Shown here: piece after piece, positions 1-64,000 of the stretch
Layout: the number at the start of each line of letters is the position of its first letter
Position numbering within the stretch: position 1 is the first letter of the stretch
Assembly (NCBI GenBank): GCA_019056435.1
Contig: CP077641.1
Location: forward strand, 434,001 to 498,000
Direction: 5' to 3'
Length of the DNA: 64,000 bases
Source of the DNA: Stutzerimonas stutzeri
GTDB taxonomy: Bacteria; Pseudomonadota; Gammaproteobacteria; Pseudomonadales; Pseudomonadaceae
Made by a program: the position numbers and the translations under genes
Notes under the pieces: model-generated
The model's input: the letters and a program-made list of their open reading frames with translations, nothing else
Database searches by the model: none
What the model was told of the DNA's origin: nothing

Positions 1-20
1 CTGTTCCTCTTTTCATACGC

Positions 21-37
21 ACGGGCGTTGCGCCCGT
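21..37. terminator. hairpin downstream of the FKBP gene
   Basis: A 7-bp perfect inverted repeat (ACGGGCG / CGCCCGT) with a 3-nt loop lies 12 bp beyond the fklB stop. No U-run follows on the minus strand, so Rho-independent termination is only possible, not clear. Confidence 0.3.
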
Positions 38-48
38 GACCGCTGCCC

Positions 49-667
49 TCAGAGGACGGCGAGCAGTTCGACGTCGAACACCAGCACACTGTGCGGCGGG
101 ATGCTGCCCACGCCTTGCGCACCGTAGGCCAATTCGCTTGGCACATAGAGCCGCCATTTGCTGCCGACGCCCATGAGTTGGAGGGCTTCGGTCCACCCGG
201 CGATCACACCGCCAACGGGGGAATTCCGCGGGCTGGCCACGCTGGTAGGAGCTGTCGAAGACGGTCCCGTCGATCAGGGTTCCGTGGTAATGCGTGCGGA
301 CGTGGTCATGCACACCGGGCGTGGCGCCCTCGCCTGCGTTCAGCACTTCGTACTGCAGGCCGGATGCGAGTGTAGTCACACCTTCGCGCTTAGCGTTCTC
401 GGCCAGGAAGGCCTTGCCTTCGCCAGCGGCTGCTTCGGCCTTCTTCTGTGCTTCGGCCTGCATACGCTCGCGGATGACCGCGAAGCTGGCGTTCAAGGCC
501 TGGGCATCGACACGGCTTTCGGCGCCAGAGAATGCATCGCGAATGCCTTCGATCACGGCGTCCAGGCAGATGCCCGGGGGCGGGTTGTCACGCAGCTGCT
601 CGCCGAGCTGGCGGCCGATACCGTAGCTGACCCGGGTTTCGTCGGTGGAAAGGTTGAGTTCGCTCAT
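49..667 (-). CDS. fklB: FKBP-type peptidyl-prolyl cis-trans isomerase, one-base frameshift
   Basis: Reading from the ATG at 667 gives an FklB/FkpA-like protein: an N-terminal dimerisation region (starts [18 protein letters not shown]), an Ala/Glu/Lys-rich helix, then the FKBP fold ([24 protein letters not shown]). The reading frame is lost in the C-run facing 217-221 and resumes one base out with [15 protein letters not shown] and the end motif [13 protein letters not shown]. Removing one C gives a continuous protein of about 205 aa, the normal FklB length. The family catalyses proline cis-trans isomerisation and assists folding. No signal peptide is seen, so it should be cytoplasmic. The frameshift is probably a sequence error, because both halves are fully conserved. 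Confidence 0.85.
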
Positions 668-734
668 GCCTGGGCTCCGCTGAAAAAGGTCGCACAGCCT
701 AGCACAGCGAAGCAGGCTTCGAGCGGCAGGCAGC

Positions 735-1040
735 TCACCAGGCCGAACGCAGACTGATCGGCACTCGCAACGGCTCCCGGACGCCGGTTGCCAACCCGCA
801 CATCTCGTCATAGGCCGAGCTGTGAACGAGGTACAGCGGCACCGCGGGCAACTCGCTGAGCAACTCACGAGCATGCTCGACGGAGCGCAGGTGAATCACG
901 CTTCCCTGCTCGTCACGCAGCACCTGAGAGCGGCCCTGCGCCTGAACACTCAGCAGGTAGAACCCACCTTCCAGCGAAACCAGGTCGAGCGCCTGTATCC
1001 GCGAGGCGTGTGCCTCTTCCATTAATGCCTGCATGTTCAT
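735..1040 (-). CDS. DUF6482-type small conserved protein
   Basis: This 101-aa protein has the pseudomonad DUF6482 pattern: an N-terminal helix, then LDLVSLEGGFYLL, a basic and polar middle, LRSVEHARELL and a closing EPLRVPISLRS. Its function is unknown. I chose the ATG at 1040 (MNMQALMEE) because GGAG sits six bases upstream; an in-frame ATG at 1052 would place the start over that ribosome site. There is no signal peptide or membrane segment. It lies between fklB and yqhA on the same strand, an order I recall from P. aeruginosa. Confidence 0.7.
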   Translation of the reverse strand: MNMQALMEEAHASRIQALDLVSLEGGFYLLSVQAQGRSQVLRDEQGSVIHLRSVEHARELLSELPAVPLYLVHSSAYDEMCGLATGVREPLRVPISLRSAW

Positions 1041-1140
1041 GACCAACTCCATGTACAGGGAAAACTGCCTTGTACAATATTTGATCGAGGCGGTACAACC
1101 CGCGCACCCGGTGGTCGGTTACCCACGCGGGCGACGAACA

Positions 1141-1629
1141 TCAGTGCTTGGTGAGCTTGTCCAGGTAGCCCATGGCGAACGCCGACAGCACGAAAGTCAG
1201 ATGGATGATGACGTACCACATCAGCTGCTCGCTCTCGAGCTGTTGGGCATCCATGAACATGCGTAGCAGATGGATCGAGGAGATGGCAACGATCGAAGCC
1301 GCGACCTTCATCTTCAACGAGCCGGAGTCCATCTTCCCCAACCAGTCGAGCTTTTCCTTGCCTTCGTCCACGTTCAGTTGCGACACGAAGTTCTCGTAGC
1401 CGGACAACATCACCATGACCAGCAAACCGCCGACCAGCGCCATGTCGATCAGCGACAACAGCTTCAGGATCAGATCGCCTTCACTCAGCGAGAGCACCGA
1501 CGGCAGGATGTGCCAGATTTCCTGAAAGAATTTGATCGCCAACGCCAGTAGCGCAAACGCCAGGCCGAAGTAGATTGGCGCCAGCAACCAGCGCGCCGCA
1601 TACATGCTGTTCTCGATGATACGTTCCAT
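1141..1629 (-). CDS. yqhA: YqhA family (UPF0114) inner-membrane protein
   Basis: The 162-aa protein starts [20 protein letters not shown], the hallmark N-terminus of the UPF0114/TIGR00645 family. Hydrophobic segments at about residues 12-32, 58-80, 108-124 and 133-153 predict four transmembrane helices, and the [10 protein letters not shown] motif lies between helices two and three. The family has no established biochemical function. Length matches the family. It is monocistronic in appearance, with about 100 bp to the gene on either side. Confidence 0.85.
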
Positions 1630-1784
1630 CTGTTCTCACTGTGAGGGAAGACACTCGCGGGCGAGTATACGCAGCGCAACGCGCCGTTCAAGGCGCACCG
1701 CGGCGGTTGAAACACGTGTGGATAACCACTGCCGGAGCGCCCGTCCGATGTCAGTAAAGGGTAGCGACGGAGGCGTCCGACCCG

Positions 1785-2120
1785 TCAGGTACGCGACTCC
1801 CAACCGCCCAGGTAGCGCGACTGATTGGCGTTGACCTTGCGCAATTCGGCCTGCATGTGCAGCTGCCAGATCGAAGGCGAGTCCGACTGACTGTAGCCCT
1901 GCCCGTAAAGATTGCTGGCGATTGCCTGAAGCACCGACTCGGCCGCACGAGGCCCGTGAAATGGGCCCTGCGCCTTGATCGCGGTCGGTTGCCCGCCATC
2001 AAGCCCCGCCGCGCAGAGCAGCGTCCACAAACCGTTGCCTCCGGCCAGGGGACGAATAATGCATTCGATACGGGTGACCAGGCCCAGGCACTGGCGGTTG
2101 AGGCAAAGCGTTGGAGTCAT
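1785..2120 (-). CDS. hypothetical protein, pseudomonad-type
   Basis: A 111-aa protein that I do not recognise by domain. The start at 2120 is supported by GAGG nine bases upstream. It opens with MTPTLCLNRQC and contains cysteines at about residues 6, 11, 20, 36 and no membrane segment. The C-terminal half is polar (NLYGQGYSQSDSPSIWQLHMQ). It sits upstream of, and is read in the same direction as, yqhA, with the Lon-like protease upstream of it. I recall a small hypothetical gene at this point in other pseudomonads, so it is probably real, but no function can be proposed. Confidence 0.55.
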   Translation of the reverse strand: MTPTLCLNRQCLGLVTRIECIIRPLAGGNGLWTLLCAAGLDGGQPTAIKAQGPFHGPRAAESVLQAIASNLYGQGYSQSDSPSIWQLHMQAELRKVNANQSRYLGGWESRT

Positions 2121-2294
2121 GGCGGCGGTCCTCGCGCTCGGTCGCGCCTCGCCGCCGTGAACGAACCGGCGCGGCCAACCCGTTTATCCCCAGAGGCTGT
2201 GGATAATCATGTGGAAAGAGAGTGGGAACTCTCGTTCACTGCAGACCCGCCGCTGACCGTATCGTTCCGTTCAAAAATCGTCCAGCTGCTACCC

Positions 2295-4744
2295 TCAGCT
2301 TTTCCCACCCGCGATGGCCGCGGCGGTCGCCAGGACCTCTTCCGGCGAAGCCGCATCGGTCCTTGAGTCATCCTCGAGTTCGATCTCGGCGATGTCGCGC
2401 AACCGCTCAACGACGCGCGCGTTGACGCTGCCCTTGGGGAAGTGACCGTCCTGATCCGCCGCACCGACCGGCTCGCCGACCAGCAGCGCCAGCGCCTCGT
2501 CCACGTGCCGCACGGCATAGATGTGGAAGCGCTCCTGGCGCACGGCTTCCAGCACCCGCTCATCCAGCATCAACGTCGTGACATTGGAAAACGGGATGAT
2601 CGCGCCCTGTTCACCGGTCAGCCCACGCGCCTCGCAAAGGCGGAAGAAACCTTCGATCTTTTCGTTCACCCCGCCAACGGCCTGGACCTCGCCGAACTGG
2701 TTGATCGAACCGGTGATGGCAAAACATTGTTTCAGTGGCGTTCGGGAAATAGCCGAGATCAGCGCACAGCATTCGCCCAGCGAGGCACTGTCGCCATCGA
2801 CATACCCGTAGGACTGCTCCAGCGCGATGCTCGCAGAGATCTCCAGCGGGAATTCCTGCGCATAACGGCTGCCGAGGAAACCGGTCAGGATCATCACGCC
2901 CTTGGGTGGATCGGTTGTCCGAGGTTGACCTCGCGCTCGATGTCCACGATGCCGGAGCCACCGGGGTAGACGGTCGCGGAAATGCGCGCCGGCATGCCGA
3001 AAGCCGAGTCGCCGACTTCCAGTACGGTCAGGCCGTTGCACTTGCCGATCGCGGCCCCTTCACTGTCAATGAGGATCACGCCTGCCAGGATGTCCTCGAG
3101 GATGCGCGCCGAGACGCGCCCGGTACGGGTCGCCTTGGCCTTGAGCGCCCGCTCGATATGGCCGACGTCGGTCACCTCATCCTTTGCCAGTTGACGAATG
3201 AAGTCGGCCTCGCTGACCAGCTGGAAGATGTCACCGATACGCGCCGAGAGTCGCCCCTGGTGCTCGGCCAGCCGTGCACTGTAGGTCGCCAGGCGCGCTA
3301 CCGCGGCGGCGGTGAGCGGCGCCATGCCCTCTTCAGAGGTACGTGTCTTCATCAATTGCGCGAATTGCTCGAGGCTGTCCTCGGCGAGCGGGATCTCCTC
3401 GTCGAAATCCACCAGCACGCGAAACATTTCCTGGAAGTCGGGATCCAGGTCCTGAAGGGTGTAGTAGAGCTGCCGTGAACCGATGATCACGACCTTGACG
3501 TTGAGTGGGATGACCGCCGGGTTCAGCGTGACGGTCGCCAGACGGCCCATCTCCGCCAGCGGCGACTCCATTTTCAGGCGCCGCGACTGCAATGCGCGCT
3601 TGAGCGCTTCCCAGACGAAGGGCTCGCTGAGCATCTTCTCCGCCTCGAGCATCAGGAAGCCGCCATTGGCGCGGTGCAACGCACCGGGGCGCAGCTGCCG
3701 ATAGCTCGTGTAGAGCGCGCCCTGGTCGGTGCTGTACTCGATGCGGCCAAACAGGTTGTCGTAGGTCGGATGCGGCTCGAACACCACTGGCGCACCGCCA
3801 TCGAGCGGATGCCCGACCATCAGGCTGGGGCTGTACTGTTCCTCGAGCAACTGCCGGGTCTGGGCATCGGGCCGGTTCTCGTCGACCAGTTGCTCGACCA
3901 CCGTCTTGAGCAGGTTGACCTGCACGGCCTGCAGGTAGGCCTCGATCCCGGCGTTCTCGGCGTATTTCTCCGAGAGCGGCGCAAGCAGCGGCTGCAGCGC
4001 CTGGGTAATGGTTTCGTCATTCAGGTGCCGCAGCTGATTGCTCGACTCGCGCTTCCACTGCGGCAGGCTGGCCAGTCCCTCGTTGAGCTGGACCTCCAGG
4101 GCAGAAATATCCTCGTGATAACGCTCGCGTTCGGCTTCCGGCAGCTGGGCGAACTCCGCCTCGTCCATCGACTTGCCGTCCTTCATCGGCGTGAAGGCGA
4201 TGTTGGTGCTGTCGCGATACAGCGCGATGTCCTTCTCCAGCGCGGCCTTTTCGATGACATCGAGCGCCTTGTCGTAACGCTGATTGAAGGCACGGTCGAT
4301 GGCACTCTTCTTCTGCTGGAAGCTCGGGTGCTCGAACACCGCCGGGAAGGTGGCCATCAGGTTATCGATCAGCTGACCGATGTCGGCGATGAACTCGGCT
4401 GCGCCGCCCTTGGGCAGCTCCAGCACGCGCGGCTCGCGAGGTTCGTCGAAGTTGTTGACATAGACCCAGTCGGACGGGGTATCCAGGCGCTTGCCCTCGG
4501 CCTTCAGATAACGGCGCACGAAGGAGAACCGACCGGTCCCCGGCTCGCCCATCACGTAAACGTTGTAACCCGGACGAGGCATGGCGACGCCGAATTGCAG
4601 GGCCTCGACGGCACGCTCCTGCCCGAGCACGCCAAGAAAGGGCTCCAGCTCATCGGTGGTCTTGAAATTGAACTGGCTGGGTTCGAAGGGACGGGTCAGC
4701 GCATCGGGCGCCAGGCGCAGGCCGGGAGCGACAGTTTCGGGCAT
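2295..4744 (-). CDS. Lon-family ATP-dependent protease, one-base frameshift
   Basis: This is a LonB/YcbZ-like AAA+ protease of about 816 aa. The start at 4744 (MPETVAPGLRLAPDALTRPF) has AAGGA eight bases upstream. The N-terminal part holds the Walker A loop MGEPGTGRFSF, unusual in having Arg where Lys is normal. The middle has the AAA lid, and the C-terminal protease domain has the catalytic Ser in GDSASLGEC and Lys in GGVNEKIEGFF. The frame breaks near 2901-2907, between REVNLGQPIH and KGVMILTGFL; restoring one base joins them exactly. It belongs with pseudomonad Lon-like stress proteases (AsrA-like group), not canonical Lon, because the Lon N-domain is absent. The break is probably a sequencing error. 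Confidence 0.85.
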
Positions 4745-4898
4745 CGGAAATCCTTGCTGGAGGTGGCCGCACGGCCACGAGTGATGCCGCCATTCTGGCG
4801 ATGCCCATGCCGGGCTGCAAGGCTGGGCACGCCCGTCCGACGCCATGCGTCCTCATCGCGGGTGCGACATTTCGAGCCAACCGCATGAACCGGCCGGC

Positions 4899-4912
4899 TT
4901 GATTCAAGTCAA
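4899..4912 (+). promoter_or_regulatory. Anr/FNR-like box upstream of ccpA
   Basis: TTGATTCAAGTCAA differs from the Anr consensus TTGATnnnnATCAA at one position and lies 60 bp before the peroxidase start. Related cytochrome c peroxidases in pseudomonads are induced at low oxygen by Anr. The site is a prediction from sequence only. Confidence 0.6.
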
Positions 4913-4971
4913 CTCGTCAGCTGGCGGACAAGCGCCTCCTAGAGCGGCCAACATAGCAAAAGGACTCCGTG

Positions 4972-6003
4972 ATGAGCTGCCGTATTCCCGTCCTGTTCAG
5001 CGGACTGCTGCTGATCGCCAACGTGGGCGCCGCCGACGAACTGCGCGACCGCGCCAACGCCATCTTCAAGCCCATTCCCGACAAGGTCACACAAGTGCGT
5101 GGCCAGGCGGTGAGCGATGACCAGGCCCGGCTCGGGCACAAGTTGTGGTTCGACCCGCGCCTGTCGCGCAGCCATGTGATCAGCTGCAACACCTGCCACA
5201 ACCTGAGCCTCGGCGGTGGCGACAACGTCCCCACCTCGATCGGCCATGGCTGGCAGAAGGGCCCACGCAACTCGCCAACCGTACTGAACGCGGTGTTCAA
5301 CGCCGCGCAGTTCTGGGACGGTCGCGCCGAAGATCTGCAGGCCCAGGCCAAGGGCCCGGTACAGGCCGGGGTGGAAATGAACAACACACCCGATCGCGTC
5401 GTCGCCACGCTCAAGAGCATTCCGGAGTACGCCAACGCCTTCAAGGAGGCCTTCCCGAACGACAAGGACCCGGTCAGCTTCGACAACATGGCCTATGCGC
5501 TGGAAGCCTTCGAGGTCAGTCTGACCACACCCAACTCGCCATTCGACCGCTTCCTGAAGGGCGACGACAAGGCGCTCGATGCCAAACAGAAGGAAGGCCT
5601 GGCGTTCTTCATGGACAGCGGCTGCTCGGCCTGTCACAACGGCGTCAACGTGGGTGGGCAGGGGTACTTTCCGTTCGGCGTGATCAAGAAGCCCGGCGCG
5701 GAGATTCTGCCTTCGGGCGACAAGGGCCGCTTCACGGTGACCAACACCGCGACCGACGAGTACGTGTTCCGCGCCGCACCGCTGCGCAACGTCGCGCTGA
5801 CGCCGCCCTACTTCCACAGCGGCGAGGTCTGGGAACTGGAGCAAGCGGTAGCGATCATGGGCGACAGCCAGCTCGGCCGAACCCTCAAGCCGGACGAAGC
5901 CAGCGCAATCGCCGCATTCCTGCGCAGCCTGACCGGCACGCAGCCTCAGGTCGCCTATCCGGTACTGCCGCCGAGCTCGGCCGACACGCCCAAACCTGAG
6001 TGA
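4972..6003 (+). CDS. ccpA: di-haem cytochrome c peroxidase
   Basis: The 343-aa precursor has a signal peptide ending near residue 20 (NVGAAD) and two c-type haem sites, CNTCH at 72-76 and CSACH at 218-222. This is the bacterial CcpA/MauG-type architecture: the first domain carries the peroxidatic haem and the second the electron-transfer haem. It reduces hydrogen peroxide to water in the periplasm with electrons from cytochrome c or azurin. I chose the ATG at 4972 over an adjacent GTG because AGGA lies seven bases before it. An Anr-like box is upstream, which fits oxygen-limited expression. It is divergent from the Lon-like protease. Confidence 0.92.
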   Translation: MSCRIPVLFSGLLLIANVGAADELRDRANAIFKPIPDKVTQVRGQAVSDDQARLGHKLWFDPRLSRSHVISCNTCHNLSLGGGDNVPTSIGHGWQKGPRNSPTVLNAVFNAAQFWDGRAEDLQAQAKGPVQAGVEMNNTPDRVVATLKSIPEYANAFKEAFPNDKDPVSFDNMAYALEAFEVSLTTPNSPFDRFLKGDDKALDAKQKEGLAFFMDSGCSACHNGVNVGGQGYFPFGVIKKPGAEILPSGDKGRFTVTNTATDEYVFRAAPLRNVALTPPYFHSGEVWELEQAVAIMGDSQLGRTLKPDEASAIAAFLRSLTGTQPQVAYPVLPPSSADTPKPE

Positions 6004-6050
6004 TCCTCACGACCCGCTTCCGGCCACGGCGGCCGGGAGCGCTCGGTATA

Positions 6051-6461
6051 TCAGGTGCGATTCTGCTCACGCAGCGCATCGCGGATCTCGGTCAGCAACA
6101 CTTCCTCCTTGCTCGGGGCCGGCGGCGCGGACGGTGCCTCGGCCTCCTTGCGCTTGAGGTGATTGATGGCCCGCACGACCATGAAGATGACGAAGGCGAC
6201 GATCGTGAAGTCAAACACGGCCTGGACGAAACGCCCGTAGCTCAAGGTCACGGCCGGCGTATCGCCTACAGCCTGCTTGAGCACGATGGCCAGGTCGGAA
6301 AAGTCCACCCCGCCGATCAGCAGCCCAAGCGGCGGCGTCACCACGTCGGCGACGAACGACGAGACGATCTTGGTGAAGGCCGCACCGATGATGATCCCCA
6401 CCGCCATGTCGATCACGTTTCCCCTGACCGCAAATGCCTTGAATTCGCTGAGCATGCTCAT
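6051..6461 (-). CDS. mscL: large-conductance mechanosensitive channel MscL
   Basis: The 136-aa protein begins [20 protein letters not shown], the amphipathic N-helix of MscL, followed by TM1 (about residues 20-45, [16 protein letters not shown]), a periplasmic loop with [10 protein letters not shown]2 (about 75-98) and a charged C-terminal helix. The channel is a homopentamer that opens under membrane tension to release solutes on osmotic down-shock. The ATG at 6461 has GAGAGGAAA upstream. Longer upstream reading is out of keeping with the family and is ignored. Confidence 0.95.
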
Positions 6462-6718
6462 CTGTATCTTTCCTCTCGTAGGTGAGAACCCGTGCCTGGC
6501 CAGACATGGCGCGTACAGGCCCGGCACACTGTCCACGACGTCCGAACGACAGCCGTCCCGCTTCGACCATTGGCAGCATAGGTTGGGTTCAATGCCCAGG
6601 CCAGACGCTGGCGCGACAGGCGGCAACAGCCACGTGGGAACGGCTTGATCGCCGTCAACAGCGGAACCGGCCGGCGCGGCTAAGGTACAGCTCCACTGAC
6701 AAACCCCCGGAGCCAACC

Positions 6719-6988
6719 ATGCATGTCGAACATCACCCGCTGATCAAGGATTTCCCGGAAAAACGCGAGCAATTGCAGATGCTGCGCCAGCAGGATCCTG
6801 CCTTTTCCCGCAAGGCCGATGAATACGAAGCACTGGACAAGCAGATCTGCCGAGTTGAAGACGGGATCGAGCGGCTGGACGATGACGCCCTCACCGCCCT
6901 CAAGCTCGAGCGCGTCGCGCTCAAGGATGCCATCGCCAAGGACCTCAAGCGCGCCAGCGGCAGCTGCTGCGGCGGTTGCTGCGGCTGA
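6719..6988 (+). CDS. DUF465/YdcH-family protein with Cys-Gly tail
   Basis: The 89-aa protein has the DUF465 coiled-coil hairpin: [15 protein letters not shown], then a helix with [14 protein letters not shown] and a second helix with [17 protein letters not shown]. YdcH-type proteins are small and of unknown function. Its C-terminus is unusual, ending [10 protein letters not shown], with four cysteines in two pairs that could bind a metal or form disulfides. A strong terminator follows directly. Upstream, 6462-6718 holds no gene that I can support. Confidence 0.8.
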
Positions 6989-7004
6989 TCGCCCACGATC
7001 GCTC

Positions 7005-7030
7005 AAAGCCCGCCACTTGGCGGGCTTTTT
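7005..7030 (+). terminator. Rho-independent terminator after the DUF465 gene
   Basis: AAAGCCCGCC and GGCGGGCTTT flank a 4-nt loop and are followed by a T-run, 17 bp after the DUF465 stop. The stem could also end the converging CopD-like gene at 7046. Confidence 0.85.
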
Positions 7031-7045
7031 CATTGGTGAGATCGA

Positions 7046-7480
7046 TTAGAACAACCCGCCGAACCTGAACCCCGCGCCCACCCAGACGAACGCCACCGCT
7101 GTCAGGGTAATCAGCAGGATATGAACGCCCAGGTGCGGTAAACGCTGCTCGTCCAGGCGCGGGATCAGCGCCAGCCGAGCGTGCACGCCCGGCAGCACCG
7201 TCACCCCCATCAGAGCCAGCTTCGCCTGCACCAGATGCGCGACCGGCGAGTCGCCGAACCAATGCGCATGCGGCAACCATTGCCCGGCGAGCCAGATACC
7301 GGAGGCGACCTGCACCAGCAAGGCCGGAAGGCCGACGCGCTCGTAAAGCCCCTCGAAATGGCGCACCGGCTGGACATCACGCCGCCTCAGTGCACCCGGC
7401 AGCACGCTGAACAACAGCACCAGGTGCCCACCGACCCAGACACTGGCGCCGAGCAGATGGATGAACAACACGTAGCGCAT
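7046..7480 (-). CDS. CopD-like membrane protein
   Basis: The 144-aa protein has four hydrophobic segments (about residues 2-24, 48-68, 82-100 and 115-137) and conserved histidines in MRYVLFIHLLGASVWVGGH, typical of the CopD/PF05425 domain found in copper-resistance and haem-related membrane proteins. Only this domain is present; there is no CopC part. Metal or haem handling is likely, but the substrate is unknown. It is divergent from radA with 115 bp between the starts. Confidence 0.7.
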   Translation of the reverse strand: MRYVLFIHLLGASVWVGGHLVLLFSVLPGALRRRDVQPVRHFEGLYERVGLPALLVQVASGIWLAGQWLPHAHWFGDSPVAHLVQAKLALMGVTVLPGVHARLALIPRLDEQRLPHLGVHILLITLTAVAFVWVGAGFRFGGLF

Positions 7481-7595
7481 GGCTTGGCTCCTGTTCGTTT
7501 TGTTTACAGTCTGGAGGCTCGCCGCGCGCTTGTGGCTGATGGCGATCAAGTCAGCCGCTATCATGCGACTCCATTTGCCCGACGCGGAGTTCCCC

Positions 7596-8957
7596 ATGGC
7601 CAAGGCAAAGCGCATGTACGGCTGCACCGAGTGCGGCTCGACCTTTCCCAAGTGGGCCGGCCAGTGCGGTGACTGCGGTGCCTGGAACACATTGGTGGAA
7701 ACCGTCGTCGAGGCCACCCCGGCCGCATCGGGCCGCGCCGGCTGGGCCGGTGACCAGGCCAACATCAAGACCCTGGCCGAAGTCAGCGTCGAGGAAGTGC
7801 CGCGCTTCTCTACCGCCTCCGGCGAACTGGACCGCGTGCTCGGTGGCGGCCTGGTCGACGGTTCGGTGGTGCTGATCGGCGGCGACCCGGGCATCGGCAA
7901 GTCCACCATCCTCCTGCAGACGCTCTGCGCCATCGCCCAGCGCTTCCCGGCGCTGTACGTCACCGGCGAGGAATCGCAGCAGCAGGTCGCCATGCGCGCC
8001 CGCCGCCTGGACCTGCCGCAGGACAGGCTCAAGGTGATGACCGAAACCTGCATCGAATCGATCATCGCCACCGCCCGCGCCGAGAAGCCCAAGGTCATGG
8101 TCATCGACTCGATCCAGACCATCTTCACCGAGCAGCTGCAGTCGGCGCCTGGCGGCGTGGCCCAGGTCCGCGAGAGCGCGGCGTTACTGGTGCGCTTTGC
8201 CAAGCAGAGCGGCACGGCGATATTTCTGGTCGGCCACGTGACCAAGGAAGGCGCACTGGCCGGGCCGCGCGTGCTCGAGCACATGGTCGACACGGTGCTG
8301 TACTTCGAGGGCGAATCCGACGGTCGCCTGCGCCTGTTGCGCGCGGTGAAGAACCGCTTCGGCGCGGTCAACGAACTCGGCGTGTTCGGCATGACCGACA
8401 AGGGCCTCAAGGAGGTCACCAACCCCTCGGCGATCTTTCTCACCCGCGCCCAGGAAGCGGTGCCGGGCAGCGTGGTGATGGCCACCTGGGAAGGCACCCG
8501 GCCGATGCTGGTGGAGGTGCAGGCGCTGGTCGATACCAGCCACCTGGCCAATCCGCGGCGCGTCACCCTGGGCCTGGACCAGAATCGCCTGGCCATGCTG
8601 CTGGCCGTGCTACACCGCCATGGCAGCATTCCGACCTATGACCAGGACGTGTTCATCAACGTGGTAGGCGGCGTGAAAGTGCTGGAAACCGCGGCGGACC
8701 TGGCCCTGATGGCCGCGGTGATCTCCAGCCTGCGCAACCGGCCGCTGGATACCGATCTGCTGGTATTCGGCGAGGTGGGGCTGTCCGGCGAGATTCGCCC
8801 GGTGCCGAGCGGTCAGGAGCGCCTGAAGGAGGCCGCCAAGCATGGATTCAAGCGCGCCATCGTGCCCAAGGGCAACGCGCCGAAGGAGGCGCCGGCGGGC
8901 CTGCAGATCATCGCGGTGACACGCTTGGAGCAGGCACTCGACGCGCTCTTCGAATAG
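7596..8957 (+). CDS. radA: DNA repair protein RadA
   Basis: The 453-aa protein has the RadA signature set: a C4 zinc finger (C10, C13, C24, C27), a RecA-like ATPase with Walker A GGDPGIGKST near residue 95, the KNRFG motif, and a C-terminal Lon-protease-like domain (residues about 290-453) that lacks a working protease site. RadA/Sms promotes branch migration of recombination intermediates. The start at 7596 follows CGGAG and gives the usual family length. Confidence 0.97.
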   Translation: MAKAKRMYGCTECGSTFPKWAGQCGDCGAWNTLVETVVEATPAASGRAGWAGDQANIKTLAEVSVEEVPRFSTASGELDRVLGGGLVDGSVVLIGGDPGIGKSTILLQTLCAIAQRFPALYVTGEESQQQVAMRARRLDLPQDRLKVMTETCIESIIATARAEKPKVMVIDSIQTIFTEQLQSAPGGVAQVRESAALLVRFAKQSGTAIFLVGHVTKEGALAGPRVLEHMVDTVLYFEGESDGRLRLLRAVKNRFGAVNELGVFGMTDKGLKEVTNPSAIFLTRAQEAVPGSVVMATWEGTRPMLVEVQALVDTSHLANPRRVTLGLDQNRLAMLLAVLHRHGSIPTYDQDVFINVVGGVKVLETAADLALMAAVISSLRNRPLDTDLLVFGEVGLSGEIRPVPSGQERLKEAAKHGFKRAIVPKGNAPKEAPAGLQIIAVTRLEQALDALFE

Positions 8958-8960
8958 CCG

Positions 8961-9335
8961 TCAGGCCTCGCCGAGCGCGGCCAGTTCGCGCTCCAGCAGC
9001 GCTTCGTCACCCAGGTTCAGTTCAACCAGGCGACGCAGGTGGCTGATGGAGTCGACGTCGATGTGTCGGCAAACGAAGCCGATCAGCTCGCCATCGGCAT
9101 GCGCCATCTCGGCCTCCATGCGCACCTCGGCATCGTCGGCCAGGCGAATGCGTGCCTCGAACGGCTGGGTGGGATCTGCCTCTGCGTCCCAGCCGTCGGG
9201 ACGGTGTACGAGCAGGCCTTTCAAAGACAGGTCATGCAGTTCGACCCGCCATCGGCGCGAGCCCTGCACGAGTTCGGTGGCGGCGTCGAAGGCGAAGCGC
9301 TGGAAGCGCCGACGGTCGCTGGAGTGTTCGCTCAT
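8961..9335 (-). CDS. mapZ: PilZ-domain c-di-GMP adaptor, MapZ-like
   Basis: The 124-aa protein has the PilZ c-di-GMP contacts: an arginine cluster DRRRFQR at residues 7-13, and the DLSLKG box near 35-40. The C-terminus ([19 protein letters not shown]) matches what I recall of P. aeruginosa MapZ almost residue for residue. MapZ binds the chemotaxis methyltransferase CheR1 when c-di-GMP is present and so alters flagellar motor switching. It sits next to radA on the opposite strand, the same arrangement as in P. aeruginosa. Confidence 0.85.
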
Positions 9336-9396
9336 CGGTTCGGCTCCTGAAGTGGTAATGAGACTATAGGCCACGCGCGGTCAACCCGGCCGGAAG

Positions 9397-9858
9397 CTAC
9401 AGCCATCGCCGCACCCGCACTCGATAATCCCGATAGTCGTCACCAAACAGGCGCATCAGCAGGCGTTCCTCGGGCTGGATCACGGTGCGCTGGATGACGA
9501 TGATCAGTATCGGCAGCAGCAGCCAGGGCCACAGGCTGTCGAGCCACAGACCGACGGCGCCGTAGATCAGGGCGTCGGCCAGGTAGATCGGGTTGCGCGA
9601 ATAGCGGAACGGGCCGCTCTGCAACAAACGGCTCGGGGTGCCGTACGGATTGATGGTGGTGCGATGGCGGTGCATCGTCAGTGCCGCCCAGGCCATCAGG
9701 ACGATGCCGCCGAGCAACAGTACCCAGCCGCCGAGGTTCGCCAGGGTATGCTCGGGAAGGTCCAGCGGCAGGCTGTTGGCGAGCCCCCAGGCACCGCCCA
9801 TGAAGACGAGATAGACCAGCGGTGGCGGCGGAATCAAGCCGGCGGTTCTAGTGGACAT
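9397..9858 (-). CDS. isoprenylcysteine carboxyl methyltransferase-like membrane protein
   Basis: The 153-aa protein has four hydrophobic segments and the ICMT/PEMT-type tail: GTPSRLLQSGPFRYSRNP, then a long hydrophobic helix and EERLLMRLFGDDYRDYRVRVRRWL-type ending with the paired acidic EE. Family members bind S-adenosylmethionine at the membrane and methylate lipids or protein carboxyls; the bacterial substrates are mostly unknown. The start at 9858 (MSTRTAGLIPPPP) gives a compact protein. It is convergent with nothing and follows the mapZ gene on the same strand by 61 bp in reverse. Confidence 0.65.
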   Translation of the reverse strand: MSTRTAGLIPPPPLVYLVFMGGAWGLANSLPLDLPEHTLANLGGWVLLLGGIVLMAWAALTMHRHRTTINPYGTPSRLLQSGPFRYSRNPIYLADALIYGAVGLWLDSLWPWLLLPILIIVIQRTVIQPEERLLMRLFGDDYRDYRVRVRRWL

Positions 9859-9953
9859 GGCGCATCGCAACAGGTCGGGTGGAAGATGACACGACGGCGA
9901 AGATGCCGGATCGGCATCCTTGCGGACCGTCACCTTGGAACCCGGCGCCGTCG

Positions 9954-9981
9954 ATTAGGTTCTGCAGACGCAGAACCTAAT
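9954..9981. repeat. 12-bp perfect inverted repeat over a stop codon
   Basis: ATTAGGTTCTGC and GCAGAACCTAAT flank AGAC. The right arm contains the TAG stop of the response regulator (9977-9979). As RNA it forms a stable hairpin, but no U-run follows on the minus strand. It may terminate transcription, protect the 3' end, or bind a regulator. Confidence 0.6.
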
Positions 9982-10609
9982 GCTGCCCCGGCAGCCAGCC
10001 ATGCACCATGGCGTGCTTCATCAGGTCGGCCGGGCGGTCGATATCGAGCTTGCGACGAATGCTCAGCCGATGGGTTTCCACGGTTCTGACGCTGATCTTC
10101 AAGGCACGTGCCATCGCCTTGTTGTTGTGCCCCTGAGCGAGCATCAGCAGCACCTCGCGCTCGCGAGGCGTCAACTCGCGTTCCTCCGCGCCACGGCTGG
10201 CCAGCTTCTCGGCGATGCCCTGGCTGTAATAAGTACCGCCGGCGGCAATGGCCTCGATGGCGACGATGATCTCGCGCGACGGCGCATCCTTGAGGACATA
10301 GCCGCAGGCGCCGACCTTCAGCGACGTGTTCACGTATTCCTGATTGTCATACATGCTCAGGATCAGCACGCGAATGGCCGGAAATCGCTGTCGCAGGGCC
10401 TGCGTCAACTCCAGGCCATTGACGTCCTTCAGCCCGATGTCCATCAGCACCACGTCGACCTCGACCCGTTCGAGCAGCGCCAGGGCCTCGTCTCCACTAC
10501 CCGCCTCGCCCACCACGTCGAGTTCGGGGACGGCCATGAGCAGGGCACGAATGCCATCGCGTACCAGAACATGGTCGTCGATCAGTGCCACCTTGATGCT
10601 TCGTTGCAT
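9977..10609 (-). CDS. LuxR/NarL-family response regulator
   Basis: The 210-aa protein has a receiver domain (residues 4-120) with the phospho-acceptor Asp57 in VVLMDIGLKD, acidic pair D11-D12 and Lys near 107, then a LuxR-type helix-turn-helix (about 145-205, ELTPREREVLLMLAQGHNNK, SVRTVETH). It lies 33 bp downstream of a histidine kinase on the same strand, so the two form a two-component pair. Target genes cannot be read from sequence. The stop codon is embedded in a perfect inverted repeat. Confidence 0.9.
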   Translation of the reverse strand: MQRSIKVALIDDHVLVRDGIRALLMAVPELDVVGEAGSGDEALALLERVEVDVVLMDIGLKDVNGLELTQALRQRFPAIRVLILSMYDNQEYVNTSLKVGACGYVLKDAPSREIIVAIEAIAAGGTYYSQGIAEKLASRGAEERELTPREREVLLMLAQGHNNKAMARALKISVRTVETHRLSIRRKLDIDRPADLMKHAMVHGWLPGQH

Positions 10610-10642
10610 GGAGCAAAGCCTCTTGTTGTACGAGTCCGGCGG

Positions 10643-11995
10643 TCAGCCCGCACGGGTCGGCAGGGTCACGTCCAGCTCGGTGCCGTCAGGCGCGGATGCC
10701 AGGTTGAAGCGGCCGCCGAAATGTTCGACCCGCTCGCGAATGTTACGCAGCCCGATGCCTCCGCCCTTGAGCGCATCGAGCCGCCGCGGGTTGAACCCGA
10801 CGCCATCGTCGGCGACCCGCAGCCGTACCGAGCGGTCATCGCCATCCAGGCTGATGTGCACCGAGTGCGCACGCGCGTGTCGCTCGATGTTGGTCAGTGC
10901 TTCCTGCAGCACCCGAAACAGGGCGACCGCCACGTCGTCATCCGGCCCTTGGTCGCCCAGGCCGTTGGTATATAGCATCTTCAACCCGCTGCGCTGCTCG
11001 AACTCGGCCACAAGCTGGCCAATTGCCGCCGGCAGCCCGAGGGTGTCGAGCAGCGAGGGATGCAGGTCATGGGAGATGCGCCGCACCTCGCCGATGGCCC
11101 CGGCAAGGCGCTCGGTCCCCTGGTCCAACGTCTGCTGGGCCTTGGGATTGCCAGTGGCGAGCTCATGGCTGGCCAGTTCGAACTGGAACTTGATCGATAC
11201 CAGCAGCTGGCTGATGCCATCGTGCAGTTCCCGCGATACGCGCGAGCGCTCCTCTTCCTGCAGACTGACGATACGCTGGGTGAGGAGCTGGAGCTTGCGG
11301 TCAGCCAGGCGCCGCTCGCTGACGTTGAGCGTCAACCCACTGGCGAACACCAGCAGCACGGCGACCAGCGCGACACCGGCGATGGCCAGCATGGTGGTAT
11401 GAATGCCGCTGGCCACTTCCTCACGCACCTGCAGGATCGCCTCGTCGACGTCCTCCAGGTAGATGCCGGTGCCGAGCATCCAGCCCCAGCGGTCGAGCAT
11501 CACCACATAGGCGAGCTTTTCGGCGAACTGCCCCGTCGAGGGCTTCTGCCAGGCATAGCGCTGAAAGCCTCGACCGGACTCGGCGCTGTGCATCAGCGCC
11601 TGGATGACCGGCAGGCCGTTGGGGTCGGTCATGTTCCACAGGTCCTTGCCGACCAGTTCGCGCTGCCGCGGATGCATGAGGTTGCGCCCACTGCGGTCGT
11701 AGACGAAGAAGTAGCCGTCGCTGCCGAAACTGAAACGCCCCAGCGTCGCGAGGACCTTGCCGCGCGTCTCTTCGTCGTCCAGCCCACTGTCGTAGAGCGG
11801 CGCGATGGTGCTCAGGGCCATCTCTACGTAGTTCTTGAGCTCGGCCTGTTTGCTCGCCAGGATGCTGCGCTCGATCAGCCTGGCCTGCTGTTCGCCCAGA
11901 CGCTGGTTCTGGAACAGCACCAGCGCACAAACCACCGCCACGGCCAGCAGGAGCGGCAGAATGCTGAGTGCGGCAATCTTGTACTTGAGCTGCAT
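10643..11995 (-). CDS. cache-domain sensor histidine kinase
   Basis: The 450-aa protein has TM1 (about 8-29), a periplasmic single-cache domain (about 35-190, with GYFFVYDRSGRNLMHP and GWMLGTGIYLEDV), TM2 (about 200-222), a HisKA_3 dimerisation helix with the phospho-acceptor His258 in SRELHDGISQLL, and an HATPase domain (NIERHARAH, DDGVGF, GIGLRNIRERV). Cache domains of this type sense small ligands such as carboxylates or amino acids. The start at 11995 (MQLKYKIAAL) is chosen because it begins just before TM1. Its partner is the regulator 33 bp downstream. Confidence 0.9.
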   Translation of the reverse strand: MQLKYKIAALSILPLLLAVAVVCALVLFQNQRLGEQQARLIERSILASKQAELKNYVEMALSTIAPLYDSGLDDEETRGKVLATLGRFSFGSDGYFFVYDRSGRNLMHPRQRELVGKDLWNMTDPNGLPVIQALMHSAESGRGFQRYAWQKPSTGQFAEKLAYVVMLDRWGWMLGTGIYLEDVDEAILQVREEVASGIHTTMLAIAGVALVAVLLVFASGLTLNVSERRLADRKLQLLTQRIVSLQEEERSRVSRELHDGISQLLVSIKFQFELASHELATGNPKAQQTLDQGTERLAGAIGEVRRISHDLHPSLLDTLGLPAAIGQLVAEFEQRSGLKMLYTNGLGDQGPDDDVAVALFRVLQEALTNIERHARAHSVHISLDGDDRSVRLRVADDGVGFNPRRLDALKGGGIGLRNIRERVEHFGGRFNLASAPDGTELDVTLPTRAG

Positions 11996-12102
11996 CAAGC
12001 CTCTCCGACGACCCGCAAGCGGGCGGAACCTGGCGTGAAACTTAACCCAGCCGGGGCGCTGCGCACAGTGCCTGATGGCAGATTGCCTCAGCCTAAGCCC
12101 CA

Positions 12103-12134
12103 AAACGAAAAAGCCCGGCGCGAGGCCGGGCTTT
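12103..12134 (-). terminator. Rho-independent terminator of glyA
   Basis: On the minus strand AAAGCCCGGC and GCCGGGCTTT form a stem with a 5-nt loop, followed by a T-rich tract. It starts 17 bp after the glyA stop. Confidence 0.85.
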
Positions 12135-12151
12135 CGGTGCAGCAGGCGCTA

Positions 12152-13405
12152 TCAGTTGCCGTAGACGGGCAGCTTGGCGCAGATCGCTTCGACCTTGCCG
12201 CGCACGGTGGCAATCACCGACTCGTCGCCCATGTTGCCGAGGATGTCGCAGATCCAGCCGGCCAGTTCGCGGCACTCGGCTTCCTTGAAGCCGCGGGTGG
12301 TGACGGCCGGGGTGCCGATACGCAGGCCCGAGGTGACGAACGGCGAGCGCGGATCGTTCGGCACGCTGTTCTTGTTCACGGTGATGTGGGCCTGGCCGAG
12401 GGCAGCGTCCGCATCCTTGCCGGTGATGTCCTGCTTGATCAGGCTGAGCAGGAACAAATGGTTCTGAGTGCCACCGGAGACCACGTCGAAGCCACGCTGG
12501 ATGAACACTTCGGCCATGGCCTGGGCATTCTTCACCACCTGCTCCTGATAGGCCTTGAACTCGGGCTGCAGCGCTTCCTTGAAGCACACGGCCTTGGCCG
12601 CGATCACGTGCTCCAGCGGGCCGCCCTGGGCGCCTGGGAAGACGGCAGAGTTCAGCTTCTTCTCGATCTCGGCGTTGGCGCGCGCCAGGATCAGGCCGCC
12701 GCGCGGTCCGCGCAGGGTCTTGTGGGTGGTGGTGGTGACGACGTCGGCGAAGGGCACCGGGTTCGGGTAGACGCCCGCGGCAACCAGGCCGGCCACGTGG
12801 GCCATGTCGACGAAGAGGTAGGCACCGACCTTGTCGGCGATTTCGCGGAAGCGGGCGAAATCCAGCTTCTGCGAGTAGGCGGAGAAGCCGGCGACGATCA
12901 TCTTCGGCTTGTGCTCGACAGCCAGGCGCTCGACTTCGTCGTAGTCGATCAGGCCCTGATCGTTGATGCCGTACTGCACGGCGTTGTACAGCTTGCCGGA
13001 GGAGGAAACGGAGGCGCCGTGGGTCAGGTGGCCGCCATGGGCGAGGCTCATACCGAGAATGGTGTCACCGGCGTTGAGCAGGGCCAGGTAGACCGCGGCG
13101 TTGGCCTGGGAGCCGGCGTGCGGCTGGACGTTGGCGTAGTCGGCACCGAACAGCTGCTTGGCGCGATCGATGGCCAGCTGCTCGACCACGTCGACATGCT
13201 CGCAACCGCCGTAGTAGCGCTTGCCCGGGTAGCCTTCGGCGTACTTGTTGGTCAGCACGCTGCCCTGGGCTTCCATGACCGCCGGGCTGGTGTAGTTCTC
13301 CGAGGCGATCAGCTCGATGTGGTCTTCCTGACGCTTGGCTTCCTGCTGCATGGCAGCGAAAAGCTCGGCGTCGTATTTGGCGAGGGTCAAATCACGGCTG
13401 AACAT
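12152..13405 (-). CDS. glyA: serine hydroxymethyltransferase
   Basis: The 417-aa protein is a full-length GlyA. It converts serine and tetrahydrofolate to glycine and methylene-tetrahydrofolate, the main source of one-carbon units. Visible landmarks are [11 protein letters not shown] near the N-terminus, [14 protein letters not shown], and the PLP-binding lysine in [14 protein letters not shown] near residue 229. Pseudomonads often carry more than one glyA; this copy sits between the two-component pair and the MorA-like gene. Confidence 0.97.
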
Positions 13406-13544
13406 GGCAGTCCCCTGAGAATCAGCTGGCGGTATAGAAAATGAGGCGCGGATTCTACCCTATCCACCGAATCGCGGGTATGAGCCTTGGTCATGTACAG
13501 CATGAGCTGGGCAAGACGTGAGCGAGCAAAGCTCGATCGACCGA

Positions 13545-16500
13545 TCAGAGCTCCCGCTCGGCTAGCCGGTCCGCTGCCATGGGACGACCGAGCAGAAAGC
13601 CCTGTACTTCATCGCAGCCATGCGCCTGGAGAAAATCCAGCTGCGCCTGGGTCTCGACACCTTCGGCGATGACCGAGAGCCTGAGGCTGTGCGCCATGGC
13701 AATGATCGCCCGGGCAATCTGCGCGTCCTGCTCGCCCTCGGGCAACCCGTCGACGAAGCTGCGGTCGATCTTCAGCACGTCGATGGGAAACTGTTTGAGG
13801 TAGTTCAGGGAGGAATAGCCGGTGCCGAAATCATCGATGGCGATCGAGGGCCCGAGCTGCTTGAGCGAGTCGAGGATGCGCATGGCCTCCGCCACGTCCT
13901 GCATCAGAATGCTCTCGGTCAGCTCCAGCTCAAGGCGGTTCGGTGCTATGCCACTTGATGCCAGGATTGCCGAAATGCGTTGGGCGAGACGCCCGTCCGC
14001 GAACTGCCGGGCCGACAGGTTCACCGAGACTTTCGGCACCTGGAGCCCTTCGCCCTCCCAGGCCATGAGCTGACGACACGCCTCGGCCAGCACCCAGTCC
14101 CCGACATCGACCACCAACCCGAGCTCTTCCAGTGCCGGAATGAAAGCGCCGGGCGGCACCAGGCCACGCCGCGGATGCTGCCAGCGCAGCAGGGCCTCGA
14201 CTCCCGTCAGGGTATGGCCGTCGGCGAGGAACTGCGGCTGGTAGTGCAGTACGAACTGTCGCTGCTCCAGCGCGTGGCGCAGATCGCTTTCCAACTCCAG
14301 GCGCTCCAGCGCACTGGCATTCATCTCGGCCTGGTAGAACTGGAAGTTGTTCTTGCCGCGCTCCTTGGCGTGGTACATGGCGGTATCGGCGTTCTTCATC
14401 AGCTGACTCAGGTCGTTGCCGTCCTGCGGACTCAGCGCGATGCCGATGCTGGCGGTAACGAAGAATTCGCGCCCGGACAGCACGAAGGGCTCGGCCAGGC
14501 TCGCCAGAATCCGTTCGGCCACGTGGATCGCGCGAGTCAGCGCCTCGTCGCGATCCCCACCGGGATGCAGCAACAGCGTGAACTCATCGCCGCCCATGCG
14601 CGCAACGGTGTCGTCCTCCTCGACACACGACGCCAGGCGCACGGCCACGTCCTTGAGCATGCGATCACCGGCGGCGTGCCCGAGCGAATCGTTGATCGGC
14701 TTGAAGCGATCCAGGTCGAGGAACATCAACACCACCCAGCCGCCCCGTCGCGCCGCCAGCTGCAGGCTGCCGTGCAGGCGATCCTGGAACAGCGTGCGGT
14801 TGGGCAGTTGGGTCAGGCTGTCGTAATAGGCCAGGCGATGGATACGCTTCTCGCTGGCCTTGCGCTCGCTCATGTCGCTGAAGAAGCAGACATAGCTGAC
14901 CAGCTCATCTTCGGCGTCGCGCACTGCGGTGATACCCACCCAGCAGGGGTAGGTTTCGCCCCCTTGCGCTTGAGCCAGAACTCCCCCTTCCCAGCTGCCG
15001 GTCTGGATCACCTGGCTGTGCACGTAATCCATCTGGTTGGCCTGCTGGCGGTCCGCACTGAGCACCATGGGCAGCTGGCCGTAGACGTCGTCGCCTCTGA
15101 AGCCGGTAATGCGCTCGAAGGCCGCATTGACCTGCACGATGCGCCCGCCGGGGTCGGTCACCACGATGGCGGCAGTGGAATGGTCGAACACTGTCGCCGC
15201 CCGACGCAGCTCCTTCTCCGCCTGGCGCTGCTCGCTGATGTCGCGCCCGATGCATAATGCCCCATCGAAACGGTTGTTCTCGTCCCAGATGAGCATGATG
15301 CGCAGCTCGATCGCGACCGTTCGCCCATCGGCGGCGCGGCAGTCGAAATGAAGCGTCTGGCCTTGCAGGCTGTGCCCCAGTTCGGCGAGGGCCAGGGGGT
15401 TGGCCGAGGCCTTGCGCACACGGCGCATCAGATCGTAGAAGCGCGCGGCCTGGCGCGGCTTGGTCACGACGCCATCGAGCCCGTGGCGAGCAGCCCATTC
15501 CGGACTGTAGCCGAGCATGGTCTGCACCGATGGACTGACATAGTCGATGCGCACCGAGCTGTCGGTGGTGAAGATCAGATCGCGCAGGCTGCCGGCGAGC
15601 ATGCGGTAGCGCCGCTCGCTGTCACGCAGCGAATGGCTGTGTTCGATGTTGGCCGTGACATCTCGTGCCACGCCGATCAGCCGCTGCACCCGCCCCTGCT
15701 CGTCGCGTGCAAGCACCTGCTCGGTCACGCTGAACCAGTGCCACTTGCCGTTGCGGTGGCGCCAGCGCAGCAGTGCCTCCTGCACGGTGCCGTCGCGCAT
15801 GGAGCCACGCAGCGCCAGCAGCCGCCAGATGTACTCCTGATCATCAGGGTGGCTGATGCGCCGCCAGAACAGGTTGCCGTCGCCGCCCCGCTCCTCCTCG
15901 CTGTAGCCCAGGCGGGCGGCAAGGTTGCTGTTGCTGAACAGCAGCTTCTCGGTCGACAGATCCTGCACGTAAAGAGTATCCGGTACGGCACGCAGCACCT
16001 CGGACCAGAACCGCTCGCGCTCGACCAGCACCGCCTGGGCCTGCTGCTCGCGAGTGATGTCGCGCATCACCCAGACGAAGCCCGACGGCTGCGACGCACC
16101 GATCAGCCGCAGCGTGCGGCGGGTGATGGAGAACAGCCGGTCCTCACCGTCCTGCAGCAGGCGCACCGCCTCGAGGCAGAGGTCGACACTGGCGTTGGAC
16201 GCGTCGAAGGCCAACGGGTCGAGGCCCGGCAGCAGGTCTTGCAGCCGATAGCGCCGAGCGTGCCGGCTGTCGATGCCGAACATCGCCTCGGCCCGGCTGT
16301 TGAGAAACTGCAGGCAGCCGGCGAAATCGCTGATGAGGATGCGTTCTTCGATGGCGCCCAGCGCCTCGGCCGAGTAGCGCAGTGCCCGCCAATGAATGGC
16401 CAAGCGCCGGGGTACGGGCAGGCGAACGCAGACGCGCGACAACCAGCGGGCGAGCCTGCCGGGAAAGAGAGGTAGGAGTGAAGACGGATCTGAACCGGCC

Positions 16501-16583
16501 AAACGTCGAGGCCCTCCCTGGATGCAAGGTACGACGCCAAAGGCCCGGCGCCGGAGCGGCGTCAAGCATGCCCCGAATGCCAT
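13545..16583 (-). CDS. morA: PAS-GGDEF-EAL c-di-GMP enzyme, MorA-like
   Basis: The protein is about 1010 aa. It has four PAS-type regions (for example ILISDFAGCLQFLNSRAE, LFSNSNLAARLGYSEEE, IDYVSPSVQTMLGYS, IVQVNAAFERITGF), a GGDEF domain with intact ARMGGDEFTLLL, and an EAL domain with GVEALLRW and the catalytic DDFGTGYSSLNYL. Both synthesis and hydrolysis of c-di-GMP look possible. Position beside glyA matches morA of P. aeruginosa, which controls motility and biofilm. P. aeruginosa MorA has an extra N-terminal membrane region that I do not find here. The start is uncertain: 16583 is my choice; reading is open to 16709, nearly touching ettA. Confidence 0.8.
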   Translation of the reverse strand: MAFGACLTPLRRRAFGVVPCIQGGPRRLAGSDPSSLLPLFPGRLARWLSRVCVRLPVPRRLAIHWRALRYSAEALGAIEERILISDFAGCLQFLNSRAEAMFGIDSRHARRYRLQDLLPGLDPLAFDASNASVDLCLEAVRLLQDGEDRLFSITRRTLRLIGASQPSGFVWVMRDITREQQAQAVLVERERFWSEVLRAVPDTLYVQDLSTEKLLFSNSNLAARLGYSEEERGGDGNLFWRRISHPDDQEYIWRLLALRGSMRDGTVQEALLRWRHRNGKWHWFSVTEQVLARDEQGRVQRLIGVARDVTANIEHSHSLRDSERRYRMLAGSLRDLIFTTDSSVRIDYVSPSVQTMLGYSPEWAARHGLDGVVTKPRQAARFYDLMRRVRKASANPLALAELGHSLQGQTLHFDCRAADGRTVAIELRIMLIWDENNRFDGALCIGRDISEQRQAEKELRRAATVFDHSTAAIVVTDPGGRIVQVNAAFERITGFRGDDVYGQLPMVLSADRQQANQMDYVHSQVIQTGSWEGGVLAQAQGGETYPCWVGITAVRDAEDELVSYVCFFSDMSERKASEKRIHRLAYYDSLTQLPNRTLFQDRLHGSLQLAARRGGWVVLMFLDLDRFKPINDSLGHAAGDRMLKDVAVRLASCVEEDDTVARMGGDEFTLLLHPGGDRDEALTRAIHVAERILASLAEPFVLSGREFFVTASIGIALSPQDGNDLSQLMKNADTAMYHAKERGKNNFQFYQAEMNASALERLELESDLRHALEQRQFVLHYQPQFLADGHTLTGVEALLRWQHPRRGLVPPGAFIPALEELGLVVDVGDWVLAEACRQLMAWEGEGLQVPKVSVNLSARQFADGRLAQRISAILASSGIAPNRLELELTESILMQDVAEAMRILDSLKQLGPSIAIDDFGTGYSSLNYLKQFPIDVLKIDRSFVDGLPEGEQDAQIARAIIAMAHSLRLSVIAEGVETQAQLDFLQAHGCDEVQGFLLGRPMAADRLAEREL

Positions 16584-16717
16584 TAAAGCGCCAGCATCGT
16601 CGGACGGGCCGGTTTGCCCTGCCCTGAGCATTCCGGTAGTTTTGCCAATCCGGCTCGACCCGCCCGCGGCGGCGGGATTCGCCTCCTCTATTCCTCCTGT
16701 CACGGGCATTCGTCTCC

Positions 16718-18385
16718 ATGGCTCAATACGTCTACACCATGCATCGGCTGAGCAAGTTCGTTCCGCCGAAGCGCGAGATTCTCAAGAACATTTCCCTGTC
16801 CTTTTTCCCGGGCGCGAAGATCGGTGTGCTCGGCTTGAACGGTTCGGGCAAGTCCACCCTGCTGAAGATCATGGCGGGCGTCGACCAGGAGTTCGACGGC
16901 GAAGCCCGCGCCATGCCCGAGCTGAACGTCGGCTACCTGCCCCAGGAACCTGAACTCGACCCGACCAAGACCGTGCGCGAAGTCGTCGAGGAGGCGGTCA
17001 GCGGCATCAAGGATGCCCAGGCTCGCCTGGATGAGGTCTACGCTGCCTACGCCGAGCCCGACGCCGACTTCGACAAGCTCGCCGCCGAGCAGGCCAAGCT
17101 CGAAGCCATCCTGCAGGCCAGCGACGGCCACAATCTCGAGCGGCAGCTGGAAGTCGCTGCCGACGCCCTGCGCCTGCCGCCGTGGGAGGCGAAGGTCGAG
17201 CACCTGTCCGGTGGCGAGAAGCGCCGCGTCGCGCTGTGCCGCCTGCTGCTGTCGGCGCCTGACATGCTCCTGCTGGACGAGCCGACCAACCACCTGGACG
17301 CCGACTCGGTGGCCTGGCTGGAACATTTCCTTCACGACTTTACCGGCACCGTCGTGGCGATCACCCACGACCGCTACTTCCTCGATAACGTCGCCGGCTG
17401 GATTCTCGAGCTTGACCGTGGCCAGGGCATCCCCTACGAGGGCAACTATTCCGGCTGGCTGGAAGCCAAGTCCGCGCGTCTGGCCCAGGAATCCAAGCAG
17501 CAATCGGCCCATGAAAAGGCCATGAAGGAAGAGCTGGAGTGGGTACGCAAGGGTGCCAAGGCCCGCCAGGCGAAGTCCAAGGCGCGCCTGCAACGCTTCG
17601 AGGAACTGCAGTCGCAGGAATTCCAGAAGCGCAGCGAAACCAATGAAATCTACATCCCCGCCGGCCCGCGCCTGGGCGACAAGGTGATCGACTTCAAGAA
17701 CGTCACCAAGGGCTACGGCGATCGCGTTCTGATCGAAGACCTGTCCTTCAGCATGCCCAAAGGCGCCATCGTCGGCGTCATCGGCGGCAACGGCGCGGGC
17801 AAGTCCACCCTGTTCCGCATGATCATGGGCAAGGAACAGCCGGACTCGGGCAGCATCGAGATCGGTGAAACCGTTCAGGTCGCCTGCGTCGATCAGGGCC
17901 GCGAAGACCTCGACGGCAGCAAGACGGTCTGGGAAGCGGTGTCCGACGGCGCCGACATGATCCGCATCGGCACCTACGAGGTCCCGTCCCGCACCTATGT
18001 TGGGCGCTTCAACTTCAAGGGCGGCGACCAGCAGAAGTTCGTCAAGGACCTTTCCGGCGGTGAGCGCGGGCGCCTGCACCTGGCGCTGACGCTCAAGGAA
18101 GGAGCCAACGTGCTGCTGCTCGACGAACCCTCCAACGACCTCGACGTGGAAACCCTGCGCTCACTGGAAGAAGCGCTGCTGGACTTCCCCGGTGCGGCCA
18201 TCGTGATCTCCCACGACCGCTGGTTCCTCGACCGCGTGGCCACGCACATCCTCTCCTACGAGGACGACGGCAACATCGTGTTCTTCGAAGGCAACTACAC
18301 CGAGTACGAAGCCGACCGCAAGAAGCGCCTCGGTGATGCCGCCTCGCAGCCGCACCGGGTCAAATACAAGAAACTGGCGCAATAA
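16718..18385 (+). CDS. ettA: energy-dependent translational throttle EttA (ABC-F)
   Basis: The 555-aa protein has two ABC cassettes and no membrane part. Walker A motifs are GLNGSGKST (near 40) and GGNGAGKST (near 355), with signatures LSGGEKRRVALC and LSGGERGRLHLA. The inter-domain linker is rich in Lys, Arg and Ala (RKGAKARQAKSKARLQ), as in ribosome-binding ABC-F proteins. EttA binds the ribosomal E site and gates entry into elongation according to the ATP/ADP ratio. Length equals the E. coli protein. Confidence 0.95.
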   Translation: MAQYVYTMHRLSKFVPPKREILKNISLSFFPGAKIGVLGLNGSGKSTLLKIMAGVDQEFDGEARAMPELNVGYLPQEPELDPTKTVREVVEEAVSGIKDAQARLDEVYAAYAEPDADFDKLAAEQAKLEAILQASDGHNLERQLEVAADALRLPPWEAKVEHLSGGEKRRVALCRLLLSAPDMLLLDEPTNHLDADSVAWLEHFLHDFTGTVVAITHDRYFLDNVAGWILELDRGQGIPYEGNYSGWLEAKSARLAQESKQQSAHEKAMKEELEWVRKGAKARQAKSKARLQRFEELQSQEFQKRSETNEIYIPAGPRLGDKVIDFKNVTKGYGDRVLIEDLSFSMPKGAIVGVIGGNGAGKSTLFRMIMGKEQPDSGSIEIGETVQVACVDQGREDLDGSKTVWEAVSDGADMIRIGTYEVPSRTYVGRFNFKGGDQQKFVKDLSGGERGRLHLALTLKEGANVLLLDEPSNDLDVETLRSLEEALLDFPGAAIVISHDRWFLDRVATHILSYEDDGNIVFFEGNYTEYEADRKKRLGDAASQPHRVKYKKLAQ

Positions 18386-18395
18386 GCGTCACCCG

Positions 18396-18419
18396 ACGGA
18401 GCCGAAAGGCTCCGTTTTT
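18396..18419 (+). terminator. Rho-independent terminator of ettA
   Basis: ACGGAGCC and GGCTCCGT flank a GAAA tetraloop and run into five T residues, 10 bp after the ettA stop. It separates ettA from the sia operon. Confidence 0.9.
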
Positions 18420-18538
18420 GCGTGACGACCCGCCACTGGTGGCACGAGACCCGATCGCGGATAATCGCGCGCCTGGATCTGGCACGCACCTTGCGGCCAT
18501 TGGTAGCGACATGGCGATGAAAGGAACGGAAACCGCAC

Positions 18539-20530
18539 ATGGCAGCCCTGGGGTTACGTGGAAAATCCTTGCTCGCGTTGTTGCTGACCTTCTGCCTCGC
18601 GATCGGCGTGATGGCGCTGGTCGGACGCGAAGCCCTGACAGGCATCCAGCAGCGCTTCGGTGAGGCCTATGCACGCAATGTGGTGCAGCTCAACCGCGAG
18701 CGGCTTTTCGCCCCCGTCACCCGGGAACTGGCGCTGGCCCAGCGGCTGGCCGAGTCGCAGATCACCCGCACTTGGCTGCTCGACGAAGAGGATGTGCCCA
18801 GGCGCGAGCTGTTCTTCCTCGAAGCCGAAGGTTACCAGCGTGCCCTGAGTGACCATTCCTACTTTGCCGCCTCCGCGGCGAGCAACCGCTATTACTCCAA
18901 CGGCGACAAACAGGTCCCCAGCCAGGCGCCACGCTACGAAATGGCACCCGACGCCGCCGAAGACGAGTGGTTCTACGCGACGCTCCGCTCCGAGGCGCCC
19001 TACCACCTGAATGTTGATCGGTCGGCCGTCACCGGCGATCTGCAGATCTGGTTCAATGTTGTCGTGCGTGACGGATCGCGCCCGCTCGGTATCGTCGGTT
19101 CCGGCATCAGCCTGAAGGCGTTCATCGAGGATTTCATCGAAGTCGACAAGACTGGTGTGGAATCCATGGTTCTCGATGGCCATGGCTCGATCCTGATCCA
19201 CCCGGACCAGTCCCTGGTGACGCTCAACGCCGAAACCTCGCAAGGTCGCTCGCTGGCCACCAACGTGCTCGGGCTGCTGGATGACATCGAGCAAGCCACC
19301 GATCTGCGTGAGCTGATGGCCTATGGTCGCGAGCATCCCGGCGAGACGCCAACCCTGCCGGTGAAGCTCGACGGCGAGCCGCGTCTGCTCGCCCTGACCT
19401 GGATCCCCGAACTCCAGTGGTTCGTCGCCAGCGCGGTGGACCTGCGCACCGCCCAGGTGATCGAACTCCGGCCGCTGCTGCCGGCGCTGACCGCCGTCGC
19501 CCTGCTCTTCGTGGCCCTGATCCTCGCCGGCGCCTGGCTGGTCGATCGTCGCGTCCTGCGCCCGCTTCGTCAGCTGCGCAAGAGCGCCCAGGCCATCGCG
19601 GCCGGACAGTACAACACTCCCCTTCCCGTCGACCGCAACGACGAGATCGGCGAGCTCAGCGCGGCCTTCCGCCGCATGGCGCAGACCATCGGCAACCACA
19701 CCAGCGAACTGGAAAGTCGCGTGCAGGAACGAACGCGCGCACTCGAGCAAGCCAATCGTGAAATGGCCGCGGCACACAAGAAGATCGACGACTCCATCGA
19801 TTACGCCAGCCTGATCCAGCACGCCATCCTGCCCAAGCGCCAACTGCTGGCCGACCTCGACGAGCGCCACGCCGTGCTCTGGCACCCACGCGACGTGGTG
19901 GGCGGCGACTTCTACGTCTATCGCGCCACTTCCCAGGGTTGCCTGCTCGGCGTGGTCGACTGCGCCGGCCATGGCGTGCCGGGGGCGCTGATGACCATGC
20001 TCGCCCACGCCGCGATCGAACAGGCGATCGCCGATGCCGGCCTGCATGACCCCGCCGCGATCCTCAGCCGGACCGACGGCATCGTTCGCCGCATGTTGCA
20101 TGCCGACAGCACCCAGCATGCGCTGGCGACGAACATGGATGTCGGCCTGGCCTACGTCGATTTCGAGCGTCGCCGCGTGATCTACGCCGGCGCCAAGATC
20201 GCGCTTTATTTCAGCGACGGCGAGACGCTCGACGAGCTGCCGGCCGGGCGCAGGGCCATCGGCGACCGGCGCCTCGGCGAGTACCGCAACGCCGAAATCG
20301 AGCTCAAGCCCGGCCGTACGTTCTACCTCGCCACCGACGGGTTCCTCGACCAGGCCGGCGGTGAGCTAGGCTACGGCTTCGGCAATCGTCGCTTCGCCGA
20401 GATGATCCTGCGCCATGCGCGTCTGCCGCTGGCCGAGCAGGGCGCAGCCTTCCAGGCCACCCTGGCCGAATACCAGGGTGATTATCCGCAGCGCGACGAC
20501 ATCACCCTGCTGTGTTTCCGTTTCGATTGA
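18539..20530 (+). CDS. siaA: SiaA, membrane PP2C-type phosphatase sensor
   Basis: The 663-aa protein has TM1 (about 10-30), a large periplasmic cache domain (about 35-310, with WFNVVVRDGSRPLGIVGSG), TM2 (about 315-335), a HAMP segment (RPLRQLRKSAQAIAAGQYN) and a cytoplasmic SpoIIE/PP2C phosphatase domain (DVVGGDFYVYR, GVVDCAGHGVPGALMTML, ATDGFLDQ) with the metal-binding aspartates. In P. aeruginosa SiaA dephosphorylates SiaC and so turns on the diguanylate cyclase SiaD. The next three genes are siaB, siaC and siaD in order, which makes the assignment firm. The ligand is unknown. Confidence 0.95.
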   Translation: MAALGLRGKSLLALLLTFCLAIGVMALVGREALTGIQQRFGEAYARNVVQLNRERLFAPVTRELALAQRLAESQITRTWLLDEEDVPRRELFFLEAEGYQRALSDHSYFAASAASNRYYSNGDKQVPSQAPRYEMAPDAAEDEWFYATLRSEAPYHLNVDRSAVTGDLQIWFNVVVRDGSRPLGIVGSGISLKAFIEDFIEVDKTGVESMVLDGHGSILIHPDQSLVTLNAETSQGRSLATNVLGLLDDIEQATDLRELMAYGREHPGETPTLPVKLDGEPRLLALTWIPELQWFVASAVDLRTAQVIELRPLLPALTAVALLFVALILAGAWLVDRRVLRPLRQLRKSAQAIAAGQYNTPLPVDRNDEIGELSAAFRRMAQTIGNHTSELESRVQERTRALEQANREMAAAHKKIDDSIDYASLIQHAILPKRQLLADLDERHAVLWHPRDVVGGDFYVYRATSQGCLLGVVDCAGHGVPGALMTMLAHAAIEQAIADAGLHDPAAILSRTDGIVRRMLHADSTQHALATNMDVGLAYVDFERRRVIYAGAKIALYFSDGETLDELPAGRRAIGDRRLGEYRNAEIELKPGRTFYLATDGFLDQAGGELGYGFGNRRFAEMILRHARLPLAEQGAAFQATLAEYQGDYPQRDDITLLCFRFD

Positions 20531-20558
20531 GCACCATCCACCGGAGTCGAGTTGCCCC

Positions 20559-21104
20559 ATGGAAACCCTTGACCTGTTCGCCATGCGCGAAAGCTACAAC
20601 AGACAGCAGATCATGCTCTGCTTCAACGGACCGATCTCGCGCAGCCTGATCGAGGAGATTGGCAACGCGCTGCGCAACTATCTGGCCGCCGACCACGCCA
20701 ACCCGTCCTCGGCCATGGACGTGTTTGCCGTCTACATCGAAATGACGCAGAACATCCGCCACTACGCCAAGGTCCGAAACTGGGCCGACCAGGAAGCGGG
20801 CGCCACGGTGGTCGTGGCGCGCAACGATGCCGACGGCCGCTACGTGGTATCGGCCGGCAACCTGATCGAGACGACCGACGGCGAGGCGCTGATCGCGGCC
20901 ATCGAGGAGCTCGCCAACCTGGACAAGGCACAGCTCAAGGCAAGGTACAAAGAACAATTGCGCAAACCGCGCGAAGACAACACGGTAACGGGCGCCGGCC
21001 TGGGCCTGATCGACATCGCCCGCAAGTCCAGCGAACCACTGAAAGCCTCGTTGCAACCCGTCGCCAACGGCCGCTCGTTCATCAGCCTCAGCGCGGTCAT
21101 CTGA
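20559..21104 (+). CDS. siaB: SiaB, SiaC-directed protein kinase
   Basis: This 181-aa protein begins METLDLFAMRESYNRQQ and has a GHKL-like layout: an N-terminal helix pair, an N-box-like NIRHYAKVR, and a glycine-rich TGAGLGLIDIARKS near the C-terminus. In the Sia pathway SiaB phosphorylates SiaC on a threonine and opposes SiaA. The start at 20559 follows CGGAG and lies 28 bp after the siaA stop. Confidence 0.92.
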   Translation: METLDLFAMRESYNRQQIMLCFNGPISRSLIEEIGNALRNYLAADHANPSSAMDVFAVYIEMTQNIRHYAKVRNWADQEAGATVVVARNDADGRYVVSAGNLIETTDGEALIAAIEELANLDKAQLKARYKEQLRKPREDNTVTGAGLGLIDIARKSSEPLKASLQPVANGRSFISLSAVI

Positions 21105-21118
21105 CAGACAAGAGCCAA

Positions 21119-21505
21119 ATGCACATGAATGATTTCTCCATCGTCGGCACCCAGTCTTCACCGGCCATCGATTCCGACTGGGAAAACGGCGTGCTCGCCA
21201 TGCAAGGCGACTCCTATCCGGAAAATTCCTACGAACTCTTCCATCAGGTCATCGAGTGGATCGAGCGCTATCTCGCCGAGGCGGGCCGTCCGCTACGCCT
21301 GGAGCTGCACCTGCTATACCTCAACACCAGCAGCATCAAGGCCATGATGGACATTTTCGACCTGCTCGAGGCGGCCCATCAGGCCGGCCAGGCGGTTTCG
21401 GTCAACTGGCATTACGACCGCCGCAACGAGCGGGTGATGGAGCTGGCCGAAGAATTCAAGGAAGACTGCAGTTTCCCCTTCATGATCCTTGGCGACGACC
21501 GGTAG
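21119..21505 (+). CDS. siaC: SiaC, phospho-switch protein (DUF1987)
   Basis: The 128-aa protein has the DUF1987 core: MQGDSYPENSYELF near the start, a central YLNTSSIKAMMDIFDLLE with the phosphorylated threonine in LNTSS, and YDRRNERVMELAEEF. Unphosphorylated SiaC binds SiaD and activates it; phosphorylation by SiaB blocks this. The fold resembles anti-sigma-factor antagonists. The start may be 21119 or 21125, two ATGs six bases apart. The stop precedes the siaD start by 7 bp. Confidence 0.92.
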   Translation: MHMNDFSIVGTQSSPAIDSDWENGVLAMQGDSYPENSYELFHQVIEWIERYLAEAGRPLRLELHLLYLNTSSIKAMMDIFDLLEAAHQAGQAVSVNWHYDRRNERVMELAEEFKEDCSFPFMILGDDR

Positions 21506-21512
21506 GTGCCCT

Positions 21513-22298
21513 ATGCGCGGCCATAATCCGCTGGAAGCCCAGGTGGTGGAGTCGCTGGCCGACCCCGCACATCAGGGCCATCCGCTGCACGAGACACTGA
21601 GCCAGTTGTGGGAGGCGCACCACAATCTGCTCAACCGTATCGAGCGTATCGCGCGTGTCTCCGATGGCTATCAGAGCATTGCGCGTGACCGCGAGCTGAC
21701 GCTCTCGGCCCGCTTCGACAAGCAGCTGCGCCAACTGGAAAAAGTGGCCCGTATTTCCGACCGCTACCAGATGATGATGCACGACCTGAACATCGCGCTC
21801 AGGGAAGCCTCGACCCACGACGCGCTCACCGGCATCGCGAATCGTCGCCTGCTCACCGAACGCCTGCGCGAGGAAACCGAACGGGCCCGACGGTACGAGC
21901 GGCCGTTATGCGTTGCCATTGTCGACATCGACTACTTCAAAGTCGTCAATGACGACCACGGTCACGAGATCGGCGACAGCGTGCTGATCGAGGTCGTCCA
22001 GGTGATGGAGGCACAGATTCGCGAGCATGATCTGTGCGGCCGATGGGGCGGTGAGGAGTTTCTGATCGTGATGCCGGAAACCTCGACCGATAACGCGATT
22101 CTGGTGCTCGAGCGCCTTCGCCAGGCGGTAGAGGCGCTGCGCGTTCACATTCGCGACAGGACCCTCGCGGTCACCGTAAGCCTGGGGCTCGCCGAGTTGC
22201 GTATCGGGGAAAGCTACTCGAGCGCCATCAACCGCGCCGACACAGCCCTGCTGCGCGCCAAGCGCAATGGCCGCAATCGCTACGAGCGAGCCGATTGA
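21513..22298 (+). CDS. siaD: SiaD, diguanylate cyclase
   Basis: The 261-aa protein has an N-terminal helical region (about 1-90, coiled coil with QLRQLEKVARISDRYQ) and a GGDEF domain with active-site GGEEF in GRWGGEEFLIV. An RxxD inhibitory site (REHD) lies five residues before it, so product inhibition is expected. It makes c-di-GMP from two GTP. In P. aeruginosa SiaD with SiaC drives aggregation and biofilm in response to SDS and carbon source. GGTAGGTG precedes the ATG at 21513. Confidence 0.94.
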   Translation: MRGHNPLEAQVVESLADPAHQGHPLHETLSQLWEAHHNLLNRIERIARVSDGYQSIARDRELTLSARFDKQLRQLEKVARISDRYQMMMHDLNIALREASTHDALTGIANRRLLTERLREETERARRYERPLCVAIVDIDYFKVVNDDHGHEIGDSVLIEVVQVMEAQIREHDLCGRWGGEEFLIVMPETSTDNAILVLERLRQAVEALRVHIRDRTLAVTVSLGLAELRIGESYSSAINRADTALLRAKRNGRNRYERAD

Positions 22299-22409
22299 GG
22301 CCTCACGCCTGGCTGACTAGTCACGCCGGGGCCGACTCGCGTGTGTCGCGCTGCGCTACGACGGACCTGGCGCTGGGCTCATCCATCGGCACGGGGCTCG
22401 ACCTCCGTC

Positions 22410-23186
22410 CTACCAGTAATTTTCGACCGCCACCTGACCGGGGCGACGTGTCAGGCTCAGGTTGAGGTCGCGTGCCTTGAGCAGGGCTCGGGTGTCCTCG
22501 ATCATCTGCGGGTTGCCACAAAGCATGATCCGCGAATGCTCGGGCTCGAGCGCCAGGCCGGCAGCGCGCTCCAGCTCGCCGTTCTCGATCAGGGTGGTGA
22601 TCCGACCGTTCAGCGCGCCGGGTACCTGCTCGCGGGTGACCACGGGCAGGTAGGTCAGCTTCGAGCCCAGCCCCTCGAGGTATTCGCGTTCCGGCAGCTC
22701 GCGGATCAGCGCCTGGTAGGCCAACTCCGAGGCGGTGCGCGCACTGTAGACCAGAATGATCCGCTCGAAGCGCTGCCAGACCTCGAAGTCCTGCAGGATC
22801 GACAGGAACGGCGCGATCCCCGTGCCGGTGCCCAGCAGCCAGAGATCGCGGCCGTCGACGAAGCGATCAAGCGTGAGAAAACCAAAGGCCTGTTTGTCCA
22901 CCAGCAGTTCATCGCCAGGTGCAAGCCGGCTCAGCTCGCTGGTGAACTCGCCACCCGGCACCACGATGGAAAAGAAATCGAGGAACTCGTCATGCGGTGC
23001 GGAGACCATCGAATAAGCACGCCAGACGATACTGCCGCTGGCCTTGCGCACACCGAGCCGGGCGAACTGGCCGGCGGTGAACCGGAAACCGGGATCGCGC
23101 GTGGTGCGCAGGGTGAACAGGCTGGGCGTCAGCGTCTGCACCTCGAGCAGGCGCTGACGGGTGAACTTCTCTTCGCTGGCGGTCAT
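22410..23186 (-). CDS. fpr: ferredoxin--NADP(+) reductase
   Basis: The 258-aa protein is a bacterial Fpr-type flavoenzyme. It has the FAD-binding RAYSMVS motif at 56-62, FFSIVVPGGEFTSEL, the NADPH-binding GTGTGIAPFLS near 118 and the C-terminal aromatic ending VAVENYW. It exchanges electrons between NADPH and ferredoxin or flavodoxin. Pseudomonads have two such enzymes; which one this is cannot be settled by eye. The ATG at 23186 overlaps the stop of a possible small upstream ORF. Confidence 0.88.
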   Translation of the reverse strand: MTASEEKFTRQRLLEVQTLTPSLFTLRTTRDPGFRFTAGQFARLGVRKASGSIVWRAYSMVSAPHDEFLDFFSIVVPGGEFTSELSRLAPGDELLVDKQAFGFLTLDRFVDGRDLWLLGTGTGIAPFLSILQDFEVWQRFERIILVYSARTASELAYQALIRELPEREYLEGLGSKLTYLPVVTREQVPGALNGRITTLIENGELERAAGLALEPEHSRIMLCGNPQMIEDTRALLKARDLNLSLTRRPGQVAVENYW

Positions 23187-23368
23187 ACTTCGCTCCCCTT
23201 CGAACCTGGACGCTCCAGTTGCCCAGGCCGTGGAAAAAAATGGGCGAGGCAGGCAAGACAACGCAGAAACAGCCGAAGCAGCAGTCCGGGCTCGCGCGAG
23301 CAGGCGCTCTGAATGAGCGCTCCGAGGCTGTTCCAGGTGCAGTCTTGCCAACGCAGATGTTTTTCCAT
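23183..23368 (-). CDS. possible small hydrophobic protein upstream of fpr
   Basis: A 61-aa reading frame begins MEKHLRWQDCTWNSLGALIQ and has a Cys- and Leu-rich stretch (LLLRLFLRCLACLAHFF). Its TGA overlaps the fpr ATG by ATGA, the usual sign of translational coupling. Against it, no strong ribosome site is at the expected spacing (GGAG is about 15 bases before the ATG), and the interval is also part of an imperfect inverted repeat. I know of no family for it. Confidence 0.4.
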   Translation of the reverse strand: MEKHLRWQDCTWNSLGALIQSACSREPGLLLRLFLRCLACLAHFFPRPGQLERPGSKGSEV

Positions 23369-23373
23369 GGCCT
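23225..23373. repeat. imperfect nested inverted repeat upstream of fpr
   Basis: The outer arms are AGGCCGTGGAAAAA (23225-23238) and TTTTTCCATGGCCT (23360-23373), with one mismatch. Inner arms GGCAAGAC (23252-23259) and GTCTTGCC (23342-23349) are in the same nested order, so the 149-bp interval could fold into one long interrupted hairpin. It may be a remnant of a small inverted-repeat element. Confidence 0.45.
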
Positions 23374-23419
23374 AGGCCTTGATACTCCTTTCCGACGCCG
23401 ATAAACACCGCCAGTTCTC

Positions 23420-24547
23420 ATGCCTATTCTCGAATCACCCTACGCCCGCCTCGATCTGATCCGCCAGCCTGAACAGCCGAACGAGCCACTGCAGGCCTTC
23501 GATGCGGCCGATGAATACCTGCTGGCGCACCTGCATGAGCAGGCGCTACCGGCCGGTGCCCGTGTCCTGATCCTCAATGACGGCTTCGGCGCACTGGCCT
23601 GTTCGCTGGCGCAACAGGCCCAGGTGATCAGCAGTGGCGACTCGCACCTGGCGCACCTCGCGCTGCAAAAGAATCTGCAGCGCAACGGGCTTCCAGCCGA
23701 CGCCGTCACCTTCGTGCCGGCCAGCGAATCGGCGCACGGCCCGTTCGACCGGGTGCTGATCCGCGTGCCCAAGACCCTCGCCCTGCTCGAAGAACAGCTG
23801 ATTCGCCTGCACGGCCAGCTTGCGCCGGGCGCAGAGGTCATCGCCGCGGGCATGGTCAAGCACCTGCCCCGGGCTGCTGGTGACCTGCTGGAGAAGTACA
23901 TCGGGCCGGTGCAGGCCTCGCTGGCGGTGAAAAAAGCGCGGCTGCTGTTCGCCACGCCATGCGACAGGCCCGCCGCCACTTCGCCCTATCCGACCCGCTA
24001 CCGCCTGGATCAACCTGCCATCGAGCTGGTCAACCACGCGAACCTGTTCTGTCGCGAAGGGCTCGACATCGGCACCCGGGCTTTTCTGCCACACCTGCCC
24101 CGCGCGCTCGGCAACCTGCGCGTGGCGGACCTGGGCTGCGGCAACGGCGTGCTCGGCATTGTGTACGCGCTGAGCAATCCGCAGGCGGCGCTGACCCTCG
24201 TCGACGAGAGCTACATGGCGGTGCAATCGGCTCGGGAAAACTGGCAGACGATCCACGGCGACCGCGTCGCGGATATCCGCGCCGGTGACGGCCTGGCCGA
24301 TCAGCCGCCAGCCTCGCTGGACCTGGTCCTGTGCAACCCACCCTTTCACCAGCAACAGGTCGTGGGCGACTTTCTGGCCTGGCGCATGTTCACCCAGGCC
24401 AAGGCGGCGCTCAGCCAAGGCGGCGAGCTGTGGATCGTCGGCAACCGCCACCTGGGTTATCACCTCAAACTCAAGCGCCTGTTCGGCAAGGTCGAGCAGG
24501 TGGCCGCAACGCCAAAGTTCGTCATCCTGCGAGCCATCAAGGGCTGA
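23420..24547 (+). CDS. rlmG: 23S rRNA (guanine1835-N2)-methyltransferase RlmG
   Basis: The 375-aa protein has the two-domain RlmG/RsmC design: a degenerate N-terminal methyltransferase-like domain and a catalytic C-terminal domain with the SAM-binding VADLGCGNGVLG near residue 236 and the NPPFHQQ catalytic motif near 303. It methylates N2 of G1835 in 23S rRNA. RsmC (16S G1207) is the close alternative; the length and the ALGNLRVADLGCGNG stretch favour RlmG. Confidence 0.88.
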   Translation: MPILESPYARLDLIRQPEQPNEPLQAFDAADEYLLAHLHEQALPAGARVLILNDGFGALACSLAQQAQVISSGDSHLAHLALQKNLQRNGLPADAVTFVPASESAHGPFDRVLIRVPKTLALLEEQLIRLHGQLAPGAEVIAAGMVKHLPRAAGDLLEKYIGPVQASLAVKKARLLFATPCDRPAATSPYPTRYRLDQPAIELVNHANLFCREGLDIGTRAFLPHLPRALGNLRVADLGCGNGVLGIVYALSNPQAALTLVDESYMAVQSARENWQTIHGDRVADIRAGDGLADQPPASLDLVLCNPPFHQQQVVGDFLAWRMFTQAKAALSQGGELWIVGNRHLGYHLKLKRLFGKVEQVAATPKFVILRAIKG

Positions 24548-24661
24548 ACCGACGCTTGGCGAGCGCGGCAGAACCGGTGCGAACAGCGAATGTCACGACG
24601 GCCTTTCCCGCCGTTCCTGGCGTGATAATCTGCCGGGCCCTGCCGTCGTTGCGCCTGCCTG

Positions 24662-25888
24662 ATGTCGACCCACACCAAGCTCCAGCTCCGCCACCAACGT
24701 CCCTTCATCAAGTTCTGGTTTGCCCGCGTCTTCACCGCCAGCGGTTTCCAGATGCTCGCCGTCGCGATCGGCTGGCACATGTACGAACTGACCGGGAGCG
24801 TGCTCGACCTGGGCCTGGTCGGGCTGGCGGAGTTCTTCCCCGCCTGCTGTTCATCCTCTGGACCGGCCACGTCGCCGACCGATTCGACCGGCGACGCGTG
24901 GCGGCGACGTGCCAAGGCCTGCAAGGCCTGATCGCCCTCGCCCTGGTGCTGGGCACCGGCGGGTTGGGCGTGACGCGAGAAATGATCTTCGTATTGGCGT
25001 TCCTGCTGGGCACCGCCCGCGCCTTCGAGGGCCCGGCCACCCAGGCGTTGTTGCCAAGCCTGGTACCGACGTCGCTGTTTCCCGCCGCCGTGGCGGCTTC
25101 GTCCTCGGCGATGCAGACGGCGACCATCGTCGCACCGGCACTCGGCGGCCTGCTGTTCGCCATCGGCCCCTTGTGGGTCTACGGCCCGGTCGCGCTTCTG
25201 TTCGCGCTGGCCTGCAGCCTGATGCTGAGCCTGCCCAAGCGCCCGGCGCCGCCGAAACAGACCGGCCCGGCCATGGAAAAACCTGCTCGCAGGGATGCGC
25301 TTCATCCGCAGCCGCCCGGACATCTTTGGCGCCATCTCGCTGGACATGTTCGCCGTGCTGCTCGGTGGCGCCACCGCCCTGTTGCCGGTGTTCGCCAAGG
25401 ACATCCTGCTCACCGGCCCGTCAGGCCTCGGCCTGCTGCGCTCCGCGCCCGCGGTCGGCGCACTGCTGATGTCCTTCTGGCTCGCACGCTACCCGATCAA
25501 CCGCCAGGTGGGCCGCGTCATGTTCGCCGCGGTCGGGGTGTTCGGCCTGGCTACCATCGCCTTCGGTCTGTCCACCTCGTTCTGGCTGTCGATGGGCGTA
25601 CTGGTGGTATTGGGGGCAGCCGACATGATCAGCATGGTCATCCGCGGCGCCTTCGTGCAGCTGGAGACACCCGACGCCATGCGCGGCCGGGTCAGCGCGG
25701 TGAACGGCCTGTTCATCGGCGCCTCGAACCAGCTCGGCGAATTCGAATCCGGCCTTACCGCGCACTGGTTCGGCACCGTGCCGGCCGTGGTCATCGGCGG
25801 CGTCGGCACGCTGATCATCACCGGCGCCTGGATGAAGCTGTTCCCGACGCTGGCCAATCGGGATCAGCTGCACCGAGATCTGGACTAG
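24662..25888 (+). CDS. MFS transporter (EntS-like), two one-base frameshifts
   Basis: The frame starts at the ATG at 24662 (MSTHTKLQLRHQRPFIKFW). It loses one base near 24838-24844 (GLAEFFPA | LLFILWTGH), runs in the next frame through DRFDRRRVAATCQG, and regains one base in the A-run 25277-25281 (KNLLAG | MRFIRSRPDIFGAI). The corrected protein is about 408 aa with twelve hydrophobic segments and the MFS motif WTGHVADRFDRRRV after helix two. It resembles the MFS_3/EntS group of exporters; the substrate is unknown. The two offsetting indels in a fully conserved protein point to sequence error. Confidence 0.8.
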
Positions 25889-25950
25889 ACGCTGGAAGCT
25901 AGAAGCGAAAGCCTGACTTCACGCCTCCAGCGTCAGGCTTCCACCTGCCC

Positions 25951-28154
25951 TCAGAGCAGCTTGTCCATCGTGATCGGCAGGTCCCGAACGCGCTTCCCTG
26001 TCGCGTGGAAAATGGCGTTGGCCACCGCCGCGCCCACGCCCACGATGCCGATCTCGCCGACGCCCTTGGAGCCGAGCGCGTTGACGATCTCGTCGTTCTC
26101 CTCGACGAAGAAGGCGTCGATTTCGCCGATGTCGGCGTTGACCGGCACGTGGTACTCCGACAGGTTGTGGTTCATGTAGCGGCCCAGCTTGTGGTCGATC
26201 ATGGTTTCCTCGTGCAGCGCCTGGCCGATCCCCCAGACCACCCCGCCGGCGATCTGGTTGCCCGCGGTCTTGGGATTGACCACCCGCCCGGCGGCGACCG
26301 CGCTGACGACCCGACTGACCCTGACCGTACCCAGCGCCTCGTCGACGCGGACTTCAACGAAGATCGCCGAATGCGTGGCCGTGGCGTATTCGTTGCGCTT
26401 CTCGCCAGGCTCGACGCTGACCTCGGCCTCGAGCGCGCCACTCACCGCGACGATCTGTTCGAGCGCGACGTCATGCTCAGGGTTCGCCTTGAGACGCATG
26501 CGCCCGTCCATGAACTCCACCTCCTCGAGCTTGGCGCCGGTGAAGGGCGAGACAGGCGATTGCTGGGCAGCATCGAGGAACTTCTGGCGCAGCGCTTCAC
26601 AGGCCTGTTGCACGGCGCTGCCCACAGAGGAAACCGTGAAAGAGCCCCCTTCCAGCGGCGCCTGGGACAGGCTCGAATCGCCGAGACGGAACTCGACGCG
26701 GTCCATCGGCAGGCCCATTGCCGCAGCAGCGATCTGGGTCATCACGGTGTAGGTCCCGGTACCGATATCCGCCGTGGCGCTGCTGACGACGAGACGCCCG
26801 TCAGGTCCGAGACAGGCTTTGGCACTGGCGGGCATCTGCATCGCCTCCCAGACCCCAGTGGCCAGGCCCCAGCCGATCAACTGGTGGCCGTCGCGCATAG
26901 ACCGCGGTTCCATCGAACGACGTGACCAGCCGAAACGCTCGGCGCCCTGCTCGTAGCACTGGCGCAGTTCCTTGCTGGAATACGGCTTGTCCTCGTTCCC
27001 GTTGCGCTCGGCGTAGTTGGTCAGGCGCAGCGCCAGCGGGTCGACCCCGGCCGCGTAGGCCAGCTCGTCCATGGCACATTCCAGCGCAAAGACGCCGATG
27101 GTGGCGCCCGGTGCGCGCATGTCCAGCGGGGTGTAAACGTCCAGCGGCACCAGTTGGTAGTCCAGCTTCACGTTGGGGCATTGGTAGAGCATTCCCGACC
27201 ATTCCACCTCGTGCTCGGTGAAATCCTCGAAGCGAGAGGTCTGGCCGATCGCCTGATGCGTGATCGCCTGCAACTGGCCGTTGGCATCGGCACCGAGGAC
27301 AACCGCTGCACCGTCCGCGGCCGATAACCGAAGGTGAACATCTGCTGACGCTTGAGCGTGACCCGCACCGAGCGCTTGAGCTTAAGCGCCGCCATCACGG
27401 CCAGCGGCAGCTGATACTGCGGGCGCAGACCGGAGCCGAAGGCGCCACCCACGTAAGGCGAAAGGACCCGGATGCGCCCCTTCATGCCGAATACTTTTTC
27501 CAGGTAACGCATGCAGTTCTGCACACCCTGGGTCTTGTCGTGAATCTCCAGGCTGCCATCGGGCTGGTAATGCACCGTCGAGGCATGCGGCTCCATCGGG
27601 TTGTGGTGCTCGACTGGCGTGGTGTACTGCACATCCACCCGCACCGGCGAGCGGGCCAGGGCGCTGTCCACGTCGCCACGCGGCGGCGGCAGGTCGGCTG
27701 GCGCCTTGTGCATGCTTTCCAGCTCGCTGAGCAGATCGGTGCGATGCGGTTCGCGCTCGTACTCGACCCGCACCAGGCTGCCGGCATGGCGGGCCAGCTC
27801 GAGGTTGTCGGCCACGACCAGCGCGATGGGCTGCCCGCTGTAGAGGATGCGATCGTCGAACAGCGGGCGGAACGGCGAGCCGTCGGCGGCATCGTCGTCC
27901 TCGTAGGGTTCGTCATAGCCGGCGATCGGCGGACGGTTCTGGTGGGTCAATACCAGCGCCACACCCGGCACGGCTTCGGCGCCGCGCGTGTCGATGCTGA
28001 CGATTCGTCCTCGCGCGATGCTGCTGTTGACCACACTGCCATAGAGCAGGCCCGCGGCCTCGAATTCGGCGGCGTATTGCGCTCGGCCAGTAACCTTGAG
28101 CGGGCCATCGACGCGATCAAGCGGCTGGCCGAACGGGGAAGAGACGGGTTTCAT
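25951..28154 (-). CDS. paoC: molybdopterin-binding subunit of PaoABC-type aldehyde oxidoreductase, frameshifted
   Basis: This large subunit (about 734 aa after correction) starts MKPVSSPFGQPLDRVDGPLKVTGRAQYA, has the molybdopterin-binding VGGAFGSGLRPQYQLPL, and ends with the catalytic glutamate loop GVGEIGIVGVGAA. The frame slips by one missing base near 27293-27298 (YRPRTVQRLS | LGADANGQLQ); both halves are fully conserved, so this is probably an error. Xanthine-oxidase-family enzymes hydroxylate aldehydes or N-heterocycles. The three-gene order with overlapping ATGA junctions matches E. coli paoABC, which oxidises aromatic aldehydes. Confidence 0.88.
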
Positions 28155-29136
28155 CGGGCGGCTCCTTTGGCAGCGTCGGTCAGGGCGCGAACGATGGCAC
28201 GACGGCCCAGTTCGATCTTGAAGGCGTTGTGTTCGAAGCCGCTGGCACCTTCGAGCAGGATGTCCGCCGCGGCTGTGAAGGCGGTTTCGTCAGCCGGTTT
28301 TCCGACCAGCGCCGCCTCCGCTTCGGCCTTGCGCCAGGGCTTGTGTGCCACGCCCCCATGGCCAGGCGGGCGCTGCGAGTCACACCGCCGTCGATGTCCA
28401 GCGCAGCCGCCACCGAGACCAGCGCGAAGGCGTAGGACGCACGGTCGCGCACCTTGAGGTAGCTGCTGTGCGCGGCGAAGCCCTGAGGTGGCAGTTCGAT
28501 CGCGGTAATCAGCTCTCCGTCGACGAGGCAGTTGTCGCGTTCTGGCGCGTCACCGGGCAGACGGTGGAAATCGGCGAAGGCGATACGCCGCTCGCCCTGC
28601 GGGCCCCGCACATGCACCACCGCCTCCAGTGCGGCCAGCGCGACGCACATGTCGGACGGGTGCACGGCGATGCAGGCCTCGCTGTGACCGAGAATCGCGT
28701 GGATGCGATTGAGCCCGTCACGCGCCGAGCAGCCAGACCCCGGCTCGCGCTTGTTGCAGGGGGTCGTGGCGTCATAGAAGTAGTAGCAACGGGTGCGCTG
28801 CAACAGGTTGCCGCCCGTGGTCGCCATGTTGCGCAGCTGCGGCGAGGCGCCCGCGAGGATGGCCTGGGACAGCAGCGGATAACGCGCCTCCACCAGGGGA
28901 TGCCAGGCCAGGTCGGCATTGCTGACCAGCGCGCCGATGCGCAAGCCGCCGTCGGCCGTTTCCTCGACATCGGCCAACGGCAGCCGGGTAATGTCGATGA
29001 GCTGGGTCGGACGGGTGACGTTTTCCTTCATCAGGTCGAGCAGGTTGGTGCCGCCGGCAATGTAACGGCTGTCGGGACGGAACTGACCGATGGCCTCATC
29101 GACACTGCTGGGTCGCGCATAGCTGAAGGGGTTCAT
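28151..29136 (-). CDS. paoB: FAD/[4Fe-4S] subunit of PaoABC-type oxidoreductase, frameshifted
   Basis: The protein (about 328 aa after correction) has the FAD-binding YIAGGTNLLDLMKENV and ATTGGNLLQRTRC. The cysteine-bearing insert TPCNKREPGSGCSA and SEACIAVHPSDMC is the extra [4Fe-4S] site of PaoB and separates it from ordinary xanthine dehydrogenase subunits. One base is missing in the C-run 28353-28357 (SARLAMG | GVAHKPWRKAEAE). The start at 29136 overlaps the stop of paoA by ATGA, as its own stop overlaps the paoC start. Confidence 0.88.
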
Positions 29137-29666
29137 GGCGTCACCTCCTGCGCGCCGCCGAGGCGCTCGCGGGTCGGTGCCGCCGCATCCTCGATGGCGG
29201 CGACAATGTTCGGGTAGGCGCCACAGCGGCAGAGGTTGCCGCTCATCTGCTCGCGCAGGTCGTCCCGTGTCTGTGCGCGCCCTTCGGCGATCATCCCCAC
29301 CGCCGAGCAGATCTGCCCGGGAGTGCAATAACCGCACTGGAAGGCGTCGTGCTTGACGAAGGCCGCCTGCATCGGATGCAGCGCCTCGCCCTGCGCCAGG
29401 CCTTCGATGGTGGTCAACTCGGCACCGTCGTGCATGACCGCAAGGGTCAAGCAGCTGTTGATCCGCTTGCCATTGAGCAGCACCGTACAGGCGCCGCACT
29501 GGCCATGATCGCAGCCCTTCTTGGTGCCGGTCAGGTGGAGCTGCTCACGCAGCAGATCGAGCAGCGTGGTCCAGGGCTGGACCTCGAGTTCACGGCGCTC
29601 GCCGTTCAGTTGAAGCGTGATGGAGCAGGCGGAAATCCCACCTGCCGAGGTAGTGGTTTCGCTCAT
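29133..29666 (-). CDS. paoA: [2Fe-2S] subunit of PaoABC-type oxidoreductase
   Basis: The 177-aa protein binds two [2Fe-2S] clusters: the plant-ferredoxin type in KGCDHGQCGACTVLLNG plus NSC, and the alpha-helical type in FQCGYCTPGQ and GNLCRCGAYPN. E. coli PaoA has a long Tat signal; here the sequence starts at MSETTTSAGGISA with no twin-arginine motif, so this enzyme is predicted to be cytoplasmic. It is the first gene of the three-subunit operon. Confidence 0.92.
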   Translation of the reverse strand: MSETTTSAGGISACSITLQLNGERRELEVQPWTTLLDLLREQLHLTGTKKGCDHGQCGACTVLLNGKRINSCLTLAVMHDGAELTTIEGLAQGEALHPMQAAFVKHDAFQCGYCTPGQICSAVGMIAEGRAQTRDDLREQMSGNLCRCGAYPNIVAAIEDAAAPTRERLGGAQEVTP

Positions 29667-29785
29667 GGACAGCCTCACGGTTGATGCTTTCGGCTGCCTG
29701 TTCTGGGCAGGTTCGCCGGAAAGCTTAGGCATTCGGTACGCGTTCCGTGCGCCTAGGAGTACGACTGACCTCGCGGAAAAATCGT

Positions 29786-30379
29786 TCAGCCCGGCCGCCG
29801 GTCCTCGGGCCGGTCGACGTCCTGCAGGACACCCGGATCGTCCACCTCGATCTCGATCACCGAGGGGCTGTCGAACAGCGCCTGCGCGCCCCGCTCGCCG
29901 GACAGCACACGTAGCAACGCGCCGAAATCGGCGCCGATGCCTCGCGGATGACCGCGCTGCCCCTGATGGACCGGTACGACGAGGCGCTGCGGCTGGATCG
30001 CGGCGGCCAGGCGCTCGAGGGTGTGGCGCCGCACGTAGGGCATGTCGGCCAGCGCGACCAACCAGCCGCGGCGTGTGGCGCAGCTCGACACAGCCTGGCC
30101 CAGGCTGTGGCCCAGCCCGTTGCTGCGAATCGCCAGCACCTGGGCACCATAGGCGGGAGCCTCACGTTCGAGCCAGGCGCGCAAGGGGTGGTTGTCTTCG
30201 CGAGTCACGACGAGCATGCGGTCGCCGATGCCGGCCAGGGCACCGAGCGTCATCGCCAGGATCGGCATGGCATCGAGCGCTGGCGTATGACCGGCCAGCA
30301 GCTTGTCCTCGTCGCTGCGCTCGCGGTAGCGGCTGCCCTGCCCCGCCGCGAGGACCAGCGTGCAGAGCGCGTCAGGCAC
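29786..30379 (-). CDS. mocA: MocA-like molybdenum cofactor nucleotidyltransferase
   Basis: The 197-aa protein has the nucleotidyltransferase signature TLVLAAGQGSRYR at the start and ALADMPYVRRHTL in the middle, as in MobA/MocA proteins. MocA joins CMP to molybdopterin to make the cytosine dinucleotide cofactor that Pao-type enzymes use, which fits the adjacent paoABC genes. I chose the GTG at 30379 because it overlaps the end of xdhC by 8 bp; an ATG at 30418 would give a longer overlap. A gap of 119 bp separates it from paoA. Confidence 0.8.
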   Translation of the reverse strand: MPDALCTLVLAAGQGSRYRERSDEDKLLAGHTPALDAMPILAMTLGALAGIGDRMLVVTREDNHPLRAWLEREAPAYGAQVLAIRSNGLGHSLGQAVSSCATRRGWLVALADMPYVRRHTLERLAAAIQPQRLVVPVHQGQRGHPRGIGADFGALLRVLSGERGAQALFDSPSVIEIEVDDPGVLQDVDRPEDRRPG

Positions 30380-31349
30380 AGCGCCGTGCCTCGGCGACTG
30401 GCGCCAGCCGTGCGCCATTCTTGATCGCCACCACCTGGGCCATCAGCGACAGGGCGATCTCCGCCGGCGTGCGGCTGCCGATAGGCAACCCGATCGGGCC
30501 GTGCAGGCGCCCGACCTCGCGTTCCCCCAGCCCCAGGCTGAGCAGGCGCGCCTTGCGCTTCTCGCTGTTGACCCGCGAGCCCAGCGCGCCGACATAAAAA
30601 GCCTCGGACTGCAGCGCGGTGAGCAGCGCCATGTCGTCCAGCCGTGGATCGTGGGTCAGGGCAACGATCGCGGTGTGCGCGTCCGGCTCGATGGCGAGCA
30701 CGGCATCGTCCGGCATGCCGGAGACGAAGCGTACCGGCGTGTCGCTCCAATCGTGGTCGTAGCCTTCGCGCGGATCGCAGATCAACACCTCGAAGCCCAG
30801 GCCCACAGCCAGTTCCGCCGCGTAGCGAGACAATTGGCCGGCGCCGATCATCAGCAGCCGCCAGGTCGGGCCGAAAGGTGCGCTCAGGGTCGCGCCATCG
30901 AAGCGCAACTGCGCGTCCCGCTCGGCCGATTCCAGGTGCACGCGGCCGGTCGCCAGGTCCAGGCAACGCACCAGCCGCTCGTGCGCGGCGCAGCGTTGCA
31001 GCAATTCATCCAGCCACTGCGCATCGACGAGCGGTTCCTCGAGCAGGCGCAGGGTTCCGCCACAGGGCAGGCCGAAGCGCGCCGATTCCTCCTTGCTGAC
31101 GCCATAGGTGATCAGCTGGCAGCCGTCGCCGCGCGCGGTCACGGCCTTGCGCCGCGCCAGGAGATCGTCCTCGACGCAGCCGCCGGAGACCGAGCCCTCG
31201 ACCCGGCCGTCGTCGCGCAGCGCCAGCAGCGCCCCCACCGGCCGCGGTGCGCTGCCCCAGGTTTCCAGCACCGTGTAGAGCACCACGCGATGGCCGTCAC
31301 GCAGCCAGTCGCGGGCGCGACGCAACACGCCCAGATCGACACTGTCCAT
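30372..31349 (-). CDS. xdhC: XdhC-family molybdenum hydroxylase maturation factor
   Basis: The 325-aa protein has the XdhC/CoxI N-domain (VLYTVLETWGSAPRPVG, SVSGGCVEDDL) and a C-terminal Rossmann domain (LLMIGAGQLSRYAAELA, YVGALGSRVNSEKRKARL). Proteins of this family bind the molybdenum cofactor, help sulfurate it, and insert it into the apo-enzyme; E. coli PaoD is the counterpart for PaoABC. It is the first gene of the xdhC-mocA-paoABC block, divergent from the NCS2 permease. Confidence 0.88.
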   Translation of the reverse strand: MDSVDLGVLRRARDWLRDGHRVVLYTVLETWGSAPRPVGALLALRDDGRVEGSVSGGCVEDDLLARRKAVTARGDGCQLITYGVSKEESARFGLPCGGTLRLLEEPLVDAQWLDELLQRCAAHERLVRCLDLATGRVHLESAERDAQLRFDGATLSAPFGPTWRLLMIGAGQLSRYAAELAVGLGFEVLICDPREGYDHDWSDTPVRFVSGMPDDAVLAIEPDAHTAIVALTHDPRLDDMALLTALQSEAFYVGALGSRVNSEKRKARLLSLGLGEREVGRLHGPIGLPIGSRTPAEIALSLMAQVVAIKNGARLAPVAEARRCA

Positions 31350-31614
31350 CCTCTTCCTCGTGAAATCGCAACAGGCACCGGATGCACCGGCATGCATTCA
31401 ATGACTGGCGCCGGAGCGGGTTAGTTCGCGCAGCGACGCCTGCCCCGGCGCAGGCGCGACGGAACCGGCCGGTCAGCACCATGGAAATTCAACCCGAGGC
31501 GAGCCCGGTGTAACATGCGCGGCTTTTGCGGTCGACGCCCTCATGGGCTTTGCTGTAGCGAGCCAGAAGCAGCAACACCGCACCGCCAACGACCGGCACA
31601 CGAGAGGATTGACC

Positions 31615-32910
31615 ATGCTGGAGAAGCTGTTCCAACTCAAGGCGCACCACACCACGCTGCGCACCGAGATCCTGGCCGGTCTCACAACCTTTCTGACGAT
31701 GGCCTACATCCTCTTCGTCAACCCGAGCATTCTTGCCGAGACGGGCATGGACCACGGCGCGGTGTTCGTCGCGACGTGCCTGGCCGCCGCCATTGGCTCG
31801 GCCGTCATGGGCCTGGTCGCCAACTACCCGATCGCGCTGGCGCCGGGCATGGGGCTGAACGCCTTCTTCACATACACCGTGGTGCTGACCATGGGCTACA
31901 CCTGGCAGACGGCGCTGGGTGCGGTGTTCCTATCTGGCGCGATCTTCTTCCTGTTGTCGATCTTCAAGATCCGCGAATGGATTATCCACAGCATTCCGCT
32001 GGCCCTGCGCTCGGGTATTGCTGCGGGGATCGGTTTGTTCCTGGCGATCATCGCGCTGCAAAAATCGGGTGTTGTCGTATCCCACCCAGCAACGATGGTC
32101 ACGCTTGGCGATATGACCGCAGGCGGCCCACTGTTAGCCTGCCTCGGGTTCTTTGTAATCGCGGCACTTGCTTATTTGCGAGTCACCGGTGCTGTGATGA
32201 TTGGGATCATTTTAGTTACTGTGCTTTCGATCATGCTCGGCTTTTCAAAGCTTGACGGAGTGGTCTCGATGCCGCCGTCGCTGATGCCGACCCTGCTGCA
32301 GCTGGATATCGCCGGCGCCCTGGACATCGGCCTGATCAGCGTGATCTTCGCCTTTCTCTTCGTCGACCTGTTCGATACCTCCGGCACCCTCATCGGCGTC
32401 GCCCAGAAGGCCGACCTGCTGGACAAGGACGGCCGCATGCCGCGCCTGGGCCGCGCCCTGCTCGCCGACAGCACGGCCACCATGGCCGGCGCTGCGCTGG
32501 GTACTTCGACCACCACCAGCTACATCGAATCGGCGGCGGGCATCAGCGCCGGTGGCCGCACCGGCCTGACCGCTTGCGTGGTCGCGCTGCTGTTCCTGCT
32601 GAGCCTGTTCTTCGCCCCGCTGGCCGGCGCCGTGCCGGCCTATGCCACGGCACCGGCGCTGCTGTTCGTCGCGGTGCTGATGATGAGCAGCCTGGCCGGC
32701 ATCGACTGGGACGACCTCACCGTCGCCGCGCCGGTGGCCATCGCCGCACTGGCCATGCCGCTGACCTTCTCCATTGCCAACGGCATCGCCTTCGGCTTCA
32801 TCGCCTGGACCGCCATCAAACTGCTGGCTGGCCGCTGGCGCGAGCTGAGCCCGGCGATGTGGGTGCTCTCGGCGCTGTTCGTGGTCAAGCTGGGCTGGTT
32901 TACCGGCTGA
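31615..32910 (+). CDS. NCS2 family purine permease
   Basis: The 431-aa protein has about 12 hydrophobic segments and the AzgA-type NCS2 signatures: TLRTEILAGLTTFLTMAYI, ALAPGMGLNAFF, FLFVDLFDTSGTLIGVA and STATMAGAALGTSTTTSYIES. Relatives import adenine, guanine or hypoxanthine with protons. GAGAGGA precedes the ATG at 31615. It is divergent from the molybdenum hydroxylase genes with 265 bp between starts, a spacing that could hold shared control. Roughly 32000-32265 has codon use unlike the rest of the gene (see findings). Confidence 0.9.
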   Translation: MLEKLFQLKAHHTTLRTEILAGLTTFLTMAYILFVNPSILAETGMDHGAVFVATCLAAAIGSAVMGLVANYPIALAPGMGLNAFFTYTVVLTMGYTWQTALGAVFLSGAIFFLLSIFKIREWIIHSIPLALRSGIAAGIGLFLAIIALQKSGVVVSHPATMVTLGDMTAGGPLLACLGFFVIAALAYLRVTGAVMIGIILVTVLSIMLGFSKLDGVVSMPPSLMPTLLQLDIAGALDIGLISVIFAFLFVDLFDTSGTLIGVAQKADLLDKDGRMPRLGRALLADSTATMAGAALGTSTTTSYIESAAGISAGGRTGLTACVVALLFLLSLFFAPLAGAVPAYATAPALLFVAVLMMSSLAGIDWDDLTVAAPVAIAALAMPLTFSIANGIAFGFIAWTAIKLLAGRWRELSPAMWVLSALFVVKLGWFTG

Positions 32911-33030
32911 GATTTCGTAAAGGTGGATGGCGCTTTTTCATCCACCTTGCACACGGCGGCGGTGGATGGATGAAACGCCAGCTGCGCGCCCCGATCCCCC
33001 CTACGATTTACTACCTTTCCAAGAGTCTTC

Positions 33031-34119
33031 ATGAGCGCTCCGCAATTCGATCCCGCCACTTACGCCGCCCAACTCGCCGAGAAAGCCGCCCGGCTGGAGG
33101 AGCTGCTGGCACCGTTCGATGCTCCGGCAGCGGAGGTCTTCGACTCGCCCCGCGAGCATTACCGCCTGCGTGCCGAGTTCCGCCTTTGGCGCGAAGACGG
33201 CCAGCGCCACTACGCGATGTTCGAGCAGGGCGACAAGCACAAGGCGATCCTGATCGACGAGTTCCCCATCGCCAGCCGCCGCATCAACGAGCTGATGCCG
33301 CAACTGAAGGCCGCCTGGCAGGCGTCGGAAGTGCTCAGCTTCAAGCTGTTCCAGGTGGAATTTCTCACCACCCTGGCTGGCGATGCGCTGATCACCCTCG
33401 CCTACCATCGTCCGCTGGACGAGGCCTGGCAGGCCGAAGCCGAACAGCTCGCCGCCCGACTGGGCGTCAGCCTGGTCGGCCGTTCAAAGGGCAAGCGCAT
33501 CGTCATCGGCCGCGATTATGTGGACGAAGAACTGGAAGTCGCCGGTCGCCGCTTCCGCTATCGCCAGCCGGAAGGCGCCTTCACCCAGCCCAACGGCGAG
33601 GTCTGCCAGAAGATGCTGAACTGGGCCTTCGAGGCGCTCGGCGACCGCGACGACGACCTGCTCGAACTCTACTGCGGCAACGGCAACTTCACCCTGCCGC
33701 TGGCCACCCGCGTGCGCCGCGTGCTGGCCACCGAGATCAGCAAGACATCGGTCAACGCCGCGCTGGCCAACATCGAAGACAACGGCATCGACAACATCGA
33801 GCTGGTGCGCCTCTCCGCCGAAGAACTGACCCAGGCGCTGAACGAGGTGCGCCCGTTCCGCCGCCTCGCCGGAATCGACCTGAAGCGCTACGACTTCGGC
33901 AGCGTCTTCGTCGACCCGCCGCGCGCTGGCATGGACCCGGACACCTGCGAACTGACCCGTCGCTTCGAGCGCATCCTCTATATCTCCTGCAATCCGGAGA
34001 CCCTGGCGCAGAACATCGCCCAGCTCGCCGACACCCATCGCATCGAGCGCTGCGCGCTGTTCGACCAGTTCCCCTACACCCACCACATGGAAGCAGGGGT
34101 GATGCTGGTTCGCCGCTGA
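33031..34119 (+). CDS. trmA: tRNA (uracil-5-)-methyltransferase TrmA
   Basis: The 362-aa protein makes ribothymidine at tRNA position 54. It has the SAM-binding [15 protein letters not shown] near residue 210, the [10 protein letters not shown] motif near 293 and the catalytic cysteine with [10 protein letters not shown] near 318. The Fe-S cluster cysteines of the RlmC/D relatives are absent, and length fits TrmA. Confidence 0.96.
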
Positions 34120-34138
34120 GACGCACCTGGTCGATCGC

Positions 34139-34583
34139 TCAAGCCAGCAGCTCGTTGAACGGCAGGTAGCCTACCGTTTCGCCCTCATCCAAGGTGCGAT
34201 TGCGTTCGACGAGTGCCAGACCCTCAGCCCAGCACGCCGAGGCCAACATGGCCGAACCCTGCCCCGGGTGCAGGCAGACGCGCAGCTAGCCCGTCCGCTG
34301 CTCCAGGCGCGTGCGCAGGTACTGGGGTCGGCCATTGGTCTTGCGCCAGGCGAACACCGCCGACAGCGGGATAGGCGTCGGCAAGACCTCACGACGCCCC
34401 CTGGGCACGCAGCAGGAAGGGGCGCGCGACGACCAGCGCGGCTGCCGGGTTGCCAGGCAGCCCAATCCAAGGCTTGTCACCCGCCTCGCCGGAGGCCAGC
34501 AGCTTGCCCGGCTGGATCGCCAGGCGCCACAGCTGCAGCTCGCCCCCAATTCGCGAATCGCCTGCCTGAAGAGCAGTTGACCG
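34139..34583 (-). pseudogene. moeA: C-terminal remnant of moeA (molybdopterin molybdenumtransferase)
   Basis: Read in pieces on the minus strand, this interval gives the MoeA end: QAIREL | ELQLWRLAIQPGKLLASGE, KPWIGLPGNPAAALVVARPF, RREVLPTPIPLSAVFAWRK, a TAG stop, then LRVCLHPGQGSAMLASACWA and ETVGYLPFNELL. At least two frameshifts and one in-frame stop lie within about 145 codons, and the first two-thirds of the gene (about 250 residues) are missing; the next gene ends at 34591. This is a real decayed fragment, not a single-base error. MoeA inserts molybdate into molybdopterin. Confidence 0.8.
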
Positions 34584-34590
34584 AAGGCGA

Positions 34591-35139
34591 CTAAGGGTTC
34601 GCGTCGCCCCGGCGAAAGGGCTGCGGCGTGCGCTCGGCTGTCACGCCGGAATCAAGCGACGGCGGCAGCTCGCCGACCTGAAATGGCTTTGGTGGTTCGG
34701 TGGCCAAACGCCGCGTCGCCGGCTCGATGCGCTCGGGTTCAGGCTCGGCTTCGGTGTTCGGACGCAACCTAAGCAAGGCGATGCCGGCAAGCGCGGCCGC
34801 GACCAGGCGATAGACAAGCGAGCCCAGGTCGAAACCGATCAGTTCGCCGCCGTCGAGCCACAGCGAGCCGAGCCGTCCACCGACCAGGGCAAGCATGATG
34901 ATCACCAGCATGACCAGTGCTGCGCGGGCATACTCCGGGACGCGCAGGGCCCACAGCAAGAACAGCCCAAGGCCCAGCTGCAAGCCGCCGTAGTAGACGC
35001 GCATATGGCTGACCGAGGCGTTTTCCATCAGCAGCATGCCGTTCAGATTGGCCATTTCGTATGGCCGCAGCCAATAGGCGATGCTGAAACCCAGCATGAG
35101 TAGCCCCTGGGCGATCAGAACGAAACGGGCGAATCGCAT
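34591..35139 (-). CDS. DUF4345-type membrane protein
   Basis: The 182-aa protein has four hydrophobic segments (about residues 5-24, 44-62, 70-90 and 100-122) and an N-terminal MRFARFVLIAQGLLMLGFSI. The membrane part looks like the DUF4345 fold, with the conserved R-x-YYGGLQLGLG loop. The C-terminal 60 residues are polar and Pro/Glu-rich (EAEPEPERIEPATRR) and have no domain I know. Function is unknown. Confidence 0.65.
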   Translation of the reverse strand: MRFARFVLIAQGLLMLGFSIAYWLRPYEMANLNGMLLMENASVSHMRVYYGGLQLGLGLFLLWALRVPEYARAALVMLVIIMLALVGGRLGSLWLDGGELIGFDLGSLVYRLVAAALAGIALLRLRPNTEAEPEPERIEPATRRLATEPPKPFQVGELPPSLDSGVTAERTPQPFRRGDANP

Positions 35140-35304
35140 CGAAAACACTCCTGATGACGGCTGCGCAGCACGACCGTCATCGGACCGACGCGCAGCCCGT
35201 TGGTTCGCACACCGCCCGTCAGCCCTCGGCCCTGCCCGGCACCGCACGCTTGGGGATGCAGCGGCCCGGCGTTAAGCTTCACGGCATCCGTTGGAGGACC
35301 CAGC

Positions 35305-35739
35305 ATGCGCCGTCTGTTACTTGTCACCACTCTCTTCGCCAGCCTGGCCCAGGCCGCCGAGCCCATCGCCATCGACGTGCACCGCGACGCGAACTGCGGC
35401 TGTTGCACCTCGTGGATCAAGCATCTGGAAGCCAACGGCTTCGTCGTCACCGATCATGTCGAATCCGACATGGCCTCGGTCAAGCAGCGCCTTGGTGTCC
35501 CCCACCGTCTGGGCTCGTGCCACACGGGTGTCATCGACGGGAAGTTTGTCGAGGGGCATGTACCCGCCGCGGATATCCTCAGGCTTCGCGACCAACCGGA
35601 CCTCATTGGCGCCGCGGTGCCCGGCATGCCCGTGGGTTCGCCGGGCATGGAGATGGGCGATCGGCAGGACGCTTACCAAGTCATCGGCCTGGACAAGGAT
35701 GGTGGCGAGCAGGTGCTGGCGGATTACCCGGCCGACTGA
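35305..35739 (+). CDS. DUF411 periplasmic metal-binding protein
   Basis: The 144-aa precursor has a signal peptide (MRRLLLVTTLFASLAQAA) and the DUF411 pattern: CGCC at 31-34, the SCHTGVIDG loop and VEGHVPAADI. DUF411 proteins are linked with copper and other metal resistance loci, and the cysteines and histidine are likely metal ligands. Substrate is not shown by sequence. TGGAGGA precedes the ATG at 35305. Confidence 0.85.
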   Translation: MRRLLLVTTLFASLAQAAEPIAIDVHRDANCGCCTSWIKHLEANGFVVTDHVESDMASVKQRLGVPHRLGSCHTGVIDGKFVEGHVPAADILRLRDQPDLIGAAVPGMPVGSPGMEMGDRQDAYQVIGLDKDGGEQVLADYPAD

Positions 35740-35832
35740 CGTCAGGGGCTCCAAGAAAAAACCGTCGGCGCTGAATTTGCCGGCTGCCAGACGGGTCTGA
35801 GCAAAGGATCGTTCAGGCAGAAGGGCTGAAAC

Positions 35833-36690
35833 ATGCGCTGGAAAAGGGCTCGTCGCAGCGACAACGTGGTGGACGCCAGGGGTCGTGGAGGGATCGGGGG
35901 AGGCAAGCTGAGCCTGGCGGGCGTGGCGATCGTGGTGGTGATCGGGCTGCTCTCCGGGCAGGATCCGCTGCAGATCCTCGGGCAACTGGCCAGCCAGAGC
36001 AGTGCCCCAACCACGCAACAGAGCGATACCCCGACGCGCGGCGACGACCCGCAGGTCGACTTCGTCCAGGCCATTCTCGGAGACACCGAAGACACCTGGC
36101 GGGCCCTGTTCGAGCAAGGCGGCGAGCGGTATCGCGATCCCACGCTCGTGCTGTTTCGTGGCGGCGTGAATTCCGCCTGCGGTTTCGCCAATGCCGCGAT
36201 GGGGCCGTTCTATTGCCCGGGCGATCAGCGGGTGTACCTGGATCTGCAGTTCTTCGATGAGATGACCGCGCGCTTCCAGGCCTCCGGCGATTTTGCCCAG
36301 GCCTATGTCATCGCCCATGAGGTCGGCCATCATGTGCAAACGCTGCTGGGCGTCTCGCAGCAGATGCAGGCGGCGCGTCAGCGTGGCGAGCAGATGGAGG
36401 GCGACAACGGCCTGCTGGTTCGCCAGGAATTGCAAGCGGACTGTCTGGCGGGCGTCTGGGCACACCATGCTCAGCAGCGCCACGACTGGCTCGAGGAAGG
36501 AGACCTGGAGGAGGCGCTGAACGCAGCCAATGCCATCGGCGATGACAACCTGCAGCGCCAGAGCCAAGGCCGCGTCGTTCCAGACGCCTTTACCCATGGC
36601 ACCTCGGCGCAACGGGTCCGCTGGTTTCGCACCGGGTTCGACAGCGGTGAGCCCGGCCGCTGTGACACCTTCCAGGCCAGCCGGCTCTAA
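35833..36690 (+). CDS. ypfJ: neutral zinc metallopeptidase, YpfJ-like
   Basis: The 285-aa protein has one N-terminal membrane segment (about 26-40, LSLAGVAIVVVIGLL) and a large periplasmic domain with the zinc motif HEVGH (in AYVIAHEVGHHVQ, near residue 161-165) and a downstream glutamate-rich RQELQADCLAG motif that supplies the third ligand. It belongs to PF04228 (YpfJ). The physiological substrate is unknown. Confidence 0.9.
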   Translation: MRWKRARRSDNVVDARGRGGIGGGKLSLAGVAIVVVIGLLSGQDPLQILGQLASQSSAPTTQQSDTPTRGDDPQVDFVQAILGDTEDTWRALFEQGGERYRDPTLVLFRGGVNSACGFANAAMGPFYCPGDQRVYLDLQFFDEMTARFQASGDFAQAYVIAHEVGHHVQTLLGVSQQMQAARQRGEQMEGDNGLLVRQELQADCLAGVWAHHAQQRHDWLEEGDLEEALNAANAIGDDNLQRQSQGRVVPDAFTHGTSAQRVRWFRTGFDSGEPGRCDTFQASRL

Positions 36691-37030
36691 TCCGCCTGAC
36701 TCGTCTCATCCACCCATTGATAAATGGGCGCATCGCCGTGGCTGTGCACCTTCACCTGCGCGGCATGACGCAAGCGGACCAGCAACCGCTTGCCGACCTG
36801 CGCGCTACCGCCCAGAGCCTGGAGCTCGGCCAGCAATTGCGGCCCGTCCATCTGCCCCGCCTCGCGCAGCACCCGCTGTGCCCCGGCCCACAGTGGGTCG
36901 GCATCCGCCTGGGTCGCCGCGACCGGGGAGCCGCGGGTAATTGCCGGGCCAGCCGTGCCCAGTCCTGATCATCCAGCTCGACGGCCAGATCTACTGGCCA
37001 ATCACCAATCCGCCCGCGTATACGAATCAT
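36687..37030 (-). CDS. hypothetical protein, one-base frameshift
   Basis: The N-terminal part MIRIRGRIGDWPVDLAVEL, in the frame from 37030, and the C-terminal part ADPLWAGAQRVLREAG to YQWVDETSQAD, one base out, make a 114-aa protein when one base is restored near the G-run 36925-36928. The middle (QLLAELQALGGSAQVGKRLLVRLRHA) is helical and charged. No domain is recognised. The stop overlaps the end of the zinc protease by 4 bp in convergent orientation. Confidence 0.5.
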
Positions 37031-37102
37031 CTTCGCGCTCCAGAAGCAACACGCCGCATCGTCCCACGCCTGCAACAGGGTGGCCAGCCGCTCGCCGCAT
37101 TT

Positions 37103-37115
37103 GTTATAACGTAAC
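37103..37115. promoter_or_regulatory. Zur-like palindrome upstream of zrgA
   Basis: GTTATAACGTAAC is an imperfect palindrome of the GTTAY-nnn-RTAAC kind seen in gammaproteobacterial Zur boxes. It ends 23 bp before the zrgA start. Zur represses zinc uptake genes when zinc is plentiful. The match is by eye only. Confidence 0.65.
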
Positions 37116-37138
37116 CCTCACTGCACTGGAGCCCGCTC

Positions 37139-37714
37139 ATGCGCCCGTTTCTGATCGCCCTGCCCTTCGTTCTTCTGTCGAACCTGACCCTTGCGGCCGA
37201 ACACAGCCACGATCACGACCATGATCATCACGATGAACACGGTAGCCTGGGTGCTCACGAGCACGGCGTCGCCGAGCTGGACGCGGCACTGGACGGGTCG
37301 ACGCTCGAGCTCGAGCTGCGCACGCCCGCGATGAACCTGGTCGGATTCGAGCATGCCCCGAGCAGCGATGCCGACAGACGCAAGCTCGCCGATGCTCGCG
37401 CCCACCTCGAGCGGCCCGATGCGCTGTTCGGATTGCCCGCTGGCGCTGGCTGCACGCTGACGGATACGGATCTCGAAAGCCCGCTCTTCGAGCAAGACAC
37501 TGCGCACGATCACGACGCCGAGCACGGCGACCACAGCGATATCCATGCAGCCTACCGCTACAACTGCACCGCCCCGGATGCGTTGCAAGCCCTTGACCTG
37601 AGCGGCCTGTTCAAGACCTTTCCAGGGACCGAAAAAATCCAGGCGCAACTGATCGGCCCCAACGGCCAACGCGGCGTGCAATTGAACAAGGGTAATGCCC
37701 GCGCATCCTTCTGA
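37139..37714 (+). CDS. zrgA: ZrgA-type (DUF2796) periplasmic zinc-binding protein
   Basis: The 191-aa precursor has a signal peptide (MRPFLIALPFVLLSNLTLAA) followed at once by a histidine/aspartate-rich stretch (HSHDHDHDHHDEHG, about 23-36) and a second one near 120-138 (HDHDAEHGDH). The rest is the DUF2796 fold. The family binds zinc in the periplasm and supports zinc acquisition in Vibrio and pseudomonads. A Zur-like box lies just upstream, and ABC transporter genes follow, so this is the first gene of a zinc operon. Confidence 0.87.
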   Translation: MRPFLIALPFVLLSNLTLAAEHSHDHDHDHHDEHGSLGAHEHGVAELDAALDGSTLELELRTPAMNLVGFEHAPSSDADRRKLADARAHLERPDALFGLPAGAGCTLTDTDLESPLFEQDTAHDHDAEHGDHSDIHAAYRYNCTAPDALQALDLSGLFKTFPGTEKIQAQLIGPNGQRGVQLNKGNARASF

Positions 37715-37779
37715 CCCTCGGCTGCCCGGGTACACGCCGAGGCAGTACACTGGCGCCCCCTGACGATAGATGGCTTTCG

Positions 37780-38487
37780 ATGACACCTGCGCTTCTCGAA
37801 CTCCAGGACCTCGGCTTTTCCTGGCCGGGCCAGCCGGAACTGCTGGATATCCCCAGCTTCCGGCTGGAGGCCGATCAGAGTCTCTTTCTCAAGGGCCCTT
37901 CGGGTAGCGGCAAGACCACACTGCTCGGGCTCATCGGCGGTGTGCAGAAGGCCAAGCGCGGGCAGGTCCGGCTGCTCGGGACGGATCTGGGCGCGCTGCC
38001 CGCCGGCGCCCGCGATCGCTTTCGGGTCGACCACACCGGCTACATCTTCCAGCAATTCAACCTGCTGCCTTTTCTGTCAGTGGCGGAAAACGTCCATCTG
38101 CCGTGCCACTTCTCTGCGTTACGTTCCAACCGGGCCAAGGCATGCCATGGAGGTGTCGAACAAGCCGCCGCGCACCTGCTCATGCACCTCGGGCTGTCCG
38201 CGGAGCTGCTTGAGCGACGCGCCGATTCGCTGTCGATCGGCCAGCAGCAACGGGTGGCCGCCGCGCGCGCACTGATCGGCCAGCCCGAGCTGGTCATCGC
38301 CGACGAACCCACCTCCGCACTCGATGCGGACAGCCGCGAGGCGTTCATCCAGCTGCTGTTCGACGAATGCCGGGCGGCCGGGGCGAGCCTGCTGTTCGTC
38401 AGTCACGACCAGAGCCTGGCCCCGCTGTTCGACCGCCACCTGTCGCTTGCCGAACTCAACCGAGCCGACCGGCCAGCGGAGATCTGA
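37780..38487 (+). CDS. ABC transporter ATP-binding protein (LolD/MacB-like)
   Basis: The 235-aa protein has Walker A GPSGSGKTTLLG near residue 39, Q-loop FQQFNLLPF, a variant signature LSIGQQQRVAAARAL (Ile for Gly) and Walker B LVIADEPTSALD. It is of the LolCDE/MacAB class that works with FtsX-fold permeases. It follows zrgA by 65 bp and lies 2 bp before its permease. In P. aeruginosa the equivalent gene is zinc-regulated. Confidence 0.88.
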   Translation: MTPALLELQDLGFSWPGQPELLDIPSFRLEADQSLFLKGPSGSGKTTLLGLIGGVQKAKRGQVRLLGTDLGALPAGARDRFRVDHTGYIFQQFNLLPFLSVAENVHLPCHFSALRSNRAKACHGGVEQAAAHLLMHLGLSAELLERRADSLSIGQQQRVAAARALIGQPELVIADEPTSALDADSREAFIQLLFDECRAAGASLLFVSHDQSLAPLFDRHLSLAELNRADRPAEI

Positions 38488-38489
38488 CC

Positions 38490-39755
38490 ATGCCCCTGCT
38501 GCGTATCGCCCTGGCGAGTCTGAATAATCGTCGCTTCACCGCCCTGCTCACGGTGTTCGCCATTGCCCTGTCGGTGTGCTTGCTGCTCGCCGTCGAGCGC
38601 GTGCGAACCGAGGCACGCGTCAGCTTCGCCAGCACCATCAGCGGTACCGACCTCATCGTCGGCGCGCGCTCCGGCTCGATCAACCTGCTGCTTTATTCAG
38701 TGTTTCGCATTGGCAACGCGACCAACAACATCCGCTGGGACAGCTTCGAGCACTTCGCCAATCACCCGCGGGTGAGCTGGGCGATTCCGATCTCACTGGG
38801 CGATTCGCACCGCGGCTATCGCGTCATGGGGACCAGCAGCGCCTATTTCGAACATTACCGCTACGGCCGCAAACAGTCGTTGGAACTGGCCGAAGGCCAG
38901 GTCTTCGGCGCTGATCCCTTCGACGTGGTGCTCGGCGCCGAAGTCGCCGAGGCGCTTGGCTATGCGCTAGGCGACGAGCTGGTGCTGGCGCATGGGGTCG
39001 CCACCGTCAGCCTGGTCCAGCATGATGACAAGCCCTTCCGCGTCGTCGGCATCCTCAAACGTACCGGCACGCCGGTGGACCGGACCCTGCACATCAACCT
39101 CGCCGGCATGGAGGCCCTGCACATCGACTGGCAGAACGGCATGCCCGCTCGCGGGGCGGCACGAATCGATGCCGAGCATGCCCGTCAGATGGACCTGCAG
39201 CCAAAGCAGATCACCGCCTTCATGCTGGGACTGAACAGCAAGATTGCCACCTTCACGCTGCAACGCGAAATCAATGGCTATCGAGGCGAGCCACTGCTCG
39301 CCATCCTTCCGGGCGTGGCGTTGCAGGAACTCTGGAGCCTGATGGGAACGGCAGAAAAGGCGCTGTTCGTGGTCTCGCTGTTCGTCGTGCTGACGGGCCT
39401 GATCGGCATGCTCACAGCCATCCTCACCAGCCTCAACGAGCGCCGTCGCGAAATGGCTATCCTGCGCTCGGTTGGCGCCAGGCCTTGGCATATCGCCAGC
39501 CTCCTCGTTCTGGAAGCTTTCGCGCTGGCGCTGGCCGGGGCGTTGCTGGGGCTGATGCTGCTGTATCTGTCCCTGGTCCTGGCGCAAGGGCCGGTGCAAG
39601 CCCACTATGGCATGTATCTGCCACTGGCCTGGCCAAGCCTCTACGAATGGTCGCTGCTGGGCGCTATCCTGCTGGCTGGCCTGCTGATGGGTGCCGTGCC
39701 TGCCTGGCGAGCGTATCGCCAATCGCTGGCCGACGGCCTGTCGATCCGACTATGA
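38490..39755 (+). CDS. FtsX/MacB-fold ABC permease
   Basis: The 421-aa protein has TM1 near 15-35, a long periplasmic domain (about 40-280, MacB_PCD type) and three C-terminal membrane helices (about 295-320, 345-370, 385-410) with the FtsX motif LTSLNERRREMAILRSVGARP. Such permeases use mechanical motion to move lipoproteins or periplasmic substrates rather than pump ions. It has the ATPase gene 2 bp upstream and overlaps the next gene's ATG region. Confidence 0.88.
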   Translation: MPLLRIALASLNNRRFTALLTVFAIALSVCLLLAVERVRTEARVSFASTISGTDLIVGARSGSINLLLYSVFRIGNATNNIRWDSFEHFANHPRVSWAIPISLGDSHRGYRVMGTSSAYFEHYRYGRKQSLELAEGQVFGADPFDVVLGAEVAEALGYALGDELVLAHGVATVSLVQHDDKPFRVVGILKRTGTPVDRTLHINLAGMEALHIDWQNGMPARGAARIDAEHARQMDLQPKQITAFMLGLNSKIATFTLQREINGYRGEPLLAILPGVALQELWSLMGTAEKALFVVSLFVVLTGLIGMLTAILTSLNERRREMAILRSVGARPWHIASLLVLEAFALALAGALLGLMLLYLSLVLAQGPVQAHYGMYLPLAWPSLYEWSLLGAILLAGLLMGAVPAWRAYRQSLADGLSIRL

Positions 39756-39763
39756 GGTACTCC

Positions 39764-40275
39764 ATGCCACGCCTGCTCCCCGCTGCGCTGCTCGCCCTGC
39801 TCGTACCCTTCGCGTCGGCCGAGGTGCGCGAGCTGCAGTGGTCCGATCTGATACCCGCGGATGCTCCGCCACCGCCCCCACCCGTGGCCATGCACGACAT
39901 GTCGCAGCTGGCCGATGCACTGGCGGCCGAAGCGGGGCCTGCTGCCGCCCAACAATCGCCCGCCGAGCCGGTGGTCGAAGCGCTCGACGGTCAGCAGGTG
40001 AAACTGCCGGGGTATATCGTGCCGCTGGACATGACCGAGGATGGGCGCGTCACCGAGTTCCTGCTGGTACCCTACTTCGGCGCCTGCATTCATGTGCCAC
40101 CGCCGCCTTCGAACCAGATCGTGCATGCCACCAGCGAGCTGGGCGTGAAAATGGATGCGCTCTACCAACCCTTCTGGATCGAAGGCCCCTCAGGGTCGAG
40201 CACGCCAGCAGCGAGCTTGCCGAGGCCGGTTATCGCATGGCCGCGCAGAAGATCTATCTGTACGAACTGGAATAG
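39764..40275 (+). CDS. DUF3299 periplasmic protein, one-base frameshift
   Basis: The 170-aa precursor (after correction) has a signal peptide (MPRLLPAALLALLVPFASA) and the DUF3299 core: LQWSDLIPADAPP, QQVKLPGYIVPLDM, LVPYFGACIHVPPPPSNQIV. The frame slips at the C-run 40186-40189, before LRVEHASSELAEAGYRM and the end KIYLYELE. I chose the ATG at 39764, which has GAGG at ideal spacing, over one at 39752 that overlaps the permease stop. It is the last gene of the zinc operon; function is unknown. Confidence 0.82.
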
Positions 40276-40356
40276 CGCGTTTCATGAAAACAGCTGGAGC
40301 CATGGCGAGCATGCCCAGCGCTTGAAGCACGCGCCAGGCATTGCACCCTGCCCGCT

Positions 40357-41449
40357 TCAGCGAACGCTGGCGACCTGGCGCTCGCGCTCGAAGTTCAGCT
40401 CACCTTCAGCCCACTCGCGCCAGGCGCGTACCTTGCGGCGCTCGGCCCCGGCGCGCTCGGCCTGGCGTAACGCATCGAGACCGGCCTGCCAACGCGATTG
40501 CTCCAGCTCCAGCTGCGCGACATTGAGCCAGAACTTGGCCGAGCCTGATTGCGCAGCCAGCTCGCGGTAAATCCGCGAAGCCGCCTGACGATCGCGCGCC
40601 TGCCACCAGAGCAACCCCAGCCGCTCCTGCCGCGTCGCCGAGATCGGCAGGAGCTTGGCCTCGAGCATGCCTTGCAAGAGCCTGGCGCCCTGCCAGGGCT
40701 GGCCTGCCGCCCCCGCGAGCAAGACAAGGTTATCCAGTTCGGATTCGCTGAAGCTCAACCCTTTGGTGTGGGCGGCGCGCAGGGTGGCGAGCGCCTTGTC
40801 TTCATCGCCCGCCAGCTGCTGCAGCCCGGCGAGCTGACGCCAGCGCTTGGCATCGTTGGGCGCTCGGGTCAGCAGCCGACGCTGCCAACGCTCGGCGGCG
40901 TCATAACGCTTGAGCTCGGCATTCGCTCCCACCAGAAACTGCAACCAGGTCTCGCTGGCGTTGGAGTTGGCCTGCACGTAGCGCTCCGCCAGTGGCAGTG
41001 CCTTCGCGTGCTGCCCAAGCCCCTGATAGGCCTGAACGAGCATTTGGAGAACCTCTTCGCTGGGCTTTTGCTGTGCACCCAACAGACTGACAACCTTCGC
41101 GTAGCGGCGCTCGGCAAGGTTCAGTTTGGCGAGGTTCAGACGTTCATTGGGCAGCATGGCGTCGTCGAGCTTGCCACTGTCGACCGCCTTTTCGAGCAGC
41201 TCCAGCGCCTGCCGGTTGTTGCCTTCGGCCCAGGCCAGGTATGCACGGCTGCGCCACAACAAGGCTTCCTCCAGGCTGCCGGTCTTCGCCTCCGCCTGGG
41301 TCAGCGCCTGGCGCGCCACGCTGTAGTCACCCTTGTCCTGGGCGGACCGGGCGCGCTCGAGCGCCTTGAATACGGCCGGATCGATGCTCTGCGCCGCCTG
41401 CGCAGAGGCCATGAACGATAAAAAAAGCCAACAGCAGTAAAGGTCGCAT
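40357..41449 (-). CDS. TPR-repeat periplasmic protein of the TonB cluster, one-base frameshift
   Basis: From the ATG at 41449 the protein opens with a signal peptide (MRPLLLLAF), then an extra T in the T-run facing 41420-41426 shifts the frame; after correction it continues LSFMASAQAAQSID. The mature part, about 340 aa, has tandem TPR-like helical pairs (for example ALERARSAQDKGDYSVARQA, LQMLVQAYQGLGQHAKALP). The corrected length is 363 aa. Its ATG overlaps the tonB stop (TGATG), so it ends the operon. A scaffold role for the TonB complex is an inference. Confidence 0.75.
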
Positions 41450-42162
41450 CAGCGTTCTCCTTGCAGTCGGAAGTGAAGGGTCTTGACGGCTTCCCGCGAT
41501 ACCGCTGCGCCATTTTCAGTGCGCGGGGCGAAGCGCCAGCGCGCCGCGGCGCGGCGCGCCTCACGATCGAATACGTTCGGCGGCGAAGCTTCCATGACGC
41601 GGATGTTTTCCACCCTGCCGGCCGGCGTGATGGTGAACGCCAGCTTGATGTGGCCCTCGATGCCGCGCTGCCGCGCCCGGTAGGGGTATTCCGGGCGAAC
41701 ATCGTTCAACGGCATCACTTCCTGCTCCGGCCCGCCTGAACGCCCGGCATCGGCCGCCGCGGGAGCCGGAGCCGGAGCCGGTGGCGCGGCAGCCGGCTCT
41801 GCGGCGGCGAGGCCGGACAGGCTCGGAGCCGGGGCGCTCGCCACCGCCATGCCGGTATCGATGTTCGGTACCGGCAAGTCGAGCTTGGGCAGGTTGGCAT
41901 TCGGCGTAGCCATGTCGGGCGTCGGCGGGGTCGGCGGTTGCGGTGTTTTCGGCTGAGGCGGTTGAGGCGCCTGCTGCCGGGAGCGCGTGGCCGTGCTTTC
42001 GCTGCGCGTGTCCATGCGCACGAAGTTGGCGATCGCGATGGGATCCTCGACGACGTCGTTGCGCGGCGGACTGACCATGCTCAGCATGAGCACGAACAGC
42101 AGCACCGCGACCACGCAGGCGCCGATGAAGGACAGCCCGACACGGGTCAGTCCGCTCACCAT
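41449..42162 (-). CDS. tonB: TonB-like energy transducer
   Basis: The 237-aa protein has an N-terminal membrane anchor (about 10-32), a proline-rich spacer (PQPPQPKTPQPPTPPTP near 66-82 and PPAPAPAPAAA near 126-136) and a C-terminal TonB domain (YPYRARQRGIEGHIKLAF, RRAAARWRFAP). It links the inner-membrane motor to outer-membrane receptors. It overlaps exbD (TGATG) and the TPR gene, within a six-gene operon. No TonB-dependent receptor lies in the window. Confidence 0.9.
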   Translation of the reverse strand: MVSGLTRVGLSFIGACVVAVLLFVLMLSMVSPPRNDVVEDPIAIANFVRMDTRSESTATRSRQQAPQPPQPKTPQPPTPPTPDMATPNANLPKLDLPVPNIDTGMAVASAPAPSLSGLAAAEPAAAPPAPAPAPAAADAGRSGGPEQEVMPLNDVRPEYPYRARQRGIEGHIKLAFTITPAGRVENIRVMEASPPNVFDREARRAAARWRFAPRTENGAAVSREAVKTLHFRLQGER

Positions 42163-42575
42163 CACTGCACTCCCGAACTGGCGGCGAGCGCCACGTCCTG
42201 CACGCCGGCCTGGCGTGCCTGATCCATTACCTGCACGACCAGACCGGTGCGGGCGTCCTGATCGGCCTGCACGACCACGGCGCCTTCCGGCTGATCGACG
42301 CGCAGCCGCTCAACATGGGCGCGCACGCTGCGTACGTCGACGGCCTGCTTGTCGATCCAGACCTGTCCGTCCGCGGTCACCGCGATAAGGATGTTGCCCT
42401 TGTCCTGCGCACTGGCGGTTTCCGCCTGCGGGCGCTGGACTTCGACACCCGACTCCTTGATGAAGGAGCTGGTGACGATAAAGAAGATCAGCATGATGAA
42501 GACCACGTCGAGCATCGGCGTCAGATCGATGCCGGTGTCTTCTTCCTGCTGATAGTGGTGGCGACGCATACGCAT
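42162..42575 (-). CDS. exbD: ExbD-like biopolymer transport protein
   Basis: The 137-aa protein has one membrane segment with the essential Asp (DLTPMLDVVFIMLIFF, near residues 17-32) and a periplasmic ExbD domain (ILIAVTADGQVWIDKQAVD). It forms the proton channel with ExbB. Start at 42575 (MRMRRHHYQQEED); an ATG six bases later is possible. Confidence 0.92.
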   Translation of the reverse strand: MRMRRHHYQQEEDTGIDLTPMLDVVFIMLIFFIVTSSFIKESGVEVQRPQAETASAQDKGNILIAVTADGQVWIDKQAVDVRSVRAHVERLRVDQPEGAVVVQADQDARTGLVVQVMDQARQAGVQDVALAASSGVQ

Positions 42576-42585
42576 CCTGTAATCC

Positions 42586-43131
42586 TCAATCGTGACGCAG
42601 CTGGTCAGCCAGCCGGTCGAGCGCCTGCCGCGAGAGTCGTTCGAGACGCGCCAGGCTGAACAGTCCAGTAATCGCCAGCACCATCCCGGCCATGGTCGGC
42701 AGGGTGGCCTGCCACACGCCAGCGGCCATGCCGCGCGGGTTGCCGGTGCCATTGAGCGCCAGCACGTCGAAAACCGCGATCATGCCGCTGACGGTGCCGA
42801 GCAGCCCCAGCAGCGGATACATCGCCACCAGTGTCTTGCTCATGCGCAGCGGCCCGGCGAGCTGCTGCTGGGCCTGGGCCAGCCAGGCGCTGCGCACGGC
42901 GCGCTGCCAGCTGCCCGGCTCCGAATCGAGACGGGCCCAGGCCTGCTGACGCGTCTCGACCCAGCGCGGGAAAACGCGGCGCATGTACCAGATCCGCTCG
43001 AACACGAGCGTCCAATAGAGCACGCACAACGCGGCCAGCGCCCACATGACCGCACCGCCCGCCGCCATGAAATCGAGCAGCGCATAGGCGCCGTCGACCA
43101 GGCTCAGCCAGCGCAGATGCAGATCAGTCAC
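42586..43131 (-). CDS. exbB: ExbB-like MotA/TolQ protein
   Basis: The 181-aa protein has three hydrophobic segments (about 22-45, 98-122 and 140-165) and the ExbB/TolQ signature LVAMYPLLGLLGTVSGMIAVF. It is the second of two MotA/TolQ/ExbB-type proteins in the operon and overlaps its neighbour by 8 bp. It should carry the proton-motive force to TonB together with ExbD. Confidence 0.9.
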   Translation of the reverse strand: MTDLHLRWLSLVDGAYALLDFMAAGGAVMWALAALCVLYWTLVFERIWYMRRVFPRWVETRQQAWARLDSEPGSWQRAVRSAWLAQAQQQLAGPLRMSKTLVAMYPLLGLLGTVSGMIAVFDVLALNGTGNPRGMAAGVWQATLPTMAGMVLAITGLFSLARLERLSRQALDRLADQLRHD

Positions 43132-44470
43132 GGCGTGGCGTCCCCGATAGGTGAAGGGCGATCAGGCCGGCGCTCTGCTGTTCGAGCAGCTGGATCAGCG
43201 ACTTGCTGCGGCTGGCGAGCAGGCTATGCAGGAACAGCAGCGGAATCGCCACCACCAAGCCCAGCACCGTGGTCACGAGGGCCTGGGAAATACCGTCGGC
43301 CATCAACCGCGAATCGCCGCCGCCGCTCTGGGTGATCGCCTGGAAGGTGACGATCATCCCGGTGACGGTACCGAGCAGCCCAAGGAGGGGCGCAACGGCA
43401 CTGAGCAGTTTGAGCAGCGGCTGGCCGCGTTCGAGGGGCGGAGTTTCCTGAAGGATCGCCTCGTCGAGCTTCAGCTCCAGCGTTTCCAGATCCGCCAGTT
43501 GCGGCTTGGGCCCCAGCACACCGATAACACGGCCCAGGGGATTGTCATCCCGCGGCGAGCTCAGCTCCGCCATCTGCCGGCCAACGGCACGGCCGACGCC
43601 GGACAGGTAGACCATACGCCAGAGGGCGATCAGCAAACCGACCACGCCCAGCGCGATGATCACCCAGCCAACCAGACCACCCTGCTGAACACGGTCCCAG
43701 AGCTGCGGCTGACGCTGCAATTGCGCCAGCAGCGAGCCGCGGCTGGGGTCGATCAGCAGGTTCGCCAACGCATCGTTGCTGCTCAGGTAGTCGTTGACCT
43801 GGCCGATACCGGAAGGCTGTCGCGCAGGCGCCAGCAGCTCGCCGGCATCGCTGTCATAGCGCAGGAAGGCGTCATCGGTGTAGGCGGCGAAGCCTCCGAC
43901 ACGCAGCACCTGTTCGGTGCCGCGCTGACCGTCGGCATGCACTACCGGCAATTCGACCTGTTCGATTCGCCCGCTTGCGGCAAGATCTTCGAGCAATGTC
44001 ATCCAGAAGCTGTCGAGATCCTCGGCCGAGGGCAAGGCACGACTTTCAGCCAGCGCACGCAGCCGCTCCAGGCGATCCGGGTACTGCACGTTGAGCAGAC
44101 TGTCCTGCCACTGCCCGGCAATGTCGCCCGCACTCTGGCGCACGACGCCGAACAGTTCGCCGAGATGGCCCACGCGCTGGGCCAGAAGTTTCTCCTGCTC
44201 GGCGAGCTCGGCTTCCTGACGATCGAATTCGGCCTTGAGGCGCTCGGCCTCGGCCTTCTGTGCCTCGAGCGCGGCCGTCGCTGTGGCCAACAGCTGTGCC
44301 TGTTCGCCACGGTTCTGTATGAATTGTTGTTCACGCGCCTGCATGGCCTCGACCTCCGCCGCGCGCTCGCTGCGGATGCGCTGCAACAGCTGGTCAGGGC
44401 TCAGCGGCTCGGCAGCCAAGGCGAAAACCGGCAGGCAGCCGATCAGCAACGATGTCAGCAGGCGGGTCAT
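43124..44470 (-). CDS. TtpC-type MotA/TolQ/ExbB protein with periplasmic domain
   Basis: The 448-aa protein has a signal peptide (about 1-19, SLLIGCLPVFALAAE), a long coiled coil (about 25-110, EAQKAEAERLKAEFDRQEA), a periplasmic middle domain and three C-terminal membrane helices with AVAPLLGLLGTVTGMIVTF. This is the layout of TtpC, the extra ExbB-like component of Vibrio TonB2-type systems. It overlaps the DUF3450 gene by ATGA. Its presence sets this TonB system apart from the usual three-gene exbBD-tonB set. Confidence 0.87.
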   Translation of the reverse strand: MTRLLTSLLIGCLPVFALAAEPLSPDQLLQRIRSERAAEVEAMQAREQQFIQNRGEQAQLLATATAALEAQKAEAERLKAEFDRQEAELAEQEKLLAQRVGHLGELFGVVRQSAGDIAGQWQDSLLNVQYPDRLERLRALAESRALPSAEDLDSFWMTLLEDLAASGRIEQVELPVVHADGQRGTEQVLRVGGFAAYTDDAFLRYDSDAGELLAPARQPSGIGQVNDYLSSNDALANLLIDPSRGSLLAQLQRQPQLWDRVQQGGLVGWVIIALGVVGLLIALWRMVYLSGVGRAVGRQMAELSSPRDDNPLGRVIGVLGPKPQLADLETLELKLDEAILQETPPLERGQPLLKLLSAVAPLLGLLGTVTGMIVTFQAITQSGGGDSRLMADGISQALVTTVLGLVVAIPLLFLHSLLASRSKSLIQLLEQQSAGLIALHLSGTPRRD

Positions 44471-45236
44471 TGCGCAGCCTCCTTGGCCAGGGTCTTCACA
44501 GGGAGTTCGAGCCAGCCCGGTGCCTGCTGCTGTCGAGCAATCGCGATCGCCTTGGTGAGCGGCCGGCGCGCACTGCCGTCGAGCACTTCCCAGGCTTTCG
44601 CCTGCGGGTTCCACCAGCCGCTCTCATGCGCGTCCAGGGTCTGGTAATAGAGCATCGTGCGTCCGAGGCGGAGGAACTCGACGCTGCGGCTACCGCCTTC
44701 GGTCGGCAGTTCACCGCGCCAGGCTTCCAATGTGCGGCCGTAGTCGCTTTCGATCTGATAAGCCTCCAGGATACGGCGGTATTTCTCCGCCAGGCTGACG
44801 TCCGCACGCCCCTGCATGTCTTGCAGGCTCGCCAGACGGTCGGCCCGCTCTTCCGGCAGGAACGGCAGATCGGCGGCAATGAATTCTTCGAGCACCTCGA
44901 TCATCCGTCCCATCTGGGGAGCGACCGCTTGCTGGGTCCGCTCGATGCTATCGAGCTGGCGCTGGAAGCCGTCGAGCTCCTTGCGCTGCGCGTCGGTGAG
45001 TTCGGTCAATTGAGCGTTGTATGCCTTCAGCGCTTCGGCCTGCTGCACGGCATTGCGGTAGTCGTTGAGCATTTGCCGGGTCGTGTCGTCGAGCTGCTCG
45101 ATGCGCGCCTGGGAAGCCTGGGCTTCAGCGGCCAGCCGCTGGCTTTCGTTCAACGCATCATCCAGGGGGCGGCCTGCAGAGGCAGGCATAACGACAAGAG
45201 CACGCCTGGCAGCAAGCGAGTCGGGTGCAGATTCAT
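44467..45236 (-). CDS. DUF3450 periplasmic coiled-coil protein, one-base frameshift
   Basis: From the ATG at 45236 a signal peptide (MNLHPTRLLPGVLLSLCLPL) leads into a one-base slip in the G-run facing 45165-45169; after correction the protein is 256 aa, the DUF3450 norm. The body is a long coiled coil (LAAEAQASQARIEQLDD, LTELTDAQRKELDGFQRQL) and then LPFLPEERADRLASL and the conserved YYQTLDAHESGWWNP. DUF3450 is typically paired with TtpC in TonB2-type clusters. It is the first gene of the operon, 36 bp below a Zur-like box. Confidence 0.83.
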
Positions 45237-45272
45237 GCGGAGTGGACCCTCAGTTCACAGCAGCTTTAGAGC

Positions 45273-45285
45273 GTTATGTTATAAC
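45273..45285. promoter_or_regulatory. Zur-like palindrome upstream of the TonB cluster
   Basis: GTTATGTTATAAC is a perfect GTTAT-nnn-ATAAC palindrome, 36 bp before the corrected DUF3450 start. It is a closer match to the Zur pattern than the site upstream of zrgA and suggests the TonB operon is repressed by zinc. It is a prediction by eye. Confidence 0.7.
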
Positions 45286-45428
45286 ACTTCCAAGACGGCA
45301 ACGCAGCCATCCGAGTGAGCGTCATTGACAGTCTCGCCGCAGCGGATTCAGAAAGAGAAACATTATCATCTGCAAGCAGAGGACAACGCAACCTGCTCAA
45401 ACGTGCCGCGCGGCCGCCGCTGCGTTTA

Positions 45429-45442
45429 TTGAGCTGGATCAA
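45429..45442 (+). promoter_or_regulatory. Anr/FNR-like box upstream of oprG
   Basis: TTGAGCTGGATCAA matches TTGATnnnnATCAA except for one base and lies 68 bp before the oprG start. OprG of P. aeruginosa is induced at low oxygen by Anr, which supports the call. Confidence 0.7.
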
Positions 45443-45510
45443 AATGGTCCTGATGCAGGGCTCTACCATGGGCGCCATCGCAACACACCCTGTCTCGATG
45501 GAGTTCCAAT

Positions 45511-46197
45511 ATGCGCAAGACCCTGTTTACCGCGTCCGTGCTGGCCATGGCGCTCACTGCCCCCTTCGCCCAGGCCCATCAGGCAGGTGATGTCATCGTT
45601 CGTGCGGGTGCGGTAACCGTAGATCCGCGAGAAGACAGCAGCGATATCTACGTTGGCGCGTTGTCGACCAGCGTCCCGGGAGCCAAGGCGACATTGGACA
45701 GCGACACCCAGCTGGGCCTCAACTTCGCCTACATGTTGACGAACAAGGTCGGTATCGAACTGCTCGCCGCAACGCCATTCAGCCACGACGTCGGTGTCGC
45801 CGGCATGCCAGGCGGCTTTTCTGGGCTGAACGGCAAACTGGGCGAGCTCAAGCACCTGCCGCCAACCCTTAGCGTTGTGTACTACCCCCTGGACAGCAAA
45901 TCGGCGTTTCAACCTTACGTGGGCGCCGGCATCAACTACACCTGGTTCTTCGATGACAAGCTGACCAGCGAGGCCGAGAACAAGGGCTTTAGCGGGTTGG
46001 ACATGAAGGACTCATGGGGCTTGGCCGCCCAGATCGGCATGGATTACATGCTGACCGACAACATGATGGTCAACGCGCAGGTGCGCTACGTCGACATCGA
46101 CACCACCGGCACCACCAGCTATGGCGGAGCCAAGGTCAAGGTCGACGTGGATGTCGACCCGATGGTCTACATGGTAGGTCTGGGCTACAAGTTCTGA
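45511..46197 (+). CDS. oprG: OprG/OmpW outer-membrane protein
   Basis: The 228-aa precursor has a signal peptide (MRKTLFTASVLAMALTAPFAQA) and an eight-strand OmpW barrel: AGDVIVRAGAVTVDP, LGLNFAYMLTNKVGIELL, AFQPYVGAGINYTWFF, and the C-terminal phenylalanine in YMVGLGYKF. It lets small hydrophobic molecules cross the outer membrane. The Anr-like box upstream fits oxygen control. It stands between the TonB operon, read divergently, and the epimerase gene. Confidence 0.92.
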   Translation: MRKTLFTASVLAMALTAPFAQAHQAGDVIVRAGAVTVDPREDSSDIYVGALSTSVPGAKATLDSDTQLGLNFAYMLTNKVGIELLAATPFSHDVGVAGMPGGFSGLNGKLGELKHLPPTLSVVYYPLDSKSAFQPYVGAGINYTWFFDDKLTSEAENKGFSGLDMKDSWGLAAQIGMDYMLTDNMMVNAQVRYVDIDTTGTTSYGGAKVKVDVDVDPMVYMVGLGYKF

Positions 46198-46232
46198 GCC
46201 CCTGCGCCAGGCCTCGATCCCTCGCTTATGCG

Positions 46233-46260
46233 ACAAACCCCGCCAAGTGGCGGGGTTTGT
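46233..46260 (+). terminator. Rho-independent terminator of oprG
   Basis: ACAAACCCCGCC and GGCGGGGTTTGT form a 12-bp perfect stem with a 4-nt loop, followed by TATTT. It starts 36 bp after the oprG stop and could also serve the converging epimerase gene. Confidence 0.88.
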
Positions 46261-46307
46261 TATTTGAGCGGGCGCGATCAGAAGCCTGTGGATTGCTCAG
46301 CAGAACG

Positions 46308-47237
46308 TCAACGCTCCAGCAAGCGGGCAAGCCCCTCACGCATCCCGGTCACGGGGTTCGGCAAGCGGTAACGTTGCAACAGCCGCGCATTGTCGGCACG
46401 CGAATGCCGGATATCCCCGCTGCGGGCTGCCTGGTAGCTGACCGGAGGCAGCTCACCCACCACATCGCCGATCGCCGTCAGCAACTGATTCAGGCTGGTC
46501 GCGCGATTGAGACCCACATTGATTGCGCCAACATCGATCTCTTCCTGCTTGAGCGCCTGCCCCAGCAGTTCGACCAGATCGCCCACATAGAGAAAGTCCC
46601 GGGTCTGCTCGCCATCGCCGAACACGATGATCGGCTGCCGCTTCAACGCCCGCTCGGTAAAGATGCTGATCACACCCGAGTAGGGTGAAGACGGGTCCTG
46701 CCTTGGCCCGTAGATATTGAAAAAGCGGAACACCACCGGCTCCAGCCCGTGCTGGCGACGATAGAAATCCAGGTAATGCTCGCTCGCGAGCTTGTCTGCC
46801 GCGTAGGGCGTCAACGGCGCCTTGGGCGTCTCTTCGTCGATGGCTTCACCGTCCCCGTTATTTCCATATACCGCTGCGCTGGACGCAAACACCACACGCC
46901 GGATCCCGGCCTCGCGCATCGCCTCGCAGATATTCAAGGTTCCAACGAGATTGCTCTGATGCGTACCGACCGGATCCTCGACCGAGGCCTGCACGGACGC
47001 CACCGCGGCCAGGTGGACCACCGCCTGGCAGCCCTGTACGGCGCGGCGCACCAATTGCACATCGGCGACATCACCCTTGATGAACTCGACACGCGGATGG
47101 CTGGGAAGGTTGGCCTGCTTGCCCGTCGACAGGTTGTCCAGAATGCGCACGCTGTGGCCGTGGGCGAGCAAAAGGTCTACGAGATTGGAGCCGATAAAAC
47201 CGGCGCCGCCGGTAACCAGAACGGGAGATTTATCCAT
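46308..47237 (-). CDS. NAD-dependent nucleotide-sugar epimerase (WbpP/GalE-like)
   Basis: The 309-aa protein is an extended SDR: NAD-binding VTGGAGFIGSNLV at residues 8-20, the catalytic serine in FASSAAVYG and Tyr/Lys in YAADKLASE. FGDGEQTRDFLYVGDLV is the usual C-terminal sugar-binding stretch. It resembles UDP-glucose or UDP-GlcNAc 4-epimerases; the substrate cannot be set from sequence. The gene overlaps the downstream end of the next SDR gene by 8 bp, so the two form an operon. Confidence 0.85.
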   Translation of the reverse strand: MDKSPVLVTGGAGFIGSNLVDLLLAHGHSVRILDNLSTGKQANLPSHPRVEFIKGDVADVQLVRRAVQGCQAVVHLAAVASVQASVEDPVGTHQSNLVGTLNICEAMREAGIRRVVFASSAAVYGNNGDGEAIDEETPKAPLTPYAADKLASEHYLDFYRRQHGLEPVVFRFFNIYGPRQDPSSPYSGVISIFTERALKRQPIIVFGDGEQTRDFLYVGDLVELLGQALKQEEIDVGAINVGLNRATSLNQLLTAIGDVVGELPPVSYQAARSGDIRHSRADNARLLQRYRLPNPVTGMREGLARLLER

Positions 47238-48112
47238 GGCGGTAGTAACGCTCCAGCAGGGTGGGAAGCCCCGCACGCCAGGCGCGCGGTTTGATGCCAA
47301 AGGTGTTGAATATCTTTTTGCATGCCAGGACGCCGTGCTGTGGCTCGTCCGCCGCGTCGGGGCAATCGGCGTGGGCGATGGGCGTCAGCGTCTCGACACG
47401 AAGCCGCCGGTGTTGCGCAGCTTCGGCCATCAAGGCCTGCCCGACGACCAGAGGCGTCGAGGCCTCGTGCCCCCGTAGTGGTAGGTTCCCCAGAGTGGCG
47501 CCTGACAATCGAGCTGTTTGAGGACGGCGAGCATTACCCGCGCCGCATCGTCCACCGGCGTTGGATTGCCGCGTCGATCGTCGGCGAGGCTCAAGCTTTC
47601 GCACGTCTCGAGCCGATGCAGAAAACGACCGAGCAGGCCATCCTTACTGTCGTCGAGCAACCAGCCAAACCGCAGCAAGACGTGCTTCGGGCATAGCGTC
47701 CGAACACTTTGCTCGGTTCGCCACAAGGCCCTGCTCCGAGCGTCCAGCGGAGCAACCTCGTCCTTTCGCTGTAGGCGGTGGTGCGAGCACCATCGAAGAC
47801 GCGATAGCTGGAAGGCTGCAGCAGGGCGAACTGGTGATGCTGGCAGAGCTCGGCAAGGCGCTCGACTGCTCGCTCTTGCCGCGACAGCAAGGCCTCGTCG
47901 ACCTGTCCGCTCTGGAACCAGTCGTAGTAGTAGGCCAGGTTGATGACGACGTCGGGTCGATTGACGTCGAGCAACTCTGTAAGGCTGGGCGCGTCCCAGC
48001 CTTCTGCAGGCGGACGCGGCGCGAGGAAGCCAATGTCCTCCTCGGCACCCAGGCGGATGAGCGCCTGCCCTAGGGCATTACCGCCGCCCAACAGCATCAG
48101 GCGCATTCGCAT
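47230..48112 (-). CDS. SDR-family NAD(P)-binding protein, two one-base frameshifts
   Basis: From the ATG at 48112 the protein starts MRMRLMLLGGGNALGQALIR, a Rossmann nucleotide-binding start, and goes on VNLAYYYDWFQSG-like to LQPSSYRVFDGART. One base is missing near 47764-47766 (TAYSEK | DEVAPLDARS) and another in the C-run 47470-47474 (TYHYGG | HEASTPLVVG). The corrected protein is 294 aa and ends PTLLERYYRHG. It resembles the RmlD/dTDP-4-dehydrorhamnose reductase group. It precedes the epimerase and overlaps it. Confidence 0.7.
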
Positions 48113-48122
48113 CGAAGGCTCT

Positions 48123-48608
48123 CTAGAAGGGGATATCGTCGTCGAAGCTGTCGTAATCCGGTGCGGGTTGCTGCGCCGGTTGCGGCTGCGGACGCGATTG
48201 CTGAGGCTGCGCCTCTCGTTGCGGGCGTGGCTGTGACTGACGTGGCGAGTCGTCGGAGCTGCCACCGCGACCACCCAGCAGTTGCATGGTCCCGCCCATG
48301 TCCACCACTACCTCGGTGGTGTAGCGCTTGACGCCGTCCTTTTCCCACTCGCGCGTTTGCAGACGACCTTCGATGTAGCACTGCGAGCCTTTGCGCAGAT
48401 ACTCGCCCGCAATCTCGGCGACCTTGCCGAACAACACGACGCGATGCCACTCGGTGCGTTCCTGCAGCTGCCCGGTCTGCTTGTCTTTCCAGCTATCGGT
48501 GGTGGCCAGCGTAATGTTGGTCACCGCATTGCCATTGGGCATGTAGCGGGTTTCCGGATCGCCGCCGACATTGCCGATCAAGATGACTTTATTCACCCCT
48601 CTGGCCAT
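48123..48608 (-). CDS. ssb: single-stranded DNA-binding protein
   Basis: The 161-aa protein has the OB-fold start [19 protein letters not shown], the [14 protein letters not shown] strand and a Gln/Pro-rich linker (about 115-150) ending in the acidic protein-interaction tip DSFDDDIPF. It coats single-stranded DNA as a tetramer. The stop lies 10 bp from the next gene, and MFS transporter, ssb and uvrA keep an order known in pseudomonads. Confidence 0.97.
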
Positions 48609-48764
48609 GGGTAACTCCTTTCTGAAACACGAATTTAAGTTGGCTCATTGGAGCGAATCCCGCATACGGGAAAAGCCAATGACCGCGAATCTTACCTCAG
48701 GCAGGCCAAGCCGGCCAAGGCGAGCGCTCGAGGACGCGCCAGGCGTGACGCCTCGCACAGCATG

Positions 48765-50131
48765 TCAGGCCACCAGTCTGTCCAACGCCTCGCGATCCAG
48801 GATCTGCATGTCCACTTTCAGGTATGCGGCGGCCTCATCGCCGATGATGAGCGCGTCCGAGACCCCCGGCACAGCGAGCATGTCCTCGGCCAGTTGTGGA
48901 TTACCCAAAGCCAACTCGGACAGTGGCAACCGCAAGCCCGTCACGTAAGGCGGTTCCTGCATCCGCCAGGTCACGAGCAGCCACAACGCGCAAAGCACAG
49001 CGCAGCCGCCGAAGACCAGCCCCAGCCCGCCGGTCTGGAACAGCCAGCCGCCTAAGATGCCGCCCGCGCCTGCGCCAAGGAACTGGCTGGTCGAGTAGAC
49101 GCCCATCGCGGTCCCCTTCCCACCAGCGGGCGCGACCTTGCTGATCAGCGAGGGCAGCGACGCCTCAAGGAGGTTGAACGCGGTAAAGAACAGGATCATT
49201 CCCACGACAAGCGACCACAGGCGATCGCCCAGCCCCAGGAAGAACAACTCGACGCACAACAACGCGGCCACCGCGCCCAGCACGACGCGCCGCATTTGCC
49301 GCTTCTTTTCGCCATAGATGATGAACGGCACCATGCCGAAAAAGCCAACGACCAGCGCCGTCAGGTACACCCACCAGTGCTGCTCGCGTGCCAGGCCCGC
49401 CTCGCTCACAAGGGCCAAGGGAAGTGCAACGAAGCTGGCCATGAGAATGGCGTGCAGGGCCAGGATGCTGAAATCCAGACGCAACAGATCAGGATGGCGA
49501 AGCGTGGGCCAAAGCGCCTGCCCCGCCACGCCAGACTCTCGGTGACGAATATGACGGTGCGCCCGCGGCAGCGTTGCTACGACGCCGGTGCCGGCCAAGG
49601 CCATAGCCGCCGTGACCCAGAACAGCCCGGAGAGCCCGAACGCACGGGTCAATAGCGGCCCGACGACCATGGCAACCGCGAACGATACGCCGATGCTCAT
49701 GCCAATCAAGGCCATCGCCTTGGTTCTGTGCTGCTCTCGAGTGAGGTCAGACAGCAGCGCCATCACCGCTGCCGAAATCGCACCGGCGCCTTGCAGAACA
49801 CGCCCTGCGATCACGCCCCAGATGGAGTCGGCAGACGCGGCCAATGCGGCGCCGGCAGCAAAAATCACGAGGCCAAAATAGATCACCGGCAGACGGCCGA
49901 TACGGTCCGACAGCATTCCGAAGGGAATTTGCAGCACCGCCTGGGTCAAACCATAGGCACCGATCGCCAGACCGATCAGTGCCGGCGTCGCCCCTGCAGG
50001 TCCGTGCCGTAAGTCGCCAGCACCGGCAGGACCATGAACATGCCTAGCATGCGGAACGCGAAAACCAGGGCCAGACCGGACGCAGCACGGGTTTCGCTCG
50101 CGTTCATGCGCTCGCTGTATGGATCCTGCAT
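48765..50131 (-). CDS. YajR-like MFS transporter with C-terminal YAM domain, one-base frameshift
   Basis: From the ATG at 50131 (MQDPYSERMNASETRA) the first helix reads LALVFAFRMLGMFMVLPVL; one base is then missing in the C-run 49991-49994 and the frame resumes with GATPALIGLAIGAYGLTQAVL. The corrected protein is 455 aa with 12 membrane segments and the MFS motif GMLSDRIGRLPVI. The C-terminal 65 residues (ALGNPQLAEDMLAVPGVSDALI) form a ferredoxin-like YAM domain as in E. coli YajR. The substrate is unknown. It is divergent from uvrA. Confidence 0.85.
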
Positions 50132-50201
50132 GTGGGGTCTCGCTTGAATGAACCGGCGGCGATTCTAGCAGCCATCCCCTGCTCGGCACAGGCGCTCGCT
50201 T

Positions 50202-50230
50202 TTGCTGCACAGTCGCACCGGCCGTATAAT
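50202..50230 (+). promoter_or_regulatory. sigma70-type promoter of uvrA
   Basis: TTGCTG (50202-50207) and TATAAT (50225-50230) are separated by 17 bp and lie 33 bp before the uvrA start. The -10 element is a perfect consensus match. Confidence 0.75.
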
Positions 50231-50262
50231 TTCGGGTTTCCCGCCCGCCACGCGAGGCTGCT

Positions 50263-53100
<2,838 letters not shown>

Positions 53101-53113
53101 CCGGTAAGCGAAA

Positions 53114-53136
53114 CCGGGCCCCTCCTCGGAGCCCGG
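53114..53136. terminator. possible hairpin between uvrA and katA
   Basis: CCGGGC (53114-53119) and GCCCGG (53131-53136) pair in the 51-bp gap between the converging uvrA and katA genes. T-runs are short on both strands, so it is a weak candidate. Confidence 0.4.
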
Positions 53137-53151
53137 CTCGCGGCCACTGGG

Positions 53152-54610
53152 TCAGGCAACTTCGCTGGCGTCTATGCCGAGCCCCTTGGCAACACCGGCG
53201 CCATAAGCCGGATCGGCTTTGAAGAAATGCCCCAGCTGGCGCAGCTGCACCGGTCGGCTTACCGACTTCATCGCACCCACGATATTGTTGATCAGCAGTG
53301 TCTGCTGCTCGGCAGTCATCAGGCGGAAGAGTGCACCCGCATAGCTGTAGTAATCCTCGTCCATGCGGTGGTCGTAGCGATCCGCGGCGCCGCTCAGCAT
53401 CAGGCCTGGCTCCCCGTAGCGCGGCGCCTGCTTCGGCGCGTCGGAATAGCTGTTCGGTTCGTAGTTAGGCGCCGAGCCACCATTACCATCGAAGCGCATG
53501 GCCCCATCACGCTGATAGTTCTGATAGGGGCAGCGCGGCGCGTTGACGGGTAGCTGCTGATGGTTGGTTCCGACACGATACCGATGAGCGTCAGCGTAGG
53601 CGAACACCCGCCCCTGCAGCATCCGATCCGGTGACAAGCCGATACCGGGCACCACATTGCTCGGCGCGAAGGCAGCCTGCTCCACCTCGGCAAAATAGTT
53701 GCTCGGATTACGGTTCAGCTCGAGCACCCCTACTTCGAACAACGGAAACTCCTTTTGCGACCAGGTCTTGGTCACGTCGAAGGGGTTCTCAGCGCGGCGC
53801 GCCGCCTGCGCTTCACTCATGACCTGTATGCACATCCGCCAGCGAGGGTACTCGGCACGCTCGATAGCCTCGAACAGGTCTCGCTGCGCGTAGTCCGGAT
53901 CAGTGCCCGCCAAGCGCGCAGCGTCCACCGGGGAGAGATTCTTGATGCCCTGCATGCTCTTAAAGTGAAACTTCACCCACGAGCGCTCCCCCTCCGCATT
54001 GGTCATGCTGAACGTATGGCTGCCGAAGCCGTGCATGAATCGGTAGCCGTCCGGGATGCCCCGGTCGGAAAACAGGATGGTGATTTGATGCAGAGCCTCG
54101 GGGGACAGGGACCAGAAGTCCCACATCATCTGTGGGCTTTTCAGGTTGGTCCAAGGGTCGCGCTTCTGAGTATGGATGAAATCAGGAAACTTCAGCGGAT
54201 CGCGAATGAAAAAGACCGGCGTGTTGTTACCGACGATGTCCCAGTTACCTTCTTCGGTATAGAACTTGACTGCAAAGCCACGCGGATCGCGTTCCGTATC
54301 GGCCGAACCTCGCTCGCCACCGACCGTGGAGAAGCGCAAGAACAAAGGTGTCTGCTTGCCGACGGTGTCGAACAACCTGGCGCTGGTGTATCGGGTGACA
54401 TCCGCAGTGACAGTGAAAGTGCCATATGCTCCGGAGCCCTTCGCGTGCACGCGCCGCTCCGGAATGACCTCGCGATTGAAGTGCGCCAGCTTTTTCTACC
54501 AGATGAAAATCATCGAGCAGCAGCGGACCGCGAATGCCAGCTGAGCGGGAATTCTGGTTTTCAGCAACGGGGGAACCGGATGCGGTGGTAAGAATCTGGG
54601 TATCGCTCAT
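53152..54610 (-). CDS. katA: catalase KatA, one-base frameshift
   Basis: The protein starts at 54610 with [20 protein letters not shown] and runs to [11 protein letters not shown]; an extra base in the A-run facing 54491-54495 shifts the frame, which resumes [20 protein letters not shown] with the catalytic His. [19 protein letters not shown] and the haem-ligand Tyr region [14 protein letters not shown] follow. The corrected length is 485 aa, normal for a clade-3 monofunctional catalase such as P. aeruginosa KatA. It decomposes hydrogen peroxide. The break is probably an error: both sides are fully conserved. Confidence 0.92.
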
Positions 54611-54727
54611 GACGCTCTCCTTGAAGGCCAGTAGATCGGCTTGAGAAGAACGATAAGCGAAACGGCGAACGAGCTCTAATTTATTGAAGCGAGACCGCTA
54701 ATAGTCTAAGACTAACGAATCAACCAT

Positions 54728-54754
54728 AAAAAAGCCGGACAGTCGTCCGGCCTT
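54728..54754 (-). terminator. terminator of the rplQ operon
   Basis: On the minus strand GCCGGAC and GTCCGGC form a stem with a 4-nt loop followed by a T-run (TTTTTT). It lies 18 bp after the rplQ stop and ends the alpha operon. Confidence 0.85.
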
Positions 54755-54771
54755 CTTATTGGCTAGAACGC

Positions 54772-55158
54772 TTATTCAGCGGCCTCTACCTCACCGGTAA
54801 CCGGACGGTCAACCAGCTCGACGTAAGCCATGGGCGCGTTGTCGCCAGCGCGGAAACCGCACTTGAGGATCCGCAGGTAACCACCCTGACGGGTCGCGTA
54901 GCGCGGGCCCAGATCGTTAAAGAGCTTGCCAACGATGGCTTTCGAACGAGTGCGGTCGAACGCCAGACGACGATTGGCGACGCTGTCTTCCTTGGCCAGG
55001 GTGATCAGCGGCTCGGCAACGCGGCGCAGTTCCTTGGCTTTCGGGAGGGTAGTTTTGATCAGCTCGTGCTCGAACAGCGACACAGCCATGTTCTGGAACA
55101 TGGCCTTGCGGTGTGCGCTTGTGCGGCTCAGGTGACGGCCACTTTTACGATGACGCAT
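54772..55158 (-). CDS. rplQ: 50S ribosomal protein L17
   Basis: The 128-aa protein starts [20 protein letters not shown], the L17 signature, and ends in the short acidic GEVEAAE. It is the last gene of the alpha operon, 45 bp below rpoA. Its function is structural, near the peptide exit tunnel. Confidence 0.98.
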
Positions 55159-55203
55159 GATTGATATTCCTTACCAAACGATCAGTTCGGTGACTACGGA
55201 CGA

Positions 55204-56203
55204 TCAGGCAGTGGCCTTATCGTCCTTCTTGAGACTTGCCGGCGGCCAATTGTCGAGGCGCATGCCGAGGAGAGACCACGCGAGGCCAGAACGTCCTTGA
55301 TTTCGGTAAGGGACTTCTTGCCCAGGTTCGGCGTTTTCAACAACTCGACTTCAGTGCGCTGGATCAGGTCACCGATGTAGTAGATGTTCTCTGCTTTGAG
55401 GCAGTTGGCCGAACGTACGGTCAGTTCCAGGTCATCAACCGGACGCAACAGGATCGGATCGATCTCGTCTTCTTGCTCGACCACGACCGGCTCGCTGTCA
55501 CCCTTCAGGTCGACGAACGCGGCCAACTGCTGCTGCAGGATAGTCGCGGCACGACGGATCGCCTCTTCGGGATCCAGGGTTCCATTGGTTTCCAGGTCGA
55601 TGACCAGCTTGTCCAGGTTGGTGCGCTGCTCGACACGAGCGTTCTCGACAACATACGCGACACGACGAACCGGGCTGAACGTCGCGTCGAGCTGAAGACG
55701 GCCAATACTACGGCTTTCGTCTTCGTCGCTCTGGCGCGCGTCGGCCGGCTCGTAGCCACGACCACGAGCAACCTTGAGTTTCATGTTGATCGAGCCGTTG
55801 GCCGCCAAGTTGGCGATCAGGTGATCGCCATTGACGATTTCGACATCGTGATCCAGCTGGATATCGGCAGCGGTCACAGCGCCCGCGCCCTTCTTCACCA
55901 GGCTCAAGGTCACTTCATCACGGCCGTGCAGCTTGATGGCGATACCTTTGAGGTTCAGCAGGATTTCAATGACATCTTCCTGCACGCCCTCGATTGCGCT
56001 GTACTCATGGAGCACGCCGTCGATCTCTGCCTCGACCACGGCGCAGCCGGGCATGGAGGACAACAGGATACGACGCAGCGCGTTGCCCAGGGTGTGGCCG
56101 AAACCACGCTCGAGAGGCTCGAGCGTGATCTTGGCGCGGGTCGGACTGACCACCTGCACATCGATATGGCGGGGGTCAGGAACTCATTTACCGAACTCTG
56201 CAT
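55204..56203 (-). CDS. rpoA: RNA polymerase alpha subunit, two one-base deletions
   Basis: From the ATG at 56203 the protein starts [11 protein letters not shown], loses one base in the G-run facing 56171-56175, and resumes [19 protein letters not shown]. The N-terminal assembly domain ([19 protein letters not shown]) and C-terminal DNA-binding domain ([30 protein letters not shown]) are intact. A second base is missing near 55269-55273 (SRGLS | [10 protein letters not shown]). Adding both gives 333 aa, exactly the pseudomonad RpoA length. Because rpoA is essential, the lesions must be sequencing errors. Confidence 0.97.
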
Positions 56204-56225
56204 GGATACACCTATTTTCTAGCCC

Positions 56226-56846
56226 TTACTTGGAGTAGAGCTCGACAATCAGGTTTTCGTTGATGTCGGCGGACAGATCACTGCGGGCCGGAGCATTCTT
56301 GAAAACGCCAGATTTCTTGTCGGTATCTACCTCTACCCACTCGACACGACCGCGCTGTGCGCAAAGTTCCAGGGCCTGGGCGATACGCAGCTGGTTGCGG
56401 CACTTCTCGCGAACGGCAACCACGTCACCGGCCTTGACCTGGTAAGACGGAATGTTCACCGTCTGACCATTGACACTGATCGCTTTGTGGGAGACCAGCT
56501 GACGCGACTCGGCACGAGTAGAACCGAAGCCCATGCGGTAAACGACATTGTCCAGACGGCACTCAAGGAGCTGCAGCAGGTTTTCGCCAGTGGCGCCTTT
56601 TCGGCTGGCGGCCTCCTTGTAGTAGCCGCTGAACTGACGCTCGAGCACGCCATAGATGCGACGAACCTTCTGCTTCTCACGCAGCTGAGTACCGTAGTCG
56701 GACAAACGACCGCGACGCTGGCCGTGAACGCCTGGAGGGGTTTCGATATTGCACTTCGATTCAAGCGCGCGTGCGCCGCTCTTCAGGAAAAGATCGGTGC
56801 CTTCACGACGAGACAGTTTGCACTTGGGACCAATATAACGAGCCAT
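56226..56846 (-). CDS. rpsD: 30S ribosomal protein S4
   Basis: The 206-aa protein starts [20 protein letters not shown] and has the S4 RNA-binding domain ([19 protein letters not shown]). S4 nucleates 30S assembly and in many bacteria represses this operon. Confidence 0.98.
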
Positions 56847-56863
56847 CTTTCACTGTCTCCTGA

Positions 56864-57254
56864 TTACACGCGGCGCTTCTTCGGCGGACGGCACCCGTTG
56901 TGCGGGATCGGCGTCACGTCGGTGATGCTGGCGATTTTATAACCACAGCCATTCAATGCACGAACGGCGGATTCACGACCTGGGCCTGGGCCTTTGACAT
57001 TGACGTCAAGGTTCTTCAGACCGTATTCCAGAGCAGCTTGCCCAGCACGCTCTGCCGCAACCTGTGCGGCAAACGGGGTGCTCTTACGCGAGCCACGGAA
57101 GCCGGAGCCGCCGGAAGTAGCCCAAGAAAGGGCGTTACCCTGGCGATCGGTGATCGTGATGATGGTGTTGTTGAACGACGCGTGGATATGGGCGATGCCA
57201 TCAACCACTGTCTTTTTGACTTTTTTTACGAGGACGAGCAGCAGGTTTTGCCAT
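56864..57254 (-). CDS. rpsK: 30S ribosomal protein S11, one-base insertion
   Basis: From the ATG at 57254 the protein starts [11 protein letters not shown]; an extra A in the A-run facing 57221-57227 breaks the frame, which resumes [18 protein letters not shown] and runs to the end [12 protein letters not shown]. The corrected length is 129 aa, the exact family length. The insertion in a 7-A run in an essential gene is a sequencing error. Confidence 0.97.
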
Positions 57255-57285
57255 GATTAGATTCCTGTCGATGCGCTAATGCAGA

Positions 57286-57642
57286 TTACTTGCGGATCGG
57301 CTTGCGCGGGCCCTTACGGGTACGGGCGTTGGTCTTGGTGCGCTGACCGCGAACCGGCAGACCACGACGATGACGCAGGCCGCGATAGCAACCCAGGTCC
57401 ATCAAGCGCTTGATCTTCATGTTGACGTCACGACGCAGGTCACCTTCAACGATGAACTTGGCCACTTCGCCACGCAGCAGTTCAACCTGCTCGTCCGAGA
57501 GATCCTTGATTTTTGCTGCCGGATTTACGCCGGTAGCGGCACAGATGCTCTGTGCGCGAGTGCGACCGACACCATAGATGTAGGTCAGCGAGATAACAGT
57601 GTGCTTGTTATCCGGAATGTTTACGCCTGCAATACGGGCCAT
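57286..57642 (-). CDS. rpsM: 30S ribosomal protein S13
   Basis: The 118-aa protein starts [19 protein letters not shown] and ends in the basic tail [16 protein letters not shown]. It is the first gene of the alpha operon as drawn here, below an intergenic hairpin. Confidence 0.98.
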
Positions 57643-57730
57643 TCAGTGAAACTCCAATTGACAGCTACCCAACGCCCCGGAAGCCAAGAAAAGGGCGCGA
57701 GATACTAACGCTGTAATAACAAATAATCAA

Positions 57731-57753
57731 CCCGACAGCGCACTAGCTGCCGG
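57731..57753 (-). terminator. hairpin between rpmJ and rpsM
   Basis: On the minus strand CCCGGCAGC pairs with GCTGTCGGG (one G-T type mismatch) around a 5-nt loop and is followed by a T-rich tract (TTGATTATTTGTTATT). It lies 21 bp after rpmJ. It may partly terminate the spc operon before the alpha operon. Confidence 0.6.
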
Positions 57754-57773
57754 GCTCGAGCCTTAGCTCACAC

Positions 57774-57890
57774 TCAGCCTTGGCGCTGCTTGTGACGCGG
57801 TTCTGCACTGCAGATAACTCGAACGACGCCGTCGCGACGTACGACCTTGCAGTTGCGGCACAGCTTTTTGACCGACGCACGAACTTTCAT
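57774..57890 (-). CDS. rpmJ: 50S ribosomal protein L36
   Basis: The 38-aa protein starts [20 protein letters not shown] and has the zinc-ribbon cysteines C11, C14, C27 and His32, so it is the zinc-binding (C+) form. It is the last gene of the spc operon, 26 bp below secY. It is too short for many gene finders. Confidence 0.96.
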
Positions 57891-57916
57891 GACAACTCCT
57901 GGAACCTTACGGGTGA

Positions 57917-59245
57917 TCAGCGGAGCATGCCGCTGCCATAACCCTTCAGGTTGGCTTTTTTCATCAGGGAATCGTACTGGTGAGACATGAGGTGCGATTG
58001 AACCTGGGACATGAAGTCCATGACAACCACAACCACGATCAGCAACGACGTCCCGCCAAGGTAGAACGGCACATTTGCAGCCACGACCAGGAACTGGGGC
58101 AGCAGACAGACAGCCGTCATGTACAGAGCACCGAACATGGTCAAGCGAGTCAACACGCCATCGATGTAACGCGCGGACTGCTCACCAGGACGAATACCCG
58201 GGATAAATGCACCGGACTTCTTCAAGTTCTCCGCTACATCCTTCGGGTTGAACATCAACGCCGTGTAGAAGAAGCAGAAGAAGATGATCCCGGCACTAAA
58301 CAGCAAAATATTCAGCGGCTGACCAGGTGCGATGGCCTGCGAAATATCCGCCAGCCAACCCATTCTCTCGGATTGACCGAACCACTGCCCTAAAGAGGCC
58401 GGGAACAGCAGGATGCTACTGGCAAAGATTGCCGGAATCACACCCGCCATGTTGACCTTCAAAGGAAGATGGCTGGTCTGCGCAGCGAAGACCTTACGCC
58501 CTTGCTGACGCTTGGCGTAGTGAACCGCAATCCGACGCTGGCCACGCTCGATGAACACGACAAAGCCAATGATCGCAACGGCAAGCAGGCCAACCGCGAG
58601 CAGAGCGATGATATTGATATCGCCTTGACGCGCCGATTCGAACGACTGCCCAAGCGCCCCCGGCAAACCTGCAACGATACCGGCGAATATCAGCATCGAA
58701 ATGCCATTACCGACACCGCGCTCGGTGATCTGCTCGCCCAGCCACATCATGAACATCGCCCCAGCCACGAAGGTGGTGATGGCAACGAAATGAAAGCCAA
58801 AGTCGTTGCTGAATGCGACACCCTGCCCAGCCAGACCAACAGACATACCGATCGCCTGCACGATAGCCAGTACCAGCGCACCATAGCGCGTGTACTGACT
58901 GATCTTGCGACGACCGGCTTCACCTTCCTTCTTCAACTGCTCGAGTTGCGGACTGACAGCGGTCATGAGCTGCATGATGATCGAGGCCGAGATATACGGC
59001 ATGATCCCCAACGCAAAGATGCTCATGCGCTCCAGCGCACCGCCCGAAAACATGTTGAACAGGCTAAGGATGGTCCCTTCGTTCTGACGGAACAGCTCGG
59101 CCAACCTGTCGGGATTGATCCCAGGCACCGGGATATGCGCTCCAATCCGATAGACGATGATCGCCATCAGCAGGAATCGCAGACGAGCCCAGAGTTCAGA
59201 CAGCCCGCCATTACTCAGCGCGGAGAGAGCACCTTGCTTAGCCAT
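57917..59245 (-). CDS. secY: protein translocase subunit SecY
   Basis: The 442-aa protein has ten membrane segments and SecY signatures: [22 protein letters not shown] start, the plug region after TM1 ([19 protein letters not shown]), and loop 4 with [20 protein letters not shown]. It is the pore of the Sec translocon. It abuts rplO with no gap. Confidence 0.98.
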
Positions 59246-59680
59246 TTAGTCCTCGAACTTACCGCCAGCTGCTTCGATAGCCGCACGCGCACCCTTGGTG
59301 GCGGCGATACCCTTGAGGGTTACCGCTCGACCAACCTCACCGGACAGCATGACCTTGACACGCTGTACGTTCTGGTTGATCAGATTGGCGTCCTTCAGGC
59401 TCTGCACAGTTACGACGTCGCCTTCGACCTTGGCCAGCTCGGACGTCCGGACTTCGGCACGATCCATGGCTTTCAGGGAAACGAAGCCGAACTTCGGCAG
59501 CCGACGATGCAGCGGCTGCTGACCGCCCTCGAAACCGGGCGCGATCTTGCCGCCGGAACGCGACGTCTGACCTTTATGGCCGCGACCACCGGTCTTGCCG
59601 AGGCCGCTACCGATGCCACGACCGGGACGCAGCTTTTCGCGACGAGCACCAGGCGCGGAACGTAGATCGTTCAGTTGCAT
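59246..59680 (-). CDS. rplO: 50S ribosomal protein L15
   Basis: The 144-aa protein starts [20 protein letters not shown] and has the Gly-rich [17 protein letters not shown] region, as in all L15 proteins. It is in the spc operon, 3 bp below rpmD. Confidence 0.98.
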
Positions 59681-59683
59681 GGC

Positions 59684-59863
59684 TTAGCCCTCCACACGGA
59701 GCATGTAGTAAGCCTTGTTGATCATGCCGCGATTCTCAGGCGTATCCTGAACCTCGACGGTGTGACCAATGCGACGCAGGCCAAGACCCTTGACGCAAAG
59801 CTTGTGATTAGGAATACGACCGCTGACGCTCTTGATCAGCGTGACCTTGACGGTATTTGCCAT
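59684..59863 (-). CDS. rpmD: 50S ribosomal protein L30
   Basis: The 59-aa protein starts [20 protein letters not shown] and ends in [13 protein letters not shown]. It is a standard short L30 in its usual place between rpsE and rplO. Confidence 0.97.
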
Positions 59864-59865
59864 GA

Positions 59866-60366
59866 TCAGGAAATCTCCTCGACGCTCTTGCCACGCTTAG
59901 CAGCGATCGACTCGGGCGACTGCATGGCTTTCAAACCCTTAAAGGTGGCATGCACCACATTCACAGGGTTAGTGGAGCCATAGCACTTAGCCAGAACGTT
60001 CTGCACCCCGGCGACTTCGAGGATCGCGCGCATGGCACCACCGGCAATCACACCGGTACCCTCGGATGCAGGCTGCATGTAGACCTTGGAAGCGCCATGC
60101 GCTGCCTTGGTCGCGTACTGCAGGGTGGAACCGTTCAGATCGACCTGGATCATGTTGCGGCGCGCCGCTTCCATGGCCTTCTGAATAGCAGCCGGGACCT
60201 CGCGAGACTTGCCGCGACCGAACCCAACACGGCCTTTCCCATCACCAACCACGGTCAGCGCCGTGAAGGTAAAGATACGACCACCTTTTACAGTCTTGGC
60301 GACGCGGTTAACTTGAACCAGCTTCTCAATGTAGCCTTCGTCGCGCTTTTGCTCGTTATATGCCAT
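59866..60366 (-). CDS. rpsE: 30S ribosomal protein S5
   Basis: The 166-aa protein has the S5 RNA-binding fold ([33 protein letters not shown]) and ends [12 protein letters not shown]. Residues near the VKGGR loop affect spectinomycin sensitivity in other bacteria; nothing unusual is seen. Confidence 0.98.
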
Positions 60367-60369
60367 AAC

Positions 60370-60720
60370 TTAGAACTCCAGCCCGCCTTCACGAGCAGCA
60401 TCAGCCAGTGCCTTGACACGACCATGGTACTTGAAGCCAGAACGGTCGAACGCCACTTGGGTGACACCTGCGGCTTTAGCCCGCTCAGCGACCAGCTGAC
60501 CAACCTTCTTGGCAGCGTCGACGTTGCCAGTGGCACCGCCGCGCAGTTCTTTGTCGAGCGTCGAGGCGCTGGCCAAGACCTTGCCGCCGTCGGCGGAGAG
60601 GACCTGGGCGTAGATGTGCTGGGAAGAGCGGTACACACACAGGCGTACGGTTTCCAGCTCGCGCATCTTCAGGCGTGCCTTGCGAGCGCGACGCAGACGA
60701 GTAACTTTCTTTACGCTCAT
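60370..60720 (-). CDS. rplR: 50S ribosomal protein L18
   Basis: The 116-aa protein starts [20 protein letters not shown] and has [20 protein letters not shown] near the end. It binds 5S rRNA. Confidence 0.98.
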
Positions 60721-60730
60721 TTGCTATGCC

Positions 60731-61264
60731 CTACTTCTTCTTAGCTTCTTTACGACGAACCACTTCGTCCGAGTACCGCACGCCCTTGCCCTTGTACGGC
60801 TCGGGACGACGGAAATCACGAATCTCAGCGGCCACCTGACCAACCAGTTGCTTGTCGACACCCTTGATCAGGATATCGGTCTGACTGGGAGTTTCAGCGG
60901 TGACGCCTTGTGGCAGTTCATACTCGATGGGATGCGAGAAGCCGAGAGCCAGGGACAGCACTTGACCTTTGGCTTGCGCCTTGTAACCAACACCAACCAG
61001 CTGAAGCTTGCGCTCGAAGCCCTGGCTGACACCGATCACCATATTGTTGACCAGCGCACGAGTAGTGCCGGCCATCGCACGATTCTGCTGATCGCCATTG
61101 CGAGCAGCGAAACGCAGTTCGCCCGCCTCGTGAATCACTTCCACGGACGAATGAACGTTCAGCTCCAGAGCACCCTTGGCACCCTTTACCGAAAGCCGCT
61201 GACCGGACATGTTGAACTCAACACCAGCAGGCAGCTTGACGGGGTTCTTAGCAACGCGAGACAT
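60731..61264 (-). CDS. rplF: 50S ribosomal protein L6
   Basis: The 177-aa protein starts [20 protein letters not shown] and has two duplicated domains, with [20 protein letters not shown] near the end. Confidence 0.98.
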
Positions 61265-61275
61265 GCTTATCCCCC

Positions 61276-61668
61276 TTAGAACACAGTGCAGAGCACTTCG
61301 CCGCCAACGCCGGCAGCACGAGCAGCACGATCAGTCATCACACCTTTATTGGTGGAAACGATCGAGACACCCAGCCCGCCGCGAACCTTCGGCAACTGAT
61401 CGACGGATTTGTACTGGCGAAGGCCAGGACGGCTTACACGCTTGAGCTCCTCGATGACCGGACGGCCTTCGAAATACTTAAGCTCGATGGACAGCTGCGG
61501 CTTGGCGTCGCTACTGACGTTGTATCCAGCGATATAGCCTTCACCCTGAAGAACGTTGGCTACTGCCACCTTCAGCGTAGAAGACGGCATGCTTACGACG
61601 GACTTTTCGGCCATCTGGGCATTACGGATACGAGTTAGCATGTCCGCTAACGGGTCCTGCATACTCAT
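61276..61668 (-). CDS. rpsH: 30S ribosomal protein S8
   Basis: The 130-aa protein starts [20 protein letters not shown] and ends [11 protein letters not shown]. In E. coli S8 represses the spc operon by binding its mRNA. Here the gene lies directly below a 185-bp gap with three hairpins. Confidence 0.98.
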
Positions 61669-61690
61669 GGGCTCTTGGCTCCTAAAACAA

Positions 61691-61711
61691 AAAAATAAGC
61701 CCGCAAGGGCT
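61691..61711 (-). terminator. Rho-independent terminator-like hairpin above rpsH
   Basis: On the minus strand AGCCC and GGGCT with a 4-nt loop are followed by TTATTTTTTT. The structure lies within 25 bp of the rpsH start, inside the spc operon, so it could act as an attenuator. Confidence 0.65.
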
Positions 61712-61790
61712 CGTGTCGCCTATTGAGCGAGCGAACACCCACAGGCGTGGCTCTGGCGAGCCGGACATTCTAGAGACACACTAGAAACGA

Positions 61791-61814
61791 ATCAAGCCCC
61801 ATCTGGGGCTTGAT
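61791..61814. repeat. 10-bp perfect inverted repeat in the rpsN-rpsH gap
   Basis: ATCAAGCCCC and GGGGCTTGAT flank a 4-nt loop. On the minus strand it is followed by TCGTTTC, a weak U-run. Confidence 0.7.
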
Positions 61815-61824
61815 CGATAAGAGC

Positions 61825-61846
61825 AGGACGGCGCAAGCGCCGTCCT
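61825..61846. repeat. 10-bp perfect inverted repeat below rpsN
   Basis: AGGACGGCGC and GCGCCGTCCT flank a 2-nt loop and start 7 bp after the rpsN stop. It is the first of three hairpins in this gap. Confidence 0.7.
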
Positions 61847-61853
61847 ATCCTGG

Positions 61854-62159
61854 TTACCAGCTGGCCTTGACCAGACCCGGTACGTCACCACGCATCGCAG
61901 CCTGACGCAGCATGTTACGCGCAAGACCGAACTTGCGGTAAACACCATGCGGACGGCCGGTCAGACGGCAGCGGTTACGCAGACGCGAAGCGGCGGCGTC
62001 ACGCGGCTGCTTCTGCAATGCCACCTGAGCCTCCCAACGCGCCTCCGGAGACGATTCCGGGCTCGCGATGATCGCCTTCAGCGCGGCACGCTTCTGTGCA
62101 TATTTGGCAACCGTGCGCTGACGCTTCAGCTCGCGGTTCTTCATGCTTTGCTTAGCCAT
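61854..62159 (-). CDS. rpsN: 30S ribosomal protein S14
   Basis: The 101-aa protein starts [20 protein letters not shown] and has [20 protein letters not shown]. Length and the lack of a CxxC zinc ribbon show the long, zinc-free (C-) form. Start at 62159. Confidence 0.98.
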
Positions 62160-62172
62160 GTGCCTACTCCAA

Positions 62173-62712
62173 TCAGTTACGGAACGGGAAGTTGAAGGCA
62201 CGCAGCAATGCGCGACCTTCTTCATCCGTCCGAGCCGTGGTGGTCAGAGTGATATCCAGACCGCGGAGTGCATCGATTTTGTCGTAATCGATTTCCGGGA
62301 AGATGATCTGCTCCTTGACACCCATGCTGTAGTTCCCACGCCCGTCAAACGACTTGGCGTTCAGACCACGGAAGTCACGAACTCGCGGCAGCGAGATCGA
62401 GAGGAGGCGATCCAGGAACTCGTACATACAATCACTGCGCAGGGTGACCTTGACGCCGATCGGCCAGCCCTCGCGGACCTTGAAGCCCGCAATGGATTTC
62501 CGAGCGTGAGTCACGACGACCTTCTGGCCAGTGATCTTCTCGAGGTCAGCAACAGCGTTATCGATGATCTTCTTGTCACCGATTGCTTCGCCCAGCCCCA
62601 TGTTGAGGGTGATCTTGGTGATACGCGGAACTTCCATCACGTTGCCAAGCTGGAGTTCTTCCTTCAGCTTGGGCGCGATTTGCTTCCGATAAACTTCTTT
62701 TAGTCGTGCCAT
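62173..62712 (-). CDS. rplE: 50S ribosomal protein L5
   Basis: The 179-aa protein starts [20 protein letters not shown] and has [15 protein letters not shown] and the typical end [18 protein letters not shown]. It binds 5S rRNA. Confidence 0.98.
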
Positions 62713-62731
62713 GGTTATCTACCTAGCAGTC

Positions 62732-63046
62732 TCAAGCTTCAACCGGCTTTTGGGTCGACTTGAAGACACGAATTTTCTTGCCGTCTTCAACCTTGAACCC
62801 AACGCGATCAGCCTTGTTGGTTTCGCTGTTGAAGATAGCGACGTTAGAGGCGTGCAAAGGTGCCTCCTTCTCGACGATACCGCCCTGAACGCCCGACATC
62901 GGGTTCGGCTTGGTATGGCGCTTCACCAGATTGACCCCACCAACAACCAGACGGTCGTCAGCGAGCACCCGGAGCACCTTACCGCGCTTGCCCTTGTCCT
63001 TGCCGGCGATGACGATGATCTCGTCGTTGCGACGAATCTTTTGCAT
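62732..63046 (-). CDS. rplX: 50S ribosomal protein L24
   Basis: The 104-aa protein starts [20 protein letters not shown], the KOW motif of L24, and continues [19 protein letters not shown]. Length is normal. Confidence 0.98.
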
Positions 63047-63057
63047 GCGGCTTCTCC

Positions 63058-63426
63058 TTACAGCACTTCAGGCGCGAGCGATACGATCTTCATGAACTTC
63101 TCGGAACGAAGCTCACGCGTCACGGGCCCGAAAATACGAGTACCAATGGGCTCCTGCTTGTTGTTCAGCAGAACAGCAGCATTGCCGTCGAAGCGAATGA
63201 TGGAACCGTCCGGACGACGAACACCGTGCCGGGTGCGAACCACGACAGCCGTCATGACCTGGCCCTTCTTGACCTTGCCACGCGGAATTGCTTCCTTGAC
63301 GGTCACCTTGATGATGTCGCCGATGCCGGCATAACGGCGGTGCGAACCACCCAGGACCTTGATACACATGACGCGACGTGCGCCACTGTTGTCCGCCACA
63401 TCGAGCATGGATTGAGTCTGAATCAT
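63058..63426 (-). CDS. rplN: 50S ribosomal protein L14
   Basis: The 122-aa protein starts [20 protein letters not shown] and ends [12 protein letters not shown], both L14 signatures. It opens the spc operon. Confidence 0.98.
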
Positions 63427-63449
63427 ATAATTTCTCCGACCCCTAGCCC

Positions 63450-63716
63450 TTAGACTTCGACGGCACGTTCGACGACGTCAACCAGCATCCAGCACTTGGT
63501 CTTCGCCATAGGGCGAGTCTCGCGAATGGTGACCTTGTCGCCAATACGGCACTGGTTGGTTTCGTCGTGCGCGTGCAGTTTGGTCGAACGCTTCACGTAT
63601 TTGCCGTAGATCGGGTGCTTGACGCGACGCTCGATCAGTACGGTGATGCTTTTGTCCATCTTGTCGCTGACGACACGGCCAGTCAGCGTGCGGACAGTCT
63701 TTTCAACTTCAGCCAT
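63450..63716 (-). CDS. rpsQ: 30S ribosomal protein S17
   Basis: The 88-aa protein from the ATG at 63716 starts [20 protein letters not shown] and has [20 protein letters not shown]. Two further in-frame codons upstream are not used, since the family starts here. It ends the S10 operon. Confidence 0.98.
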
Positions 63717-63718
63717 GA

Positions 63719-63910
63719 TCACTTACCTGCCTGCTGGTTGAGCACAGTCTTGACACGAGCAATGTCGCGCTTGACTTGCGAGAGCAGGTGAGACTGCCCC
63801 AACTGGCCCGTTGCCTTCTGCATACGCAGATTGAACTGGTCGCGCAGCAGCTCGAGCAGTTGCTCGTTCAGCTGCTGGGCGGATTTTTCACGAAGCTCGC
63901 TCGCTTTCAT
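63719..63910 (-). CDS. rpmC: 50S ribosomal protein L29
   Basis: The 63-aa protein starts [20 protein letters not shown] and is wholly helical. Its ATG overlaps the rplP stop (TGATG), so translation is coupled. Confidence 0.97.
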
Positions 63911-64000
63911 CACATCACCGTCCGCTTAACAAAGGAGGTGGCGAGCGGCAGCTTTGCAGCGGCCAAGGCAAAAGCCTCACGCGCCAGCTCTTCGGAAACA
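63910..64000 (-). CDS. rplP: 50S ribosomal protein L16, C-terminal part
   Basis: Only the last 30 codons lie in the window: [20 protein letters not shown] and FVKRTVM match the end of L16. The rest runs past position 64000. Confidence 0.93.

Follow-up and report, generated by a model that had tools for sequence, protein, structure and literature searches.

The question raised by this locus is whether a TonB motor that lies tail to tail with a periplasmic zinc module serves that module. The original prediction for the 64-kb window, the whole stretch of DNA analysed from the 4.73-Mb genome of a Stutzerimonas-like bacterium, was that a dedicated motor is regulated together with the zinc module and works with it. 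The predicted architecture was borne out by Pfam matches and coordinates: two operons of the expected gene content face each other, 37139-40275 on the + strand and 40357-45236 on the - strand, with 81 bp between their ends, and a terminator scan of this gap found none. The features are as follows.

37103..37115, + strand: Zur-type box GTTATAACGTAAC, 23 bp 5' of the zrgA start codon (motif match, conservation)
37139..37714, + strand: zrgA, PA4063-type His-rich periplasmic zinc-binding protein, DUF2796 (Pfam PF10986, E 7e-55)
37780..38487, + strand: ABC ATPase, LolD/MacB-like, PA4064 type (Pfam ABC_tran)
38490..39755, + strand: FtsX/MacB-fold permease, PA4065 type (Pfam FtsX and MacB_PCD; start from reading frames)
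39752..40275, + strand: DUF3299 protein, PA4066 type (Pfam PF11736 on the first part; frame broken near the 3' end)
40357..41449, - strand: TPR protein, ttpD position (Pfam TPR; frame broken at the 5' end)
41449..42165, - strand: tonB of the TonB2 operon (Pfam TonB_C)
42162..42575, - strand: exbD (Pfam ExbD; start from reading frames)
42586..43131, - strand: exbB (Pfam MotA_ExbB)
43124..44470, - strand: ttpC-type long ExbB-like protein (Pfam MotA_ExbB, residues 328-432 of 450)
44467..45236, - strand: DUF3450 protein, ttpB position (Pfam PF11932, E 1e-85; signal-peptide part in another frame)
45273..45285, - strand: Zur-type box GTTATGTTATAAC, 36 bp 5' of the TonB operon ATG (motif match, conservation)
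45286..45354, - strand: spacer from the Fur-like site to the Zur box, part of an exchangeable promoter-leader cassette (identity comparisons)
45355..45370, - strand: Fur-like site GATGATAATGTTTCTC, probable operator of the TonB operon, conserved across the family (conservation)
45511..46197, + strand: ompW, divergent neighbour sharing the intergenic region with the TonB operon (Pfam OmpW, E 1e-67)

Three elements had escaped the original prediction: the Fur-like site at 45355-45370, the divergent ompW, and the broken frames of three genes, which belong to this assembly. Of the 50 other genus loci fetched, every one has the leaders of its TPR and DUF3450 genes in frame, and 46 have a DUF3299 whose in-frame end matches the YxL(E) expected.

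The zrgA product matches PA4063 by sequence in the PDB (7ahw, E 7e-53) and scores under the NCBIfam ZrgA cut-off; the ATPase has its top NCBIfam scores with DevA, LolD and FtsE, each under the cut-off, and the ompW product lies under that for OmpW. Sequence matches to ExbB structures were obtained for the ttpC-type protein, and no PDB relative of the DUF3450 protein was found by sequence. With zrgA, ATPase, FtsX/MacB permease and DUF3299 in this order and a Zur box 5' of zrgA, the + strand operon is of the known Zur-regulated PA4063-4066 type. PA4063-PA4066 of P. aeruginosa and the zrg genes of Vibrio cholerae are described as Zur-controlled and likewise comprise a ZrgA-type protein, ATPase, permease and PA4066-type protein, whereas the accessible portions of those descriptions name no convergent TonB2 operon. 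In a survey of 119 family genomes, ZrgA was over the cut-off in 114 and DUF3450 in 50. The six genes of the other operon stand in the order DUF3450, TtpC, ExbB, ExbD, TonB, TPR in 60 of 60 fetched loci. They are the known TonB2 set of Vibrio, whose inner gene order, as written below, is presumed. Systems of this kind are further characterised by energising siderophore receptors and by a need for ttpB and ttpD. In the accessible text on Vibrio vulnificus, TonB2 (ttpB2-ttpC2-exbB2-exbD2-tonB2-ttpD2) is iron-induced, with a putative Fur box 5' of its first gene (PMC6957404); the two systems are alike in their six gene kinds, with DUF3450 first and TPR last, and in a putative Fur site 5' of them, and unlike in that zinc is absent from the main text of that report, while a Zur-type box and a convergent zrgA operon are present here.

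A Zur-like box had been predicted before each operon, and both were confirmed by a genome-wide motif scan together with conservation. Exact GTTATNNNATAAC occurs at three places in the genome, against about 0.6 expected from base composition, namely 5' of the TonB operon, of a dksA-like gene and of a zinc-type ABC transporter, and all three contain the core GTTATAACATAAC, for which about 0.01 would be expected. The zrgA box departs from the pattern at one position, and since sites with at most one mismatch are at background genome-wide (35 versus 32 for the reversed control), the case for it rests on conservation: at least 9 of the 10 fixed positions are kept in 50 of 51 genus loci and in 9 of 9 loci of other genera. 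This box is thus conserved, and it is already known. Across 56 genomes of the genus, GTTATAACRTAAC gave 135 sites versus 3 for the reversed control; those fetched lie 5' of DksA, zinc-ABC ATPase, FolE2, Zur-like, type-B L31, HisI and TonB-receptor genes. The palindromic motif is therefore common to the TonB operon and to established Zur targets of the same genus (dksA-like, zinc-type ABC, folE2, zur-like, type-B L31 and hisI), with folE2, the zur-like gene and type-B L31 marked in relatives. A chance origin of the box was rejected on the three exact places, the rarity of the core, the excess over the control and the conservation of the box within its spacer. Because both boxes are of Zur type, common zinc control of the two operons is likely in this genome, and to that extent the predicted co-regulation holds.

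It does not extend to most of the genus. The TonB-operon Zur box, which lies between the Fur-like site and the start codon, is found in 10 of 51 genus loci; with a threshold of at least 9 fixed positions, it is absent from the other 41 and from 9 of 9 loci of other genera having the same adjacency, as well as from 17 of 17 in a second, overlapping set. The Fur-like site, by contrast, is present in 49 of the 51 genus loci, plus two variants, and in all 17 loci of that second set, which represents seven other genera. Similarly, 52 of 56 genomes of the genus contain a single copy of GATGATAATGnTTCTC, which in 51 of them lies, by comparison of places, shortly 5' of DUF3450. The site itself is degenerate, agreeing at 13-14 of 19 positions with the Fur 19-mer consensus, and 13 places in the window, both strands counted, score at least 13/19. 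As this score is weak and GATAATGNTTCTC, with up to one mismatch allowed, does not exceed its reversed control in this genome (5 versus 7 matches), the weight of the Fur assignment rests on conservation. One-mismatch matches to GATAATNRTTNTC number 35 versus 8 for the reversed control, and some of them, judged by eye among 24 loci, lie near genes for a Lys/Orn monooxygenase, an Fe2+ transport protein and a ferritin-like protein. Outside the family, 27 order-level loci (one of 28 was dropped for its short upstream region) gave Fur scores no better than shuffles and a best Zur match of 8/10. A scan for sigma-70-like promoters in 45200-45560 found none. Judged by its distribution, the Fur-like site is probably the ancestral, widely conserved operator of the TonB2 operon in Pseudomonadaceae.

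The Zur box is carried in a segment with a history of its own. In loci that have the box, the spacer is about 80 bp longer than in those that lack it; the cassette comprises a spacer of 115-119 bp and the signal-peptide codons, and these two parts change together. In two of 21 chosen pairs, a genome with the box (G096) was compared with its tree neighbour without it (G135), giving identities of 0.93 before the site, 0.28 in the spacer, 0.61 in the leader and 0.93 in the gene body, and with another box-bearing genome (G064), giving 0.63, 0.78, 0.96 and 0.88, respectively. Such a mosaic marks spacer and leader as an exchanged cassette, with the Zur operator aboard, probably passed between species by homologous recombination. 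Among six chosen lineages of the ten box-bearing loci, the box has 93% pairwise identity inside a spacer with 43%, which points to selection on the box, and between two of the loci, G000 and G103, it is identical although the spacers agree at 42%.

The explanation that we consider probable is that the TonB2 motor stands under a conserved Fur operator and that here, and in nine other genomes of the genus, a Zur operator has been added on the exchanged cassette. Most likely, as far as sequence comparison can tell, the motor answers starvation for either iron or zinc and serves receptors encoded elsewhere, the zrgA operon being a separate Zur target. From the arrangement of the sites we infer that lack of iron would free a distal promoter controlled by Fur, and lack of zinc a proximal one controlled by Zur; as the two would be freed separately, either starvation would raise the motor. 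The assembled TtpB-TtpC-ExbB-ExbD-TonB-TtpD complex would then energise TonB-dependent receptors. The convergent zrgA/MacB-type operon would share the zinc signal, and contact with the motor would be unnecessary. On the other hand, a Zur protein loaded with zinc and sitting below the Fur-controlled promoter could block read-through, which would make the response an AND rather than an OR. The absence of a receptor gene, noted in the original prediction, is true of the locus; the genome does encode, at C1:3680662, a TonB-dependent receptor whose gene has a Zur-like box of its own. Three other TonB_C proteins are also encoded in the genome, so this motor need not be the one used for zinc; TonB3 is a name for a gshB-linked copy.

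Inherited synteny could by itself account for the neighbourhood, the TonB2 operon being an iron system and its Zur-type box silent or marginal. This reading, which we regard as unlikely, accords with the Fur-like site as the conserved operator and with the lack of the box in most genus loci, but it leaves unexplained why the box is kept inside so divergent a spacer, down to identity between G000 and G103, and why the same 13-mer marks the dksA-like and zinc ABC genes.

Quite improbable is the originally predicted arrangement itself, a dedicated motor in mechanical partnership with an ABC module of ZrgA/FtsX type that handles periplasmic zinc. It would fit the convergent arrangement, found in 34 of the 47 family genomes holding both markers, and the paired Zur-type boxes of the ten loci; nevertheless, the TonB-operon box is missing from the remaining loci of this and other genera despite adjacency. 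Moreover, either operon occurs without an intact partner: two genomes of the genus (G125 and G137) have zrgA and no DUF3450 match, and in a third (G149), which retains the TonB operon, the ATPase, permease and DUF3299 had no match and the zrgA frame contains a stop. The expected adjacency did not reach beyond the family, where none of 54 order-level genomes with both markers among the matches listed had them within 13 kb of each other. An obligate partnership was therefore rejected, and mechanical coupling is unsupported. In addition, PA4064-65 of P. aeruginosa is reported as a MacB-type pyochelin/cobalt exporter, no part of a TonB motor being named in the accessible text. Independent regulation in close relatives, which the prediction had set as evidence against itself, is largely what was observed, given the conserved Fur-like operator and the minority distribution of the box; a motor purely Zur-controlled and dedicated to zinc was rejected on the same grounds.

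Least likely of all is that the GATGATAATG site serves ompW, which in the window runs divergently from the same intergenic region, leaving the TonB operon here under Zur alone. In loci without the insert the site stays about 110-132 bp from the DUF3450 domain, and it is present in loci of genera g7, g11 and g18, where DUF3450 was not found beside zrgA, in a comparison that covered these two genes as neighbours.

Returning to the Fur- and Zur-controlled motor, a precedent besides TonB2 of V. vulnificus is tonB1-exbB1-exbD1 of Acinetobacter baumannii, which has a Zur box and is induced by TPEN, having earlier been reported as induced by an iron chelator (PMC3516566). It is alike as a TonB motor with a Zur box and unlike in consisting of three genes, without ttpB, ttpC and ttpD, and the accessible part of that report describes no exchangeable promoter-leader cassette. 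TonB1 of P. aeruginosa has been connected to zinc as well, according to the available text (PMC12838275). In our literature search, to which most subscription papers were external, no paper mentioned Zur, TtpC and TonB together, and none was found to describe a TonB operon of TtpC type under Zur control. Iron is the usual context in which TonB motors are studied. Here the difference between neighbouring genomes lies in one short promoter cassette, 5' of a TonB2 operon that is closely similar in other respects, and two questions become directly testable: whether zinc uptake is served by a TtpC-type motor, and how the promoter of a single motor integrates the signals for iron and zinc.

Horizontal regulatory transfer is an existing notion. 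A broader proposal, which we regard as evenly poised, is that the Zur cassette is spread among species of Stutzerimonas through recombination, for which the conserved Fur site and the body of ttpB provide the anchors, converting an iron-controlled TonB2 motor into a two-metal motor under Fur and Zur, so that species bearing the cassette would drive zinc receptors with a TtpC-type motor. On the operon tree, the presence or absence of the Zur box needs six changes, at least three of them forced by starred branches, and the tree is neutral between gain and loss of the cassette. If true, the proposal would show clearly how recombination can swap a regulatory input and leave the genes in place, and species with and without the cassette would be natural experiments in the rewiring of a molecular motor, since the cassette would turn an iron motor into a two-metal one.

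A separate observation concerns the leaders: by eye, those of class B (MNxYPTRLxA) look nearer to the outgroup leaders than those of class A.

All ten genes named by the original prediction are there, each with a Pfam match, in two convergent operons separated by a gap of 81 bp. The genome (4,733,426 bases, five contigs) carries the window at C1:434001-498000, and the features discussed below, in window positions unless prefixed by the contig, are as follows.

37103-37115, + strand, Zur-type box of zrgA
37139-40275, + strand, first operon, zrgA to DUF3299 (gene calls and Pfam)
40190-40275, frame break in the 3' part of DUF3299
45236-40357, - strand, second (TonB) operon, DUF3450 to the TPR gene (gene calls and Pfam)
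41412-41449, frame break at the 5' end of the TPR gene
45165-45236, frame break in the signal-peptide part of DUF3450
45273-45285, - strand, Zur-type box of the TonB operon
45355-45370, - strand, Fur-like site GATGATAATGTTTCTC, upstream of that Zur box
within 45371-45510, - strand, TTTTGATCCAGCTCAAT, between the Fur-like site and ompW
C1:3680662, AATGTTATACCGTAACATT, further Zur-type box 17 bp upstream of a TonB-dependent receptor gene

The second operon encodes a TonB2-type motor, and its six gene kinds are identical to those of Vibrio vulnificus TonB2, which is reported to be iron-induced and to carry a putative Fur box (PMC6957404). The first operon is of the PA4063-4066 type of Pseudomonas aeruginosa. 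Control of this type by Zur is already known, conserved Zur boxes upstream of PA4063 homologues being included in a review of zinc in Pseudomonas (PMC10393844), as is a TonB operon of Acinetobacter which has a Zur box and responds to iron too (PMC3516566). For P. aeruginosa, a recent proposal is that the ATPase and permease make up an exporter of the MacB type that handles pyochelin/cobalt (PMC11481552). What appears to be new is that a TtpC-type motor combines a Fur-like with a Zur-type operator, and that this pair is patchily distributed through a putative exchangeable promoter-leader cassette. Our literature search recognised no report combining Zur, TtpC and TonB.

The three frame breaks lie within about 5 kb of each other, and probably reflect indels in the assembly. 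Leaders of the TPR and DUF3450 proteins are in frame in all 50 other genus loci examined. An in-frame DUF3299 terminus resembling YxL(E) is present in 46 of these 50, and G149, among the exceptions, is devoid of a DUF3299 match. Automatic annotation of these three genes will be misled by the breaks. The nearest named relatives of the DUF3450 protein are mostly from Stutzerimonas (14 loci), the best being that of S. zhaodongensis (94% identity, residues 8-240).

The Fur-like site is a conserved element of the TonB operon promoter region in the family. GATGATAATGNTTCTC is present once per genome in 52 of the 56 genus genomes, and comparison of positions places it a short distance ahead of DUF3450 in all of these but one, thus in 51; in the remaining one (G158) it occurs at C1:237, with a partial DUF3450 match at C1:4682208-4682747, and the two perhaps span the start of a circular contig. 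Two of the four genomes lacking it (G120, G128) carry a variant, and the other two (G125, G137) have no DUF3450 match. Within the genus locus set (51 of the 54 with DUF3450; G131, G134 and G158 left out), GATAATGnTTCTC was found in 49 loci and a variant in two. Seven other genera of the family supplied 17 loci, and the TGATAAT core recurred in every one of them (at locus L032 the best site is GATGATAATGCTTCTC, not the core reported by the scan); a Zur box of at least nine fixed positions was present in none. The palindrome is better developed in the two loci of genus g7, and in part also in g18, e.g. GATAATCGTTATCATT, like a Fur box. As DUF3450 was not found beside zrgA in g7, g11 and g18, the site belongs with the TonB operon. 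Motifs related to the site also occur in the source genome, close to genes for a lysine/ornithine monooxygenase and an iron transport protein and to a ferritin-like gene; GATAATNRTTNTC gave 35 matches against 8 for the reversed control, and the narrower GATAATGNTTCTC 5 against 7. Fur is taken to be the probable regulator at 45355-45370.

Whether both operons co-occur as neighbours was surveyed across genomes, as suggested in the original prediction. Among 119 family genomes, 50 had DUF3450 over the cut-off and 47 of these also ZrgA, the two lying no more than 13 kb apart in 34; in the 13 exceptions (G006 of g7, G039 of g11 and 11 genomes of g18) the genes are on separate contigs in all but two, and a contig break is possible for some. 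Outside the family, where the best 125 of 153 DUF3450 genomes of the order were compared with 101 ZrgA genomes, none of the 54 genomes holding both had them within 13 kb among the matches listed, the nearest pair being 19.6 kb apart (G178). Pairing is broken within the genus as well, since G125 and G137 have ZrgA without DUF3450. Of 60 loci examined as whole blocks, 59 gave matches for the full set of ten genes; the other, in G149, lacks matches for the ATPase, permease and DUF3299. There the zrgA operon is decayed, with an internal stop in the zrgA match and a weaker box, and the adjoining TonB operon is retained. In G080, some 4.4 kb of additional DNA separates the convergent operons.

A genome scan with the Zur motif, suggested in the original prediction, located GTTATNNNATAAC in exactly three places, all sharing the core GTTATAACATAAC on one strand: upstream of the TonB operon, 31 bp upstream of a DksA-like gene, and upstream of an ABC ATPase followed by an ABC-3 permease, the ATPase having zinc ATPase AztA as its top score, yet under the cut-off. 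Base composition predicts about 0.6 sites of this kind, and 0.01 for the complete 13-mer. Sites with at most one mismatch were not above background genome-wide (35 vs 32), and the zrgA box is therefore assigned by its conservation. Summed over the 56 genus genomes, GTTATAACRTAAC gave 135 sites and its reversed control 3, Zur motif sites ranging from 0 to 7 per genome. Neighbouring genes, read at 40 loci around chosen sites (a part of all sites, with some reading frames looking spurious), comprised a DksA cluster (19 sequences), a zinc-ABC ATPase cluster (12, the source genome copy counted), and small sets or singletons of FolE2, a Zur-like regulator and an AmiC-like amidase (both matches below cut-off), HisI, type-B L31 and TonB-dependent receptors. 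These are kinds of Zur targets already described in two reviews (PMC6103462; PMC10393844). Extra sites in G119 (L224, L233) and G145 (L234-L238) lie upstream of folE2, zur-like, AmiC-like amidase, type-B L31, hisI and receptor genes.

On the TonB operon, a Zur-type box placed downstream of the Fur-like site and ahead of the start codon was found in 10 of the 51 genus loci (G000, G031, G096, G157, G064, G138, G152, G155, G103, G127); an 8-of-10 match farther upstream in G129 and G154 was not counted. Relative to a fixed gene point, positions of the Fur-like site run from -194 to -201 in these ten and from -112 to -132 in the other genus loci. In 17 chosen genomes the spacer measures 115-119 bp where the box is present and 35-37 bp where it is absent, and differs together with the signal-peptide codons as a block, the leader reading MNxxPTRLxA with the box and MQAxIPRLLA without (that of G000 being out of frame). 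Across six box loci, chosen by us from the ten as one per lineage, identity was 100% in the Fur-like site, 93% in the Zur box, 43% and 58% in the spacers and 86% in the leader. Cassette exchange is seen directly in the tree neighbours G096 (Zur) and G135 (none): their identity is 93% over the 150 bp leading up to the Fur-like site and again 93% in the gene body, but falls to 28% in the spacer and to 61% in the leader. The pair G096 and G064, in which each has the box, shares 63% before the site, 88% in the gene body, 78% in the spacer and 96% in the leader (two of 21 chosen pairs). Placed on the operon tree, the Zur-box label demands at least 6 changes, of which starred branches force 3; the mean for shuffled labels was 9.4, and 1 of 500 shuffles needed as few as observed. 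Such a clustered but patchy distribution fits exchange by homologous recombination, or repeated loss plus exchange.

Beyond the observed genes, boxes, conservation and mosaic, we infer binding, promoter logic, receptor partners and benefit. In this lineage, lack of iron would be expected to lift repression of the motor at the distal Fur-like site, and lack of zinc at the proximal Zur site. The latter precedes the start codon by 36 bp, a spacing resembling that of the Zur boxes of the dksA-like gene (31 bp) and zrgA (23 bp). The motor would then serve receptors encoded elsewhere, a candidate partner being the TonB-dependent receptor behind the box at C1:3680662 (L305:1483-1516, C1:3680644-3680677), which is close to the Zur type. 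The genome has three further TonB_C proteins, encoded, as judged by eye, near PhoX- and ExbB-like frames, beside a glutathione-synthetase-like frame and by a TolB-like frame.

Iron, zinc and oxygen signals may meet in the region between the TonB operon and ompW. TTTTGATCCAGCTCAAT, which occurs in relatives too, resembles an Anr/FNR box for ompW.
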